In this document: positions 1 to 64,000 of the stretch, in pieces
Position numbering within the stretch: the first letter of the stretch is position 1
Layout of the letters: each line of letters begins with the position of its first letter
NCBI RefSeq assembly: GCF_009002475.1
Contig: NZ_AP019860.1
Coordinates: forward strand, 5,346,501-5,410,500
DNA from: Candidatus Uabimicrobium amorphum
GTDB lineage: Bacteria > Planctomycetota > Uabimicrobiia > Uabimicrobiales > Uabimicrobiaceae
Length of the DNA: 64,000 nt
Direction of reading: 5' to 3'
The notes under the pieces: model-generated
What the model was told of the DNA's origin: nothing
Databases searched by the model: none
The model's input: the letters and a program-made list of their open reading frames with translations, nothing else
Position numbers and translations under genes: made by a program

Positions 1-66
1 TCTAAAGCGTACAGGGAAAGATGTCACTGGTGTGAGGGCTATAATTTCAACGTTTGACGCTCATGA

Positions 67-155
67 AATCCAGCAATATAAACAAAATTAGACGTGTTAC
101 GCCTCTCCCTGTGGGAGAGGCATGAGAATGAAGGTTGTTAGCGAAGCTACAACCT
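67..155. repeat. Structured intergenic repeat, mosaic
   Basis: A 9-bp perfect hairpin lies at 101-109/113-121 (GCCTCTCCC, loop TGT). A second stem at 132-155 pairs AGGTTGT with ACAACCT around TAGC-GAA-GCTA. The stretch 67-92 (ATCCAGCAATATAAA...) resembles the middle of the repeat at 48846-48946. This looks like debris of dispersed palindromic intergenic repeats downstream of the minus-strand gene at 205-780. I see no coding signal in positions 1-204. Confidence 0.5.
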
Positions 156-204
156 GAAATTCGATGGTGAGGGCACCAATTCGGAAACGAATATCCCTCT
201 TTAG

Positions 205-780
205 TTATCCCCACGAAAAATACCTTCCATACTCCCTCGGCGTATCTATATTCCGCAATACATGGTCACAATCTACCTGTAAATTTTTACGTGTGAAAGC
301 ACGTAGTACCTCGCGTAGGTTCTCATCATCCTGTGGTGAATTTGCAATTCTATCGATTACCTTTTGCCCAAAGAGTATAGGATGCCCACCACGTTTTTCA
401 AAACACGGCACTATATAGTCACTGTTGCCCATACTTGCACACAATTTCTGCAATAAATTTTGCTCGATAAAGGGTTGGTCGATAGGTTGTAAAAAACAGA
501 AAGGCTGTTGGACTTTTTGCAGTCCTAACTTTAATGAATAGAATCTTTCTTTTTCTGGGGAAGGGTTTACGACTATTTGGCCTGTAGAAAAATGTTGTTT
601 GTGAAAGTTTTTATTTACGACTGTGATAATTTGTGAACAGCCGAAAGAGGTGTATTCTGCATAGATTTTTTGTAGAAAAGTTTGGTTTTTGTCCCACATA
701 AGAGTGGACTTGCATTTTCCCATACGCGTTGAAAGACCTGCTGTTAAGACAATGCAAGCAGTTGTGTTGGCTTGTACCAC
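205..780 (-). CDS. MobA/MocA-like nucleotidyltransferase
   Basis: This 191-residue protein belongs to the NTP_transf_3 (MobA/MocA) family, which transfers a nucleotide from CTP or GTP to molybdopterin or a related phosphorylated acceptor. The N-terminal signature LTAGLSTRMGKCKSTL (about residues 12-27) is the nucleotide-binding loop with its usual Gly, Arg and Lys. QPIDQPF (about 98-104) holds the metal-binding Asp region. The C-terminal NIDTPREY resembles the NIDTPEDY box of MocA/YgfJ-type cytidylyltransferases. The start is GTG at 780, with an AAAGG ribosome site upstream. No other molybdenum cofactor gene is in the window, so the substrate is uncertain. It may instead act on another sugar or cofactor phosphate. 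Confidence 0.72.
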   Translation of the reverse strand: MVQANTTACIVLTAGLSTRMGKCKSTLMWDKNQTFLQKIYAEYTSFGCSQIITVVNKNFHKQHFSTGQIVVNPSPEKERFYSLKLGLQKVQQPFCFLQPIDQPFIEQNLLQKLCASMGNSDYIVPCFEKRGGHPILFGQKVIDRIANSPQDDENLREVLRAFTRKNLQVDCDHVLRNIDTPREYGRYFSWG

Positions 781-806
781 AAAAAAGAACCTTTAAAAAA
801 AAATAA

Positions 807-826
807 CGAGGGATAAAAATCCCTCG
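807..826 (-). terminator. Rho-independent terminator of the sigma gene
   Basis: CGAGGGAT (807-814) pairs perfectly with ATCCCTCG (819-826) around an AAAA loop. Read on the minus strand, the stem is followed by a T-rich run (792-803), as expected for an intrinsic terminator of the gene ending at 887. Confidence 0.8.
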
Positions 827-886
827 TCTAAGCTGCTAATAATTAATCAACCCACCTATTTTATGCATTTAAGACTAAATTTTAGG

Positions 887-1693
887 TTATATGTAATTAT
901 GTTTTTTTATGGTATTACGAAGTTTTTCTAATGATTCTTTTATAATTTGTCTCACACGTTCTCTTGATAAATTTACGTGATTGCTGATTTCTTGAAGAGT
1001 CATTGGACCTTTGTTGTCTAACCCAAAACGTTTGCGTAAAATATCGCGACATTTTGGATCTAAAGTCTTCATCAACACTTCCAAACGCTCTATATCTTCT
1101 TTACCAACTTGTTCTTCTCTTTGCTTATCTTCGATAATGTCTTTTTGTGCACATATCTTATCTAAGCTTTGGATTTGGGAAAGGTTTACAGAAGATCTCA
1201 ATATGTTTTCTACATATTTTCTTTTTTCTGGCTTTTCTTCCAGAATAGCAACCACTTCATCCATACCAGGTGTTGTACCATTTTGTAGTGTTAGTTTTGC
1301 AGAAATTTCTTCTGCTTTTGCCATCAACTCTCTCATGTATGATGGAATTCTTACTACTTTACTACTATCTGTAAGTGCTCTTCTTATGGCTTGTTTTATC
1401 CACCATGTGGCATAGGTTGAAAAACGACAACCTCTTTCGGGATCAAAGCGCTCAACTGCTTTTAGTAAACCTATGTTGCCTTCTTCTATTAAGTCATGAA
1501 GAGGAAGACCGCAATTAACATATTTTTTTGCAATGTTAACTACCAACCTAAGGTTAGCGCTGATCATCTCTTCGCGTGCTTTGTGATCACCTTTTTGCAC
1601 TAGAACGGCAAGTTCTAGTTCTCTTTCCGCAGAAAGGAGCTTGATGCGGTTGATGTCTTTCAAATATGTTTCCAAAATAAATTCGGTAGCGAT
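887..1693 (-). CDS. RNA polymerase sigma-70 family factor (RpoD/SigA-like core), apparent AUC start
   Basis: The protein has sigma regions 1.2 to 4.2: ETYLKDINRIKLLS (1.2), the region 2 core with NLRLVVNIAKKY, DLIEEGNIGLLKAVERFD and STYATWWIKQAIRRAL, then region 3 and region 4 with the helix-turn-helix TLQEISNHVNLSRERVRQI. It lacks the long region 1.1 of housekeeping RpoD, so it may be a short primary factor or an RpoS/SigB-like alternative one. The frame is open back to a TTG at 1870, but that start has no ribosome site, lies inside pyk and would add about 59 atypical AT-encoded residues. No ATG or GTG occurs in that stretch. A perfect AAGGAGG at 1708-1702 sits 8 nt before an in-frame ATC at 1693, giving 268 residues. 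Homology ends near that point, so ATC is the preferred start. Confidence 0.8.
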   Translation of the reverse strand: MATEFILETYLKDINRIKLLSAERELELAVLVQKGDHKAREEMISANLRLVVNIAKKYVNCGLPLHDLIEEGNIGLLKAVERFDPERGCRFSTYATWWIKQAIRRALTDSSKVVRIPSYMRELMAKAEEISAKLTLQNGTTPGMDEVVAILEEKPEKRKYVENILRSSVNLSQIQSLDKICAQKDIIEDKQREEQVGKEDIERLEVLMKTLDPKCRDILRKRFGLDNKGPMTLQEISNHVNLSRERVRQIIKESLEKLRNTIKKHNYI

Positions 1694-1701
1694 GACTAGG
1701 T

Positions 1702-1708
1702 CCTCCTT
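1702..1708 (-). promoter_or_regulatory. Strong Shine-Dalgarno that decides the sigma factor start
   Basis: AAGGAGG on the minus strand is a full anti-16S match. Eight bases later comes ATC in the sigma frame, and no ATG, GTG or TTG lies within a usable distance. The next in-frame TTG is at 1675, 26 nt from the site. A TATACT-like -10 lies in the AT-rich stretch between pyk and this site, but I see no convincing -35. Confidence 0.6.
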
Positions 1709-1854
1709 AAGACTAAACTCCTCTTTGTGTTTTTCTCTTTGAAAATTTCTTTGTTTAGTATATAAAACGGACCAAAAGCAAATTTGTTGGATTTTTTTTG
1801 CAAAAAAAATTACAAAATAGTTTGTGAGCCTTAATTTTACTGCGTGAAAAATTT

Positions 1855-3366
1855 TTATTTTACTTCGCAAACTGTAATGGAATGGTAGCTTTTATTGTCG
1901 CGGTCAGACACTGGAGAAACTACGATAATTTGTTGGCCTTTTTCCGCAATACGCGCTCTTTTTACCGTTTCGATGGAAATATCAATAAATTCACCAAAAT
2001 TCACCGGAGCATCTAAAAGGACAGGTATTACTCCCCAGTACAAGGACATTTGATTGACAACTCGTTCGTCTGTACAGTAAGCAAATATAGGTGCCATTGG
2101 GCGTAAACCCGATAGTAGCCGTGGTCCATATGCTCCGTGAGTAAAAACATTCAGGGCGCGAATGGACAAATCTTGTGAAAGTAGCGTACACGCTCGTGAA
2201 ATAGCATCAGGGAGATCGTAAATGTTATCGTCGAGTTCTAGTCGTCCAAGTTGTTTGTGTGACCACTTGTAATGCTCCACTTCACGTATTACGGCATCCA
2301 TGACTTTTACAGACTCTAAAGGGTAGCGCCCTGCTGCAGTTTCACCGGAAAGCATTACCGCGTCGGCGTTGTCAAATGCCGCATTTGCCACGTCACTTAC
2401 CTCTGCGCGTGTAGGGCGTGCATTTGTTATCATGCTTTCCAACATCTGTGTGGCAACAATAACAGGTTTGTGGTTGAGGTTCGCTAGCTCTATGAGTTCT
2501 TTTTGTACGATAGGTACCTTTTGCGGTTCTAGCTCAACACCTAGATCTCCACGAGCAACCATAACGCCATCTGTTGCGTCTACGATACCTTTCATGTCAT
2601 CTAGTGCTTCAGGCTTTTCTATTTTGGCAATGATGTGTATCGGGTGTTCAAGATAACGTTTTAGCTCTTCTCCATGAAATGTTTCTTGGGTGAATGTTCG
2701 TATTTTGTTGCGAAGGTCGATGATTTCATCGGCGCGGCGTACGAAAGACAATGCTACGTAGTCCACGCGATTTTCGATGCAAAATTTTAAATCGCGAATA
2801 TCTTTTGCGGTTAGCGCTGGTACGGAAAGAGCTGAGCCAGGGATGTTCATACCTTTGTTGTTTTTGAGAATACCGCCTCTTACAACACGGCAAGTCGCAC
2901 ACGTATCAGAATTTATGGCAATGACCTGTAATTCTAAATTTCCATCGTCTAGAAGAATATACTGGCCAATTTTTACATCCTGAATCAGCATGGAATATTG
3001 GGAAGGAATGACACCTTTGCTTCCGAGAACATTGTCGGTAACAACCAACACTTCCTCATCTACCTCCAGAAAAACTTCTTGTTTTCCGAATTTGTTGGGT
3101 GCAAATTGTCCTACGCGAATTTTGGGACCACATAAATCGCCTAAAATGGCAACATCTACACCTGTTTCATAACTTATTTTACGAATATTTCTTATGATAT
3201 TTAAGTGGCTTTCGTGTGTGCCATGAGAAAAATTAAGTCGGCAAACATTTACTCCATTTACAATTAAATCTTTTAGGGCTTTTTCTGTGCAGCTAGAAAG
3301 ACCTATTGTTGCTACTATTTTAGTTCTACGAAGTTTCAAAATGGGGATTGTATTATACTCAAACAT
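1855..3366 (-). CDS. pyk: Pyruvate kinase
   Basis: It converts phosphoenolpyruvate and ADP to pyruvate and ATP, the last step of glycolysis, in the cytosol. Family motifs run in order: RRTKIVATIGLSS at the start, CRLNFSHGTHE, GDLCGPKIRVG, DYVALSFVRRADEI, the active-site block IIAKIEKPEALDD, then VMVARGDLGVE, VIVATQMLESM, NARPTRAEVSDVANA and MLSGETAAGRYP. About 503 residues from ATG 3366 is close to the usual 470-590. An upstream ATG at 3411 has no ribosome site and adds residues not seen in the family. The sigma factor follows on the same strand after about 150 bp of AT-rich sequence. Confidence 0.95.
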   Translation of the reverse strand: MFEYNTIPILKLRRTKIVATIGLSSCTEKALKDLIVNGVNVCRLNFSHGTHESHLNIIRNIRKISYETGVDVAILGDLCGPKIRVGQFAPNKFGKQEVFLEVDEEVLVVTDNVLGSKGVIPSQYSMLIQDVKIGQYILLDDGNLELQVIAINSDTCATCRVVRGGILKNNKGMNIPGSALSVPALTAKDIRDLKFCIENRVDYVALSFVRRADEIIDLRNKIRTFTQETFHGEELKRYLEHPIHIIAKIEKPEALDDMKGIVDATDGVMVARGDLGVELEPQKVPIVQKELIELANLNHKPVIVATQMLESMITNARPTRAEVSDVANAAFDNADAVMLSGETAAGRYPLESVKVMDAVIREVEHYKWSHKQLGRLELDDNIYDLPDAISRACTLLSQDLSIRALNVFTHGAYGPRLLSGLRPMAPIFAYCTDERVVNQMSLYWGVIPVLLDAPVNFGEFIDISIETVKRARIAEKGQQIIVVSPVSDRDNKSYHSITVCEVK

Positions 3367-3429
3367 AGTGATATCCAAGGTTGACAAACAATAAAAAATA
3401 TTTACAATCATTCAACATGACTTTAATCA

Positions 3430-3458
3430 AGTATACATAGAAGTCGTAAGGATCTAAA
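3430..3458 (-). promoter_or_regulatory. Candidate promoter of pyk
   Basis: On the minus strand TTTAGA (3458-3453) and TATACT (3435-3430) are 17 bp apart, a normal sigma-70 spacing, upstream of the pyk start at 3366. The -35 box is weak. Confidence 0.4.
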
Positions 3459-3535
3459 ATAGGTTACTATGTTGAGAAACTTTTGTGGCTAAATCAATTA
3501 TTTTAGACGCCTTAGTCATAAAAATTACCATAGCA

Positions 3536-3558
3536 TTGTTGTTACATAAAAACAACAA
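3536..3558. promoter_or_regulatory. Inverted repeat in the moxR promoter region
   Basis: TTGTTGTT and AACAACAA form a perfect 8-bp inverted repeat with a 7-nt centre, about 35 bp before the moxR start. TTGTTG may also act as a -35, with CAATAT 17 bp further on. It could be an operator or a leader hairpin. Confidence 0.3.
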
Positions 3559-3592
3559 CAATATACATTTCATTTTATCGAGGTAGCGAAAA

Positions 3593-4639
3593 ATGCGTCC
3601 AGATGTAAATCAAATTAAAGAAGAAATTCGTCAGTACTCTGATTTGTTACAGCAATTGGAAAATGAAGTATATAAAGTGTTGATTGGACAAAAGCACTTA
3701 TACTCACGTATACTGATCGCACTTTTGACAAACGGGCACATTCTTTTAGAAGGGTTACCGGGACTTGCAAAAACAACAGCGATAAAAACCCTTAGCGACT
3801 GTACAAACACTAAATTTCAACGTATACAGTTCACTCCTGATTTACTACCTGCCGATTTAATTGGTACGCAGATTTATAATCCAAAAGATGGTGATTTTTC
3901 TGTAAAGCAGGGGCCCATTTTTGCGAACATTGTTCTTGCCGATGAAATTAACCGTGCTCCGGCGAAAGTACAGTCTGCATTACTTGAAGCGATGCAGGAG
4001 CATCAAGTAAGTATTGGTGAAGAAACTTTCCATTTAGACCAACCATTTTTAGTAATGGCAACACAAAACCCCATTGAACAAGAAGGTACCTATCCTCTTC
4101 CTGAAGCGCAAGTTGACCGCTTTATGCTCAAGGTTCAAGTTGGTTATCCTAATCGCGAAGAAGAACGCAAGATTATGGACCGCTTTACTGAGGAAGATGA
4201 TTTTTCTCTAAAGCCCATTCTCAGTAAAGAAGATATTTTTGCGATGCGCAACACCATCAAAAAAATTTATATCGATGACAAGGTCAAAGACTATATTGTC
4301 GATTTGGTTTTTGCTACGAGAGAGCCAGAAAAGTTTTCGTCAAAGGGGTTACTATACCCTGCCAGTGAACTGAAGGTAGCAGATCACAATGCTGTGGACA
4401 TACCTTTTGGAGATCTTATCGAAAATGGTGCGTCTCCACGTGCTACGATTTATCTGACATTAGCGTCGAAAGCTGTCGCTTTTCTCGAAGGGCGTGGATA
4501 CGTAACGCCACAAGATGTAAAAAATGTTGCACAGAACATCCTTGGACACCGCATATTGATTACCTATGAAGCAGAAGCCAATGAGATTACATCTACCGAT
4601 ATAGTAAATATTTTACTTCGCGAAGTACCTGTTCCTTAG
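3593..4639 (+). CDS. MoxR-family AAA+ ATPase
   Basis: MoxR ATPases are chaperone-like AAA+ proteins that act with von Willebrand factor A or DUF58 partners to mature or activate complexes. Walker A is GLPGLAKTT (residues 54-62), Walker B is IVLADE (about 113-118), followed by the MoxR-typical NRAPAKVQSALLEAMQE, with sensor 1 ATQNP (156-160) and QVDRFML. At 348 residues it is typical for the family. It heads a five-gene operon: 8 bp separate it from the DUF58 gene, its usual partner, with which it probably works on an envelope or redox target. Confidence 0.92.
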   Translation: MRPDVNQIKEEIRQYSDLLQQLENEVYKVLIGQKHLYSRILIALLTNGHILLEGLPGLAKTTAIKTLSDCTNTKFQRIQFTPDLLPADLIGTQIYNPKDGDFSVKQGPIFANIVLADEINRAPAKVQSALLEAMQEHQVSIGEETFHLDQPFLVMATQNPIEQEGTYPLPEAQVDRFMLKVQVGYPNREEERKIMDRFTEEDDFSLKPILSKEDIFAMRNTIKKIYIDDKVKDYIVDLVFATREPEKFSSKGLLYPASELKVADHNAVDIPFGDLIENGASPRATIYLTLASKAVAFLEGRGYVTPQDVKNVAQNILGHRILITYEAEANEITSTDIVNILLREVPVP

Positions 4640-4647
4640 AGGATATT

Positions 4648-5532
4648 ATGCAAGCAAAAGAATTGATCAAAAAAGTACATCGCATTCAAATTATCACAAA
4701 TCGCATGGTAAATGACATCCTTGCCGGAGAGTACCACAGTGCTTTCAAAGGTAAAGGGATGGAGTTTGACGAGGTGCGCGAGTATCAGGTGGGCGATGAC
4801 ATTCGCAATATAGACTGGAACGTAACAGCAAGAACAGGGATTCCCCATGTCAAAAGGTTTAGTGAAGAACGCGAGTTGACCATTTACTTTGTTGTCGACA
4901 TTAGCCCCTCTCAGGGATTTGGTACTCAAAACCGTACAAAGGCACAGTTGGCAGTGGAGATTGCCGCCATTTTGGCGTTCGCGGCGATTAAAAATAATGA
5001 TAAGGTCGGGCTAATTTTATTTTCCGACAGAATCGAGAAATTTCTTCCGCCGCGCAAAGGGCGTTATGCCGTAATGCGCATTATCCGCGAGATGTTATCT
5101 AATACGACAGAGGGGGAGGGGACAGACGTCGCCATGGCGCTAGAATATCTAGGGCGTGTGCAGCGACGCAAGGCAGTTGTCTTTCTCATTTCAGATTTTT
5201 TGAGTGCGGCATATGAAAAAAGTATAAAGCAAGCGCAGTCAAAACACGATGTTATCGCGATTACTTCGCATGATCCAGGTGAATTTTCTTTTCCTGGTGT
5301 TGGACTTGTCGAGCTAGAGGATTCGGAGACAGGTGAACGTATCATTGTCGATGGAAAGTCTCCCATGCTACAAAAAATGTTTGCGCAACGTACAAATAAA
5401 GTTAAAAAAGAGCGCGAGTCTTTGTTTAAAAGAATTGATATGGATGAATTGTCCGTGTCGACAAATGAAGATTATTTGAAAAATATCCATCAACTATTTC
5501 GCAAACGAGCTTTGGGGCGTAAAAGAAAATAA
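4648..5532 (+). CDS. DUF58 protein (VWA-like MoxR partner)
   Basis: The 294-residue protein carries the DUF58 signature: GEYHSAFKGKGMEFDEVREY (28-47), then QVGDDIRNIDWNVTAR (48-63), and a VWA-like metal site DISPS (84-88). It has no membrane segment, unlike longer DUF58 proteins. The start ATG 4648 has an AGAGGA ribosome site. Position directly after moxR matches the usual pairing, in which the DUF58 protein is thought to be the ATPase's adaptor or substrate-binding partner. The BatA/BatB genes that often follow are replaced here by the membrane TPR/SurA-like gene. Confidence 0.88.
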   Translation: MQAKELIKKVHRIQIITNRMVNDILAGEYHSAFKGKGMEFDEVREYQVGDDIRNIDWNVTARTGIPHVKRFSEERELTIYFVVDISPSQGFGTQNRTKAQLAVEIAAILAFAAIKNNDKVGLILFSDRIEKFLPPRKGRYAVMRIIREMLSNTTEGEGTDVAMALEYLGRVQRRKAVVFLISDFLSAAYEKSIKQAQSKHDVIAITSHDPGEFSFPGVGLVELEDSETGERIIVDGKSPMLQKMFAQRTNKVKKERESLFKRIDMDELSVSTNEDYLKNIHQLFRKRALGRKRK

Positions 5533-5543
5533 GTGAGGTTTTT

Positions 5544-6839
5544 ATGAACACACCACAATTACAACTTCCACAACATCCCAATGCCAAACAACGAAAACAA
5601 AATACTCGTTGGGCATTTGTGATCGTTATCATATTACAATTGGCAACAATTACAGTTTTACTGTTACGACCAAAACAACAAGCTACCAACACTAGCTATT
5701 TGCAAAAGACGGCGATTAAGTTGGAAGAAATGAATTTACGCAGTGCAGCAGTGGAAGTTTGGCTGCAGTACATAGCGACAGGTGTTGATGATAATAAACG
5801 TGCCGCTTTGTACTTAAGAGTGGCGCGTTTGCTACAAAATGACGGAAAGCATAAAGACGCCGCTAAATATTTTGTTTTTTCCCAACGATTGGAAAAAAAT
5901 GAAGAAACAAAAAGACAAATCGCCGAGTATCTCAGTGACTCTTTGAGTGAAATGAAACGTTTTTCTGCAATGGAAGATATTGTAAAAGAACAGGTAGAAT
6001 TCGGTTACAAGAAGAAGGCGAAGGAAGTGTTGGCTCAGATTGGCCAAAGAGAAATTTATGCTGACGACGTACAAAAAATAATAACCCGACAAATTGCAAC
6101 AAAGACAAACTTGATGCGTTTGGCTTTTCCGCAAATGGCGCAAAATACACAGTTGATGGAAGGAATGTCCAAACAATACGAAACGGCAGAAGGTAAGAAG
6201 GCCGCTCTAGAAGAGTACTTATTCCATGAAGTTTTGTGGCGTAAAGCAGTAGAGGATGGATTGCATAACGAGAGTGTTCACCAAAAAAGTGTAAAAAATA
6301 TTGCAAAAAGATTGTTGGTAAATGAAGTTTTACAGCGCGAAGTAAACCGACAAATCGTGGTGTTACCGGAAGAAATAAACGCGTACTACCAGCAAAATGC
6401 AGCACAGTTTGTTTCTCCCGCTTTTGCGAAAGTCACTATCAAGAATTTTTCTAACGAGGAACAGGCAAAAGAAGCCATTCTTTCTGAGGAAGAAAAAGAA
6501 AAAGCCATTACCATCACTCCGGAAACTTCTCGTGTCGATGACATTGGCGACATTAGCTCCATCGTAGGGGAAATTTTTTCTGAAGCGTCTTCCGCTAAAA
6601 CGATCTATACCCTCAACGAAAAATTTGTACGTGTGTGGATACACGAAATGGAAAAACAAAAGCAACAGTCTTTAGAGGATGTCCGTGAACAGATACAACG
6701 GCAAGTGTATCAGAAAAAATATCAGATGATTATGCAGCAATTTATGCAACAACTATATAAAAAATACAATGCAGAAATGTTTTCTAAAGACGAACAACAA
6801 CCCCAAGAAAAAAAAGTGGAAGAGAAAGAGGCCAAATGA
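5544..6839 (+). CDS. Membrane-anchored TPR/SurA-like protein
   Basis: The 431-residue protein has one N-terminal membrane helix (about 23-41). A helical segment with two TPR-like units (about 55-145) follows. The C-terminal half resembles SurA/PpiD-type chaperones: long helices, VLPEEINAYYQQNAAQF (a typical SurA linker before a parvulin domain), and a closing helix pattern like VREQIQRQVYQKKYQMIMQQ. A canonical parvulin domain is not evident, so it is probably a chaperone without isomerase activity. It sits 11 bp after the DUF58 gene and overlaps the thg1-like gene by 4 bp. A role in folding clients of the MoxR system is inference. Confidence 0.6.
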   Translation: MNTPQLQLPQHPNAKQRKQNTRWAFVIVIILQLATITVLLLRPKQQATNTSYLQKTAIKLEEMNLRSAAVEVWLQYIATGVDDNKRAALYLRVARLLQNDGKHKDAAKYFVFSQRLEKNEETKRQIAEYLSDSLSEMKRFSAMEDIVKEQVEFGYKKKAKEVLAQIGQREIYADDVQKIITRQIATKTNLMRLAFPQMAQNTQLMEGMSKQYETAEGKKAALEEYLFHEVLWRKAVEDGLHNESVHQKSVKNIAKRLLVNEVLQREVNRQIVVLPEEINAYYQQNAAQFVSPAFAKVTIKNFSNEEQAKEAILSEEEKEKAITITPETSRVDDIGDISSIVGEIFSEASSAKTIYTLNEKFVRVWIHEMEKQKQQSLEDVREQIQRQVYQKKYQMIMQQFMQQLYKKYNAEMFSKDEQQPQEKKVEEKEAK

Positions 6840-7597
6840 AATTTCAGAATTTTGATTTGTTGATGCGCGAATACGAAGAAGCGTTGGACCAAAAAATTCC
6901 ACCTAGGATCTGGCCTGTTGTACGTTTGGATGGCAGGTCTTTTAGCCACTTGACTGAAAAGTTAAATTTTGAGAAACCCTTTGATATAAGATTTCGCGAT
7001 GCGATGATTGCCACGACAAAACATGTGATGCAATGTGGTTTTCAAGCTCTCTACGCATACGTGGAAAGCGATGAAATTTCTATTTTATTTTCAAAGCACG
7101 ACAATACTTTTAAGCGCAAAATACGTAAATGGTTGAGCAATCTAGCTGGGGAAGCAAGTGCGGCTTTTACACATCATCTCCAACAGCCAGGAGTTTTTGA
7201 TGCACGTATTTGTCCATTTCCCGATACCGAAACCATTCTCGATTATTTTAGTTGGCGACAAGGAGATAGTGCACGTAATTCTTTGAATGCTTATTGCTAT
7301 TGGACATTACGTCAAAATGGAAAAAATGAACGCCAAGCAACAAAAGTTTTAGAAAGGATGCCTGTAGAAGAAAAATATCTTTTGTTAAGATCTTTAGGTA
7401 TTCACCATAAAGAAATTCCTTCATGGCAGAGATATGGAACTGCTGTGGTATGGAAAGAAGTTTCAAAAGAGGGTTACAACCCTGTGACAAAAGAGACCGT
7501 AACTACTAAAAGACGCATTCTCGAAACAGTGATTGATTTACCCAAACAACAAGCTTACCAAGAGTTTATCCAACAATTTATCTGCGAGAAAATATGA
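6836..7597 (+). CDS. Thg1-like tRNA 3'-5' nucleotidyltransferase
   Basis: The Thg1 family adds nucleotides in the reverse (3'-5') direction. Eukaryotic Thg1 adds G-1 to tRNA-His; bacterial Thg1-like proteins repair 5'-truncated tRNAs. Motif RLDGRSFSHLT (30-40) holds metal ligand Asp32. YVESDEISILF (75-85) holds Asp79 and Glu80. FDAR (121-124) and FSWRQGDSARNSLNAYCYW (138-156) are also diagnostic. The length of 253 residues fits. ATGA overlap with the gene before and with the phytase-like gene after shows translational coupling. Why it travels with moxR is unclear; the cargo may simply be a housekeeping repair enzyme. Confidence 0.88.
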   Translation: MKFQNFDLLMREYEEALDQKIPPRIWPVVRLDGRSFSHLTEKLNFEKPFDIRFRDAMIATTKHVMQCGFQALYAYVESDEISILFSKHDNTFKRKIRKWLSNLAGEASAAFTHHLQQPGVFDARICPFPDTETILDYFSWRQGDSARNSLNAYCYWTLRQNGKNERQATKVLERMPVEEKYLLLRSLGIHHKEIPSWQRYGTAVVWKEVSKEGYNPVTKETVTTKRRILETVIDLPKQQAYQEFIQQFICEKI

Positions 7598-8676
7598 ATA
7601 CGAAAAAAATTTTGCTAATAATCGTACCCGTGATATGTGTGGTGGCCTTTTTCTTTTCTTACGAGGAAAAAAAACGACCTGTCTACAAAAAAAAAGGCGT
7701 AACAGTAACTTCCGATTTTAAATATGGCGATGCGAGTGCTCAGGATCAGGATGACATGTGTATCTGGATTCATCCTCGGGATGAGAAACAGAGTTTAATT
7801 ATCTCTGCGGACAAAGAAGCACACAAGTTATTTGTTTATGATATGAGCGGTAAGGTGTTGCAAACGGTACCGTGCTATAAACCAGGTAACATTGATGTAC
7901 GTTATAATTTTCCTCTAGGAGAAAAAAAAATAGATATCGTTGTTACAACAACGCGTAGAAAAAAAAATATCATTCTTGTGTTCCAAATGGACTCTGAAAA
8001 TTTACTGAAAAGAATAGACGATGGAAGTGGCCTACTAGAGTCTGTGCGTTCGCAACGTAAATCTTTTGGGGGAACATTGTATCATGATCGCACGAACAAT
8101 AAGTTTTATTTTATCAAAACGGATGAAGACGCAAGTCAAAGTGTAGAGCAGTTTGAGATATGTAGTAACCCAAATAATCAGGTTTCTCTAAAAAAGGTAC
8201 GAGAGTGGGATATTGATGAGAAGTGTGAGGGGGCTGCGGCCGACGATGAAAACGAAGCTATTTATATTTGTGAGGAAAAACGTGGAGTATGGAAAATCTC
8301 TACCGATTTGACAAAACCGGTAAAGAAGGAATTATTGCCTCTTCCTGATAATACCCATGTGAGTTTGGAAGGTGTTACCATTTATAAAACTTCGCCAAAG
8401 GACGGATATATCATTGTTTCCTTACAGTCACATAGTTCTTATTTAGTGTACGATCGAGTAACAAATAAATATATCACTGTTTTTCACTTGCAAGATGGTA
8501 AGGGAACAGATGGCGTGGATGTCACACCTATTTCTATTCATCCCGAAATTGAAGGTGGGGTTTTTGTGTGCCATTCTATGCCTTTACCACCCAATTATCC
8601 TATTTTGTTGACTTCGTGGAAGAAGATAGCGGAAAAACTACAGTTGCAGTACAAAAGTTCGTATAAAGTGCGTTAA
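7594..8676 (+). CDS. Beta-propeller phytase-like protein, membrane-anchored
   Basis: The 360-residue protein begins with a signal-anchor helix (about 5-22) and continues with a domain matching beta-propeller (3-)phytases. Visible signatures are DASAQDQDDMCIWIHP (46-61), GNIDVRYNF (98-106) and CEGAAADDENEAIYICEEKR (211-230), which supply the acidic calcium and phosphate ligands. Such enzymes remove phosphate from inositol hexakisphosphate outside the cytoplasm. The region is compact but covers most of the propeller. It is the last gene of the operon, 4-bp overlap with the Thg1-like gene. The link to the rest of the operon is unknown. Confidence 0.8.
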   Translation: MNTKKILLIIVPVICVVAFFFSYEEKKRPVYKKKGVTVTSDFKYGDASAQDQDDMCIWIHPRDEKQSLIISADKEAHKLFVYDMSGKVLQTVPCYKPGNIDVRYNFPLGEKKIDIVVTTTRRKKNIILVFQMDSENLLKRIDDGSGLLESVRSQRKSFGGTLYHDRTNNKFYFIKTDEDASQSVEQFEICSNPNNQVSLKKVREWDIDEKCEGAAADDENEAIYICEEKRGVWKISTDLTKPVKKELLPLPDNTHVSLEGVTIYKTSPKDGYIIVSLQSHSSYLVYDRVTNKYITVFHLQDGKGTDGVDVTPISIHPEIEGGVFVCHSMPLPPNYPILLTSWKKIAEKLQLQYKSSYKVR

Positions 8677-8695
8677 ACATTTCAAGAGATGGTAC

Positions 8696-8722
8696 GGCAA
8701 ATACGAAAACATCGTATTTGCC
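8696..8722 (+). terminator. Terminator of the moxR operon
   Basis: GGCAAATACGA (8696-8706) pairs perfectly over 11 bp with TCGTATTTGCC (8712-8722), loop AAACA, followed by ATTTTC. Confidence 0.75.
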
Positions 8723-8756
8723 ATTTTCAAGCCTCTATAGTTGTTTACCAAATCTT

Positions 8757-10388
8757 TTAATTTTTCGACTCTTCTAAAACATCATCCTCGGCAATATCTC
8801 CTTGTGGGATTTGCGGTTCATTGTTTAATTCTTCCACGGGCAAAAGTGTCATCGCTTGTGCCTGATTTCTCACAAAATTGGCAAGGTTTTGTAACTTAGA
8901 ATTTCCAATGCGCAACTCTGCTGAGCCTACCTTGGTGATGATGGGCTTTATGTATTTGTCGTTGTAAGCATACTCGTTGTTACGTAGAGTTGAAACTGTC
9001 ATGGCGATTATTTGCCGCATGTACATTGCAAACCTACCTTCATTTTGCGCGGTTGCAAGGCCTCGTAACGCATATTCGAGTTGTACCATCTTCTGTACAA
9101 CAAAAATTTGTTCCACGATGTTGCCATTTCGATTGTTTATCATTGATGTAATCGCAATTTTTGGCGTAGTGTGTCCTTCGCGGATAATTTTTTCATCTAA
9201 TATCATGTGACATTCGTTACACGCTGCTAGGGAAGTATATAAATTCTTTATTGAAATTTTACTGACGAGCTGCTCATGCATCACTTTGATGTTTTTTACG
9301 TGACATTTGTTGCAATTCGTTTGTGTTTTTCTGTCGCGGCGTTGGGCGCGTTCTTTTTCGATTATTCCCTTATTTTTGTTTAATCCTTTACCAAAATGAA
9401 TTTTGTCATCTTTTGGTTTGGGTATTATCTTTTGCGGTTGCTTGGGCATACGCGTTTGAGCATCATTTGCAAACGAGTCTTGTGTTTTTTGTTCGTCGTT
9501 TTTTGAGGTATGCGTTTGCTGAGCCATACCAGCTCCACCTTGGGTGGCCTCAAAATTAAAGTCATCGTCCATTTCTGCCGATTCAGTACTATCAGCGCTT
9601 TCGGTGTCGTCCATTTCATCTACGTTTACCTGGCTCGGATCTCCGGGGGCTACGTCCGCTTTTTCGTCCGCATAGTCCATACCTGCATCGTCGGCGTATT
9701 CGATATCGCCCTCGTCCGCATCCTCTATTTCTTCGGCTTCTGCTGCAAGTGCTCGTTTTTGGTCTGCTGTGGTTTTTATTTCGTTCATTCTAGATATTTT
9801 TTGCTCTGTAAATTTGGACGCCTCTTCTTTCGCAACAGTCATTTCTGCATCTACGGCTTCGTTTGCCTCTGGAGTTTCATTTTTCTTTCCTGAGCGTAAC
9901 TTCTTTCTGTACTTTGTTTTTTTGAGGTTATTTGCAGGCTCTACATTTGCCGTATCTTTTTCTCTATCTCTTTTGATTCTTTTGATTTCGTTACGCGCAT
10001 TTTGCTTTTGTATCTTTGGTGCATTTTGCGGAACTTCCTGGCTTTTCGCAACAGCAGATTCAGTGGCAAAACGTTCTGGGTTTTGAAAGACAACAAACCA
10101 CATTCCAAGTACAAACGACAGCAACAATCCCGCAGCCAGTGACAAATTTTGGTAAATTTTAAGCCACGGTGTCGGTGTGATGGCGCGCGAAATCTCTTGT
10201 TGTAAGTTTACTGGTGCCGACATTTTGGGCAAACTTCTCACAAGAGCAACTGTTTTGGACAGTTTTTGTAATTCGTTTGCGCAACTGCTACATTGTTTCA
10301 TATGTTCTTCTAGAAGGTTTTTATCCTCTGTTGTTAGAAGCTCATCAATGTAATCAGATAATTGTGGCAAAACCTTATCACATTTCAT
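8757..10388 (-). CDS. Membrane zinc-finger anti-sigma-like protein with two CxxCH motifs
   Basis: The first 70 residues form a zf-HC2/ZAS-type domain: Cys3, His29, Cys33 and Cys36 in the order C..HxxxCxxC, as in anti-sigma factors that hold ECF sigma factors. A membrane helix follows (about 80-101). Residues 115-350 are low-complexity and probably outside: Lys-rich first, then strongly Asp/Glu-rich (about 176-280). CNKCH (359-363) and CNECH (390-394) match the c-type haem attachment motif, with further Met and His residues around them. The ECF sigma gene lies upstream on the same strand. If the motifs bind haem, the protein could couple an extracytoplasmic redox or gas signal to sigma release; zinc binding is the alternative. 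Confidence 0.68.
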   Translation of the reverse strand: MKCDKVLPQLSDYIDELLTTEDKNLLEEHMKQCSSCANELQKLSKTVALVRSLPKMSAPVNLQQEISRAITPTPWLKIYQNLSLAAGLLLSFVLGMWFVVFQNPERFATESAVAKSQEVPQNAPKIQKQNARNEIKRIKRDREKDTANVEPANNLKKTKYRKKLRSGKKNETPEANEAVDAEMTVAKEEASKFTEQKISRMNEIKTTADQKRALAAEAEEIEDADEGDIEYADDAGMDYADEKADVAPGDPSQVNVDEMDDTESADSTESAEMDDDFNFEATQGGAGMAQQTHTSKNDEQKTQDSFANDAQTRMPKQPQKIIPKPKDDKIHFGKGLNKNKGIIEKERAQRRDRKTQTNCNKCHVKNIKVMHEQLVSKISIKNLYTSLAACNECHMILDEKIIREGHTTPKIAITSMINNRNGNIVEQIFVVQKMVQLEYALRGLATAQNEGRFAMYMRQIIAMTVSTLRNNEYAYNDKYIKPIITKVGSAELRIGNSKLQNLANFVRNQAQAMTLLPVEELNNEPQIPQGDIAEDDVLEESKN

Positions 10389-10542
10389 ACATTGTTCCTA
10401 ACATGACAATCATTTATTATGTTTTGTAGTATGTTTGTTCCCAGACCAATACATCTAAGTGGCAAGATGGTTTGTTGCAGTGATGCAACGAAAATATGAG
10501 GTTGTTTCTAACAAATTACATAAAAACTAAAAAAATACTGTG

Positions 10543-10599
10543 CTATAGTTTGTAACACAGTCATCTCGCTAAAACGACACTACAGTTTGTTATACTGTC
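10543..10599. promoter_or_regulatory. Tandem 20-bp operator-like sites
   Basis: Two related 20-mers at 10543-10562 and 10580-10599 (CTATAGTTTGTAACACAGTC and CTACAGTTTGTTATACTGTC) match at 16 of 20 positions and start 37 bp apart. Each is also part of a dyad: ACTGTG...CACAGT at 10537-10561 and ACAGT...ACTGT at 10582-10598. They lie in the 524-bp stretch between the ECF sigma gene and the anti-sigma-like gene. Confidence 0.45.
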
Positions 10600-10681
10600 G
10601 GTTGAATCACTAGGTGATAGGGGTGAAAGGCATGGTAAATGTTACATTTTACTCACCCGTGGTACAGAGTGTTTCCGACGA

Positions 10682-10879
10682 TTATTCATTTAGTTGCAGT
10701 CTATCGGTGTTTAGTTCCCAAAAAAATGATATTTTTTTATTTTGCGTTATCAGGAAACAACAGCGAGCTTTTGGCACTGTTTTGAAATTGAATAACCAAA
10801 TGGTTTTGTCATTTTGATCGTAAATGATAACTGTGCGACCAAATTGTACAATCCCAACAGTTCTTAGAAGTAGTTTCAT
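10682..10879 (-). CDS. Possible small protein, 65 residues
   Basis: This ATG-started frame begins 34 bp after the ECF sigma gene on the same strand. It encodes a plausible mixed beta/alpha composition (GIVQFGRTVIIYDQNDKTIW near the start), with no membrane segment or known motif. There is no clear ribosome site, and the surrounding stretch is otherwise non-coding, so it could be a chance frame. Confidence 0.25.
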   Translation of the reverse strand: MKLLLRTVGIVQFGRTVIIYDQNDKTIWLFNFKTVPKARCCFLITQNKKISFFWELNTDRLQLNE

Positions 10880-10912
10880 TTAAATAAAACAACAACGAAT
10901 TGTTTGGTGAGG

Positions 10913-11500
10913 TCATTCTTTGTTTAAAATGGCTTCTAATTTTTCCTTTACTAAATTGCGAGCACGGTGGATACGTGAGCGAACAGTTCCGATGGGGCAT
11001 TCTAATATTTCTTGCATTTCTTCGTAACTAAGACCTTCTATATCTCTGAGTACAATAGCAGTTTTGTATGGCTCTTCTAGCGAATCGATGGCTTGTTGCA
11101 CAATGATTGTTTGTTCTGAATCTTCGGCTTTTTGACTCGGATCTTTCTCGTCGGATACAGGGTCGAACCAATTGTCTTCATTTTCGCTTTGGAATTTTGA
11201 TATGGAAACAACTCTGTTGCGCATGCGCTTTCGGCGACTATTGGTTGCCGTGTTCACTGCGATGCGAAATAACCATGTGAAAAATGTTGAATGCTCCTTG
11301 AAATTTTTCAGCCCGCGGTAGGCATTGATAAAAGTATCTTGGACCAGGTCGCAAGCTAAATTTTCATCACCTGTTAGCCTGTAAACCACATTAAAAACAC
11401 GATCCTGGTATTTTACAACTAAAGAGTCGAAGGCACTCTTGTTGCCTTGTTTGCATTCTGTTATAAGATGAGTATCATCATCTGAAAATTTTTTCCCCAT
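10913..11500 (-). CDS. ECF sigma factor (RpoE-like)
   Basis: The 195-residue protein has only sigma regions 2 and 4. Region 2 spans about 20-95 (FDSLVVKYQDRVFNVVYRLT, DLVQDTFINAYRGL, FFTWLFRIAVNTA). An acidic linker follows, then region 4 (about 130-190; LRDIEGLSYEEMQEILECPI, GTVRSRIHRARNLVKEKL). It directs RNA polymerase to stress or envelope promoters. The zinc-finger membrane protein at 8757-10388 is the likely regulator, although 524 bp and possible operator sites separate them. Confidence 0.93.
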   Translation of the reverse strand: MGKKFSDDDTHLITECKQGNKSAFDSLVVKYQDRVFNVVYRLTGDENLACDLVQDTFINAYRGLKNFKEHSTFFTWLFRIAVNTATNSRRKRMRNRVVSISKFQSENEDNWFDPVSDEKDPSQKAEDSEQTIIVQQAIDSLEEPYKTAIVLRDIEGLSYEEMQEILECPIGTVRSRIHRARNLVKEKLEAILNKE

Positions 11501-11808
11501 TTGCTATGCCTTTAGACATTTTTTTTTACTTGAGAAGTTTATTGTAATTCATTAGAATAAATTCTAAAATATTGAAAAGTATCATAGCCGTCCAAGTGAC
11601 CGGGAAAAGGTCTTTACACTTAATAATACAATACAAATGCTTTACCCAGCCTCTAATGAATTGTAATGCTTGTTACAAAAAATGTACACATAATTTATTG
11701 CCCTGACAGTTAGAGATGGAGCTATGTTATTCTTTTTTGCTATCTTTAGCAAACTTTTTTAACGAAATTCCAGAAGTCCATCCTCAATAATTTGGAGAGG
11801 CATCTGAA
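11501..11808. other. Intergenic region, AT-rich
   Basis: This stretch separates the ECF sigma gene (-) from the plus-strand genes. Apart from short dyads such as TTGTAA/TTACAA near 11665-11682 I see no gene or RNA structure. It presumably holds divergent promoters. Confidence 0.3.
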
Positions 11809-11886
11809 ATGTCATATAAGAATAAACGTTTACCCTTTGTAATCGTTTATGTAAAAGGTTCCGCGATTCGCAAAAAAACTTTATAA
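11809..11886 (+). CDS. Possible 25-residue small protein
   Basis: ATG 11809 follows GGAGAGG by 8 nt, a better ribosome site than most genes here have. The frame runs 25 codons to TAA and reads MSYKNKRLPFVIVYVKG, then SAIRKKTL: a short hydrophobic centre between basic ends. It could be a leader peptide or small membrane-active protein ahead of the gene at 11985. Confidence 0.35.
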   Translation: MSYKNKRLPFVIVYVKGSAIRKKTL

Positions 11887-11984
11887 GTGTAAAAGACTGT
11901 ATGAAACATATTTCCATTTTCTGACACAACCCTTTTCATAATACTATATGGTACAACAGCATATTTCAGAAAGAATAAATAACT

Positions 11985-12968
11985 ATGGGCTACCACGATA
12001 GGTTAAAAAGTATTATCAATAACAGAAATCCAGATGTACGATTGAAAGTTCCCAATGTACTAAAGAAAATGTACCGCCCAATGTTTTTGTATTTGATGAG
12101 ATCAAAAATTAGAAAAGATTTTTCTGAAAATAAGATGCGCACACTTCTGGAAAACCATCCAAAAACTTTAGATAGTGCTATCGGCTTTTGTATATCCATT
12201 TACTGTTTGTGTGAACAAAATCGAATGGCCTATCAAGAGATACTCAATTGTTTGAAGTCAAGCAACTTCCAAAGAATTTTACAAAACTACGGTGATGGTT
12301 TTGGGGAGCAAGTTTTACGAGATGTTCACGAAGATACTATTACGGAACAAGATGCCGAAGGTGTTCATAGAACATTGCAGAGCACATTTGCCATATATAC
12401 CGATAAAGACAACGAAGAATTGATCCAACAAACACTAAAAACTTTTGCCGAGACGGAAAATATAGAGGCTTATATCATCGGTAGTTTCAATAACTTAGCT
12501 GTTAATGCTTCTCTATGTAAAAAATATATAGCACTCTTTAAAAAGGTGCAAAGTCAACAGCCTTTGTTTTTATCTACACTACAAACAACATATTTCATCA
12601 CAAAATATTTGGGAACGCACAAAGCCTATGTAAATTTTATAAAGCTTTGTGAAAAATTAGAAAATGAACGCTCCCTCCCCGAAGTGATTACTACTCTTAA
12701 AACTTTAGCACGCTACGGAAGCCCTGAGATTTTTGTCGACACAACCTCGTGGGCATGTGAAACTCCTGTAGATAAAAACTCTATAGTTAATATATTTAAA
12801 CACAGTTATATATTGTTAGATCAAAAAAATCAATCTACATACTCTATGTTTTGTTTTGGTAAGTTTATGGCATATGTTAAAGATAAAGAACAGCGATTTA
12901 TGGATATGCCTGACGAAGATCTAGAGTACTACATCGAAAAAGCTGTAGAATTTTTTGTCGAAGCTTAG
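11985..12968 (+). CDS. Hypothetical protein, mainly helical
   Basis: The 327-residue protein is not recognised. It has no signal peptide or clear membrane helix, a basic N-terminus (first 50 residues rich in Lys/Arg) and an acidic C-terminus (MDMPDEDLEYYIEKAVEFF). Regular amphipathic helices suggest a repeat-type or all-helical fold. It lies 221 bp upstream of the large TPR protein on the same strand, so co-regulation is possible. Confidence 0.6.
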   Translation: MGYHDRLKSIINNRNPDVRLKVPNVLKKMYRPMFLYLMRSKIRKDFSENKMRTLLENHPKTLDSAIGFCISIYCLCEQNRMAYQEILNCLKSSNFQRILQNYGDGFGEQVLRDVHEDTITEQDAEGVHRTLQSTFAIYTDKDNEELIQQTLKTFAETENIEAYIIGSFNNLAVNASLCKKYIALFKKVQSQQPLFLSTLQTTYFITKYLGTHKAYVNFIKLCEKLENERSLPEVITTLKTLARYGSPEIFVDTTSWACETPVDKNSIVNIFKHSYILLDQKNQSTYSMFCFGKFMAYVKDKEQRFMDMPDEDLEYYIEKAVEFFVEA

Positions 12969-13189
12969 ATTTTGATGGTTTTGCCTTCCTAACCCATTTG
13001 AGGAAAGCAAAAAAATAAATATCGTACTGCTATTTTGTTCATGCGCTTCGTCCTCATATAATGTCGTCGTGTTTGGATGATAAAATTCCTGTGTAAAATT
13101 TGGGTATATTATTTATTTCCACTTCCCTAAGCAAAGTTTCTCTTCAGTGAACATCAAATGTATTTCGACTTAAAATTAAGGAATTTTTT

Positions 13190-16100
13190 ATGACGCAATC
13201 CTTAGACGATGCTTTTTGCAATTATGTAATTTCCCAAGAAATTATTTCAAAAGAAACCATTAGCTTTGTAAAAGACAAGTACCCCAGCGTTTGTGTTCGC
13301 GAAGCACTTTTGTTAGATGATCAGTTACAAATAGAGTACTACACCGCAACGGTATCCATCTTAAATGAGCAAAATTTTGCGAAATCTGATATCTCTGAGT
13401 ATTGGGATAAACGATTCATCGCCCATATAAAAAAAATCGAGTTTTTAACCGACCAGCAAATCGCCAAATTTCAAGAAAAATGCCTAGGGAAATCCATTTC
13501 ATTTCGAGAGCTACTGGTTGTTACAGGAATATTACCTACCGATGAATATATAAATATGTTTCATGAGCTTTTGGTGGAACATACCCCCAACTCTCCCTCT
13601 GAATTTGGTACCTCAGAAATGGAATTTATTGAAAAAACAATAGACTCTATGGAGTCGTCACTAAAAAAGTCTTCCGCTGAACCTGATGCCTCAGAAAAAA
13701 CGGTAAATCCAGATTTGTTTTCTCCATCCAAAACGGAAGATGCATCTACTCAAACATTAAATATGGTTGAGCCTCCTGTTACTAATAATGTCGAACATGA
13801 TGCTTCGGCAATGACGGTTGACGCCGTAGAGGGCCCTATACGTATAACACCCGATAATTATTTCGAAAATGACGCTTCGGCAATGACCGTGGATTCGGTA
13901 GTGCCACCGATTACCCCGCAAGACAATTTTTTGGATACAGGTGCTTCGCACCAACAACACGACGCTTCAGCGATGACAATTGACGCTGTAGAGCCACCAT
14001 TAGTTCCCCAAGAGAACTTTTTAAAAGCAGATGGATCATGTGAAGAGTACGACGCTTCGGCAATGACTGTCGATGCTGTGGAACCACCACTAACTCCCCA
14101 AGAGAATTCAAGCGGTCCTAACCAGGAATCGGATGCTTCGGCGATGACTGTTGATGCCGTAGAGCCCCCTTTTGTTCAGCAACGTAACTCCTACTTTGAC
14201 GATGGTATAGGCAATGATGTCTCGGCAATGACTGTGGATGCCGTAGAATCTCCTGTGGCACAAAGTAACTCCTATTTTGATGAGTCAAAAATGTCCTCAT
14301 CGTATTTTTCTGGTGAGCAAGAACCAGAAAAGGAAGAGAATATCGATACGGCGAAAACAATCGCCAGTGATATCACATTTTCGGAATACATGGAGTCTTT
14401 AAACGATGAGAAAGCTACGGGGCATATCGAGTCGCCAGCAATGAATACCACATTTACAGAACAAACGCTGGACAAAAGTAAATCTTATAAGAACAAGGAA
14501 ACACAAAGAGATCTTTCCAGTATTGAAATTATTGAGCCAGCTAGTCCAAATCCTCCATGTGATGCATCTTCGGAAACACTTATCGAAAATTTGACGACAG
14601 ATAACCTAATGGTTGTGGAAGATCGTGTCGAAACAGTAAAGGAAGAGGCGCGAGACGAAGAAGCGACTTTGGATATGAATTCTCAAGACATCAATGTTAT
14701 GTTACAAGAGAAACAAGATATCGATGTTTCTGCAAAGACCGTTCAAAGTGATAGCGACTTTGATTCATATGGAAATACGGTTATTGATGCCAATATTCAC
14801 GGCAAAAATCGCGAAATGGAAGATGCTTTTCCCTCTTCCATCGTCGAGCAAATTGATGGACTAGATGAAAAAACCACAAATCTCACCAACTTGATACGTG
14901 AGATGCGTGAAAGTCAAGTTCTTCAAGTTCCGCCAGGGTTCGCTAAACGCAAAAGTTTTGCGGGGGGGGTTATCGTTGTTTTTTTGCTGGTAGTTTCTGC
15001 GGGGACTTACGTTTGGTTTAATTTGCCTAAAAAGGCGGGCGCTACCGAAGATTGGGAGTCTTTAAAAGCGGAAAACGAAAAACTGCGAAATGCTCTACAG
15101 CAAAAACAGCAAACGTCTATCTACTACGATGAACAACAATACGACTTAGCGATTGGTGAGTTACTAAAACAAGAGAATATAACACCACAGCAACAATTCT
15201 TATTGGCAAAGTGCTATTACCGAACGCAAAGATATCAGGAAGCGGAAAAGATTTTGCGCAAATTGACAAAACTTTACGCGGATAACAAGCGTTACACGTT
15301 CTTTTTTGCCAAAATACTAACAGCACTTGAAGAAGAACCGGTAAAGATTTTTGAATTTTACAACAGAGCACAAAAGCTGGGCTTTCCTGAGGATTTAGTT
15401 TTATTGGAAAAACTAAATATCAATGTTCGGTATGACTTGATTGACGCTGAGGAATTTGAGAAAAAATGTGCGGAATTACCGAAAGATCTACTTAAAGTAA
15501 CGGAGATAAAGGGGCATTTTTACAGCAAGCAAAAACAGTGGAAGAAAGCCGTGGAAGCGTACAATAAACTTCTGGAAAAGCAACCGCTGAAAAAATTTTA
15601 TTTTGCGCGTGGAAAAATTCACTATGAGATGTCGGAGTGGAAGTTGGCCTATGAAGATTTTCGGGTGTCCGCCAAAGGAGCTGTGTTTACTGCCCCATCA
15701 TATTATCACATAGCACTGATCTTGGCACGAGTCAATAAAAACAAGAAAAAAGCCTTTTTCTATTTCAGGAACGCTATTGAACACGATGCCAGTCGAAGTG
15801 AGTATTTTCAGCAGCGTGGCTGGCTATTTTTTACCGAAAAGCAGTATGCAAATTCGGTGAAAGATTTTGAAGCGGCGTTAAAGAGGGACCCGCAGCGTAA
15901 AGAATTGCATGGGTATTTGGCTTTGGCATATGAAAAACAAGGAAAAAAATCTTTGGCGGAAAAAACAATACAACTTGCCTTGCAAGATAAAACACCCGAA
16001 GTTTTTTTCGTTGTGAGCCAATACTACAGACAGGTAGGGGAAATTTCCAAGGCAATTTCTATGGCTCAAAAATCTATCAAGCTTGCCCCGAAAACAAATT

Positions 16101-16228
16101 GGCAAGCGTATGAGCTTCTCGGCGATATTTACCAAAGAAAATCGCAAAAAAAATTGGCGAAGGATAATTGGGGGAAAGCTCTGGAAATTAAGCCTTACAG
16201 CAAGAGTTTACGCGGGAAAATCAAATAA
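13190..16228 (+). CDS. Large membrane TPR protein with DASAMTVDAVEPP repeats
   Basis: The 1012-residue protein has three parts. Residues 1-145 form a helical domain with no recognised fold. Residues 160-570 are acidic and disordered, with six near-copies of DASAMTVDAVEPP at DNA positions 13799, 13871, 13961, 14051, 14132 and 14216, plus looser forms (DASEKTV, DASTQTL, DTAKTIAS, SAKTVQS). A single membrane helix lies at about 590-612. Residues 640-1012 hold about nine TPR-like units, so they are probably outside the cytoplasm. Repeated Thr sites in a cytoplasmic disordered arm suggest phosphorylation by Hanks-type kinases such as the one at 56364-57530; that is inference. An 8-G tract at 14962-14969 lies in the membrane-helix codons. 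Confidence 0.8.
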   Translation: MTQSLDDAFCNYVISQEIISKETISFVKDKYPSVCVREALLLDDQLQIEYYTATVSILNEQNFAKSDISEYWDKRFIAHIKKIEFLTDQQIAKFQEKCLGKSISFRELLVVTGILPTDEYINMFHELLVEHTPNSPSEFGTSEMEFIEKTIDSMESSLKKSSAEPDASEKTVNPDLFSPSKTEDASTQTLNMVEPPVTNNVEHDASAMTVDAVEGPIRITPDNYFENDASAMTVDSVVPPITPQDNFLDTGASHQQHDASAMTIDAVEPPLVPQENFLKADGSCEEYDASAMTVDAVEPPLTPQENSSGPNQESDASAMTVDAVEPPFVQQRNSYFDDGIGNDVSAMTVDAVESPVAQSNSYFDESKMSSSYFSGEQEPEKEENIDTAKTIASDITFSEYMESLNDEKATGHIESPAMNTTFTEQTLDKSKSYKNKETQRDLSSIEIIEPASPNPPCDASSETLIENLTTDNLMVVEDRVETVKEEARDEEATLDMNSQDINVMLQEKQDIDVSAKTVQSDSDFDSYGNTVIDANIHGKNREMEDAFPSSIVEQIDGLDEKTTNLTNLIREMRESQVLQVPPGFAKRKSFAGGVIVVFLLVVSAGTYVWFNLPKKAGATEDWESLKAENEKLRNALQQKQQTSIYYDEQQYDLAIGELLKQENITPQQQFLLAKCYYRTQRYQEAEKILRKLTKLYADNKRYTFFFAKILTALEEEPVKIFEFYNRAQKLGFPEDLVLLEKLNINVRYDLIDAEEFEKKCAELPKDLLKVTEIKGHFYSKQKQWKKAVEAYNKLLEKQPLKKFYFARGKIHYEMSEWKLAYEDFRVSAKGAVFTAPSYYHIALILARVNKNKKKAFFYFRNAIEHDASRSEYFQQRGWLFFTEKQYANSVKDFEAALKRDPQRKELHGYLALAYEKQGKKSLAEKTIQLALQDKTPEVFFVVSQYYRQVGEISKAISMAQKSIKLAPKTNWQAYELLGDIYQRKSQKKLAKDNWGKALEIKPYSKSLRGKIK

Positions 16229-16274
16229 GATTTTACCTATATGACAAAAATTTGCAAAAAACTTTTTTTTTTAC

Positions 16275-16302
16275 TTGCAATCACGTTTTTTGTTTATATA
16301 AT
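16275..16302 (+). promoter_or_regulatory. Promoter of the tRNA-tuf operon
   Basis: TTGCAA (16275-16280) and a perfect TATAAT (16297-16302) are 16 bp apart. Transcription would begin near 16309, just before the first tRNA at 16315. It is the best consensus promoter in the window, as expected for tRNA and tuf. Confidence 0.8.
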
Positions 16303-16314
16303 ACCCTTCACATT

Positions 16315-16386
16315 GCTAGCGTAGCTCAACGGTAGAGCTCTCGCCTTGTAAGCGAGGGGTTATGGGTTCAAATCCCATCGCTAGCT
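16315..16386 (+). tRNA. tRNA-Thr (UGU)
   Basis: The acceptor stem GCTAGCG pairs with CGCTAGC. The anticodon loop is CTTGTAA with anticodon TGT, and the T loop is TTCAAAT. CCA is not encoded. First of four tRNAs leading to tuf. Confidence 0.96.
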
Positions 16387-16398
16387 ATAGAAGAAATC

Positions 16399-16481
16399 GG
16401 TGGTGTACCCAAGTGGCCAAAGGGGGTAGACTGTAAATCTACTGACGGACGTCTTCGAAGGTTCGAATCCTTCCGCCACCA
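16399..16481 (+). tRNA. tRNA-Tyr (GUA)
   Basis: A class II tRNA of 83 nt. The acceptor GGTGGTG pairs with CGCCACC (one G-T), the anticodon loop is CTGTAAA (GTA), and it has a long variable arm before the T loop TTCGAAT. Discriminator A. Confidence 0.96.
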
Positions 16482-16485
16482 TGAC

Positions 16486-16556
16486 GCGGGTGTAGCTTAA
16501 TGGTAAAGCACCAGCCTTCCAAGCTGGCTATGTGAGTTCGATTCTCATCACCCGCT
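16486..16556 (+). tRNA. tRNA-Gly (UCC)
   Basis: The acceptor GCGGGTG pairs with CACCCGC, the anticodon loop is CTTCCAA (TCC), and the T loop is TTCGATT. 71 nt; CCA is not encoded. Confidence 0.96.
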
Positions 16557-16573
16557 CTTCTTTATCCTACAAT

Positions 16574-16645
<72 letters not shown>

Positions 16646-16788
16646 TAGGAAACTTCCTTATTTCTTTTTATCATATCTAAAAATGTCAGTTACCTAACCT
16701 ATCCCCCTAAAACATCAAAAACCTTTCATAAGTAACCGACATTTCGGATTCCATATTAATAGTTTAAATTATTGAAGGATGTATCCCC

Positions 16789-17982
16789 ATGGCGAAGGAA
16801 AAGTTCGAACGGAATAAACCTCACGTTAACGTGGGCACCATTGGTCACATTGACCACGGAAAAACAACACTGACAGCAGCAATTTCTCACGTGTTGGCTC
16901 TAAAAGGTACAGCTAAAAAGATGAACTTTGAAGACATCGATAAAGCTCCTGAAGAGAGACAACGTGGTATTACGATTTCTGTTTGTCACATTGAGTACGA
17001 AACAGAAAAACGTCACTACGCGCACGTAGACTGCCCAGGACACGCAGACTACATCAAGAACATGATTACAGGTGCTGCACAGATGGATGGTGCGATACTT
17101 GTTGTTGCTGCTACAGATGGTCCAATGCCTCAAACCAGAGAGCACATTTTGTTAGCACGTCAGGTAAACGTTCCGGCGATCGTTGTATTTATGAACAAAT
17201 GCGACATGATGAAAGATGAGCCAGAACTTATCGAACTAGTTGAGATGGAACTGAGAGAACTTCTAGACAAGTATGAGTTCCCTGGTGACGATATTCCTAT
17301 CGTTCAAGGTTCTGCACTTCTAGCTGGTCAAGCGGAAAGCGCTGACGATGAAAATGCTAAGGGTGTTCTAAACTTGATGGACGCAGTAGACTCTTATATT
17401 CCTGATCCTGAACGTGCGGTTGATAAGCCATTCTTGATGCCTATCGAAGACGTTTTCTCTATCAAAGGTCGTGGTACAGTTGCGACTGGTCGTGTAGAAC
17501 GCGGTATCATCAAAATGGGTGACAACATGGACATCGTTGGTGTGAAAGACACACAAAAAACCGTATGTACCGGTGTTGAAATGTTCCGCAAACTACTCGA
17601 TGAAGGTATGGCCGGTGATAACGTTGGTATCCTTCTAAGAGGTATTGATAAGAACAATGTGGAAAGAGGACAAGTACTTGCTAAGCCAGGTTCTATCAAT
17701 CCTCACACTAAATTCAAAGCAGAAGTTTACATCTTGACAAAAGATGAAGGTGGACGTCACAAGCCTTTCTTCTCTGGATATCGCCCACAGTTCTATTTCC
17801 GTACCACAGATGTAACTGGAAAAGCAGACGTACTGAATGCTGAGATGGTTATGCCTGGTGACAACGTCACATTGGAAGTTGAGCTAATCACACCTATCGC
17901 TCTTGAAAAAGAATTGCGTTTCGCGATTCGCGAAGGTGGAAAAACAGTAGGTGCAGGTGTAATTACCGAGATCATCGAATAA
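16789..17982 (+). CDS. tuf: Elongation factor Tu
   Basis: EF-Tu carries aminoacyl-tRNA to the ribosomal A site as a GTP complex. The 397-residue protein has GHIDHGKT (19-26, P loop), RGITIS (switch I), DCPGHADY (switch II) and NKCDM (guanine specificity), then domains II and III. It is co-transcribed with the four upstream tRNAs, as for tufB in Escherichia coli. The usual second copy after fusA is absent, so this is the only tuf in the window. Confidence 0.99.
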
Positions 17983-18009
17983 TAAAAAAAGTGCCATAAA
18001 GTAATACAA

Positions 18010-18039
18010 CAACGCTGCAAATTTACGTTTGCAGCGTTG
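18010..18039 (+). terminator. Perfect hairpin between tuf and secE
   Basis: CAACGCTGCAAA and TTTGCAGCGTTG form a perfect 12-bp stem with a TTTACG loop. The downstream T run is weak (ACTTTTGG), so partial termination or attenuation seems likelier than a full stop. The tRNA-Trp and rpmG genes often found here are absent. Confidence 0.6.
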
Positions 18040-18126
18040 ACTTTTGGACATAGGACCTTTATTTATTTTCAAGAGCATTATTATACTTATAAAACAAATC
18101 ATCATTTCAAAAAAAGGAGTGGCAAA

Positions 18127-18570
18127 ATGCCTTTACTCCCCATTTACAAAAAAAAGCAGGGCCAAGTTGTTCGTTGGACAGCATTTCTAACCTTTGTTGC
18201 TTTATGGTTATTCGCAACATATAGATGTTTTGGTAGTTTTCCTGAGTGGGAGTGGACAAGTACCGTTTATATGGAAGGGATCGTGATCCCCCTCATAGAC
18301 TATTCCTTGCCTGTAGTAACACCTAAATTGTTAGTTTCTCTGGGCATAGGTCTACTTTTAATCATTATGTCTGCTTACTTTTGTTTTTTAAGCCAACGAA
18401 CTTCTGACTTCTTAATTGATACCGAAAGTGAAATGAGAAAAGTTTCCTGGCCAACAATGAAGGAAGTTGTAAAGTCATCCACCGTAGTTATCATAGCAAT
18501 AATAATACTAGCACTTTATCTATTTGTTGTTGACATAGGATTTGACTCTATCTTTCAACGTGTTTTTTAG
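18127..18570 (+). CDS. secE: Preprotein translocase subunit SecE
   Basis: SecE clamps SecY in the Sec translocon. The conserved C-terminal part is present: SEMRKVSWPTMKEVVKSST followed by the last membrane helix. Two further hydrophobic helices precede it, so at 147 residues it is the longer form with three helices, as in some Proteobacteria and in PVC bacteria. Start ATG 18127 is set by AAGGAG at 18114-18119; a longer frame from 18037 runs through untranslated leader. Confidence 0.93.
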   Translation: MPLLPIYKKKQGQVVRWTAFLTFVALWLFATYRCFGSFPEWEWTSTVYMEGIVIPLIDYSLPVVTPKLLVSLGIGLLLIIMSAYFCFLSQRTSDFLIDTESEMRKVSWPTMKEVVKSSTVVIIAIIILALYLFVVDIGFDSIFQRVF

Positions 18571-18581
18571 TAAGGTATAAC

Positions 18582-19208
18582 ATGAGTTTACCAGAAAATC
18601 CAGATACAAAAGAAGACAATGACCTAGAAAACCCAGAAGAATCTCCTCAGGTGGTCAACAATGAACTCGTAGAAGAATATGACAAAAAGTGGTATATTCT
18701 ACGCGTGCAAAGTGGAAAAGAAGATCGAGTAAAAACAAACCTTCAAAAAAGAGTTATTGCAGAAAATATGCAGCACGTTATATCGGATATTGTTGTTCCG
18801 AGTGAATTAGTGTCTGAAATAAAAAAGGGATCAAAACGTGTTGTGGAAAGAAAGTTATACCCTGGTTATGTCATGGTGGAAATGGAACTAAATGATGAGA
18901 CTCATTATTTAGTAAAAGGAACTCCCGGTGTAGGGGATTTTGTAGGACCTCCTTCAAAACCAATACCGATGTCAGATGAAGAAGTGGAAAGAATGTTGGC
19001 AAATTGTTCTCAATCGAAAGATAAGCCAAAACCAAAGGTATCTTTCAAAAAGGGACAAAATATCAAAATCAAAGAAGGTCCATTCGAAAACTTCGACGGC
19101 ATTGTTGACGAAGTAAATGAACAAAAAGGTATAGTCAAGGTTATTGTTGGTATATTTGGTCGCTATACTCAAGTTGAGTTAGAATATTGGCAAGTAGAGA
19201 GTTTATAA
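18582..19208 (+). CDS. nusG: Transcription elongation/antitermination factor NusG
   Basis: NusG binds the RNA polymerase clamp and couples it to Rho or to ribosomal protein S10. The NGN domain starts with KKWYILRVQSGKED and includes LYPGYVMVEMELND and TPGVGDFVG. The KOW domain near the C-terminus reads GPFENFDGIVDEVNEQKG. An acidic N-terminal extension of about 30 residues precedes the NGN domain. 208 residues, 11 bp after secE. Confidence 0.97.
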   Translation: MSLPENPDTKEDNDLENPEESPQVVNNELVEEYDKKWYILRVQSGKEDRVKTNLQKRVIAENMQHVISDIVVPSELVSEIKKGSKRVVERKLYPGYVMVEMELNDETHYLVKGTPGVGDFVGPPSKPIPMSDEEVERMLANCSQSKDKPKPKVSFKKGQNIKIKEGPFENFDGIVDEVNEQKGIVKVIVGIFGRYTQVELEYWQVESL

Positions 19209-19247
19209 ACCACCAGATGTAACAATTGACATAAAGTAGAGGAAATC

Positions 19248-19685
19248 ATGGCCAAGAAAAAGAAAAAAGTTGTCGCCTTAGTAAAACTTAAATGCCCTGG
19301 TGGACAGGCAACTCCTGCACCACCTGTAGGACCAGCTTTGGGTCAGCATGGTTTGAATCCCGGCGAGTTTGTAAAAAGATTTAATGACATGACCCGTGAT
19401 CAAATGGGCATACCTATTTCGATGATCCTTCATGTATATGATGATCGAAAGTTTGACATCGAACTGAAAGGATCTCCAACCTCATTTTTGCTAAAACAAG
19501 CAGCAGGTGTAGCAAAAGGATCAGGTGTCCCGAACCGCGAAAAAGTGGGTACAGTAACAAAAGCACAGGTTCGTGAAATAGCAGAACAAAAAACAAAGTA
19601 TATGAATTCACATACTCTTGACCAAGCGATGCTTGTTGTTGCAGGAACTGCAAGAAGTATGGGAATAACGGTCGTTGATGAGTAA
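19248..19685 (+). CDS. rplK: 50S ribosomal protein L11
   Basis: L11 shapes the GTPase-associated centre of 23S rRNA and is needed for stringent-factor sensing. The proline-rich N-terminal domain is clear (CPGGQATPAPPVGPALGQHG, then LNPGEFVKRFND). The C-terminal RNA-binding domain ends with GTARSMGITV. The length of 145 residues is normal. A GAGGA ribosome site precedes ATG 19248. Confidence 0.98.
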   Translation: MAKKKKKVVALVKLKCPGGQATPAPPVGPALGQHGLNPGEFVKRFNDMTRDQMGIPISMILHVYDDRKFDIELKGSPTSFLLKQAAGVAKGSGVPNREKVGTVTKAQVREIAEQKTKYMNSHTLDQAMLVVAGTARSMGITVVDE

Positions 19686-19756
19686 TATGGTAATAGTTAT
19701 CCAATTGCTTGTAAATACGTAATTTACATTTTAGCAAAATAGATCGGTATATTAAA

Positions 19757-20536
19757 ATGGCAAAGAAAAAGGCAGAAAAAAAAGCTGAAGTAACAACGGA
19801 AGCTCCCAAGGAAGAAAAGAGAAGAAAACGCCCAGGTCCAGCAAACAGAAGACCTTCTTCCAAACGCCATGCTGAAAATCTAACTAAAGTAGATAAAAAG
19901 AAGAGATACGCTCTAGACGAAGCTATCAGTATTTTGCAGGATTGCAAAAAAACAAAGTTTGATGAAACAGTAGAAGTTTCCATGAAACTTGGTATCGATC
20001 CTCGTAAATCAGACCAGTTGGTTAGAGGCTCTGTATCCCTTCCGAAGGGAACAGGAAAATCAGTTACCATTTTAGTTTTTGCAGAAGGCGATATTGCCAA
20101 GCAAGCTGAAGAAGCTGGTGCAGACTACGTTGGTAGCTCTGAGTATGCGGATAAGATTCAAAAAGAAGGTTGGTTAGACTTTGATATGGTGATTGCACAT
20201 CCTTCGATGATGCGCCATGTTGGTAAATTGGGTAAAATACTTGGACCAAAAGGTAAAATGCCGTCACCAAAATCAGGAACCGTAACACCAAATGTGGGAC
20301 AAGCCGTAAAGGAATTTAAGGCAGGTAAAGTAGAGTTCCGTTCTGATAGTGGGGGTAATGTTCTTGCACCACTAGGAAGATTGAGCTTTGCATCTGAAGA
20401 TTTAGTTGCCAATGCTACAGCTTTTATTGAGCACATTCGCAACATAAGACCTTCAACCGCAAAAGGTACATACATGGAAAAAGTATGTATTTCGTCCTCT
20501 ATGGGACCAGGTCTAATGATCGATACTGGCAAATAA
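19757..20536 (+). CDS. rplA: 50S ribosomal protein L1, N-terminally extended
   Basis: L1 forms the mobile stalk at the E site and often represses its own L11-L1 operon. The core [10 protein letters not shown]-like start appears as [14 protein letters not shown] (about residues 49-62). [14 protein letters not shown] and [18 protein letters not shown]-type RNA-binding stretches follow. About 48 extra Lys/Arg-rich residues stand before the core, so the protein has 259 residues against about 230 normally. The tail probably makes extra rRNA contacts. Confidence 0.97.
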
Positions 20537-20557
20537 GTTAGATAGGCGGAGTATACA

Positions 20558-21112
20558 ATGTCCAAACTATTAAAAAAGCGAATGGCTGATGAACTAACTA
20601 ATGAAGTAGAATCTCTTGAAAGCTTTCTATTGTATGACTATACAGGTTTAAAAGCTGAAGATGTCCATAGCCTACGAAGCGCTTGTTTTGAGAAAGAAGT
20701 GAAAGCCAAAGTTGTAAAAAACACGATGGCCAAACTTGCTTTGTCGTCAGATTCATATCCTGAGGAAGTGAAAGCTCTCTTCAAAGGACCAACTGCGATG
20801 GCATATGGTGGAGACAGCATAGCGTCTGTGGCCAAACTCCTCGTAGAATTTCGTAAAGAAAACAAAAAGCTAGTGATTAAAGGTGGTTATATACCAGGGA
20901 AAGTTTTAAATGCGGATGATGTTGAAGCACTTTCAAAAGTTCCTTCTCGCGAAGAATTGCTATCGATGCTTGCCGGTGTTTTCCAAGCGCCAATGCAACA
21001 AATTGCAAGTATTCTTGCTGGACCACCTCGAAATATATCAAACATACTAAGCAACTTAACTTCCAAAATGGAAGAAAACAATATCGAAAGCGTTGGGGAC
21101 GCGGCAAGCTAA
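20558..21112 (+). CDS. rplJ: 50S ribosomal protein L10
   Basis: L10 anchors the L7/L12 dimers to the stalk base. The core starts with [18 protein letters not shown] and continues with [20 protein letters not shown] and the C-terminal L12-binding helix. 184 residues. It is followed 57 bp later by rplL, its partner; L10 with L12 commonly represses translation of this mRNA. Confidence 0.97.
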
Positions 21113-21169
21113 TCCTCAATAAAAAAAACATTAAAAACCTAGGTTAATATTTAATTTGGAGATAATAAC

Positions 21170-21610
21170 ATGTCTGATGTAGCAAAGTTAGTTGAAGATA
21201 TCCAAAAACTATCTGCAGAAGATAAAAATAATCTACTTTTGGAAGTATTCAAAACATACAACGTTTTACAACTTAAAGATTTCAAAGATGCTTTCTGCGA
21301 AACTTTTGACGTCGAAGCATCCGCACCTGTTGGTGGTATGATGATGATGGCACCTGGTGCTGGTGATGGTGGCGGTGGTGCTGATGAACCAACAGAGTTC
21401 GATGTAGTTCTTACATCTGCTGGCGACAAAAAAATCGGCGTTATCAAAGCTGTTCGCGCAATCACTTCTCTTGGTTTGAAAGAAGCAAAAGAGCTAGTTG
21501 ATAAAGCACCTCAAGCTGTAAAAGAGAAAGTATCTAAAGACGAAGCTGAAAAAATCAAAGGTGAACTAGAAGCAGCAGGCGCTTCAGTAGAAGTTAAAGG
21601 CGTCGGCTAA
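21170..21610 (+). CDS. rplL: 50S ribosomal protein L7/L12
   Basis: The stalk protein recruits translation GTPases. It has the N-terminal dimer domain, a hinge rich in Gly, Met and Ala ([19 protein letters not shown]), and the C-terminal domain [20 protein letters not shown] with [13 protein letters not shown]. At 146 residues it is about 20 longer than usual, mostly within the hinge and N-terminal domain. Confidence 0.98.
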
Positions 21611-21657
21611 TATTTTCGGAAAAGAGACTAGTTCTGTCTCTTGATTCACAAAAAAAT

Positions 21658-21728
21658 AAGTAACAGATTATAATTTATGGTTAGGGAAAAAAGCCCAAAA
21701 CACACGCATAAATTGTAATCTGTTACTT
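21658..21728 (+). promoter_or_regulatory. Long hairpin between rplL and rpoB
   Basis: Arms 21658-21679 and 21707-21728 pair over 22 bp with one G-T pair, loop of 27 nt. A smaller stem (AAGAGAC/GTCTCTT, 21622-21642) precedes it. The long arm is followed by TTTATTTTG. In Escherichia coli the same junction holds an attenuator and an RNase III site that lower rpoBC expression relative to rplL; a similar job here is inference. Confidence 0.7.
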
Positions 21729-21789
21729 TTATTTTGTAGAAAAAACATTTTTATGCTTTTTAAAGCCCTTTTATGGAGCTAAAACACAC

Positions 21790-24700
21790 ATGAAAGTTTC
21801 TCCGAAAAAAAAACATTATGGCAGATACAAAGAAGTTATCGAAGTTCCTAATTTAATTGAGTTGCAACTGAGGGCGTACGAAGACTTCTTACAAATGGAA
21901 GCTCCCTTTATTGATCGCGAAGACAAGGGACTTGAAGCCATCATTCGTAAAGTTTTTCCGATTAAGAGTTATGACGGAAAAATGTCTCTAGAGTATTTGT
22001 ACTACGAGCTGGGAAAACCACGCTACAATCCTGATGAATGCCGTAAACTCAAACTAACTTACGGCGCTCCCTTTACCATACGCGTTCGTTTGAACATCGA
22101 AGGTCGTGATCCTATTGAGGATGATGTTTACCTTGGTGAGATACCAATCATGATCGGTGGGGGAGAGTTTATCATTAATGGTGCCGAGCGTGTGATTGTC
22201 AGTCAGTTACATAGATCTCCAGGTATTGATTTCGCAGAAGAAAAGCATTCTAGCGAGAAACACCTACAAACTTGCTGGATTATACCTGAGCGAGGAAGTT
22301 GGATTGAGATAAATGTAACAAAAAAAGAAACCCTTGTGATTCGCATAGACCAAAGCGGAAAAATCCCCATTACAATCTTCATTCGTGCTATGGGACCCGA
22401 ATACTCGACTGATGAATCTATTATAAAGCTCTTTTACGAAACACAAACTATTTCGTTGAGAAGTAGTAAGGCATCTAAAGAACTTGCACAAAGAATTTTA
22501 GCATCTTCTATCCAAATCAATGATGCTGTAGAGCAGGATAAATTACTACAAGTACCTGCTGGAACATCTTTGACCGATGACCTGATCAAGAAAATTTGCG
22601 ATAGTGATCTAAAATCGGTGACTGTCCTCAAAGAAAAGAAAAATCGTATTGATAATCTTATTTTGAAGACTCTGGAAGAAGATCCGACAAGTGACTTGAA
22701 ACGCAACAAAGAGAAGGAACCAGAAGGCTATGTCGCAGCTTTGGCGCGCATTTTTGCACGACTACGTCCTGGTACACCCTTTAACTTAGAAAGAGCAAAG
22801 AATCTGTTCTTCGAGAAATTTCACGATCCTACACGTTATCGTTTAGGACCTGTTGGCCGTTTTCGCCTCAACCGAAAATTTGGCCAAAAAGTGAATCCTC
22901 AAGAGATGGTTTTGACACCAGAAGATATATTTAATTCTGTAAACTACATTTTGAAACTGAGAAAAAATGAAGGTGAAGTAGACGACATTGACCACTTAGG
23001 TAACCGTCGTGTACGAACAATCGTCGAGTTGGCAGGAGATGAGTTCTACAAAGGATTCTTGAAATTAAATCGTACAATCAAAGAACGAATGAATATCGAA
23101 GCTGAAGAGACATTATCTCCTAAAAATCTCATTAACTCAAAAACAATATCTTCTGCGGTAGATTACTTTTTTGGAAGAGGTGAACTTTCACAAGTCGTAG
23201 ACCAAACCAACCCGTTAGCACAACTTACGCACGAAAGACGTTTGTCTGCTCTAGGTCCTGGTGGTCTTAACAGAAAAAGAGCTGGATTCGAGGTACGCGA
23301 CGTTCACATTTCGCACTATGGTCGTATTTGTCCTATCGAAACACCAGAAGGTACAAACATTGGTTTGATATCTAGTTTGGCGATCTACACCACAATCGAT
23401 GAGTATGGATTTTTAGTTTCACCTTATCTTGTGGCAAAGAACGGAAAAGTAACGCAAGAGATCAAATATCTACGTGCAGATGAAGAGCACAACAAAGTGA
23501 TTGCTCCCGCAGACAGTGTCGACTCTAAAGGGAATTTTTACAACCGCTTTGTGATTGCACGTGTAAACGGTGACTACCAACATATTTCGAATAAAAAAGT
23601 AGATTACTGTGATATTTCACCAAAGCAGATGGTTGGTGTGTCGGCTTCTTTGATTCCATTTCTCGAACACAACGACGCAAACCGCGCTTTGATGGGATCA
23701 AACATGCAGAGACAAGCTGTTCCTCTTCTTGTTACAGAAGCACCTATTGTTTCGACGGGGATGGAAAAAGCTGTTGCGCAAAATTCAAGCATGGTGATTT
23801 GCAGCGAAATTGATGGTAAAGTGAAATCGGCGACTGCTGAGCGCATTATTGTTGAAGATAAAAAACAGGAAATAGAATACAAATTACGCAAGTTTGTGGG
23901 ATTAAACGAAAGAACATGTTTAAACCAAAAACCGATTGTTCGTGCGGGAGACAAGGTAAAGAAAAACCAAGTAATTGCCGACGGTGCTGCGACAGATCAA
24001 GGGCAGCTGGCTTTGGGACGAAACGTTCTAGTTGCGTTCATGCCTTGGGATGGTTACAACTTTGAGGATGCGATCATTGTTTCTGAAAAGTTAGTAAAAG
24101 AAGACTACTACACATCCATTCATATCGATGAATTTGAAGCCGAAATACGCGAGACAAAATTAGGGAAAGAAGAATTTACCAGAGATATACCTAACGTTTC
24201 TGAAAGAGCTCTTCTCAATTTGGATGACGATGGTATCGTAAAAGTGGGAACAATAGTTCGCCAAGGAGATATTTTGGTGGGTAAGGTTGCACCAAAAAAT
24301 AAATCTGAGCTATCTCCAGAGGAAAAACTACTTCATGCGATATTTGGTCGTGCAGGTGAAGACGTTAAAAACGATAGTTTAGAAGTTCCTTCTGGTGTGG
24401 AAGGTATTGTAATCCATACCCAAAAATTTGCGCGTAAATTGAAATCTAAAGATGCTGCTGAGGCAACAAAAAACAAGGCAGAATTAGATAAAATCGAACA
24501 ACTACACCTGGAAACATTTGAAAATACTCTTCGCGATTTGTCGAAAGAGTTGGTGAGTGTTTTTGGGGACAATGTGCTGACAGAGAAAATAACCTGGCCA
24601 AAGAATCCGACTCTAAAGAGCCTAAAAGACGTAAAAGAAAAATTGAACATAAATCGTTTAAAACTGTCTAGCCGTGAAAAACGAGTAGAGGCAGCGCAAA

Positions 24701-25566
24701 TTATCAAACAACATATGGACATCATTATGGAATCTGAAGACCAGAAGAATAAGCAGAGTACTCTGTTGCAGTCTGGTGATGAACTTCCTCCTGGTGTTCT
24801 AGAATTGGTGAAGGTCTACATTGCCACCAAACGTATTTTATCTGTGGGTGATAAAATGGCGGGTAGACACGGAAACAAAGGGGTAATTTCGAAAATACTC
24901 CCTGAAGAAGATATGCCATTTCTCGAAGATGGAACACCTGTTGAGATTATTTTGAATCCTTTGGGTGTACCTTCACGTATGAACGTTGGACAGATATTGG
25001 AGACACATCTCGGGTGGGCAGCGAAAAAGCTAAACTTTCAAGCGATAACACCTATTTTTGATGGTTGTTCCGAAAAGCAAGTGGAAGAAGCACTCGAAGA
25101 AGCGGGTTTGCCAAAAAATGGAACCTGTTATCTTTACGACGGTCGTACAGGAGAACGCTTTGATCAAAAGACAACAGTTGGTTACATCTATATGTTGAAA
25201 TTGCACCATCTTGTCGATGATAAGGTTCACGCTAGAGCAACAGGACCATACTCTCTCATCACCCAGCAACCTCTTGGTGGTAAAGCCCGTTTTGGTGGGC
25301 AGCGATTTGGAGAGATGGAAGTATGGGCTCTTGAAGCATATGGCGTTGCAAATATCTTACAAGAGTTGTTGACGGTAAAATCTGATGATGTAGAAGGGCG
25401 TACCAAGATTTACGAATCGATGGTGAAAGGGGAAAATACCCTGGAGCCAGGAACACCTATCTCTTTTGAGGTTCTTACCAATGAGATCAAAGGGCTTGCT
25501 CTTGATATGCAACTGCACAAAAAGAAAGTAAAAAAGCGTCCTTCGGGAAAAAATACAACAAGTTAA
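21790..25566 (+). CDS. rpoB: DNA-directed RNA polymerase subunit beta
   Basis: Beta subunit of RNA polymerase, 1258 residues. Typical blocks are [20 protein letters not shown] near the start, the rifampicin region ([20 protein letters not shown], then LSALGPGGL), [46 protein letters not shown] and [21 protein letters not shown]. The usual resistance positions keep wild-type residues (Asp in VDQ, His in THERR, Ser in LSALG), so sensitivity to rifampicin is predicted. The last 15 residues are Lys-rich. Confidence 0.99.
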
Positions 25567-25631
25567 CCTTAACAGTACCTCGCCATTAACTTGTTTGAAA
25601 AAGGGTACAATGTTGGTTACATTTTTATTGC

Positions 25632-25736
25632 GTGACCATGACCGTGCCCCTAACCGCAATCGTAGCCGTAGCCGTAATCGTGATCGAAAATATCGATCAG
25701 GGTTAGGGTCACGGCTACGGTTACGATCATGGTAAC
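25632..25736. repeat. Inverted array of degenerate hexamers between rpoB and rpoC
   Basis: The left arm is nine consecutive hexamers of form GTRRYC (GTGACC, ATGACC, GTGCCC, CTAACC, GCAATC, GTAGCC, GTAGCC, GTAATC, GTGATC; 25632-25685). The right arm is seven hexamers of the reverse complement GRYYAC (25695-25736). The centre is a perfect TGATCGA-AAATA-TCGATCA hairpin (25681-25699). The rest of the 318-bp gap shows no gene. Confidence 0.8.
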
Positions 25737-25884
25737 GAAAAATCGTTTACAGGTTAAGTGGTTTGCAGTGAGCGCTGCGGTACTTTTTTGAGAAACATAT
25801 TGTTTTGTATTACTGTTAACTGTGCATTAACAGTAAGAATGGTTATTCCGCATAAGGCGAAATATCTAAAAGGAGTTTCGCAAA

Positions 25885-28800
25885 ATGGTAGAAACTTTCT
25901 ACGATAAAATAAACGATTATGGTTCAGTAACCATAAAACTAGCATCACCAGAGGATATTAGAAGTTGGTCTTTTGGAGAGGTAAAAAAACCAGAAACAAT
26001 AAACTATCGTACGTATAGAGCCGAAAAAGATGGCTTGTTTTGTGAACGGATTTTCGGTCCAGAACGCGACTGGGAATGTTATTGCGGAAAATATAAGGGT
26101 ATAAAGTACAAGGGAATTGTGTGTGATCGCTGTGGAGTAAAAGTTGCTCACTCCAAAGTGCGGCGTAAGCGTATGGGTCATATAAATCTTGCTTCTCCTG
26201 TGGCTCACATTTGGTTTTTTAAAGCCATGCCTAGCCGCCTAAGTACACTTTTAGGCATTAAAAATGCTCATCTCGAAAGAGTGATTTATTTCCAAGACTA
26301 TATTGTCATCGATCCCGGAGAGACAAAGTTAAAGAAGTTTGACCTTCTTTCGGAAGATAAATTACGCGACACCCAGGCGCAATACGGTGATACATTCGAA
26401 GTAGGGATGGGAGCAGAAGCTATCCAGAAACTACTCGAAACACTAGATTTAGAAGCTTTGATCGAGCAGCTTCAAAAAGATTACGAAAATACAGGTGCAA
26501 AACAACGGCAAAAAGAAATTATAAAAAGACTCGAACTCGTAAAAATGATTCGCGAATCGGGTAATAAATCGGAATGGATGATTCTCGAAGTAATTCCAGT
26601 AATTCCCCCCGATCTTAGACCTCTCGTTCTGTTAGATTCAGGAAACTTTGCGACAAGTGACTTGAATGACTTATATCGTCGTCTCATTAACCGCAACAAT
26701 CGTTTGAAGAAGTTATTAGAGATGAATGCCCCTGACGTGATCATTCGCAATGAAAAGCGTATGTTGCAACAGTCAGTAGATGCACTTTTCGACAACTCAC
26801 GGTGTCGTCGACCAGTTGTTGGAACGGGAAATCGACCGATGAAGAGCCTTACAGATATGATTAAGGGTAAACAGGGACGTTTCCGTGAAAACTTACTAGG
26901 TAAGCGTGTTGACTACTCCGCGCGTTCTGTGATTGTTGTTGGTCCAGAATTAAAACTACACCAGTGTGGTTTACCGAAAAAAATAGCCCTAGAACTATTT
27001 CAGCCCTTTATTATTCGAAAATTGAAAGAGCTGGGACATGCTGATACCATCAAAAGTGCTAAGAAGATGTTGGAGAGAAAAGACAAAGAGGTTTGGGATA
27101 TACTAGAAGATGTGATTCGCGACCATCCGGTACTTCTCAACCGTGCACCAACACTTCACCGCGTTGGTATCCAGGCATTTGAGCCTATATTGACAGAAGG
27201 TAATGCCATAAAAATTCACCCTCTAGTTTGCTCGGGTTTTAACGCGGACTTTGACGGTGACCAAATGGCGGTGCATTTACCACTTTCGATTGAAGCGCAA
27301 GTCGAAGCAAGCACGTTGATGTTGTCAACAAATAATATTTTCTCGCCCGCAAATGGTGAACCGATTATTGCGCCGAGTCAGGACATTGTATTGGGTGTTT
27401 ATTACTACACGATTGAAAAAACTTATGAAGTAAAGAAAGTACCTTTGATGTCTTCGTTCCAAGAGGTATTTTTGGCATATGAACATAAGAAAGTGGATAT
27501 CCATAGCCCTGTGTGGGTAAAACTTCCTGAAGACCAGGAAATTATACCTCCACCAACAGAAGACGAAATACGCGGGCACAATATCATAAAAACAACCGTT
27601 GGCCGTGTGTTCTTCAACCGCATATTGCCAAAAGGTATGCCTTTTTACAATCATGCTCTTCACAAAAAAGCGATCACTGGGGTGATTTCTGAGTGCCACA
27701 ACCTATTAGGGCGAAGACCAACGCTGAAGTTATTGGATGACTTGAAGCAGTTAGGTTTTCACGCTGCAACCGTTGGTGGAATCAGCTTTGCGAAGAATTA
27801 TTTGATTATTCCTGAGGAAAAAGAGGAAATTATCAATAATGCGCGCAAAAAAGTGGAGAAAATCGAGAAGAACTTCAAAGACGGTGCGATCACGCAAAAA
27901 GAGAGCCACAACAGTATTGTTGACTGTTGGACGTATGCTCGTGACCAAGTAGGGCAGGTAATGATGAAATGCCTCGAACAAAACAGTGGTGACGAGGACA
28001 TTATGTTTAACCCACTATACTTGATGGCATCGAGTGGTGCTCGTGGTAGTTTAGAGCAAATTCGTCAGCTCGCTGGGATGCGTGGTTTGATGGCGAAGCC
28101 AAGTGGAGCAATTATCGAAACACCAATTATTGCGAACTTCCGCGAAGGGTTGAAAGTACTGGAATACTTCAGTTCGACACACGGTGCACGTAAAGGTCTT
28201 GCTGATACCGCGTTGAAAACAGCCGACTCCGGTTATTTGACACGTAAATTGGCCGATGTTGCGCAAAATGTTGTGATTAACGAGATTGATTGCGGAACAC
28301 CTGACGGTGTGACCAAAGGAGCGGAAAAGCAAGGGGATAAAATTATCGTACCTCTAAACCGCAACATCCGCGGGCGTTATGCGCGTAATACCATTAAAAA
28401 CAAACAAACGGGTGAAACCATTGTACGCGAAAATGAAATGATTACCGAAGAAATCGCGAAGAAAATAGAAGCGATGGGTTATGAAAAAATTCGTATTCGC
28501 AGTCCATTGACATGTAAAACTCCTTTGGGAGTATGTGCGAAGTGCTACGGTATGGACCTTGCACGTGGTAAGAGAGCCGAAGAAGGTTTGGCGGTAGGGA
28601 TCATCGCAGCACAGTCTATTGGGGAACCTGGTACTCAGTTAACAATGCGTACCTTCCACATTGGGGGGGTTGCGGTAAAAATGCGTCAAGAAGCCGAAGT
28701 AACCATTCCAAAACGTGGGGATCGCGTTCTTTTTAGCTTCAAAAATTTACAACACGTACAAAACCGCAACAAAGACTACGTTGTTATTTCGCGTAATGCC

Positions 28801-30210
28801 AGTATTGTGATGCATCACGAGGAAATTATCAAAGTTCCGTCAGGAGCCACTTTGGAAATTGTCGACGGACAGCAAGTGGTTTTAAATACTGCTTCGCAGT
28901 TGATTGCCAAAAAAGGACGTACAGAACTCAAGGCAAAAATGGGTGGGATTGTTGAGATCAAAGACAAGAAAAATGTCAATGAGAACAACAAAGTCACCAG
29001 CCGCAGTGGTTGCAAAGTCGTGATTTCTTTCGAAGAGGAAGTACCTATTCCTCTTGGTGCAGAACTTCACAAACTCGATGGTGGTAAACCAATTGTTTTC
29101 GACGGTATGGTTTTGGAAACTGCGAATTTGAAAAAAGGTGAGATTCTTGCAAATTGGGACCCTCACAATATTCCAATTTTCTCCGAAACAAATGGGGTGG
29201 TACACTACGATGATATTATCCCTGATGTGACCATGCGCGAAGATGAAAATGGTAAGGTTATCATTGAGCACAAGGGTGAAAAGCAACCTGCGATTGTCCT
29301 AAAAGACAAAACAGGCAAAAATATTGCGATTTACTCTGTGCCTGAAAAAGCGCACATTGAAGTAGATGATGGCGAAAAAGTAACTGCGGGTACTTTGTTG
29401 GCGAAAACACCTCGCGAGGTAACGGGTACTCAGGATATTACCGGTGGTCTTCCACGTGTAACGGAAATTCTCGAAGCACGACGTCCAAAAAACGCAACGG
29501 TTATTAGTGAAATTACTGGTGTGGTTGAGTTGGGCGAAAAACGCCGTGGTAAGAGAACCATTATTGTGAAGAATACCGAAGGTGAAAAGGAAATATCAAG
29601 AGAGCACCTAGTTCCTCACGGTAAACCTCTAAAGGTACGCCGTGGAGATCAAGTAAAAGCAGGAGATGCTTTAGTTGATGGTCCAAAGGTTCCTCATGAT
29701 ATTCTACGTTGTTGTGGAGTGGCAATGCTACAACAATATTTACTTCAAGAGATTCAGAAAGTTTATTGGGCGCAGAATGTAAAGATCGATGACAAACACA
29801 TTGAGATTATCATTCGCCAAATGATGAGAAAAGTACGTGTAGAAAAATCGGGTGATACAGATTTTCTACCAGGTGCGATCGTCGATAAATTTCAATTTCA
29901 TGAAGTAAATCGCAAAATGCGCGAAAGCGGTAAAAAAATGGCGACATATAAACCACTGCTTTTGGGTATTACCAAAGCATCACTACAATCTGAGTCGTTC
30001 ATCAGTGCGGCATCGTTCCAAGAAACAACAAAGGTTCTTACGGAAGCGGCCCTTGCTGGTAAGAAAGATGAACTACTTGGCTTGAAAGAGAATGTGATTT
30101 TAGGACACATGGTTCCTGCAGGAACAGGTTTTAAAGCACATCACCAAACTGATATTGAAGTTGTGGCCGAAGAGGAAACGAAAGAAGCCTCTGAGTCTGT
30201 GACTTCATAA
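25885..30210 (+). CDS. rpoC: DNA-directed RNA polymerase subunit beta'
   Basis: The 1441-residue catalytic subunit. The N-terminal zinc site uses Cys65, Cys67, Cys80 and Cys83. The invariant NADFDGD (453-459) supplies three Asp ligands for the catalytic magnesium. The clamp and lid precede it ([20 protein letters not shown]). The bridge helix and trigger loop follow, and the second zinc site is CGTPDG...[16 protein letters not shown] 25885 has AAAAGGAG upstream. The 318-bp gap from rpoB is unusually large and holds a hexamer array. Confidence 0.99.
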
Positions 30211-30225
30211 CATAAATTCGTTTTT

Positions 30226-30293
30226 GATCCGATCTCGAACCCGAAGATTCTCAGTTAAATCGGGAACGGGAACGGGATCGAGAACGGGATCGG
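30226..30293. repeat. Inverted array of degenerate hexamers between rpoC and rpsL
   Basis: The right arm reads ATCGGG, AACGGG, AACGGG, ATCGAG, AACGGG, ATCGG (30259-30293). The left arm (30226-30252) carries the reverse-complement form GATCTC, GAACCC and relatives. The two can fold into an imperfect hairpin. The architecture matches the array on the other side of rpoC, but the hexamer differs. Confidence 0.7.
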
Positions 30294-30313
30294 TGTTTAA
30301 AAATAAAAATATA

Positions 30314-30341
30314 TTGCCAAAAAAAAATTTTTTTGTAGAAT
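30314..30341 (+). promoter_or_regulatory. Candidate promoter of rpsL-rpsG-fusA
   Basis: TTGCCA (30314-30319) and TAGAAT (30336-30341) are 16 bp apart across an A/T tract, about 70 bp before rpsL. The spacing equals that of the tRNA-tuf promoter. Confidence 0.6.
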
Positions 30342-30413
30342 ATTAAATTCTGCAATAAAAGCAACAAGTGTTAACACAAAATTGTAAATACATACTGTAA
30401 GAAAGAGAAATAT

Positions 30414-30788
30414 ATGCCTACAATTAATCAGCTAATACGCAAAGGTAGGAAAAAAGTTGTAAAGAAAAAGAAGTCTCCTGTACTGGAATCTTGTCCACAT
30501 AAAAAAGGTGTATGTTTGCAAGTAAAGACAGCTACTCCTAAAAAGCCTAACTCTGCTTTGAGAAAAATTGCGAGAGTACGTCTTTCTAATGGAAAAGAAA
30601 TTACAGCTTACATCCCAGGGATTGGACACAATCTTCAAGAGCACCACATCGTATTAATCCGCGGTGGAAGAGTACGTGATCTTCCAGGTGTTCGCTACCA
30701 CATTGTTCGTGGAACACAAGACGCGATGGGCGTTGCTAACAGAAAACGCGGCCGCTCAAAATATGGTGCTAAGAAACCTAAAGCATAA
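30414..30788 (+). CDS. rpsL: 30S ribosomal protein S12
   Basis: S12 helps control decoding accuracy. The core reads [20 protein letters not shown] (41-60) with the two Lys of the streptomycin region intact. [13 protein letters not shown] (84-96) has Arg at position 88, where Escherichia coli has Lys; that change is a classic streptomycin-resistance substitution. The length of 124 residues is normal. It heads the str cluster behind its own promoter. Confidence 0.98.
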
Positions 30789-30806
30789 TCAAAGGAGATC
30801 TTTTAA

Positions 30807-31325
30807 ATGGGGAAGAAATTTAAATCCACCAGAGTGTATTTACAGCCGGATCCTGTATATCATGATAAACTAGTTAGTCAATTTATCAATTACATCATGC
30901 TTGACGGAAAAAAAACTGTCGCGCAAGGAATTTTTTACGGTGCAATGGACATCCTTAAAAAGAAATTTGCTTCTGATGAAATTGCCAAAAAATCTCAAGA
31001 GAAAACTGGCAAAGAAGCGCAGTACGAATTGAAAATTTTTCGCACAGCTGTTCAAAATGTTAAGCCACTGATCGAAGTAAGATCAAAAAGAATTGGTGGG
31101 GCAACATATCAGGTACCAATGGAAGTAGAGAAAAAAAGACAAATTACTCTAGCTTTACGTTGGATCTTAGCAGAAGCACGTAATAGAAAAGGTAAGCCAA
31201 TGGCTCAATGTTTAGCAGAAGAGTTAGGTGACGCTTACAAGAAACAAGGTAAGTCTATTACAAAACGTGAAAACGTTCATAAGATGGCAGAGGCGAACAA
31301 AGCTTTTGCACACTTTGCATCATAA
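30807..31325 (+). CDS. rpsG: 30S ribosomal protein S7
   Basis: S7 starts assembly of the 30S head. Recognised by FINYIMLDGKKTVAQGIFYGA, then NVKPLIEVRSKRIGGATYQV and the C-terminal helix around KREN.HKMAEANKAFAHF. At 172 residues it is about 16 longer than Escherichia coli S7, owing to an insertion near residues 50-70. AAAGGAG ribosome site before ATG 30807. Confidence 0.97.
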   Translation: MGKKFKSTRVYLQPDPVYHDKLVSQFINYIMLDGKKTVAQGIFYGAMDILKKKFASDEIAKKSQEKTGKEAQYELKIFRTAVQNVKPLIEVRSKRIGGATYQVPMEVEKKRQITLALRWILAEARNRKGKPMAQCLAEELGDAYKKQGKSITKRENVHKMAEANKAFAHFAS

Positions 31326-31410
31326 TTTTGCGAGACTAGCACGTAGATTTTCTGTATAGCAAAATGCATATAAGATATTTGAGCTGGAAAATAACCAGCA
31401 AATTAAAATG

Positions 31411-31439
31411 GCCATAGATACATACTCGTAATCTATGGC
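31411..31439 (+). terminator. Attenuator-like hairpin before fusA
   Basis: GCCATAGAT (31411-31419) pairs perfectly with ATCTATGGC (31431-31439) and is followed by TATTTGTTTT. It stands 26 bp before the fusA start, after a small GCTGG/CCAGC stem at 31383-31399. It may reduce read-through from rpsG or be part of a leader. Confidence 0.55.
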
Positions 31440-31464
31440 TATTTGTTTTAATAGAGGTAAAAAA

Positions 31465-33513
31465 ATGTCCGAGGTAAAAAAAATACGCAATATTGGTATT
31501 ATAGCCCATATTGATGCTGGAAAAACAACAACGACAGAGAGGATTCTTTTCTATACCGGAAAAGAACATAAGATGGGTGAAGTTCACGACGGCACAGCGA
31601 CAACCGATTATATGCCTGAAGAACGCGAAAAGGGAATCACTATTACCAGTGCTGCGACAACATGCGAGTGGAATGGTCACCAGATAAACATCATCGATAC
31701 ACCAGGGCATGTCGATTTTACTGCCGAAGTAGAAAGAAGTTTGCGTGTTCTAGATGGTGCAATTGGCGTATTTTGTGCTGTAGGTGGTGTTGAAGCGCAG
31801 TCAGAGACTGTATGGACGCAAGCCGATCGTTACAAAGTTCCACGGATTGCCTACATCAATAAGATAGATCGCGTTGGAGCTGATTTTTACAACGTTATTG
31901 ATGCGATTTGCGATAAGCTAGGTGCCAATGCTGTTCCCATCACAATTCCACATGGAGTGGAGAGTAACTTTCAAGGAGTGATCGATCTCATTGAAATGAA
32001 GTACCTCACTTTTTGCGAAGAGAATGAAGGTCGAGACGTTACCAAAAGCGAGATTCCTGAGGAATGCCTTGAGGAAGCTAACGAAAAGCGTGAGGAGCTT
32101 ATCAACGCACTTGCTGATGTGGATGACTCTATTATTGAAAAGTATATGGAAGAAACCCTCGTTACGGAAGATGTGACTTCCTGTTTACGTAAAGCGACAT
32201 TGGCACAAAAAGTAGTACCGGTATTGGTGGGGAGCTCTCTTAAAAACAAAGGGGTGCAAACCGTACTTGATGCCACGGTTCACTATCTTCCTTCTCCTCT
32301 CGATGTTCCGCCTATTGAGGGAATACACCCCAAAACAGAAAAAAAAGAAGCACGTCATCCGAGTAAAGATAAAGACTTGTGCGCTTTTGCATTCAAAACG
32401 GCTTTTGATAAACACGGTGATTTGACATATTTGCGCATATACACAGGTGAACTGAGTGAAGGACAGCAAGTTTACAACGCAAATACTGGAAAAACCGAGC
32501 GTGTGAATCGTTTATGGTATATGCACGCAGATACACGCGAAAAATGTGAAAAAGCTCTTCCGGGAGAAATTATTGGAGCAATTGGTCTCAAGCATACCAC
32601 AACAGGTAATACGTTGTGCAAGAAGAACACTCCCATTGAATTAGAAAAAATGGATTTTCCAGAAACAGTTATTTCTAAATCTATTGAGCCCAAGGCCACA
32701 GCGGATAAAGATCGTTTGCTGGATGTTTTGAAGATTTTAAGTAAAGATGATCCTACTTTTTCCTACAAAAGCGATGAGGAAAGTGGACAAATCATTATGT
32801 CGGGTATGGGGGAATTGCATTTAGAGATTATCTGTAGCCGCATTTTAAACGAACACAAAATTAAGGCGAATGTTGGAAAACCTCGTGTATCTTATCGCGA
32901 AACAGTGGCTAGTGTGGCAGAAGCGGCTTTTACTTTCGAAAAGCAATTTGCTGGAAAAAATCACTTTGCATATGTTAAAGTGAAAGTGGAGTCTACAGAG
33001 GAAGAGACTGTCGAGATCAAGAGTAAAGTGCGCAAAAATAGCATTCCCGAAGAGTTTTACAACGCCATCGAAGAAGGTGTTTTCAGCGCGGCGACAAGCG
33101 GAGATATTGGTGGATATCCGATTATTAACTTATGTGTTACTATTGAAGATGTCAAACACAATGTGGATTCTACGGACACAGCGTTTAACGCTGCAGCTTT
33201 TACCGCCGCAAAGAATGCGATCCAAAAAGCCGAGTGTGTGTTGTTAGAGCCGATTATGAGCTTACAAATAAAGACACCTGTAAGCTATATGGGTGACGTT
33301 ATTGCTCATTTAGGTGCAAAACGTGCCGAGGTCGGAGATATGCAGGTTGAGGGAGATTCACGAATTATTATGGCCCAAGTTCCCATCTCTGAAATGTTTG
33401 GCTATGCCGATACATTAAGAGGTTTGAGTCAAGGAAGAGCGACGTACAGCATGCAACCTTTAAAATATGCAGCTGTGCCGAAGGAGATTCAAGAAAAAAT
33501 GTTTGTGTTTTAA
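31465..33513 (+). CDS. fusA: Elongation factor G
   Basis: EF-G drives translocation and ribosome recycling. From ATG 31465 (GAGGT ribosome site) it has 682 residues. AHIDAGKTT (14-22) is the P loop, followed by [33 protein letters not shown] and [10 protein letters not shown]. Domains II-V end with [10 protein letters not shown]. The frame is open to 31435, but those extra codons overlap the leader hairpin. It stands without the second tuf gene that often follows. Confidence 0.98.
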
Positions 33514-33901
33514 AACTTATTTTTCTTGACAAAAGTTTTTTTATTTGATTTCATATACCCCCTGTGAATTCACTGAGTCAAAGAATTATCAAAATCAAAA
33601 ATACTTCCTAATTTTTATTCTCATAAATTTTAAGTAAATATTTTTATTTAAACTGAAATTTCTAGGGATAAAACCTCTGACTCATCTTCTATGGGCTTCC
33701 ATAACACAAAATTAGCTGTTGCTAGCTATTTTATTGGAGGTTTCAGACTCCTTCCGGGAACTTTTGGTTCCTTCATATAGATAAAATATCTGTATGTGTT
33801 TATATTTTACATGCAAAACTTTTAGTGGTGAACGATTTATTTGAAGACCAAGAAGTTTTTGCCAGAGAATATGGTACTTAAGAAAGGCAGTATTAACTGG
33901 A
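33514..33901. other. 388-bp leader region of the S10 cluster
   Basis: No gene is seen. TTGACA at 33534-33539 is a perfect -35, but the best -10 (CATATA region, about 33561) is slightly too far. AAAACTT/AAGTTTT around 33512-33535 may end the fusA transcript. GGAAC/GTTCC near 33758-33772 forms a small stem. The length suits a promoter plus a structured S10 leader. Confidence 0.4.
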
Positions 33902-34213
33902 ATGAACAATAACCAAACAATGAAAATTCGCATGGAAGCATATGATCACGAAATACTAGACAAATATGCCTTAGAAATAGTTGAAGCTGTAACTAAAACA
34001 GGTGCAATGGTTTCTGGTCCAGTACCTCTTCCAACAAGAGTAGAGCGCTACACAGTTCTTCGTTCTCCTCACATCGACAAAAAATCGAGAGAGCAGTTTG
34101 AAATCAGAACTCACAAGCGTTTGATCTATATATATGACGCTACACAAAAAGCAGTAGAAGAACTTACTGAACTTATGATGCCCGCCGGGGTTGAAATTAG
34201 AATAAAAGCATAA
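33902..34213 (+). CDS. rpsJ: 30S ribosomal protein S10
   Basis: S10 binds the 30S head and is the NusE partner of NusG in transcription-translation coupling. [40 protein letters not shown] and [15 protein letters not shown] are the family blocks. 103 residues, normal. It is the first gene of the S10 cluster, but rplC does not follow. Confidence 0.98.
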
Positions 34214-34399
34214 TTTACTGCGTAGCACGTACGGATTCAGAGTAATTCACCCACGGGCGTGAGGTTTCGTCCTTTGAGGTAACTCTCAAAAAAATATGAA
34301 AACATTGAATAAGACTCACTTTAATACTTTGCATATAAAAACCTTAATTCGCTAGCAACTATTTTCTCACATTTAGTTTTAATTTTAGGACACTAGCAA
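34214..34399 (+). other. Gap where rplC (L3) is expected
   Basis: Only 186 non-coding bases separate rpsJ from rplD. L3 needs over 600 bp, so it has been lost from this slot or never stood here. Short stems occur (CACCCACGGGCGTG; TTGAGGTAACTCTCAA near 34276-34290), and the end is AT-rich. It may hold a promoter for rplD onwards. Confidence 0.75.
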
Positions 34400-35071
34400 A
34401 TGAGATTGCCGGTTTATGACAAAGATGGAAATCGAACCGATGAAATACTTGAGTTTGATGAAAAAATCTTTGGAGAAGAAGTAAAAAAAGCTCTTTTAAA
34501 AGAAGCTGTTCTTATGTATGAAGCGCGCAAAAGACAAGGTACTCATTCTACCAAAACTCGTTCTGACTGCGCAGGTAGTGGACGAAAATTGTGGCGCCAA
34601 AAAGGAACAGGTCGAGCACGTGTGGGTCCAGCAAGAGCTCCACACTGGAAGGGTGGGGGAACAGTATTTGGTCCTCATCCTCGCGATTATGGATATGCTA
34701 TTCCAAAAAAAGCAAAGCGTAAAGCGACAGACAGCGCGTGGTTGGCGAAGTTTCAAGATCGTGAAGTACTCGTTATCGAAGATTTCGAGTTAGAAGCGCC
34801 GAAAACATCTGTTGTTTACAATGTTTTGAGTACTTTGGGAATCGTAAAAAACAAAACTCTTATCGGAACTTCACAAGAACGCGATAATGTTCTTTTAAGA
34901 TCAGCACGCAATATTCCTAGAACTTCCGTAGATATTGTTTCGCGTTTAAATGCATACTCCTTACTGTATAACAATAAAATATTGCTTACCAAAAAAGCAT
35001 TTAATGAGTTGATACAGAACCGTAATGGTGAAGTGAAATCACTAAAACGAGAATCTCTATACAAGAAATAA
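34400..35071 (+). CDS. rplD: 50S ribosomal protein L4
   Basis: L4 lines the exit tunnel and regulates the S10 operon in enterobacteria. The extended loop is plain: [20 protein letters not shown] then [20 protein letters not shown]. The C-terminal globular part follows. 223 residues. Start ATG 34400. Confidence 0.97.
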
Positions 35072-35084
35072 GTAGAGCAATATT

Positions 35085-35378
35085 ATGGAAAAAAATCCTT
35101 ACGATATTATTCGCCGTCCTATAATCACGGAGAAAGGCGAAGCTGATACTGCAGAGAGAAATGCATATCATTTTGAAGTAGCTCCTGGAAGCAATAAGAT
35201 TGACATCCGTGGCGCTATCGAAAAAATTTACGCCCACAAAGGCGTAAAAGTAAATAAAGTTCGTGTAATGAATAAAAAGTCGAAAGGCCGACGTTTTCGC
35301 TTTCGCAAGGGCAAAACAAGATCTTGGAAAAAAGCAATTGTTTTCTTAGACCCTGAGTACAAATTGGAACTATTTTAA
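35085..35378 (+). CDS. rplW: 50S ribosomal protein L23
   Basis: L23 sits at the tunnel exit and docks trigger factor and SRP. DIIRRPIITEKGEADTAERN and the hydrophobic GAIEKIYAHKGVKVNKVRVM are characteristic, followed by a basic loop. 97 residues, 13 bp after rplD. Confidence 0.96.
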   Translation: MEKNPYDIIRRPIITEKGEADTAERNAYHFEVAPGSNKIDIRGAIEKIYAHKGVKVNKVRVMNKKSKGRRFRFRKGKTRSWKKAIVFLDPEYKLELF

Positions 35379-35396
35379 CCATAAGAGAGGTATATT

Positions 35397-36221
35397 ATGG
35401 TCCGCAAGCTGAAGCCTAGATCACCAGGAACCCGCTTTGTGGTATTGCCTGACTTTGCTGAGTTGACAACAGACAAACCAGAGAAAAGTCTACTTCGTCC
35501 GCTAAAGAAGACCGGAGGAAGAAATAACCATGGAGTTACCACAAGTCGTTTTCGCGGTGGTGGGCATAAAAGACAATATCGGGTTATCGATTTTAAACGC
35601 AATAAACTCGAAATTCCCGGTAAAATTAAAACTATTGAATACGATCCAAATCGCAGCGTACGTATAGCCCTTGTAGTTTATGCTGATGGTGAAAAAAGAT
35701 ACATTCTAGCCCCTCATGGAATACAAGTCGGTGAACAAATCATATCAGGGGAAAAGGTAGAGCCTAAAGTAGGTAACTCTATGCCTCTAGCAAACATTCC
35801 CACAGGTCTGACAGTTCACAATATCGAAATGTATCCTGGAAAAGGTGGTCAGTTAGCCAGATCGGCAGGTGCAAGTGCACAACTATCCGCAAAAGAAGGG
35901 GATCATGCAATACTCGTTCTACCTTCTGGTGAAACAAGAAAAGTTTCACTAAAGTGCCGTGCTACTATCGGACAACTAGGAAATATGGACCACCAAAATA
36001 TTTCCTTAGGTAAAGCTGGTAGAAAACGCTGGAGAGGCCGACGTCCTCACGTACGCGGTGTTGCACAAAACCCTGTAGCACACCCCATGGGTGGTGGTGA
36101 AGGTAGATCTGGTGGTGGACGCCATCCTTGCTCACCTACCGCAAAACTTTCAAAAGGCGGAAAAACGAGACAAAAAAGAAAGCCTAGTAACAAACACATA
36201 ATCCGTAGGAGGAAGAAGTGA
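35397..36221 (+). CDS. rplB: 50S ribosomal protein L2
   Basis: L2 is needed for subunit joining and peptidyl-transferase activity. [58 protein letters not shown] and the C-terminal [16 protein letters not shown] (the strongly conserved tip) are present. 274 residues. It overlaps rpsS by 4 bp. Confidence 0.98.
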
Positions 36222-36493
36222 GTAGATCGAGTAAGAAAGGTCCTTTTTTTTGCGAGAAGCTTCTTAAGAAGGTTCTCAAGCAAAAAGAGGCATCTCGCAT
36301 AGAACCAATAAAGACATGGTCACGATCATCAACAATCTTACCAGAGTTTGTTGAGCATGTTTTTTTAGTTCACAACGGGAAACAATTTCATAAAGTTACC
36401 GTTCGTGAAGAAATGGTTGGTCACAAACTAGGAGAATTCGCCTTAACTCGTACTTTTAGAGGACACATAAAGAAAGAGAAAGGCAAGAGATGA
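36218..36493 (+). CDS. rpsS: 30S ribosomal protein S19
   Basis: S19 lies in the 30S head next to S13. [29 protein letters not shown] and [16 protein letters not shown] are family blocks. The start is GTG at 36218, overlapping the rplB stop, with AGGAGG just upstream. 91 residues. Confidence 0.97.
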
Positions 36494-36837
36494 AAACCTA
36501 TACGGCTACACATAAATATGCTCGTATTGCGCCTCGCAAGAGCAGATATGTTATGGATATGATACGTGGTAAATCTGTGAATGAAGCTTTGCGTATATTG
36601 CAATCATCTAATCGACGTGCAGCACCTATGATAAGAAAAGTGTTGAATTCCGCTATTGCTAATGCAAACCAAGATCTTGGCAGTGTTGCAGCCTTGGTAA
36701 TCGAAAATGCTCGTATAGATGGTGGTCCAACTCTAAAGCGCTTTCGTCCAGGACCAATGGGACGCGCAATGAGAATTCGCAAAAGAACCTCTCATATCAC
36801 CATATCATTGGCAGAAGCACAACAAGAAGGTGAATAA
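36490..36837 (+). CDS. rplV: 50S ribosomal protein L22
   Basis: L22 spans from the tunnel to the solvent side. [20 protein letters not shown] and the beta-hairpin region [20 protein letters not shown] are clear. 115 residues, with a 4-bp ATGA overlap with rpsS. Confidence 0.97.
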
Positions 36838-36890
36838 CGTTTCTTTGTGAAACGCAATCAATATGTTTCAAATTGAAAGGCCAAAATAAA

Positions 36891-37631
36891 ATGGGTCAAA
36901 AAGTAAATCCAACAGGATTTCGCATTGGAATTACAGAAAATTGGCGTAGTCGTTGGTATGCAAACAAAAAGCAAGATTTTTCGAAGTATTTACTCGAAGA
37001 TCACAAATTGCGTAAACATATCAAGAAAAATTACGGCTTTAGTAATATTCCAAAAATAGAAATAGAACGTACCCAAAAGAGAGTGAATATCATTCTTCAC
37101 ACAGCAAGACCTGGACTTATCATCGGGCGCAAAGGAGCTAATGTTGATAAGTTAAGAGAAGAACTAGGTACTTTTATCTCTAGTCAAAAAGAAAATGGGC
37201 AACAAAAAGATCGCGAAGTGAATATCGAGATTCGCGAAATTAAAGTTGCGGAAGTAGATGCTCAGCTTGTAGCTGAAAACGTTGCAGACCAATTGGTGAA
37301 GCGCGCAAATTTTCGCCGCACAATGAAAAAAGCCATGGACATTGCAATGGATAAGGGTGTGCTTGGAATCAAACTTCAAGTTTCTGGAAGATTGGGTGGA
37401 GCAGAGATGGCACGTACTGAACGTACCGGACAAGGAAAAGTTCCCCTTCAATCCTTAAACGAACATGTAAGTTATGGATTTGCAGAAGCATACACCACCT
37501 ACGGTACTATTGGTGTAAAAGTTTGGATATATTTAGGACCTTATGGCAAGGAGGTAGTTTTCCATGGCTCTCATGCCGAAAAGACAAAAGTATCGCAAAA
37601 GTCAGCGCGGAAAAATAAGAGGAAAAGCTAA
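36891..37631 (+). CDS. rpsC: 30S ribosomal protein S3
   Basis: S3 forms part of the mRNA entry tunnel. MGQKVNPTGFRIGITENWRS, the KH-domain block ARPGLIIGRKGANVDKLREE, and GRLGGAEMARTERTGQGKVP are present. Start ATG 36891; an earlier in-frame ATG at 36873 lies before the AAAGG site. 246 residues. The last 23 codons overlap the start of rplP by 68 bp, which is unusually long for this cluster. Confidence 0.97.
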   Translation: MGQKVNPTGFRIGITENWRSRWYANKKQDFSKYLLEDHKLRKHIKKNYGFSNIPKIEIERTQKRVNIILHTARPGLIIGRKGANVDKLREELGTFISSQKENGQQKDREVNIEIREIKVAEVDAQLVAENVADQLVKRANFRRTMKKAMDIAMDKGVLGIKLQVSGRLGGAEMARTERTGQGKVPLQSLNEHVSYGFAEAYTTYGTIGVKVWIYLGPYGKEVVFHGSHAEKTKVSQKSARKNKRKS

Positions 37632-37980
37632 CAAAGGTAACACAGTTGCTTTCGGCGAATATGGCTTACAGTCTACTCAGGCAGGTTGGATCAATTCTCG
37701 CCAAATAGAAGCAGGACGTATTACCTCTGCTCACTTTCTAAAAGGAAGTGGAAAAGTTCACATTCGTATATTTCCTCATAAGACAGTGACTGCAACTCCA
37801 CAAGAGACTCGTATGGGTAAAGGTAAAGGGGAACCGGAATACTACGTAGCATGCGTAAAACCTGGTACCGTTCTTTACGAAATCGGCGGTGTGCCAAAAG
37901 AAGTTGCGAAACAAGTAATGAATCGCATCTCGCACAAAATGCCAGTACGATGTAGATTTGTAGAGAGGAGAGAAGAGTAG
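37564..37980 (+). CDS. rplP: 50S ribosomal protein L16
   Basis: L16 binds near the A site and helps tRNA accommodation. MPKRQKYRKSQRGKIRGKAN, FGEYGLQSTQAGWINSRQIE and GKGKGEPEYYVACVKPG mark it. 138 residues. The start ATG 37564 lies inside rpsC with AAGGAGG 9 nt before it, so its ribosome site is within rpsC codons. Confidence 0.97.
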   Translation: MALMPKRQKYRKSQRGKIRGKANKGNTVAFGEYGLQSTQAGWINSRQIEAGRITSAHFLKGSGKVHIRIFPHKTVTATPQETRMGKGKGEPEYYVACVKPGTVLYEIGGVPKEVAKQVMNRISHKMPVRCRFVERREE

Positions 37981-38183
37981 TGAAAAACGTTAAAACTGTT
38001 GAGCTACGTAAGCTTTCCGATGAAGAGCTGAAGAAAGAACTCGAAGAAGCTCGTGAAGGTTTGTTAAAGCTACGCTTTCAAAAAGTGGTAGACGAGATGA
38101 ACGATACAAGTGTTATTCGCAAAACTAGACGAAAAATTGCTCGCATCAAAACGCTACTCCACGAAAGAGTAACAAGTACATAA
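37980..38183 (+). CDS. rpmC: 50S ribosomal protein L29
   Basis: A 67-residue two-helix protein at the tunnel exit. ELRKLSDEELKKELEEAREG, LLKLRFQKV and the C-terminal VIRKTRRKIARIKTLLHER fit L29. GTG start at 37980 overlaps the rplP stop by 1 bp and follows GAGAGGAG. Confidence 0.95.
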   Translation: MKNVKTVELRKLSDEELKKELEEAREGLLKLRFQKVVDEMNDTSVIRKTRRKIARIKTLLHERVTST

Positions 38184-38207
38184 TTTTGAAAAAGAGGCAA
38201 AGATAAG

Positions 38208-38474
38208 ATGAGCGAAACAAGAGGAAATCGCAAGAAAAAAATAGGAATTGTCATAAGCGACAAAATGGACAAAACCGTCTCTGTCGAAATAAAGCGATTG
38301 GTTAAGCACCCTAAGTACGGTAAGTACATCAAAAAATTCAGTAAGTTTAAGGCTCATGACGAAAATAACGAAGCGCGTATTGGAGATCGTGTTGAAATCA
38401 TGGAGACACGTCCTCTGTCTAAAACAAAGACTTGGCGCCTTGTTAAGATCTTAGAGCGTGGGGGTGCTGTATGA
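38208..38474 (+). CDS. rpsQ: 30S ribosomal protein S17
   Basis: An OB-fold primary binding protein of the 30S body. [40 protein letters not shown] and [20 protein letters not shown] are diagnostic. 88 residues; 4-bp overlap with rplN. Confidence 0.97.
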
Positions 38475-38839
38475 TTCAAATGCAATCCATTTTAGACGTA
38501 GCTGACAATACCGGTGCAAAACAAGCGATGTGCATTAAAGTACTCGGTGGTACAGGTAGAAAGTATGCCGGAGTTGGCGATATCATTGTTGCATCGGTAA
38601 AAAAATCGCTTCCTGGTGTTGACCTTAAGGCAGGTACTGTTGTTAGAGGTGTAATCATACGTACGCGCAAGTCGATCAAGAGAGCTGATGGATCATATGT
38701 GCGTTTCGACCGCAATGCAATGGTGATACTTGACAACGACAACAACCCTAAAGGTACTAGAATTTTCGGCGCAGTTGCCCGTGAATTAAGACAGAAAAAC
38801 TTTATGAAAATCATATCGTTAGCAACAGAGGTAGTATAA
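38471..38839 (+). CDS. rplN: 50S ribosomal protein L14
   Basis: L14 forms intersubunit bridge B8 and binds Rsf[21 protein letters not shown] at the start, [20 protein letters not shown] and the end block [13 protein letters not shown] are typical. 122 residues, normal length. Confidence 0.98.
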
Positions 38840-38840
38840 G

Positions 38841-39116
38841 ATGAAAATTAGAGAAGGTGATTACGTTCAAGTAATAGCCGGGGCTGATGTTGGAAAAAGA
38901 GGAAAAGTTCTAAGAACATTTCCCAAGAGAAACAGAGTAATTGTCGAAGGCCTCAACTACGTTTTTAAACATTTGAAAAAAAGTCAAAAAAATCCGCAAG
39001 GTGGGCGAATCGAAAAGGAAGCTCCCATACACGTTTCAAATGTTATGTTATATAGCGTACATTACCAAGAAACCACTCGTTCCAGAAGTAAATATGAAAT
39101 GAAAGAGTCAGAATAG
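38841..39116 (+). CDS. rplX: 50S ribosomal protein L24
   Basis: L24 starts 50S assembly. The KOW motif is at the N-terminus ([20 protein letters not shown]), followed by [20 protein letters not shown]. The C-terminal part is shorter than usual (91 residues against about 104). It starts 1 bp after the rplN stop. Confidence 0.94.
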
Positions 39117-39126
39117 GGAGCTCGTT

Positions 39127-39681
39127 GTGGCTAGGTTAAAAGAAAAATATTATTCGGAAATTATGTCCGCTTTAATGGAATCGCAAGAGATTAAAAACAA
39201 GATGGCTTGTCCTAAACTTGAAAAAATAGTTTTGAACATGGGTGTTGGAAAAGCTATCGAAAATAAAAAGCGCTTAGAGGCCGCAGTAAAAGACCTTAGT
39301 CTTATTACTGGTCAGAAGGCAGTTGTCACAAAAGCGAGAAATTCTATTGCGGGTTTCAAACTAAGAGAAGAAGTTGGTATTGGTTGTAAAGCAACTTTGC
39401 GAGGACAAATTATGTATGAGTTCCTTGACAGATTAATTACAGTCATTATACCTCGTATTCGTGACTTTAGAGGTTTTTCAACGACAGCTTTTGATCAGGC
39501 TGGATGCTATTCTTTGGGTCTTCAAGAACAAAGTTTCTTTCCTGAAATAGATTTGGATAGACTCGAATTCTATCAGGGAATGAATATCACATTTGTTATC
39601 AAGAATTCCAATAAAAAAGCATCTTTCGAGTTGATGAAACTTTTTGGATTTCCGTTCAAACGTGAAGAGAAGAAAAACTAA
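39127..39681 (+). CDS. rplE: 50S ribosomal protein L5
   Basis: L5 holds 5S rRNA and contacts P-site tRNA. PKLEKIVLNMGVGKAIENKK, AGFKLREEVGIGCKATLRG and IPRIRDFRGFSTTAFDQAG are clear. The start is GTG at 39127 after GGGAG. 184 residues. Confidence 0.97.
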   Translation: MARLKEKYYSEIMSALMESQEIKNKMACPKLEKIVLNMGVGKAIENKKRLEAAVKDLSLITGQKAVVTKARNSIAGFKLREEVGIGCKATLRGQIMYEFLDRLITVIIPRIRDFRGFSTTAFDQAGCYSLGLQEQSFFPEIDLDRLEFYQGMNITFVIKNSNKKASFELMKLFGFPFKREEKKN

Positions 39682-39699
39682 CAAATAAAAGGATTAGTA

Positions 39700-39894
39700 A
39701 TGGCAAAAACCTCGCAAAAAGTTCAATGCCAAAGATTGAAAGAAAAACCAAAGTTTAAAACACGCGCTTACAATCGCTGTTCGATGTGCGGTAGGTCAAG
39801 AGGGTATTACCGCAAATTTGGTATCTGTAGAATTTGCCTACGCAAACTTGCCCACAAAGGTGAAATACCAGGCATGAAAAAGGCAAGCTGGTAA
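39700..39894 (+). CDS. rpsN: 30S ribosomal protein S14, zinc-binding form
   Basis: This is the short C+ type: [20 protein letters not shown] has the CxxC...CxxC zinc ligands, and the C-terminus is [11 protein letters not shown]. 64 residues. rpmJ and rpsD here are also zinc-binding types, and no zinc-free paralogue is in the window. Confidence 0.97.
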
Positions 39895-39939
39895 AAAATT
39901 TATTCAAAACATACAAATGTAAATATAGGATGTAACTGT

Positions 39940-40335
39940 ATGAGGACTGATCCAATTGCTGATATGCTTACAATGATACGTAATGCAAATGCCATATATC
40001 ACAAATCAGTAGTTGTACCGCACTCTAGATTAAAAGAAGGTGTTGTACTTAAGTTAAAAGAAGCTGGTTTTATCAAAGATTATAAAGTAATTGAAGAACA
40101 ACCACAGGACAAAATGGAAATTACACTAAAATATGGTCCTGATGGAGAACACGTTATTCGTCAGATTGCTCGCGTAAGCAAACCAAGTAGAAAAATTTAT
40201 CGCAAAGTTGTCGATATGAAAAGAGTTCTTGGCGGGCAAGGAATAAACATCGTGTCAACATCAAAAGGAATACTCACCGATAAACAATGTCGTGAGCAAA
40301 AAGTTGGTGGCGAAGTTCTTTGTGTTGTATGGTAA
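39940..40335 (+). CDS. rpsH: 30S ribosomal protein S8
   Basis: S8 binds 16S rRNA helix 21 and represses the spc operon in Escherichia coli. MRTDPIADMLTMIRNANAIY, RVSKPSRKIY and GINIVSTSKGILTDKQCREQ with GGEVLCVVW at the end are conserved. 131 residues. Confidence 0.98.
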   Translation: MRTDPIADMLTMIRNANAIYHKSVVVPHSRLKEGVVLKLKEAGFIKDYKVIEEQPQDKMEITLKYGPDGEHVIRQIARVSKPSRKIYRKVVDMKRVLGGQGINIVSTSKGILTDKQCREQKVGGEVLCVVW

Positions 40336-40362
40336 AGTAAATATAATAACAGGAATAATGTA

Positions 40363-40911
40363 ATGTCTCGTATTGGAAAAAAACCGATCCCAATACCTTC
40401 AGGTGTGAAAGTGATTATGAAACCTGGATGTGTTGAAGTGAGTAGTTCAAAGGGGAAAGTTGTTGAAAACATTCACCCGAACATCACTGTAGATTTGGAT
40501 CAAGAAAAGAACGAACTAACAGTAAATCGACCAGACGACAGTAAAGAAAACAAAGCATTACATGGTCTTTTTCGATCTCTGTTAGCAAATGCTGTTCACG
40601 GGGTATCGCAAGGTTTTGAGAAAAAATTGGATATCGTTGGTACTGGTTACAATGCCAAGCTGAAAGGCAACATACTGGAACTACAAATAGGTTTTTGTTT
40701 ACCTAAACAAGTAGCTATTCCTGAAGGCATTCAAGTAGAAGTACCATCCCCAACAAAAATAGCAATCAAGGGCTGCAACAAGCAACAAGTAGGTCAATTT
40801 GCGGCAAATGTTCGTAAAATACGTCCACCAGAGCCTTACAAAGGCAAGGGGATTCGTTACGAAAATGAAGTAATAATACGTAAAGCGGGTAAGAGTTTTG
40901 GTAGTGGTTAA
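40363..40911 (+). CDS. rplF: 50S ribosomal protein L6
   Basis: L6 stands near the sarcin-ricin loop. MSRIGKKPIPIPSGVKV, GLFRSLLANAVHGVSQGFEK and the end block IRPPEPYKGKGIRYENEVI are diagnostic of its two repeated domains. 182 residues. Confidence 0.97.
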   Translation: MSRIGKKPIPIPSGVKVIMKPGCVEVSSSKGKVVENIHPNITVDLDQEKNELTVNRPDDSKENKALHGLFRSLLANAVHGVSQGFEKKLDIVGTGYNAKLKGNILELQIGFCLPKQVAIPEGIQVEVPSPTKIAIKGCNKQQVGQFAANVRKIRPPEPYKGKGIRYENEVIIRKAGKSFGSG

Positions 40912-40921
40912 GTGAACTAAC

Positions 40922-41314
40922 ATGAAAGCTGAACACAAAAAAACAGTTGGTAGATGGCGTCGCCACATGCGCATTCGTAAGAAGCTTATTGGCACACCAC
41001 AAAAACCAAGGCTATGTATCTATCGAAGTTCAAAGCACATTTATTGCCAATTAATAGATGATACTTTTGTTGATAAAAATGGAAATCGATCAGGAAAAGT
41101 AATTGCTGGTTGCTCTACATTGAGTCCTTCTATAAAAAAAGAAGTAAGCTACGGTGGTAATAAAGATGCAGCAACTGTCGTTGGAAAAGAAATAGCCAAA
41201 ATAGCAAAAGATAAAAGCATTGAAACTGTAATATTCGATAGAGCTGGTTTTAAATATCATGGAAGAGTAAAGTCTCTTGCCGATGCAGCTCGAGAAGGTG
41301 GATTAAAGTTTTAG
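40922..41314 (+). CDS. rplR: 50S ribosomal protein L18
   Basis: L18 binds 5S rRNA with L5. RRHMRIRKKLIGTPQKPRLC, then IYRSSKHIYCQLIDD and the end FDRAGFKYHGRVKSLADAAR are family blocks. 130 residues with a small insertion around DTFVDKNGNRSGK. Confidence 0.96.
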   Translation: MKAEHKKTVGRWRRHMRIRKKLIGTPQKPRLCIYRSSKHIYCQLIDDTFVDKNGNRSGKVIAGCSTLSPSIKKEVSYGGNKDAATVVGKEIAKIAKDKSIETVIFDRAGFKYHGRVKSLADAAREGGLKF

Positions 41315-41324
41315 ATCATTTACG

Positions 41325-41355
41325 AAAGTTTTTTGCACTCGTTGCAAAAAACTTT
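41325..41355 (+). promoter_or_regulatory. Perfect 13-bp hairpin between rplR and rpsE
   Basis: AAAGTTTTTTGCA (41325-41337) and TGCAAAAAACTTT (41343-41355) pair fully around CTCGT, followed by TGTTG. It could be a partial terminator, an mRNA-processing site or an S8-type control element in the middle of the spc cluster. Confidence 0.6.
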
Positions 41356-41390
41356 TGTTGATTTGATTTTAGTTTTAGAAAGGCAAGTAA

Positions 41391-41903
41391 ATGGCATCTC
41401 CGAGAAGACATGATCATAGAAGACATGAGGAGAACCAAGAAGAGTGGACCGAATATGTTGTAAAAATCAATCGCTGCTCGACAGTTGTTAAAGGGGGTAG
41501 AAGATTTAGTTTTAGCGCTCTCGTTGTCGTTGGCAATAAAAACGGAAAAGTAGGCATTGGTTTTGGTAAAGCAAATGAAGTTCCACCTTCAGTTCAAAAA
41601 GCTTCTAAAGACGCACAAAAATTAATGAAGAAAGTATCCCTAAAAGGAGATACTATACCTCACGAAGTGATTGGTAGATTTGGTGCAACAAAAGTATTTA
41701 TGAAGCCTGCTAGTCCTGGTACTGGGGTAATCGCAGGATCTTCTGTTCGAGCAGTTGTGGAAGCAGCAGGTGTAAAAAACATCTTGACAAAAGTTTACGG
41801 CTCGACAAATCCAATTAACGTAACAAAAGCTGCCCTTGATGGCCTCGTAAAAATGCGCAGAAAAGAAGAAGTTGAAAAATTAAGAGGCGTCAAAATAGAT
41901 TAA
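41391..41903 (+). CDS. rpsE: 30S ribosomal protein S5
   Basis: S5 lies at the mRNA entry and affects fidelity. [40 protein letters not shown] and [20 protein letters not shown] are characteristic. 170 residues. It is followed by only 37 bp before rplO, with no rpmD (L30) between them. Confidence 0.98.
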
Positions 41904-41940
41904 TTAAGGAGGAAGACACTTAGTTGTCTTTAGTATTGTT

Positions 41941-42441
41941 ATGAATCTCAACGATGTAAAACAAGTTTCTATCTCGCGAAAAAAAGCTAAGCGTATAGGA
42001 CGCGGTATAGGTAGTGGACAAGGAAAGACAGCTGGAAAAGGTCACAAAGGGCAAAACGCCAGATCTGGTTCCAGTAGACCACGCGCCTTCGAAGGTGGAA
42101 CAATGCCTCTGTATCGTCGTCTTCCTAAGAGAGGTTTTAATAACGACAGATTTAGTGATAAATACGTTATCGTAAACGTAGAACAACTAAATGCTTTGTC
42201 CGATGGACAAACTGTTACACTAGCTGATCTAGATAAGGCTGGCATTGTTAAAGTTAACAAGGGTGTTAAATATGTAAAAATCCTTGGCAACGGCGAATTA
42301 AAAGTTCAAAAATTAAAAGTAAAAGTACACAAAATTAGTAAGTCTGCGAAAGAAAAAATTGAAAACAATCAAGGAACAGTAAAAATCGTTTCGTTGACTT
42401 CAGACAAAGATAAAAATAAAACCAAAAACAAAAAAAAATAA
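41941..42441 (+). CDS. rplO: 50S ribosomal protein L15
   Basis: L15 is a late assembly protein. KKAKRIGRGIGSGQGKTAGK, GHKGQNARSG and FEGGTMPLYRRLPKRGF are diagnostic. 166 residues, with a Lys-rich C-terminal tail (SDKDKNKTKNKKK) beyond the usual end. Confidence 0.96.
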   Translation: MNLNDVKQVSISRKKAKRIGRGIGSGQGKTAGKGHKGQNARSGSSRPRAFEGGTMPLYRRLPKRGFNNDRFSDKYVIVNVEQLNALSDGQTVTLADLDKAGIVKVNKGVKYVKILGNGELKVQKLKVKVHKISKSAKEKIENNQGTVKIVSLTSDKDKNKTKNKKK

Positions 42442-42464
42442 CGTAATCGCCACGGAGAGTGCAT

Positions 42465-43829
42465 ATGATTTTCGAATCTTTCCGCAATTTATTTAAAATA
42501 CCTGAGCTGAGAACAAAAATACTCTACACAGCTTTCTTTTTAATCATCTTCCGTTTAGGATCACACATACCTATACCAGGTATACAACTAGACGTTCTCC
42601 AACAAATGAGAGGTGATGGTCAACTTCCTGGTGGAGGACTAGGTGGTCTATTGACATTTTTCTCAGCATTAACTGGTGGTTCACTAGCAAATTGCGCCAT
42701 ATTTTCATTAGGAATTATGCCCTATATTAGTGCATCTATTATTTTTAGTTTACTAGCGAAAGTAGTACCTTCCCTAGAAGCTCTTTCTAAAGAAGGCCCT
42801 GCTGGTCAAAGAAAAATAAACGAATATACAAGATACGCAACCGTTCCCCTATGTATCATTCAGGCCATCATGATTATGAAAGTATTCAAATCCCCGATGC
42901 CCATAGGTGGAAACCAAACTGTATATCTTGTTGCTCCAGACGCAGGATTTTTATTCGATGTTAGTTCTGTCGTTGCCTTAACGGCTGGGGGGATTTTCCT
43001 CATGTGGCTTGGTGAGCAAATTACCGAGTATGGTGTAGGAAATGGTATTAGTTTACTAATTATGGCTGGAATTGTTGCAAGTATTCCGTATCAAGTTAAC
43101 ACCATGCTACAAGGATCAGAAGGTGGTGCGGAAGTTCAAATTCTTGGGGTCCTTCTCGCCTTGTTTGTCGTCATTGTATTTGCAATTGTCTATATATCCT
43201 TTGGACAAAGAAAAATTGCGGTGCAACAAGCTAAACATGTCAAGGGGCACAAAGTATATGGTGGACAAAGACACTTTTTACCTCTAAAAGTAAACCAAGC
43301 AGGGGTAATGCCAGTAATTTTTGCAAGTAGTCTTCTTATTTTTCCACAAGTACTGTTTAGTTTCTTGGGCGGCGGTAGCAGTAGCTCAATGAGCTGGTTC
43401 TCTAGCGGTACATTTTCTTACATAGCTTCTTATATTGTACTGATCTATTTCTTTAGTTACTTCTGGACAAGCTTGATGTTTCAACCTTCTGAAATGGCAA
43501 ATAACCTAAAAGAAAATGGTAGTTTCATACCAGGTATTCGCCCAGGAAAGAAAACATCGGAGTATCTAGAAAAAGTGATGACTCATGTAACATTTGTTGG
43601 TGCAGCTTTCCTAGCGCTAATCGCTTTAACACCTGTTTTTATCACAATGAGCCTTGGGCTAAGTAATATGGCTCAGGTTGGTTTTGCCTACAACATGGGG
43701 GGAACCAGTATTTTGATTATCGTAGGTGTGGTACTTGACTTAGTGCAAAAATTAGAATCTCACCTTCTCATGCGTCACTATGAGGGTTTCACTAAAGGAA
43801 AACGAGGCTCTGGAAATAGACGCTTCTAA
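42465..43829 (+). CDS. secY: Preprotein translocase subunit SecY
   Basis: SecY is the protein-conducting channel, with ten membrane helices. FRNLFKIPELRTKILYTAFF starts the protein. RLGSHIPIPGI, the plug region, GITLLI-type VGNGISLLIMAGIV and the C-terminal loop GIRPGKKTSEYLEKVM are present. ATG 42465 is chosen for GGAG 7 nt upstream; a GTG two codons earlier is poorer. 454 residues. Confidence 0.98.
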   Translation: MIFESFRNLFKIPELRTKILYTAFFLIIFRLGSHIPIPGIQLDVLQQMRGDGQLPGGGLGGLLTFFSALTGGSLANCAIFSLGIMPYISASIIFSLLAKVVPSLEALSKEGPAGQRKINEYTRYATVPLCIIQAIMIMKVFKSPMPIGGNQTVYLVAPDAGFLFDVSSVVALTAGGIFLMWLGEQITEYGVGNGISLLIMAGIVASIPYQVNTMLQGSEGGAEVQILGVLLALFVVIVFAIVYISFGQRKIAVQQAKHVKGHKVYGGQRHFLPLKVNQAGVMPVIFASSLLIFPQVLFSFLGGGSSSSMSWFSSGTFSYIASYIVLIYFFSYFWTSLMFQPSEMANNLKENGSFIPGIRPGKKTSEYLEKVMTHVTFVGAAFLALIALTPVFITMSLGLSNMAQVGFAYNMGGTSILIIVGVVLDLVQKLESHLLMRHYEGFTKGKRGSGNRRF

Positions 43830-43891
43830 AGAACCACAACTATGGCACGCAGAAAGAGATTATCTTTCTACATGTCTATAACATATTTGTC

Positions 43892-43929
43892 ATGTAGGGG
43901 CTATACTTTCATAGTAGAAGCCCCTACAT
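43892..43929. repeat. Inverted repeat with TGTAGGGGC ends
   Basis: ATGTAGGGGCT (43892-43902) and AGCCCCTACAT (43919-43929) form a perfect 11-bp stem. The end sequence TGTAGGGGC recurs (as GCCCCTACA) at 63724-63732, suggesting a dispersed repeat family. Here it may also act as the secY terminator. Confidence 0.6.
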
Positions 43930-43962
43930 AAATTAATAGGCATTTGATTAGATTGGTCGAAT

Positions 43963-44523
43963 ATGAGAATACTATTTTTGGGCCCTCCAGGTGCGGGTAA
44001 AGGAACACAGGCAAAACGAGTTCACGAAAAGTTAGAACTTCCCATTCTAACAATGGGAGACATGCTTCGCGCAGCAGTAAAAAGTGGTAGCGAAGTTGGG
44101 CAACTTGCTCAAGGTTTTATGTCTAGAGGAGAGTTGGTACCTGACGAAGTGGTAACAAAGGTTATCTTTCAAAGTCTCTCTCCAGATAATGGACTCGAAA
44201 AAGGTTTTATTCTCGACGGTTATCCTAGAAATTTAAGCCAAGCGAAAGTGTTAGATGAACACCTAACAAGTCAAAATATGCCACTAGAGATCGTTCTGTT
44301 TTTTACTGTTCCTGATGAAATTGTTAAGCAGCGTATTATGGACAGGGAAGATGGTCGTCCAGAAGATAAAGATCCTGCAGTTACCGAAAAACGGCTACAA
44401 GAATACAAAGAAAAAACACTACCTTTAGTAGAGTTTTACAGAGAAAAAAATATTCTAAAAGAAATTGATGCTAATCGCCCAGTAGACGAGGTATTTGCAA
44501 CAACAGTAGGTTTGTTACAATAA
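43963..44523 (+). CDS. adk: Adenylate kinase, short-lid form
   Basis: It interconverts AMP plus ATP with two ADP. GPPGAGKGTQ (7-16) is the P loop. TMGDMLRAAVKSG and FILDGYPRNLSQAK hold the AMP and lid arginines, and DREDGRPEDKDPAVTEKRLQ is the short lid. At 186 residues it lacks the 27-residue extended lid and zinc knuckle of the long bacterial form. Confidence 0.97.
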   Translation: MRILFLGPPGAGKGTQAKRVHEKLELPILTMGDMLRAAVKSGSEVGQLAQGFMSRGELVPDEVVTKVIFQSLSPDNGLEKGFILDGYPRNLSQAKVLDEHLTSQNMPLEIVLFFTVPDEIVKQRIMDREDGRPEDKDPAVTEKRLQEYKEKTLPLVEFYREKNILKEIDANRPVDEVFATTVGLLQ

Positions 44524-44530
44524 AAAAACA

Positions 44531-45295
44531 ATGATTACGATAAAAAGCAAGCGCGAAATAGAGATAATGAAAAAATCTGGAAGATTGGTTGCGGAAACAC
44601 ACGCACTCCTCAAATCACTAATCGAACCAGGTGTTCCTATGGAAATACTTGACAAGGAAGCGGAAAATTTTATTCGAAAAAACGATGGAATTCCCTTGTT
44701 TAAAGGTTACCGTGGATTTCCAAGTACCATATGCGCTTCATTGAATGATGAAATCGTTCACGGCATACCCGATAAAAGAAAACTCAAAGAAGGAGACATT
44801 TTGTCTGTAGATATTGGAGTGAAGTATCGTGGTTATGTTGGTGATTCGGCGTGGACATATCCTGTCGGAAATATATCTAAAGAGGCACAGCGTTTACTAA
44901 AAGTTTGTGAAGAGTCATTATACTTGGGTATAGAAGCGGCAGTCCCTGGAAATAGAGTTTCTTCTATCTCTCAAGCTGTTCAAAAACATGCCGACAAATA
45001 CGGTTACGGGATTGTTCGCGATTATACAGGACATGGTATTGGAACAGAACTTCATGAAGACCCTCAAATTCCAAACTATGTCGATGAAAGCTGGTTGTCG
45101 CACGATATGCGTCTTAAGAAAGGTTTGTGTCTTGCGATTGAACCGATGTTAAATATTGGCACACACAAAACAAAAGTTCAGCGTCGTAGAGGGTGGGAGG
45201 TCGTTTTGACAAAAGACAATAGCCTTTCTGCTCACTTTGAACACAGTGTAGCTATTCTTGAAGATGGACCTCTTATTTTGACAAAAATAGATTAA
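44531..45295 (+). CDS. map: Methionine aminopeptidase, type I
   Basis: It removes the initiator Met from nascent proteins. The five metal ligands are visible: Asp94 (SVDIGV), Asp105 (VGDSAW), His168 (GHGIG), Glu204 (IEPMLNIG) and Glu237 (HFEHSV). 254 residues. It starts 7 bp after adk without a clear ribosome site, so it is probably translationally coupled. infA, usually next, is missing. Confidence 0.97.
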   Translation: MITIKSKREIEIMKKSGRLVAETHALLKSLIEPGVPMEILDKEAENFIRKNDGIPLFKGYRGFPSTICASLNDEIVHGIPDKRKLKEGDILSVDIGVKYRGYVGDSAWTYPVGNISKEAQRLLKVCEESLYLGIEAAVPGNRVSSISQAVQKHADKYGYGIVRDYTGHGIGTELHEDPQIPNYVDESWLSHDMRLKKGLCLAIEPMLNIGTHKTKVQRRRGWEVVLTKDNSLSAHFEHSVAILEDGPLILTKID

Positions 45296-45395
45296 ATTTT
45301 GCTATTTAAAAAAAAAATATCGAAATTTATTTTGATGGTCGTTATAATACAGAGCTGCCATTTTCGATAAAGTCTTTAATAATAGGAATTTCAAA

Positions 45396-45512
45396 ATGAA
45401 AGTTCGTACATCCGTAAGAAGAATATGCGACAAATGTAAACTTGTTCGGCGTAAAGGGGTTATTCGCGTAATTTGTGAAAACCCACGTCATAAGCAAAGA
45501 CAAGGAAGATAG
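45396..45512 (+). CDS. rpmJ: 50S ribosomal protein L36, zinc-binding form
   Basis: 38 residues: [20 protein letters not shown] then [18 protein letters not shown]. The CxxC...C....H zinc ligands of the C+ type are intact. A TATAAT at 45343-45348 without a good -35 lies upstream and may start a separate alpha-cluster transcript. ATG 45396 follows TAGGAAT. Confidence 0.96.
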
Positions 45513-45531
45513 TTTAATAGAAAGGTAAATA

Positions 45532-45909
45532 ATGGCCCGTATTCTGGGTGTAGACATACCTAACAACAAGCACGTTGTAATTTCTCTAACCTATATATAT
45601 GGTATTGGGAACGATAGTGCGCAAAAAATATTAGATAAGTTAGGTATAGATCACAGAAAAAAAACAAAAGATCTAACAGAAGAACAACTTTCTACTCTTG
45701 CAACTGAAATTGAAAATAATTATGTAGTAGAAGGACAATTAAGTAGACAAATACGTGGTAACATACAACGTCTAAAAGAAATTGCTTGTTATCGTGGATT
45801 TAGACATCGTCGGGGACTACCTGTAAGAGGTCAGCAAACTCAATCAAATGCCCGAACAAGAAAAGGTCCAAGAAAAACTATAGCAGGTAAGAAGCGTGTA
45901 GGAAAATAA
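45532..45909 (+). CDS. rpsM: 30S ribosomal protein S13
   Basis: S13 contacts P-site tRNA and forms bridges with L5. [26 protein letters not shown] and the C-terminal [20 protein letters not shown] with GKKRVGK are conserved. 125 residues; AAAGG ribosome site. Confidence 0.98.
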
Positions 45910-45967
45910 AGTGCTTGACACCAGTATCCATACTCGAGATACAAATTTACAATGGAGAAAAAGCTAA

Positions 45968-46348
45968 ATGGCTCGAGCAAAAAAGAAAAAAATCAGACGT
46001 AATGTCGCTAAAGCAATTGCTCATATAAAAGCAACGTTTAATAATACAATTATTACGATCACCGACTTAAATGGTGATTCTTTGTGCTGGGATACCGCAG
46101 GAACTATAGGTTACAAAGGTTCGAGAAAAAGTACTCCTTTTGCAGCCCAAAAAGCGGCGGAAAGATGCGCAGAAAAAGCTATGAAATTTGGTGTAAGAGA
46201 AGTAGATGTGAAGGTCAAAGGCCCAGGGGCTGGTAGAGAATCAGCCGTTCGAGCATTGCAAGCCTCAGGTTTAGATATCAAAGAGATTGAAGATGTAACT
46301 CCTTTACCTCACAACGGTTGTAGACCAAGAAAGAAAAGAAGGGTGTAG
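45968..46348 (+). CDS. rpsK: 30S ribosomal protein S11
   Basis: S11 lines the platform near the E site. [37 protein letters not shown] and [20 protein letters not shown] are diagnostic; the C-terminus is [13 protein letters not shown]. 126 residues. Confidence 0.98.
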
Positions 46349-46351
46349 ATT

Positions 46352-46969
46352 ATGGGACGATATACAGGACCAGTATGCCGACTATGTCGTAGAGAAGGAA
46401 CACAGTTGTATTTGAAAGGTCATCGTTGTTATAAATCTTCTTGCAACCTTGACTCTCCTCCTGGTATGCACAACTGGCGTAAAGGTAAATTATCAGAATT
46501 TGGTAAGCGTCTACGCGAAAAGCAAAAAGTAAAACGTTACTACGGAATTTACGAAAAACAATTTAAGAATTACTTTAATCAGGCAACAAGACAACAAGGT
46601 AACACAGGGGAAAACTTACTTGTTTTACTAGAAAGACGCCTGGATAATGTAGTTTGTCGTGGTCAATTCACACACACCAGAGCAAGTGCAAGACAATTGA
46701 TCACTCATGGACATCTACTCATCAATGGTAAAAAAGTGGATATTCCATCTTACTTGGTAAAAGTAGGTGACGTTATCGAAGTGAAGAAAAAAGAATCTTC
46801 GAAAAATATTGTGGTTAGAAATATCGAAAATCCCACACCTGCAGCGGTACCATCATGGTTGGAAGTAGATAAAGAAACACCTTCGATTAAAGTAGCTCAA
46901 CTGCCAAATCGCGATGAAATACAAATTGAGATCCAAGATCAAATGATTGTCGAGTTCTGTTCACGTTAA
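46352..46969 (+). CDS. rpsD: 30S ribosomal protein S4, zinc-binding form
   Basis: S4 nucleates 30S assembly. The N-terminus has a zinc site (CRLCRREGTQLYLKGHRC, then Cys in SSCNL), and the S4 RNA-binding domain contains LERRLDNVVCRGQFTHTRAS and ARQLITHGHLLINGK. 205 residues, 3 bp after rpsK. In Escherichia coli S4 represses the alpha operon. Confidence 0.97.
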   Translation: MGRYTGPVCRLCRREGTQLYLKGHRCYKSSCNLDSPPGMHNWRKGKLSEFGKRLREKQKVKRYYGIYEKQFKNYFNQATRQQGNTGENLLVLLERRLDNVVCRGQFTHTRASARQLITHGHLLINGKKVDIPSYLVKVGDVIEVKKKESSKNIVVRNIENPTPAAVPSWLEVDKETPSIKVAQLPNRDEIQIEIQDQMIVEFCSR

Positions 46970-47013
46970 TCATTTTATCTCAACAAATTAGCTGTGCCAA
47001 ACACAACAGCTAT

Positions 47014-47031
47014 ACAACAACTCCTTGTTGT
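47014..47031 (+). terminator. Weak terminator after rpsD
   Basis: ACAACAA (47014-47020) pairs with TTGTTGT (47025-47031) around CTCC and is followed by TTATTATAA. A larger hairpin follows at 47054-47098. Confidence 0.45.
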
Positions 47032-47053
47032 TTATTATAAGGGAATGCCCTTT

Positions 47054-47098
47054 CGGATGAGAAATAACACGTATTGTTAGAACGCTATTTCTCATCCG
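47054..47098 (+). promoter_or_regulatory. Large hairpin in the rpoA leader
   Basis: CGGATGAGAAATA (47054-47066) and TATTTCTCATCCG (47086-47098) form a perfect 13-bp stem with a 19-nt loop, 60 bp before rpoA. The 188-bp gap between rpsD and rpoA is large for this cluster; the hairpin may tune the amount of alpha relative to ribosomal proteins. Confidence 0.6.
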
Positions 47099-47157
47099 TA
47101 ACCTACATTGTGATCTACATTATTTCACAAATATTTCTTTTCAAGAAAGGACTTCAT

Positions 47158-48156
47158 ATGAGAATTAGGTGGCGAGATCTTGAATTACCCACAAGGGTAG
47201 TCTGTGTAAAAGAAACTCTTACACCTGTATATGGAGAATTTATAGTAGAGCCTTTTGAAAGAGGATTTGGCCGCAGCGTAGGAAATTCATTAAGACGTAT
47301 TTTATTATCTGCTATAGAAGGATGTGCAGTTACATCTGTAAAAATTAAGGGAGTTGATCACGAATTTTCAACAATTCCCGGCGTCTTAGAGGATGTTGCA
47401 GATATTATTTTAAACGTCAAAAGAATTCGTCTATCCGTTGAAGACGACACTGTCGTTTACATAAGAAAAAGTGAAGTGGGACCTGTGACCGCAGGCGACA
47501 TACAATCAGATGATGATAGCCTGGAAATTCACAATAAAGATCTTGTAGTTGCGCATATTACAGAAAAAACTGATCTGGAAATCGAATTGCAAGTAAGACG
47601 TGGAAGAGGTTATGTTGAAGCAGTCGAGAATATGAGAGAACCTCAAGAAATAGGTGTTATACCTGTTGATTCTATTTATTCTCCTGTACAACACGTTGAA
47701 TATCAAATTGAAAATACACGTGTTGGAAAAATGACAAACTATGATCGCTTGATTTTAAAAATTACCACTGATGGAACTCTTGCACCGGAAATGGTTCTTG
47801 TCGAATCAGCAAAAATATTACGCAAACATTTAAATCCTTTTGTTCAATATTTTGAATTAGGTCAGGAACTTCAAGAAGGTCCTCAAGAAGAACTTATTTC
47901 CGAAGCCGACGAAAACCTACAAAAGATAAAAGAAAAATTGTTGCAACCTATAGAAGTACTAGAGTTGAGCGTTCGCGCATCTAACTGTCTTGCTGCTGAA
48001 GGGATTCGTACTATCAAAGATTTAGTGAAAAGGCAAGAGTCAGATATGATGAAAATTCGCAATTTTGGCAAAACTTCGCTAAAAGAAATAAAAGAAAAAC
48101 TAATAGAGTCCAGCCTTTCGCTAGGTATGCAAGTAGATGAAATTTTAGCTAGTTAA
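47158..48156 (+). CDS. rpoA: DNA-directed RNA polymerase subunit alpha
   Basis: Alpha dimerises through its N-terminal domain and nucleates polymerase assembly; the C-terminal domain contacts activators and UP elements. FEPFERGFGRSVGNSLRRIL-type sequence (VEPFERGFGRSVGNSLRR) and VPGVLEDV-like TIPGVLEDVADIILNVK lie in the N-terminal domain. The C-terminal domain has VLELSVRASNCLAAEGIRTI and NFGKTSLKEIKEKL. ATG 47158 follows AAGAAAGG; the open frame from 47074 runs through the leader hairpin. 332 residues. Confidence 0.98.
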   Translation: MRIRWRDLELPTRVVCVKETLTPVYGEFIVEPFERGFGRSVGNSLRRILLSAIEGCAVTSVKIKGVDHEFSTIPGVLEDVADIILNVKRIRLSVEDDTVVYIRKSEVGPVTAGDIQSDDDSLEIHNKDLVVAHITEKTDLEIELQVRRGRGYVEAVENMREPQEIGVIPVDSIYSPVQHVEYQIENTRVGKMTNYDRLILKITTDGTLAPEMVLVESAKILRKHLNPFVQYFELGQELQEGPQEELISEADENLQKIKEKLLQPIEVLELSVRASNCLAAEGIRTIKDLVKRQESDMMKIRNFGKTSLKEIKEKLIESSLSLGMQVDEILAS

Positions 48157-48203
48157 TCACTATGCTATTGTAAGTATTAATCTTTTAACCGAGGAAAAGA
48201 AAC

Positions 48204-48800
48204 ATGAGGCACCGTAAAAGAGGACGTTCACTTGGACGTTCAAGTTCTCACCGCAAAGCTCTAGCTAGCAATTTGCTAAGAAGCTTATTCCAACATGGAA
48301 CTATTGTTACGACACTAGCAAAAGCAAAAGAATTTGCTCCTCAGGCCGATAAGCTAATTACTATAGCTAAACGCGCAGAAGTAAAAGCAAAAGAATTGTC
48401 TGAGAAGTTGGAAAACAGTGAGCAAGAAAATGTCGAACAGCAAGTAAATGCTTTAAAAGCTTTTTATTTCAAAAGAGCTTTATCTATTCTTCAAGATCGC
48501 AAACTAGTTCAAAGACTTTTTTACGATATAGCTCCTCAATATGCAGAAAGAGCTGGTGGTTATACCCAAGTTCTGCATTTAGATAAGAATCGTCTGGGAG
48601 ATAATGCACGACAAGCCGTTTTAAAACTTGTGGAAGAACTACCAGAAGAAAGTGAACGCGAAAAAACATCAGAAGAATTAGAACTAGAAAAAGAACGACG
48701 CAAAAAAGACGAAAAGAAGAAGAAAGAACAAGAGAAAAAAGCAAAAGCTCGCGCAAAAGAAAAAGAAAAAGCGAAAAAAGCAAAGCAAAAAAACAAGTAG
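48204..48800 (+). CDS. rplQ: 50S ribosomal protein L17 with charged C-terminal tail
   Basis: The L17 core is residues 1-130 (MRHRKRGRSLGRSSSHRKAL, LLRSLFQHGTIVTTLAKAKE, GGYTQVLHLDKNRLGDNARQ). Beyond it lies a tail of about 65 residues almost wholly of Lys, Glu, Arg and Ala, probably a charged helix. Total 198 residues against about 120-130 usually. It closes the ribosomal cluster. Confidence 0.96.
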   Translation: MRHRKRGRSLGRSSSHRKALASNLLRSLFQHGTIVTTLAKAKEFAPQADKLITIAKRAEVKAKELSEKLENSEQENVEQQVNALKAFYFKRALSILQDRKLVQRLFYDIAPQYAERAGGYTQVLHLDKNRLGDNARQAVLKLVEELPEESEREKTSEELELEKERRKKDEKKKKEQEKKAKARAKEKEKAKKAKQKNK

Positions 48801-48845
48801 TATCATCCCCACAAATGTGGAAAATAGCTATTTACAAACCAAAAT

Positions 48846-48946
48846 TGTCATCCCCGTGAAAACGGGGATCCGGCAATATAAATTCAATTTTAGATTGCTG
48901 GTTTCCCGCTGGAGTTTATCCTCGTGAAGATGAGGCGGGAATGACA
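48846..48946. repeat. Palindromic intergenic repeat, 101 bp
   Basis: The ends are TGTCATCCCCG and CGGGAATGACA, imperfect inverted repeats. Inside are three stems: ATCCCCGT-GAAA-ACGGGGAT (48850-48869), CCGGCAAT/ATTGCTGG (48870-48901) and TTCCCGC/GCGGGAA enclosing TCCTCGT/ATGAGG. It has the look of a small non-autonomous mobile or REP-like element of the TGTCATTCCCGC type seen in many bacteria. Confidence 0.75.
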
Positions 48947-49015
48947 TGAGGTATTTTAGTTTTAAAGTACGCTAATTTTACTGAAAGGAATAGCAATTCT
49001 ATTTGCTAATTTTTT

Positions 49016-49792
49016 ATGAAAACAAACGTATCGTCTAAAATTCACAAAGTAATATCGATGATTCACAACGCTTTTATGAAGCCGAAAGATTCAGGGAATG
49101 CACGAAAGCAAGCCTGGATCAATACGTGGTCTGAAATAAAAACTCTAAGCCCCATTGAATTAAATGAGTTGAGTGAAGGTCTAGAAACAACTGTAGATAC
49201 GCTAACTAAACTAAACAGTAAGATTAAAATGCTTAGCATAAAAAAACAAAAAGAAATCGAAACAACAAATAGCAAAAAAGTGGAAGACGAAAATAAATGG
49301 GAAGACAATGAGTTTCTCGATAGTTCCGCTGATTTACCGGTGTTCAAGAAATCTGCACAAACTAAATGGGTGTCGGTAAAACCAATAGAAAAGCCCAAAA
49401 CGATCATGCAAACCTGTCAAGCCATTTGGGTAACCGTTACCAATAGAGCGATTTATATTGTTGACAACAAAGGCGACAAGAAGCCCGGGCCTAAAAGAGA
49501 TTTGATGATCGAAAAGCACCGCTTAGCAGTACTTCCTGCCATTTTAGATGATAAAACAGTTACGGATGTGATTACTGGCAAGCCGATTATGAACCTCTAT
49601 TTTGTAAATAAAGAAGTAAAAGAAAATTTACTGTGGCTGCTTGCGGAAAGGTCAAAAGTTAACGCCAATTTCCGTAAACTATACATTCGATTTCTACGCA
49701 AAGAGGTGATCAAAAAAGCAAAACTGTACGAGTGGGCGAAAAAATTTAGTTTACAAGCCGAAAAAATCCTCAAAGAATTGTCTTATTATTGA
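49016..49792 (+). CDS. Hypothetical protein
   Basis: A 258-residue protein I do not recognise. It is helical and highly charged, with a probable coiled coil near 55-90, a mixed middle segment around 120-165 (KWVSVKPIEKPKTIMQTCQA, then IWVTVTNRAIYIVDNKGDKK), and a basic helical C-terminus. No signal peptide or membrane helix. It stands alone and overlaps the convergent phosphatase gene by 7 bp. Confidence 0.6.
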   Translation: MKTNVSSKIHKVISMIHNAFMKPKDSGNARKQAWINTWSEIKTLSPIELNELSEGLETTVDTLTKLNSKIKMLSIKKQKEIETTNSKKVEDENKWEDNEFLDSSADLPVFKKSAQTKWVSVKPIEKPKTIMQTCQAIWVTVTNRAIYIVDNKGDKKPGPKRDLMIEKHRLAVLPAILDDKTVTDVITGKPIMNLYFVNKEVKENLLWLLAERSKVNANFRKLYIRFLRKEVIKKAKLYEWAKKFSLQAEKILKELSYY

Positions 49793-51870
49793 TCTGCGGT
49801 AATATCAAAAACAGCAATAATCGTCTCTAAGTGTTCATGCAATATTTCCATGACGGCAAATAGTTGTTTATTGAGCATCGTGAATTTTGATATATCCTTT
49901 TCATCCAATGCCTGCTGCATCTTATTCTTGAAATGATACAACACTCCCTTATAATTACCGTCCATAATTTGTTCATATGTGTGTCTGCTTAATTTGAGAT
50001 CGGCATTCATAATGTCTTCTTGAATGGTATTGCGCAAATTTTTAATCTTTTCTGCGAGAAATGTCACCATGTTCTCCACAAGATTTGATTCTTCTTCTAG
50101 AGACTTTTTTTCGCTATTTATATAATCGACATGCGCACTCAGTTCGTTAAACTCTACTTCTAGCTTTTGCAACTCTTCCTGTTGTGTTTGGATTTTTTCA
50201 TTGAGTTGTTTGTTGTCTTGGATGAGATCTTTTGGTAATTCTAGAGCTATTTCTAGTTGATCGCGAAGCATTTTCATGAGCCCCTCCGGATCATTTTCTT
50301 GCAATTCTATTTGGCGCACGAGTTTATTGTTTTTATCGTTAATTTCACTGTTTTCTTCTTGGAGCATTTGTAATTGTTGCTCTAGATCTTGTACCTTTTC
50401 CTCTAAAGCAAAGATTTGTCGGTTGGCGTCTTCATTGAAGGAATAATCGGTTGTCAACATGAAATCTTCTGACTGCTCAAAGTCTCTTTCAATAATGATA
50501 CCTGTGTCCGTATCTTCGTAGACTTGCAGCTTATTTGCTTTTATGGTAAGAACGGTGATGTCATCTTGTTTTTCGCCTCGTGTGTGTTGTGTCGCTGTTG
50601 TAAAAAGGCATTCGTTTAGTTTTTGTGCGCTGTCGTGAGCATTTTCTTTTACAAGAGCGGAAACACCTTCGACGCCCAGTTCTTCTTCATCTTGGTCCGA
50701 CGCTTCGGTGATTCCATCGGAGTATATCAATACGACATCGTTTTCCATAAGTTGGAATTCTTTTTCTTCCATCCTACCACGAAACATTTCTCCGCGAACT
50801 GTTCCCAGTACCATACCGCGTGATTGCAGTTCAAAAGGATTTTCGTTACGCGCCATGTTGTACACTAAAGGATAGGCTTGGCCAGCTCTTACGAAACGCA
50901 GAGTATTATTTCGTGTATTGAGTATACCAAGAAAAACTGCGACAAAAGCTTCTCCTTTTAAGTTGGTACATATTTCTTCATTTGCCTGGCATAAAGTATC
51001 GACTAGAGAACGATGTAACTTTATATAGATACTGAGAATTTGTTTTGCCATGGACATCACAAGGGCGGCTTCTATACCGTGTCCTGAGACATCTCCTACA
51101 ACAATACCTACTTCGTGGTCGTTTAGTTCAATAAAGTCGTAAAAATCGCCACCGATGGTTTCCATAGGTGAATACAAAACATCGAGGTCATAACCTTCAA
51201 TGGGGGGAACTTCCGATTGCATTTGCGATTGACGTTTTTTCGCTTCGTCAAGGTTGATTTCTTTTTGTTTGTAAGCTTCTTTGACCTGTTCCAGTTCTTG
51301 CATGAGTTCTTTTTGTTGCCCACCGAGTTTTTTTTCTACGACAGAGCAGTTGTGTATGGCGGTCCCCAAAAGTTGTCCAATTTGCGTTGCCGCTTCTAGA
51401 TCCACTTTAGAAAAGGGTGTAAAGTCTGCTTTTTCTGAAAAATTAATTGCACCTATGATCTTTTCCTGATTTTTGGTGCGCACAGATATGGGAACTAGCA
51501 TGCAAGATCCCGATGTGTAGCGTTGTCTACGACTGAGTTTTATAGGAAGATTATTTTTGAGGATGTACTCCGCTACATTGGTGATCAATAGGGACTTTTT
51601 CTTGATAAAAACTTGAGGAATTAAAGAGTGCTTACTGCTTATGGCTACCCTATCATCTAGATGTTCTTGCAGTCTTTTTGAACTATGTCGTTTAGACTCA
51701 AAATATTGCTCATCTGGATCGAGAAGATAAATAGAAACACGATGAGAGTGAACGATTTGTGGAATTTGTTCGATTGCAACATCTAGAATTTCATTAAAGT
51801 CAAATAAATTGAGACTATGGGCTAATTCGGCCATTTTACGATCTTTTATTAGTTCCATATAACCATACAT
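49786..51870 (-). CDS. GAF-PP2C (RsbU/SpoIIE-type) serine phosphatase with C-terminal coiled coil
   Basis: The 694-residue protein has a GAF-like sensor domain (about 24-175), a short coiled coil (178-218), and a PPM/SpoIIE phosphatase domain (about 225-445) with METIGGDFYD (237-245), VVGDVSGHGIEAAL (257-270), VVLIYSDGITEA and the end motif QDDITVLTIK, which give the metal-binding Asp residues. A long Gln/Glu-rich coiled coil and helical end follow (about 470-694). Such phosphatases dephosphorylate STAS anti-anti-sigma proteins; the STAS protein at 57921-58574 is a possible target. The start could also be the Met at residue 5. Confidence 0.88.
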   Translation of the reverse strand: MYGYMELIKDRKMAELAHSLNLFDFNEILDVAIEQIPQIVHSHRVSIYLLDPDEQYFESKRHSSKRLQEHLDDRVAISSKHSLIPQVFIKKKSLLITNVAEYILKNNLPIKLSRRQRYTSGSCMLVPISVRTKNQEKIIGAINFSEKADFTPFSKVDLEAATQIGQLLGTAIHNCSVVEKKLGGQQKELMQELEQVKEAYKQKEINLDEAKKRQSQMQSEVPPIEGYDLDVLYSPMETIGGDFYDFIELNDHEVGIVVGDVSGHGIEAALVMSMAKQILSIYIKLHRSLVDTLCQANEEICTNLKGEAFVAVFLGILNTRNNTLRFVRAGQAYPLVYNMARNENPFELQSRGMVLGTVRGEMFRGRMEEKEFQLMENDVVLIYSDGITEASDQDEEELGVEGVSALVKENAHDSAQKLNECLFTTATQHTRGEKQDDITVLTIKANKLQVYEDTDTGIIIERDFEQSEDFMLTTDYSFNEDANRQIFALEEKVQDLEQQLQMLQEENSEINDKNNKLVRQIELQENDPEGLMKMLRDQLEIALELPKDLIQDNKQLNEKIQTQQEELQKLEVEFNELSAHVDYINSEKKSLEEESNLVENMVTFLAEKIKNLRNTIQEDIMNADLKLSRHTYEQIMDGNYKGVLYHFKNKMQQALDEKDISKFTMLNKQLFAVMEILHEHLETIIAVFDITADQ

Positions 51871-52116
51871 TCCTTACAAATAAAAATCCATCCCATCTTA
51901 GATTGCGTTATCCTCAATCAATTTACGGCGTTTGATCAAAGAAACAACCTACATCATGTAAGATCTAAGTGTCTTAATTATAGCAATTTTTCGTGCTTTG
52001 TGTAGAATTTTTTGCAACGGGGCGTATTTACAGTTATTTTTGTTTTTTATAAAACACAATGTGCTAAAAAATTTTCAACTAGCACAACTATTGATACTCA
52101 ACTATAATATAAAAAA

Positions 52117-52164
52117 ATGAACTTAATCGAACTCCCACTTGGTATTGGAAAGGTAGCATTTTGA
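52117..52164 (+). CDS. Possible 15-codon leader overlapping the RNB gene
   Basis: ATG 52117 opens a frame encoding MNLIELPLGIGKVAF that stops at TGA 52162-52164, overlapping the TTG start of the exonuclease gene (TTGA). A TATAAT is present at 52103-52108. It may couple translation of the downstream gene, or be chance. Confidence 0.25.
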   Translation: MNLIELPLGIGKVAF

Positions 52165-54125
52165 ATAGTTATGTTGTTGTAGGAGTAGAACGAAGAGGTC
52201 TTTTGCTCGTAGCTATTGTCTTGAAAAATAATAGCAATGGAAAAAAAATAGAAGTTTACACCCAGGATAGAGAAAAAATCAGTATAGCTGCTAGAAAAAT
52301 ACTATGGAATTTTAACAAACAAATCGAAGCAGATAATGAAAAAAATATGCGGTTGAAGATCGCAGAGTTGATTGATGAATTTGCACAACAACAAATTGAT
52401 ATTGCTACGTTATGGGAGCTTTTAGACGAAGGACAAAGTTATAGCATCGAAAATCTTTTGGAGACGTACTTTACCGAATATTCTGATTTTGATGCAGGAT
52501 CTCTCTTTGTTTCTCTTGGACAAAATAACCTTTATTTCAAATTGAACAATGGAAAATTTGAGAAAAATTCACCGCAGAATGTCGAGTCAAATCTTCAGAG
52601 AATTCAAAATGAGAAAGCACGTAAACAACAAGAGGACATGTTTATCAAGTGGTTTATCTCTTATCATGGCAATAAAGAAGTTCCTGAAGAATTCGTTGCT
52701 CTTTTGGAGAAAGCAAAACTATATGCGCTTCATGGAGAGCTGGCAACTTCAGAAGTGAAAAAAGTGGGAAGTTTACTTGGGAAAACACCTGATGAGATGT
52801 TGTTACTTTTAGAAAACAAAGAGGTGATAAAAAAGAACATCAATCAAGTGGTATATCGCCAAGGATTACAAACAAAATTTTCTCCACAAGTTATTGCCGA
52901 AGTCGACGAAATTATTTCCCAAGAGGTGAATTGGGAAGGGCGTCGTGTGATTAGCGACATGTGGAATATTGCAATTGACGACAAGGAAACGGAAGAGGTC
53001 GATGACGCCATTTCTTACCATGAAGAAAATGGTCTATTCGTGGTTGGTGTTCACATTGCCGATGTAGAAGCAACCGTAAAAAAAGACAGCGCCTTAGACT
53101 CTATGGCGGAAGATCGTTTTGCGACTGTATATTTTCTCGACGGCAAAATACCTCTGTTTCCCATGAATTTGGTGAAAGAACGCTTAACCTTAGCAGAAAA
53201 TTCTCCCCGGGCAACTGTGTCTGGTTTTTTTTATTTTGACTACGACGGAAATTTGCAAAAAAGTAAGTTTGAGAAAACAGTTCTCAATCTGCAAAGAAGA
53301 GCGACATATGAAGATAGTCTAAAAGAACTGGGCGAGGACTATCATTTTTGCAAACTACATGAACTTGCCTTGAAAATTCGCGAACTGCGCTGTGAAAATG
53401 GTGCGATTATCACTAACTTTCCGGACTCGAATATTAATATCAGTGATGAAAATAACATCGAATTTAAACTTATCTCTGCCGCAACTCCTGCGCATACTGT
53501 CGTTTCGGAGTTTATGATTTATTTCAACCATATTCTTGCCCAAACAATGGCAAAAAAAGGTATTCCCGCTTTTTATCGCATACAATCTATCAATAGTCCT
53601 GTGGATAGTTTGGTAAAAGACAATCCGGTGTATCCCATTCAGTTGCGCCGTTGTTTAGGAGGTGCAACGCTTTCCTCGACACCTGGTAAACATGCTACCT
53701 TGGGACTTAACGCCTATACACAAGGAACTTCGCCTATTCGTCGTTATGGAGATTTACTTATCCATCGACAGTTTTTTCATTTTATGGAAACCAACAAAAT
53801 GTGCTATTCCTCCGACGATTTACGACGCAAAATAGCATCGATTGAAAAGGGGGAGAAGAAGATCAAGGTCGCGGAAAATGAGCGCTATTTATTCTGGTTT
53901 TACAAATATTTGAAGCAGCAAAAAGGCAAAATTTTTAAAGGATTTGTTTCGAAAGTTTTTGACAATAACCGCGTGTTAGTATTTTTCCCCGATTTATTTC
54001 AAGAGTTTTCTGCAAAAGTAGAACGCGAGGACTATGCGAAAGAGGGGCGTGAAGTTTCATTTCGCATTCAAGGAGCGTCTCCAAGAAAACAAAGGCTTCA
54101 TTTACAACATCTAGTTATGAAGTAG
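52161..54125 (+). CDS. RNase II/R family (RNB) exoribonuclease
   Basis: It degrades RNA from the 3' end. The RNB domain occupies about 255-570. The catalytic cluster is IAIDDKETEEVDDAIS (about 268-283), with GVHIADVEATVKKDSALD after it and the tRNA/RNA-binding TSPIRRYGDLLIHRQ block near 520-533. The N-terminal OB-like region is short, and a degenerate S1-like domain ends the protein (about 585-654). 654 residues, closer to cyanobacterial/organellar RNB proteins than to RNase R. TTG start at 52161 after GGAAAGG. Confidence 0.9.
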   Translation: MNSYVVVGVERRGLLLVAIVLKNNSNGKKIEVYTQDREKISIAARKILWNFNKQIEADNEKNMRLKIAELIDEFAQQQIDIATLWELLDEGQSYSIENLLETYFTEYSDFDAGSLFVSLGQNNLYFKLNNGKFEKNSPQNVESNLQRIQNEKARKQQEDMFIKWFISYHGNKEVPEEFVALLEKAKLYALHGELATSEVKKVGSLLGKTPDEMLLLLENKEVIKKNINQVVYRQGLQTKFSPQVIAEVDEIISQEVNWEGRRVISDMWNIAIDDKETEEVDDAISYHEENGLFVVGVHIADVEATVKKDSALDSMAEDRFATVYFLDGKIPLFPMNLVKERLTLAENSPRATVSGFFYFDYDGNLQKSKFEKTVLNLQRRATYEDSLKELGEDYHFCKLHELALKIRELRCENGAIITNFPDSNINISDENNIEFKLISAATPAHTVVSEFMIYFNHILAQTMAKKGIPAFYRIQSINSPVDSLVKDNPVYPIQLRRCLGGATLSSTPGKHATLGLNAYTQGTSPIRRYGDLLIHRQFFHFMETNKMCYSSDDLRRKIASIEKGEKKIKVAENERYLFWFYKYLKQQKGKIFKGFVSKVFDNNRVLVFFPDLFQEFSAKVEREDYAKEGREVSFRIQGASPRKQRLHLQHLVMK

Positions 54126-54134
54126 GTGTAAACG

Positions 54135-55628
54135 GTGGTTATGAGAAAAGCTTTTTATCTATTATTGTTTGTCAACCTTGTTGTGGCACTACCCAATATT
54201 TTTAGCTATCGCTCTGTCGAAGGAGTGGAAGCAAACGTGGTATTTGCCATACAAAATGCATTTACTGCGGGAGATGTATATACAAATTCAGCACAAATAC
54301 CATACGCAGTTAGTCAATATATGCCTGGATACTATATGTTGTGCAGCTGTGTATGTTCTGTTGTTGCCTGTTTTTTCGACATAGACTGTTACGCTATTTT
54401 TGTTTTGTGTCGCCTTGTCAGTACAATGGGAGTTTTTTGTATTGCCGTGTGTATTTTTCGTATTGCCAAAGATATTTTTTCTTTGGAGCGAAATTTGAGT
54501 TTGCTACTTGCAATACTTGCCATTATATTTACCAATCATCGCCATTACTTAGTAAGACCCGACGTTTATATAACGCTGTTTACTTTCCTCTCTATATACA
54601 TGTTTATGCGCTACCAAAAAGACCGCAAGGTAGTCCTTTTGATTCTGGCCGGAGCTCTCGCTGTTTTTCCTCTGTACTTCAAGCAAAATGGTCTTATTAT
54701 CGCCCCGTTGATGGGATTGTTTTTATTGGCGAATAAAAATATAAAAGGGTTGGGATTTTTTTTATGTGGCTATCTTTTTGGACATGCGATTTTGGGTGGA
54801 GTGTGTTTTTCACATATTAGCGGTGAATTCTTTTTGATGAATGTTGTTGATGGTGTTAACCAAGGATTTTCACTGAAAAGAGCTATGTTTAAAGTTTATC
54901 TCCCCTACTTGAGTCGCTTTAGTTTGGGAGTAGTTCTTACATTACTGTGTATTTTTTTAGTTTTTACCCACCGCAAGAAACACCCCAGTAATTCAAATAT
55001 CCTTTTTCTTATATACATGTGGTTTTTTATTTCCCTAATATATGGCACAAGCGCTTTGAAGATGGGTTCTGGTATTCACTATTTCAGCGATTCGATGATC
55101 TTGAGTTTGTTAATCATCGCAGGCTGTTTCCCACACCTTGACGAAATATATCGATTGCAAACAGAGAATCGACTGCTTGTAACTCTCGTATGTATTCTTT
55201 TGTCTGGAACCGCTGTTTTAGGTAGTACTTTACATATTGCGTGGTCTTTTTCTAATACAAAAGAGCTATTGACCGACTATTACCCTTACAAAAATGATAT
55301 TGTGTCTTTTATTGAGCGAGAAGTTGGGGACAATGTATATTTTATCTCGGAGTTTAAACATCTCAATTTACGCTTTCCGAAAAACTGCGCTTTTCCACAA
55401 TATGAGATTCAACAGATTAGTTATGACACCGGTCGAAAAGTTTTTGGTGTTGAGCAGTTTAAAAAAGATATTGATAGTGGAAAGATTCGCTATTTGATAG
55501 GTGAAGCTTTTTTTGGTCGTTATTTGGGAGTTGATTTGCGGGAAAAATTTACGTACTTGTGTGAACTACGTGGATACCCAAAGGCGGCGGGAAAAATTAA
55601 AATTTATATCAATAAAAATAGCCGGTAA
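54135..55628 (+). CDS. Polytopic membrane protein, GT39/ArnT-like glycosyltransferase
   Basis: The 497-residue protein has about ten to eleven membrane helices. The first loop after helix 1 reads YRSVEGVEANVVFAIQNAFT, where GT39/GT83 enzymes carry an acidic catalytic residue, and RPDVY follows helix 3-4. A soluble C-terminal part (about 390-497) lacks known motifs. It probably moves a sugar from a polyprenyl-phosphate donor outside the membrane. GTG 54135 or ATG 54141 may start it; it is 9 bp after the RNB gene. Confidence 0.6.
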   Translation: MVMRKAFYLLLFVNLVVALPNIFSYRSVEGVEANVVFAIQNAFTAGDVYTNSAQIPYAVSQYMPGYYMLCSCVCSVVACFFDIDCYAIFVLCRLVSTMGVFCIAVCIFRIAKDIFSLERNLSLLLAILAIIFTNHRHYLVRPDVYITLFTFLSIYMFMRYQKDRKVVLLILAGALAVFPLYFKQNGLIIAPLMGLFLLANKNIKGLGFFLCGYLFGHAILGGVCFSHISGEFFLMNVVDGVNQGFSLKRAMFKVYLPYLSRFSLGVVLTLLCIFLVFTHRKKHPSNSNILFLIYMWFFISLIYGTSALKMGSGIHYFSDSMILSLLIIAGCFPHLDEIYRLQTENRLLVTLVCILLSGTAVLGSTLHIAWSFSNTKELLTDYYPYKNDIVSFIEREVGDNVYFISEFKHLNLRFPKNCAFPQYEIQQISYDTGRKVFGVEQFKKDIDSGKIRYLIGEAFFGRYLGVDLREKFTYLCELRGYPKAAGKIKIYINKNSR

Positions 55629-55649
55629 ATCCTATCTTAGATAGGATTT
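55627..55649. terminator. Bidirectional terminator
   Basis: AAATCCTATC (55627-55636) and GATAGGATTT (55640-55649) form a perfect 10-bp stem with a TTA loop between two converging genes. It overlaps both stop codons. Confidence 0.75.
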
Positions 55650-56355
55650 ATTCGTCTTGCGACTCGATGCATGCACCCAGGTATTGCAAGATCTTACGAT
55701 CGAGAAATTCTTCATCTTCCCCCTCGGTAACTTCGATAATAAGTTCCTCGTCGGTAAAGCGCACGCGCCCCACGGTTTTGAGTTCTTTTTTGGCAAATAC
55801 ACCTTTTTTACGCGATTCAATCCACAAAAATTCTCGCGCACCATCTGTAGATTGTTCTGACTCTTCGAAAACAGATGTTTGACGAATTTCGACTTCCACA
55901 TCGTCGCGATCTTTTACCATTGTATAACGCAAAATATGACCGGTGAAATCCTGAGGTTGTTCCTCCACTTGCCAATCGATGGTTCCCACAAGCTTTAATG
56001 CGTCATAAAATTCTTTGGGAACTTCGCTTTGTTCTTCTTTGTTCGCACGTACGACACCACGCAGGGTATTTTTGATAACATCCTCTTCGACTTTAAGCAA
56101 TTTACGATCTGATAAGAAATCAGTGCGGAATCGTTCTTCTGTTATACGATCTACAATAAAACAATCATCACATCTTTTGCCAACAATTGCAAAATGGACG
56201 AATGCTAAAAGACCGCTGGGAAGTTTCCGAGCAAACAATATAAGAGCATTTCCCGATGATTGCCAATCAGGATTGATCCAAGCACCATGAAATTCAAAAT
56301 TACTGCTGAGTAGCTTGTGTTTCGTGTTTTTCTTTTTCTTGCGTTTCTTTGCCAT
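55648..56355 (-). CDS. Hypothetical soluble protein downstream of the kinase
   Basis: The 235-residue protein starts with a Lys-rich stretch (MAKKRKKKKNTKHK). A domain follows with the pattern GNALILFARKLPSGLLAFVH and FAIVGKRCDDCF, which recalls a family of uncharacterised proteins common in Planctomycetes and Myxobacteria. The C-terminus (VGRVRFTDEELIIEV, then an acidic helix) also fits. The start is placed at 56355; the longer frame to 56421 overlaps the kinase. It lies 8 bp after the kinase gene and is likely co-expressed and perhaps its partner or substrate. Confidence 0.65.
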   Translation of the reverse strand: MAKKRKKKKNTKHKLLSSNFEFHGAWINPDWQSSGNALILFARKLPSGLLAFVHFAIVGKRCDDCFIVDRITEERFRTDFLSDRKLLKVEEDVIKNTLRGVVRANKEEQSEVPKEFYDALKLVGTIDWQVEEQPQDFTGHILRYTMVKDRDDVEVEIRQTSVFEESEQSTDGAREFLWIESRKKGVFAKKELKTVGRVRFTDEELIIEVTEGEDEEFLDRKILQYLGACIESQDE

Positions 56356-56363
56356 TTTTTTCC

Positions 56364-57530
56364 CTACTGAAGTTGTGAAACGATGATCAGAATAACGAGA
56401 ATGCTGATAATAACAATCCAAATACCAAGGTACTCGTTTTGATTTTTACGATGTTTTCGCGCATATTTTTTTGATTTGCGCGTCCTCGAAGTCATTTTAT
56501 TGCGTGAAGTTAATTTGTTTCTTTTGGTTTTACTGAGGTCAACTATCTGTGTTTTCTTTTTACTGAGATCAACTATTTGGGTTTTCTTTTCGTTAATATT
56601 CACTATCTGTGTTTTTGATTCTTGGAATTGTGGTGTTGCGGCTGCGATAGGCTCTTCTAGAGCTCTTTTTTGTGCGAGTAAAAAACCTTCTAATTGTTTG
56701 ACCATCTCTAGGGCGGTTTGATAGCGATCTTCGCGATTTTTCTCCATTGCTTTTAAACAAATAGCTTCCAGTGCAGGGGGAATTTCACTGTTGATTTCTC
56801 GCGGAGGAATTGGCTTTTCTTGTACAATTTGAATAATGGCCGCGAAACTGTTTGTCGCAGTAATACAGCGCTCTTTCGTCAAGGCTTCGTACATGACAAC
56901 TCCGAGTGAGTATATGTCGGCTCGATGATCGATGCTTTCGCCTTTGGCTTGCTCTGGAGACATAAAGTCAGGTGTTCCAACAATTGCTCCTTCCGGAGTT
57001 AAGCGCGTGTCATCATGTGCGTTGGTCACTAGTCCAAAATCCATAAGATAGCAGCGATTTTCCTTTGCGGAAATGAGAATATTTGAGGTTTTGATGTCGC
57101 GATGTATGAGGCCTTTTTTATGAGCATAGAATACGGCATGAGCGATATTCTTGATAATGGTGGCTATTTGTTTCCAGGTAAAGTTATTGTTTTTTAGAAG
57201 TGTTTCAAAGTTAAAACCATCGACAAATTGCATCACTATATAGCCGTGTCCTTGCTCTTCTACGATATCATATATCTGAATGATATAAGGGTGGTTTAAC
57301 TGCGCGATGGCGTGAGCTTCATTGATAAGTCTTTGTTTGTTACCTTTTTGTAGGGTTTTTAAATCGACAACTTTAATGGCGACAATGCGGTTGAGTTTTA
57401 CATCAAAGCCTTTGAAAACAATTGCCATGCCCCCTTTTCCAATGAACATTTTAACTTGATAGCGGTCACCCACAGTTTTTCCTATGAAATGTGCATATCT
57501 TTCATTGGGCTTGTTTTCTTGTTGCGACAT
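56364..57530 (-). CDS. Hanks-type Ser/Thr kinase with C-terminal membrane anchor and TQIV repeats
   Basis: The kinase domain (about 24-285) has the Gly-rich loop FIGKGGMAIVFKG (29-41), Lys53, HRDIKTSN (143-150), DFG (164-166), GTPDFMSPEQ (185-194) and the conserved C-lobe. A linker carries three copies of KTQIV (ESKTQIVNI, KKTQIVDLS, KKTQIVDLS). A very basic stretch and one membrane helix at the end (about 367-386) follow. No extracellular sensor domain exists. The TQIV threonines are candidate autophosphorylation and FHA-docking sites. 388 residues. Confidence 0.95.
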   Translation of the reverse strand: MSQQENKPNERYAHFIGKTVGDRYQVKMFIGKGGMAIVFKGFDVKLNRIVAIKVVDLKTLQKGNKQRLINEAHAIAQLNHPYIIQIYDIVEEQGHGYIVMQFVDGFNFETLLKNNNFTWKQIATIIKNIAHAVFYAHKKGLIHRDIKTSNILISAKENRCYLMDFGLVTNAHDDTRLTPEGAIVGTPDFMSPEQAKGESIDHRADIYSLGVVMYEALTKERCITATNSFAAIIQIVQEKPIPPREINSEIPPALEAICLKAMEKNREDRYQTALEMVKQLEGFLLAQKRALEEPIAAATPQFQESKTQIVNINEKKTQIVDLSKKKTQIVDLSKTKRNKLTSRNKMTSRTRKSKKYARKHRKNQNEYLGIWIVIISILVILIIVSQLQ

Positions 57531-57920
57531 TTAAAAACTCCTGAGGTATTCATTCTTAATATATTCATTCCTGTTATATTCGCAAATGTTTGTATAGACA
57601 CTAAGTTTTTTGGATGGTCCAGATTTTACGCGGAGTATTATCAACTGCGTTTCTCAATTAGTAATCCTCAGGTTTTGAGAGATTTACTTATCTACAAAAA
57701 CTTATCGCGAAGGTAAATTATATAAATAACCCGTCATTGGTTTCAATAAAATAATTTATTTGCAAAATCTACTTGTTTATGCTATATAGTTTACAACAAT
57801 TAAGTCATTTCAAATGCCCAACAAATACTAGGTAACTAAAATTTAAATTTCAACACTTAGTGAAACCTAACAAAAAACAAATTTCTTGGGTCTCATTAGT
57901 TTATAATTTGTGAGATTTTC
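57531..57920. other. 390-bp intergenic region between divergent genes
   Basis: It separates the kinase (-) from the STAS gene (+). TATAAT at 57902-57907, without a convincing -35, is the likely -10 for the STAS gene. No RNA structure or gene is seen. Confidence 0.35.
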
Positions 57921-58574
57921 ATGATACAATTTCAAAATCGACAAATTCAATTACCAGATGGTGCTCCGGTAATTGTGTCTAGGATATTAGGATCTATTGA
58001 TGGGTCTACTGTACGACAATTCGAGGAAAAACTTTTGGGTTTTCTCGGGCAAGGAGTACAGCATCTTATTATTGTTTTTTCACAGGTAAATTATATCAAT
58101 AGTACTGGTATGGGTGTTCTTGTTAAAATAGCCGACAAATTTCAAGAGAGCGGCGGAGATATTAGTTTAGTTGATGTTCCCGATAAACTTATTGCACTTT
58201 TCAACATGCTGGGGTTACTGTCTCTTATTAAATTGTCTAAATCAGAAGAAGAAGCTGTGCAGACTTTTTATAAAAATCGAAGCCAAAGTGGCGGTAGTGT
58301 TCCTCCACAAGCCAACATTGCACCAAAACCACAAGAACCACCGGCACACCATCAGCCGCGAAGAACAGTATCGAAACCCTCTGCTCCTAAATCTTCAGCG
58401 GTCAAAACAAGAGCGCGTAGTAACAGCAAACGCAAGACATACATCATTCGTTGCCAAAGTTGTAGCAGCAAAATTAATTTGGGTGCACGTCCCAAAGTGG
58501 GGACATACAGATGCCCAAGATGTATGGTTGTTTTTAAACTGCAAAAAAATGGAAAGATTCATTTCCAAAAATAA
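57921..58574 (+). CDS. STAS-domain anti-anti-sigma protein with C-terminal zinc ribbon
   Basis: The STAS domain (1-118) matches SpoIIAA/RsbV antagonists: FSQVNYINSTGMGVLVKI holds Ser61 at the usual phosphorylation site. A Pro/Ser/Lys-rich linker (120-172) joins it to a zinc ribbon with CQSC (178-181) and CPRC (198-201). In the classic system a kinase phosphorylates the Ser and an RsbU-type phosphatase removes it; the phosphatase at 49786-51870 could serve. The added zinc ribbon is uncommon and may bind nucleic acid or a partner. 217 residues. Confidence 0.88.
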   Translation: MIQFQNRQIQLPDGAPVIVSRILGSIDGSTVRQFEEKLLGFLGQGVQHLIIVFSQVNYINSTGMGVLVKIADKFQESGGDISLVDVPDKLIALFNMLGLLSLIKLSKSEEEAVQTFYKNRSQSGGSVPPQANIAPKPQEPPAHHQPRRTVSKPSAPKSSAVKTRARSNSKRKTYIIRCQSCSSKINLGARPKVGTYRCPRCMVVFKLQKNGKIHFQK

Positions 58575-58610
58575 CTCCCTAAGTTACGAAACTGGACAAC
58601 AACAAAAAAA

Positions 58611-58630
58611 GAGGACGTAATTTCGTCCTC
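58611..58630. terminator. Bidirectional terminator
   Basis: GAGGACG (58611-58617) pairs with CGTCCTC (58624-58630), with A-run before and T-rich sequence after, between two converging genes. Confidence 0.75.
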
Positions 58631-58652
58631 AATACTTTTGTGTTGTGTGGTT

Positions 58653-60269
58653 TTATTTGCATTCTAATGTTAAGAGTGTTGTTGACTTTCCTCGGGTAAT
58701 TCTCTTTACAATCCTCTCTTTGTTGGAAGGTAAACGTAACCTCTGTTGTAAAAACACACGTGAGACTTTAGGAACATGAATTGGTCCATGTAGTGTATTC
58801 TTTGTCGCAATTGGTTGTGCTATATCGTATTTTTCCAAGTTAATGTGACACAAAAACTCCGTATTTTTTTCCACTTGAATAGATACATCTACCCCTTCTC
58901 TTACCATTCCTGTTATCGGATCTCCTATGGCGGCATTGGTGGCAACTTCTACATCGTAGTCTTGAAGAGTCTTGTACTCAGTGTAGTTATAACTCTGCGA
59001 TTTTTGGTGTTGAACACCACTCAAAAACATGTCCTTGACTATGTATTCGCGTATCATCTTATGTTGTTTTTGTGTAATGTTACGCTGTTCTATTACCTCT
59101 TTGTATTTTTCGTTAGGCATTTCATAAATGCGTAGGTGAACGTTGTAAGTACTTCCAAAATCGCGCTCTATTTTTTTGAGTTTTGGTAATATATTTTGTT
59201 GCGAAGAGCTTATGATCATCCGGCCACATATTTGGTGTTTACCTAACAATTTTTGGCATGTTTTCTGGTAATGATCGATATCTTTTTGCGTGACCACTTG
59301 TTCTTCAAATAAAGCTCCACCGTTTACTTTACTACTGTTCACTAAAACAACGCCGTGTGTAGCTTTGGAAAAGGGGTCTTCGTTTTCGTAGTCTGGCGTT
59401 GAAAGTAAGTAATATAGAAGTCCACCGTCGTATAGATGTAAGTCTTTGTTCACGTGGGATGACAAATCTTTTTCGTCGTGTATCGTTACATAAATCGCAT
59501 GAACTTTATTGTTTACGTTGTAGTAAGTCAATAGGGATTTCTTTGCAATAGGAACACGGAAGGTGCCATATGAGCCACTGTGCTCCGATTGTGGCAAGTC
59601 AACCTCGGACATTTCTTTCGGACTCACATTGTCCATTTTGTTGAGTTTTACCTGGCTTGCTCCTCCAAATAGATAGACCGATTGATTATCAAAAGAACGA
59701 AAAGGTATCAACTGCAAATGAAAACCTTCATTGAAATTTTGTATGACGGGGTCAGCGGTAGTACTACTTTCAGCAACTTCGACATCATAATCACACACAT
59801 ACGAATGATAAGTGGAAATCGCGATATTATTATTCTGCCCAGCACTTAAATATACAGATTCTTGGTAAACTGATTCGTTTTGAGAGAGATCTATGACCTC
59901 AATCTCTGCATACATAGTTTGCAAAAACTGCTGTTTTATTCGCTGTAAAAAATGGCGTAGTTCGTTATGTACATCTTGTTTTTGTATGACATGCAAGAAT
60001 TTTTTGTCTATTTCCAGTGAGGCTTTACCTGTCCATGTGTCTGACGCAACATAACTGCGTATGGTGTTGACAATTTGGCGATCAGATAACTGATGGGTCG
60101 CTTCTACAAACGTGCTCGTGGGTTGTTCATTGTCTATTCCCAAATGTTGCTTTTCGCTTTCAGGTATTTGTAATGCTTGACGAATTGTTTCAATGTCGTA
60201 TTGTTTGTACACATAATCTTGTGCAAGTGCGCTAACTAAAACAAGGCTAACGAATATAATCTTTTTCAT
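58653..60269 (-). CDS. Exported secretin-domain-like protein with duplicated module
   Basis: A signal peptide (1-16, cut near ALA/QD) begins this 538-residue protein. Residues 62-130 (TIRSYVASDTWTGKASLEID, VIQKQDVHNELRHFLQRIKQ) look like the ring-forming N-domain region found in secretin-like proteins of Planctomycetes. CDYDVEVAE...ADPVIQNFNEGF (159-183) matches the start of the secretin-type beta module, in which DP and a following Gly are usual. A second copy, QDYDVEVATNAAIGDPITGM, starts near residue 435. Membrane-spanning secretin strands are not complete, so it may be a periplasmic or surface paralogue rather than an outer-membrane pore. Confidence 0.55.
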   Translation of the reverse strand: MKKIIFVSLVLVSALAQDYVYKQYDIETIRQALQIPESEKQHLGIDNEQPTSTFVEATHQLSDRQIVNTIRSYVASDTWTGKASLEIDKKFLHVIQKQDVHNELRHFLQRIKQQFLQTMYAEIEVIDLSQNESVYQESVYLSAGQNNNIAISTYHSYVCDYDVEVAESSTTADPVIQNFNEGFHLQLIPFRSFDNQSVYLFGGASQVKLNKMDNVSPKEMSEVDLPQSEHSGSYGTFRVPIAKKSLLTYYNVNNKVHAIYVTIHDEKDLSSHVNKDLHLYDGGLLYYLLSTPDYENEDPFSKATHGVVLVNSSKVNGGALFEEQVVTQKDIDHYQKTCQKLLGKHQICGRMIISSSQQNILPKLKKIERDFGSTYNVHLRIYEMPNEKYKEVIEQRNITQKQHKMIREYIVKDMFLSGVQHQKSQSYNYTEYKTLQDYDVEVATNAAIGDPITGMVREGVDVSIQVEKNTEFLCHINLEKYDIAQPIATKNTLHGPIHVPKVSRVFLQQRLRLPSNKERIVKRITRGKSTTLLTLECK

Positions 60270-60337
60270 ATTGGACTCCTTCTCAATCGCATTATCTAAG
60301 TATTGGTTTGTTTTAAATTTTCAGTACTATTGTGCTA

Positions 60338-60472
60338 CACGACTTATTACTGTACTCATATAGATGCAGGGTTAAGAGAAAGGTTAAAAAATTTTTTTAA
60401 AAGTGTGGATGAAAATAACAAAAAATTGTTGTAAACGCACGAAAATATTGGATTTGGCGAGATTGTTTTTTT
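60338..60472. repeat. Duplicated block, copy A
   Basis: About 135 bp nearly identical to 63500-63632. Perfectly shared stretches include TTACTGTACTCATATAGATG, GGTTAAGAGAAAGGTTAAAA and GTAAACGCACGAAAATATTG followed by GATTTGGCG. Short indels occur in A/T runs. It ends in the promoter of the FGE-like gene and begins 69 bp from the start of the minus-strand gene. Confidence 0.9.
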
Positions 60473-60500
60473 GCGAGAATCGTTTTATGTGTTGTATTAT
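60471..60500 (+). promoter_or_regulatory. Promoter of the FGE-like gene
   Basis: TTGCGA (60471-60476) and TATTAT (60495-60500) are 18 bp apart. The corresponding position after copy B has TTGTGA and TATGAT with 17 bp, which supports both boxes. Confidence 0.6.
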
Positions 60501-60546
60501 TACACGTGGATGAATAGAACTCGAAGTGAGAATTTTGGAGGAAGAA

Positions 60547-61386
60547 GTGAACAAAAAAATAGTCAAAGGCAAGTCGTTGCAAGAAGTAGAAGCGAACACC
60601 AAATACATGGGATGCAGTTTCTATTTGAACTATGTAGACGGTGACAATCTGGAAGGAACAGAGTTTGAAAACTGTTCTTTTCGCGGAGGTTTTCGCGATT
60701 GGGGCAGGGACGAGTATGGGTTGTGGATGGCAATGACTTACGAAGGTGTACGACAGGTGCTGCGCTGGATAAAACCAGGAACTTTTATGATGGGGTCTCC
60801 ACAGGCAGAAATGGGGAGAACGGAAAAGGAAGTACAATGCAAAGTAACGTTTAGTGAAGGGTTTTGGTTAGGAGAAACGGCGTGTACGCAACAGCTGTGG
60901 GAAGCGGTGATGGGAAAGAATCCCTGTTATTTTAAAGGTGGTCAGCGCCCTGTTGAGTGTGTAAGTTGGAATGAGTGCCAGGCATTTATGGACAAATGGA
61001 ATGAAGAACTAACGGGAATAAAATTGAGTTTTGTAACAGATGCCGAGTGGGAATATGCATGTCGCGCGGGAACAACAACAGCGTTTAGTTTTGGCGAAAC
61101 GATTACACGGAAGCAAGTAAATTACGGTGGAAAAGAAACAGTGGAGGTGAAGTCACTACCATGCAATGGTTGGGGACTGTATGAAATGCATGGAAATGTA
61201 TGGGAGTGGTGTGGGGATCGGTATGGTGAGTATAGCGATTCTAAAACAAACCGCTCTATACGCGGTGGTAGCTGGAGAGATCGTTCGCCTTGGTATGTGC
61301 GTTCTGCATATCGCAACTGGTTTGAGCCTGACTCCGGTTACGACCTCATTGGTTTCCGTTTTTGTCTGAGGGCCGGTAATATTTGA
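60547..61386 (+). CDS. FGE/SUMF-type protein resembling DGR variable proteins
   Basis: The 279-residue protein has the formylglycine-generating-enzyme (C-type-lectin-like) fold: WIKPGTFMMGSP (74-85), WLGETACTQQLWEAVMG (107-123), RPVECVSWNECQAFM (134-148), FVTDAEWEYACRAGTTTAFS (162-181), GLYEMHGNVWEWC (210-222) and the end IRGGSW...YVRSAYRNWFEPD...IGFRF (238-272). That end matches the variable region of diversity-generating retroelement target proteins. The first 70 residues (with DNLEGTEFENCSF) are an added domain. GTG 60547 follows GGAGGAAG; no signal peptide is seen. A true FGE role or a ligand-binding role are both possible. Confidence 0.8.
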   Translation: MNKKIVKGKSLQEVEANTKYMGCSFYLNYVDGDNLEGTEFENCSFRGGFRDWGRDEYGLWMAMTYEGVRQVLRWIKPGTFMMGSPQAEMGRTEKEVQCKVTFSEGFWLGETACTQQLWEAVMGKNPCYFKGGQRPVECVSWNECQAFMDKWNEELTGIKLSFVTDAEWEYACRAGTTTAFSFGETITRKQVNYGGKETVEVKSLPCNGWGLYEMHGNVWEWCGDRYGEYSDSKTNRSIRGGSWRDRSPWYVRSAYRNWFEPDSGYDLIGFRFCLRAGNI

Positions 61387-61425
61387 GATAGGATTTGAGC
61401 AAATGAGCAGGAAAATAGTAAAAAG

Positions 61426-61454
61426 CGCTACAACCAAATAATGTTGTTGTAGCG
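61426..61454. terminator. Bidirectional terminator
   Basis: CGCTACAAC (61426-61434) and GTTGTAGCG (61446-61454) pair perfectly over 9 bp. AAAAG precedes and TAATTTTTA follows, between the converging FGE-like and anti-sigma genes. Confidence 0.75.
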
Positions 61455-61460
61455 TAATTT

Positions 61461-62924
61461 TTACATTTGCCCCCTTCTCCACCACATCATCCACAAGTAT
61501 TGGTTGGTACCAAAATCTTCATTTGTGAGTTGTTTTAGAGCAAGATGCGCATTTTTTCGCAGACGTGAACTGCGCAGCATCGCGATGAAATAAGGTATCA
61601 CTTCTTTCTTGGGCATATTGAGCAGTACATTCATTGCCAAACGACTCAATCCTTTTCTAAAAGCGACGCGTACAATGGGTTCGATGATTCTTGTATCTTT
61701 ACTGTTTTGTAGTGCTTGCAGGAATTCACTGTGCAGTTTTTCGTCGTAAAGACCCTTTAGTAAGAAGCGATTTGTTCTTGGAGTATCAACGGTCGCCAAA
61801 GCGGAAAGTGCCATTGCACGATATTTTTTATAGTTTGTTAACTGTATAAAAAAATCCACACTTCTGTGGTCGTTCATCGTCGCCAAAGTGGTGGCCACTT
61901 GCTTAAAATGAGTAGTATGTAAGGCCATATTCATGAGTACTTCTGGCGTATCTTTGTTAAAGATACGTTGTGCGAGTTCAATGGCAACAACATCGTCTTG
62001 GCGAATTTTTTCGTGAATGACTTCGGTACTGAAAGGTCGTAAATATTGTAAAGATTGGACCGCTGGTTCACGTAATTGGTAGCGATGCATACAAGCAAAC
62101 AATATTTGTGCTGCTTCCGTACTCCCGCGTTTTCCCAGAGCAATAACGGCTTCTTTACTATTATTTTGCGCGTATTGATTGAGTAGCGCAAGGCTGTAAT
62201 TACCACGTAAGTCTCCCAGAGTACGCCACATGAGAGGTGTGTCGTACATATTTGCGCATAAGTAATTGCACGTTGTTTGTTCCGCCTCTTTGAGTAAAGA
62301 TATGGCGGTGCTGTACAATTTATCTTCTTTTAGAGCCGCGACAACAAAAGGCAACGCCCGCTTTGTGTCCATTTGCCACAAATCGTAAAGAGCCAAAGTT
62401 TTTTCTTTACCATAGGTGTATATATGTAGAATATCATCAAATGACTCAAAATTTTTTCGCTGAGCAAGTAATTGCAGCACAAATTTTTCTACGTTGTGAA
62501 AACGATTGTTTTGCATGAAGTAAAGCTTGTTTACTGATCCTGATGCTTTCTCGCGTTGTAGAAGAACTTGCTGCGCTTCGCGATCTCCGATTGCCGCGAG
62601 CTTGTACAATTGATTGTTTTCGTCTATGGCTTTAAACTGGAAGAAATACAGGCCAATAACCGCGAACAAAATCGCTGCCGCAGCCACATAGCGTCGCAAA
62701 GGAAAACGTGAGGCCAAGTCCACATGGTAAGAATCCCAATAGTCCTCTCCAGGGTCGGCAAAAGAAAGCTCTTGAAAAAGACTTTCTTGCTTTTGTAAGT
62801 CTTGCCAACGCTGTTGGCAGTTTTTACAACAAGCAAGGTGCGTTTTTAGTAACCTATTTTGTCGATTAGACAACGCATCATCGAGTTTTAGAGACATATA
62901 CAGTTTTGCTTTATTACACTTCAT
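61461..62924 (-). CDS. Zinc-finger anti-sigma protein with HEAT-like repeats
   Basis: The N-terminal ZAS-type domain has Cys3, His29, Cys33 and Cys36, as in the protein at 8757-10388. A membrane helix lies at about 79-97. The remaining 380 residues are paired helices resembling HEAT or Sel1/armadillo repeats (for example EAVIALGKRGSTEAAQILFA, then YRAMALSALATVDTPRTNRF), expected outside the cytoplasm. It overlaps the ECF sigma gene by 11 bp, so the two form a sigma/anti-sigma pair. 487 residues. Confidence 0.85.
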   Translation of the reverse strand: MKCNKAKLYMSLKLDDALSNRQNRLLKTHLACCKNCQQRWQDLQKQESLFQELSFADPGEDYWDSYHVDLASRFPLRRYVAAAAILFAVIGLYFFQFKAIDENNQLYKLAAIGDREAQQVLLQREKASGSVNKLYFMQNNRFHNVEKFVLQLLAQRKNFESFDDILHIYTYGKEKTLALYDLWQMDTKRALPFVVAALKEDKLYSTAISLLKEAEQTTCNYLCANMYDTPLMWRTLGDLRGNYSLALLNQYAQNNSKEAVIALGKRGSTEAAQILFACMHRYQLREPAVQSLQYLRPFSTEVIHEKIRQDDVVAIELAQRIFNKDTPEVLMNMALHTTHFKQVATTLATMNDHRSVDFFIQLTNYKKYRAMALSALATVDTPRTNRFLLKGLYDEKLHSEFLQALQNSKDTRIIEPIVRVAFRKGLSRLAMNVLLNMPKKEVIPYFIAMLRSSRLRKNAHLALKQLTNEDFGTNQYLWMMWWRRGQM

Positions 62925-63444
62925 CTTTGTTCCGTTCTACTAAATCGCGAAGCTTGTTACGTGCATAGCTGACATGCGCCTTAGCGGAGCTTACCGAAAC
63001 ATTCATCGCTTGAGAAATTTCTGCATAACTAAGTCCTTCAAAACAGCGTAACACAAGAGCAATTTTTTGCTTTTTTGGCAAAGAGGCTATTGCGCGTTTC
63101 ATTGCTTTTTTGGTTTCATCTTCTTCTACTTGTTCCTCTTCTACAGACAACGAACTCAAATCAATATCTGTGACAACCTTGAGTTTAGGACGACGGATGA
63201 TACTACGATAATAATTACCCGCAATTTTATACAGCCACGGAATAAAACAAGACTCGTTTTTGAGAGCATGTAGTTTATTGTAAGCGCGAATAAAAGTTTC
63301 CTGAGAGATATCTTCGGCTTCTTGGTGGTCTTGGGATAACTTTAAAGCGAAAAAATATATGCGCTTCTTGTGACGTTCCACAATTGCGTTAAATGCCGCC
63401 GTATCTCCCTCTTTAAACCGCGAGATCAGTTGTGTGTCGTTCAT
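62914..63444 (-). CDS. ECF sigma factor
   Basis: 176 residues with sigma region 2 (FNAIVERHKKRIYFFALKLS, EAEDISQETFIRAYNKLHAL, FIPWLYKIAGNYYRSIIRRP) and region 4 (LRCFEGLSYAEISQAMNVSV, SSAKAHVSYARNKLRDLV). The acidic linker between them is EEEQVEEDETKK. It is translationally coupled to the anti-sigma gene that follows. The region upstream holds copy B of the duplicated block. Confidence 0.94.
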   Translation of the reverse strand: MNDTQLISRFKEGDTAAFNAIVERHKKRIYFFALKLSQDHQEAEDISQETFIRAYNKLHALKNESCFIPWLYKIAGNYYRSIIRRPKLKVVTDIDLSSLSVEEEQVEEDETKKAMKRAIASLPKKQKIALVLRCFEGLSYAEISQAMNVSVSSAKAHVSYARNKLRDLVERNKDEV

Positions 63445-63499
63445 TCTTGTTGTCTTAATAAGAGTAAAAGAAGATGTTGTTTATGTTGTGTTATAGGGG

Positions 63500-63632
63500 C
63501 ACAACTTGTTACTGTACTCATATAGATGCACGGTTAAGAGAAAGGTTAAAAAAATTTTTTTAGGCTGGGGATAAAATAGCAGAAAAATGTTGTAAACGCA
63601 CGAAAATATTGGATTTGGCGCTGTTGTTTTTT
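63500..63632. repeat. Duplicated block, copy B, without a downstream gene
   Basis: Second copy of the block at 60338-60472, in the same orientation, starting 56 bp from the ECF sigma start. No plus-strand gene follows; the next coding sequence runs the other way and ends at 63780. Confidence 0.9.
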
Positions 63633-63659
63633 GTGATTGTTTTTTTGATGTGGTATGAT
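63631..63659 (+). promoter_or_regulatory. Orphan promoter after copy B
   Basis: TTGTGA (63631-63636) and TATGAT (63654-63659) are 17 bp apart, matching the promoter of the FGE-like gene in position. It would make a short transcript running into the hairpin at 63707-63727. Confidence 0.45.
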
Positions 63660-63706
63660 TGTTTTAATGCGTTTGGAAACGTGTATCTGTTTACGTTTGA
63701 GAGAAC

Positions 63707-63727
63707 GGGCGGACACAAGGTCCGCCC
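63707..63727. repeat. GC-rich hairpin of dispersed-repeat type
   Basis: GGGCGGAC (63707-63714) pairs perfectly with GTCCGCCC (63720-63727) around ACAAG, and is followed by CTACA. The motif GGGCGGAC...GTCCGCCCCTACA is a common bacterial intergenic repeat end; GCCCCTACA also ends the repeat at 43892-43929. Confidence 0.6.
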
Positions 63728-63779
63728 CTACAATGCACTTTGTAAACGAGAGATTGTTTTTCATTACAATTTACCGAAT

Positions 63780-64000
63780 TTAATCTTCTTTTTTATAGCC
63801 TCTAAAATACACTGTTTTTGCTCGTCCTTCTTTGGCGTTATATATGGAAACGAGTCCAGAGGATCCTCCGTAAGAGTTATCCCAACCACTTACGCCTTTC
63901 CATACATATAAGATACTTCCGTCTTCATTTGTTGTGTGGATAACCCCTTCTTTCGAAATAGTAACACCGTCAGCGTAAATGTTTTGTGTAAGAAGAGGTG
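63780..64000 (-). CDS. Partial hypothetical protein, C-terminal end only
   Basis: An open minus-strand frame enters from the right edge and stops at TAA 63780-63782, giving the last 72 residues. It reads like a beta-rich Gly/Ser/Asn surface or fibre-type repeat: NIYADGVTISKEGVIHTTNE, DGSILYVWKGVSGWDNSYGG, then an end KTVYFRGYKKED. I recognise no family. The start is beyond the window. Confidence 0.6.
   Translation of the reverse strand, partial: PLLTQNIYADGVTISKEGVIHTTNEDGSILYVWKGVSGWDNSYGGSSGLVSIYNAKEGRAKTVYFRGYKKED

Follow-up and report, generated by a model that had tools for sequence, protein, structure and literature searches.

In this study, we analysed a window of 64,000 nucleotides from the chromosome of Candidatus Uabimicrobium amorphum and found that the array of short repeats between rpoB and rpoC is one member of a chromosome-wide, mostly intergenic family of hexamer arrays. 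The array is probably a copy of a dispersed, non-coding palindromic repeat, similar to REPINs and SSRs, which has settled beside a gene end. The features of the region, with their positions in the window, are as follows:

21790..25566, + strand: rpoB, the upstream flanking gene (ORF; NCBIfam TIGR02013, 1619.8 bits)
25632..25685, + strand: left arm of nine class-A hexamers, starting 65 bp past the rpoB stop codon (sequence; profile scan)
25686..25694, no strand: AT-rich 9-bp centre GAAAATATC, the hairpin loop (sequence)
25695..25736, − strand: right arm of seven class-A hexamers in opposite orientation (sequence; profile scan; fold)
25763..25787, + strand: weak terminator-like stem GCAGTGAGCGCTGC, then TACTTTTTTG (consensus scan; may be chance, as shuffles expect 0.4)
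25810..25836, + strand: perfect 10-bp stem-loop TTACTGTTAA-ctgtgca-TTAACAGTAA, upstream of the rpoC start (fold, gap comparison)
25885..30210, + strand: rpoC, the downstream flanking gene (ORF; NCBIfam TIGR02386, 1721.8 bits)
30226..30243, − strand: opposed arm, short and degenerate, belonging to the class-B array past rpoC, GATCCGATCTCGAACCCG (identified by eye, under the scan threshold)
30262..30291, + strand: class-B array GGGAAC GGGAAC GGGATC GAGAAC GGGATC, 51 bp after rpoC and the second array of this operon region (sequence; profile scan)

The left arm consists, in order, of GTGACC, ATGACC, GTGCCC, CTAACC, GCAATC, GTAGCC, GTAGCC, GTAATC, and GTGATC, and the right arm, read on the other strand, of GTTACC, ATGATC, GTAACC, GTAGCC, GTGACC, CTAACC, and CTGATC. 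The original prediction of nine and seven hexamers in a kept register agrees with the sequence of 25632-25736. Its unit GTRRYC holds for half of the hexamers, since five of nine on the left and three of seven on the right match it exactly and each remaining unit is off by one base. The array had been called a mirror image; its halves are indeed opposed, and the proper term is inverted repeat. The TGATCGA/TCGATCA centre that had been described comprises the 9-bp loop together with the hexamer on either side of it, the last of the left arm and the first of the right arm. When (GTRRYC)x3 with at most one mismatch was searched in the window, all six matches were located inside the rpoB-rpoC array, compared to 0.01 expected from dinucleotide shuffles. 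The array is not due to chance. The anticipated folding potential was found on both strands, with −57.4 kcal/mol (z −8.27) for the RNA of the array region 25626-25742 and −50.2 kcal/mol (z −6.42) for the antisense RNA. Also, the gap between the two genes is as abnormally large as had been noted: It comprises 318 bp, and only 3 of 83 relatives with both genes located have a longer one (480, 965, and 1796 bp).

The genome consists of one contig of 9,503,417 bp with ~39% GC. The genome scan that had been proposed as a check revealed many other arrays, as exact (GTRRYC)x3 gave 110 + 48 matches and the reversed-pattern control none. For a second class of units, exact (GGGWWC)x3 gave 28 + 23 matches and again none in the control. 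In one 20-kb block of the sequence analysed (L202), 2,500 bases are masked. For unbiased counts per 2 Mb, only evenly spread blocks amounting to 2.0 Mb were used. This sample contained 23 class-A and 16 class-B intergenic arrays, while the shuffled control for all sequence scanned yielded no class-A and one class-B array. Scaled to the chromosome, we estimate ~100-110 class-A and ~75 class-B intergenic arrays or arms. A period of 6 dominates the intergenic tandem repeats of the genome, with lags 7 to 11 yielding 0 to 3. The profiled class-A units include GTGACC, GTAATC, GTAGCC, GTCACC, GTAACC, and CTGACC, the class-B units GGGATC, GGGAAC, and GGGCTC, among others; the unit edges are conserved, with T at position 2 in 98% and C at position 6 in 95%. 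An Rfam covariance-model search returned nothing above the gathering score (best 19.8 bits, 43 required). A G-quadruplex motif was present in 8 of 21 class-B arrays, and class-B arrays (e.g., L148:17437-17484 and L205:19238-19267) contain nine of the 13 canonical G-quadruplex motifs of the 2-Mb sample.

The orientation of the arms follows a fixed rule in both classes. Opposed class-A neighbours were always '+-' (15, and no '-+') and opposed class-B neighbours always '-+' (five, and no '+-'), whereby these counts are inflated because arrays of common descent do not count as independent. In the nearest relative compared (G001), the match list contained three '+-' pairs and no '-+' pair. Read inward from either end, elements of classes A and B both present the C-rich strand. 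About half of the class-A clusters are single-armed. Compact elements have their arms around an AT-rich centre, and several of these centres have 9 bp and are close to GAWWWWWTC, like that of the rpoB-rpoC copy. In a pair, the unit order of one arm is not complementary to that of the other (the summed alignment score is 318.5, compared to a mean of 342 with unit order shuffled), so that arm pairing rests on the degeneracy of the units and not on matched order. An origin of one arm by fold-back copying of its partner was rejected for the same reason, and insertion into a pre-existing hairpin was rejected because the flanks beyond the arrays are complementary no more than by chance. Two further ideas were dismissed: A telomere-like nature, based on an outward-facing G-rich strand and one GGTTAG unit of the window, is a mere resemblance, and a stop-codon code, suggested by TAA, TAG, or TGA in most common class-A units and by the near absence of TGG, fails on GTCACC, which has none of them in 78 units.

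Unit orders and centres common to several loci, whose flanks are otherwise unrelated, argue for copying of the element followed by slippage. The order GTAATC-GTCACC-GTGACC occurs in 14 arrays, compared to 1.8 after shuffling within arrays, and the order GTAGCC-GTAATC-GTCACC in 11, compared to 1.6. Four loci have the identical 21-nt centre TTGACCGAAAAAATCGGTTAC, others close variants of it, and in G001 the order GTAGCC-GTAGCC-GTGATC was found seven times, either on different contigs or at distant positions; the four identical-centre loci and the G001 arrays are known as coordinates and matched letters. Within arms, there are higher-order repeats of three units and pure runs, e.g., (GTGACC)x13. 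The copying step was inferred from these patterns, as no target-site duplication, transposase, or excision product of the arrays was found. The arrays themselves were rejected as a MITE since they have no constant core and their flanks are neither common nor inverted. Several hexamer arrays are interrupted by insertions of a separate MITE-like family with the ends CAATGCCATTGACTTAAG...CTTAAGTCAATGGCATTG, and the location of its L173 copy in the middle of an unrelated hairpin suggests that this family targets palindromes. The approximate positions of its copies are:

L260:9790-9996
L273:7343-7551
L223:4601-4808
L164:6673-7045
L258:2986-3320
L201:16335-16512
L269:10047-10165
L173:14766-14960

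The arrays prefer gene ends. Part of the array catalogue was chosen for containing arrays, and the neighbouring genes are long ORFs rather than calls of a trained gene finder; on this basis, class-A arrays have a median distance of 9 bp to the nearest gene 3′ end, compared to 24 for arrays placed at random within these gaps (P < 0.0005). Within 10 bp of a stop codon, there are 20 of 39 class-A arrays compared to 11 expected (P < 0.0005), and only 3 of 42 class-A gaps lie between divergent genes, compared to 181 of 665 background gaps. Class B shows a weak preference for 3′ ends (P about 0.1 and 0.06). About a third of the arrays adjoining a stop codon are antisense to the gene.

The family is also present in G001, where exact (GTRRYC)x3 gave 74 + 44 matches, although the rpoB-rpoC gap of this relative has only 30 bp and no array. 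Therefore, the copy in the window is a lineage-specific addition or was lost in G001. That the array is special to rpoB and rpoC, as originally supposed, was thus not confirmed, since it belongs to a chromosome-wide family found mostly past stop codons and is missing from this gap in G001. Hexamer matches in other Planctomycetota (G028, G041, G048, and others) are no evidence for further family members because the inspected loci are GC-rich (52-77%), several are in ORFs, and some are His-rich repeats. Two GC-rich Planctomycetota, G041 and G048 (L125, L123), have many GGTCAC or GGCCAC hexamer arrays.

The perfect stem-loop at 25810-25836 is located downstream of the hexamer array and is distinct from it. 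Perfect stems of 10-14 bp are also present in the rpoB-rpoC gaps of three relatives of the same order, G002 (L132), G003 (L130), and G004 (L133); the stem sequences in these three and in the window are unrelated, and stems of this kind are present in 13% of the comparable gaps of this genome. The corresponding gap of G005 (L131) contains an inverted AATTAAG heptamer array. The stems and the inverted array may be forms of a structural element that is conserved at this site.

Each full copy of the preferred dispersed palindromic repeat has two arms of degenerate hexamers, which face each other across a short AT-rich centre. We propose that copies would disperse by duplication of the element. Thereafter, the arms would lengthen or shorten through slippage and unequal exchange, and copies would persist where they are least harmful, next to gene 3′ ends. 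When transcribed, the rpoB-rpoC copy would form a strong hairpin, which may block RNA decay or weakly separate the two cistrons. Any such RNA effect would be a by-product, at most partly co-opted, and not the reason for the existence of the family. A role of the array in ending or processing the rpoB mRNA is possible.

The main alternative, which appears rather unlikely to us, is that the arrays are selected 3′-end devices, i.e., bidirectional transcription terminators, Rho-dependent or based on the hairpin, or insulators by which rpoC transcription is lowered or decoupled from that of rpoB. In such a device, polymerase coming from either side would meet the C-rich arm first, after the stop codon and with a rut-like YC step every 6 nt, and the G-rich arm would then close the hairpin. 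The constant C-rich-first polarity in both classes, the strong RNA folding, and two genes with a Rho RNA-binding domain in the genome (G000:C1:547917, L281; G000:C1:1175479, L282) are consistent with this, as are the location just past stop codons and the scarcity between divergent genes; persistence there fits selection at 3′ ends equally with tolerance. Canonical terminators were found at 3 of 52 array-bearing ends and at 70 of 564 others, a difference in the same direction which is not significant (p = 0.18). However, the third of stop-adjacent arrays in antisense orientation, the missing conservation at the rpoB-rpoC site in G001, and arms that are not ordered complements, so that precise pairing is not under selection, argue against terminators. 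Also, no sign of a U-tract was seen beyond the arms (A 201, T 169, p = 0.11), and an intrinsic terminator of GC-rich hairpin plus U-tract was rejected since the hairpin is present and U-tract enrichment beyond the arms is absent. We give little credence to a lineage-specific 3′-end code, in which a dedicated factor would read the oriented 6-nt units in nascent RNA past stop codons and set termination or mRNA end formation genome-wide, with unit number tuning expression including the rpoB:rpoC ratio.

The long pure runs and the higher-order duplications within arms would also be expected of ordinary microsatellites, each formed by local replication slippage of a chance hexamer and without dispersal. 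Such an origin is quite improbable, as unrelated loci have unit orders and identical 21-nt centres in common, the polarity is uniform, and there are only two unit families. It is even less probable that a DNA-binding protein recognises the arrays or that they serve to organise the chromosome, being read as evenly spaced, oriented 6-bp units: The conserved unit edges, the fixed polarity, and the two unit classes fit such a role, but many arms are heterogeneous, no candidate protein was found, and the 3′-end preference is not predicted. The link between the strand of the arrays and GC skew, which also counts here, was not significant (p = 0.098), and a function as replication-strand marker was therefore rejected.

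The dispersed repeat thus favoured comprises two families of palindromes with hexamer arms, which are related to each other and occur in a lineage noted for cell engulfment and for a large, poorly described genome. By its constant polarity, common unit orders, and location past stop codons, it lends itself to testing how simple repeats spread in bacteria and whether they gain a 3′-end role. Core genes that are normally transcribed together could be uncoupled in their expression by the arrays between rpoB and rpoC and past rpoC.

Among open-licence papers, no description of the hexamer family was found, and the original statement that no named element has this design is roughly right for the hexamers; several of their traits are, however, common to heptamer repeats of Xanthomonas and Nostoc (PMC4692102). 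These repeats, (GGGAATC)n in Xanthomonas and (GGGGAYT)n in Nostoc, are degenerate intergenic SSRs distributed genome-wide, which are far nearer to the ORF upstream than to that downstream, sometimes overlap stop codons, and sometimes form convergent opposed pairs (PMC4692102). The hexamer family likewise consists of degenerate, short-unit tandem arrays in intergenic regions of the whole genome, its arrays lie near the 3′ end of the gene before them (median 9 bp compared to 24 at random), and its class-B units (GGGAWC) are similar to theirs. In contrast to the G-rich heptamers, the unit has 6 bp in both classes, class A (GTRRYC) is without GGG runs, and full elements are marked by constant polarity and an AT-rich centre.

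REPs and REPINs are dispersed, hairpin-forming palindromes, arranged as opposed doublets around a spacer and located downstream of coding regions, mainly between co-directional or convergent genes (PMC3116915, PMC3733652). The paired hexamer elements resemble a REPIN as high-copy intergenic palindromes forming an opposed hairpin doublet, a likeness that does not extend to the single-armed half of the class-A clusters. A REPIN has one conserved 16- to 40-mer, whereas the arms here are tandem hexamers of variable number. Also, there is no constant GTAG/CGTC end tag as in REPs; GTAG occurs inside some units, and the elements start with many different units. Unlike those of a REPIN system, the RAYT-like Y1_Tnp genes of this genome, several of which encode 237-247 aa, are flanked by other repeats, and their inspected flanks contained no class-A array and one degenerate class-B-like match only. 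A REPIN moved by RAYT was therefore rejected. RAYT-like genes (L286, L289, L290, L287, L291) adjoin clusters of GTGNCAGACTC-like or related CTGACACCTTG repeats, apparently as a separate REP system.

The TAACTGA heptamer direct repeats of Beggiatoaceae form intergenic arrays genome-wide and apparently spread from locus to locus by no known mechanism (PMC4679880). The hexamer family is like them in its short-unit arrays, intergenic and genome-wide location, and apparent spread. The TAACTGA arrays differ in being mostly upstream of start codons and head to tail, with opposed arrangements nearly absent (one) (PMC4679880). The hexamer family thereby resembles known bacterial intergenic repeats, of which the SSRs of Xanthomonas and Nostoc and the REPINs are the closest.
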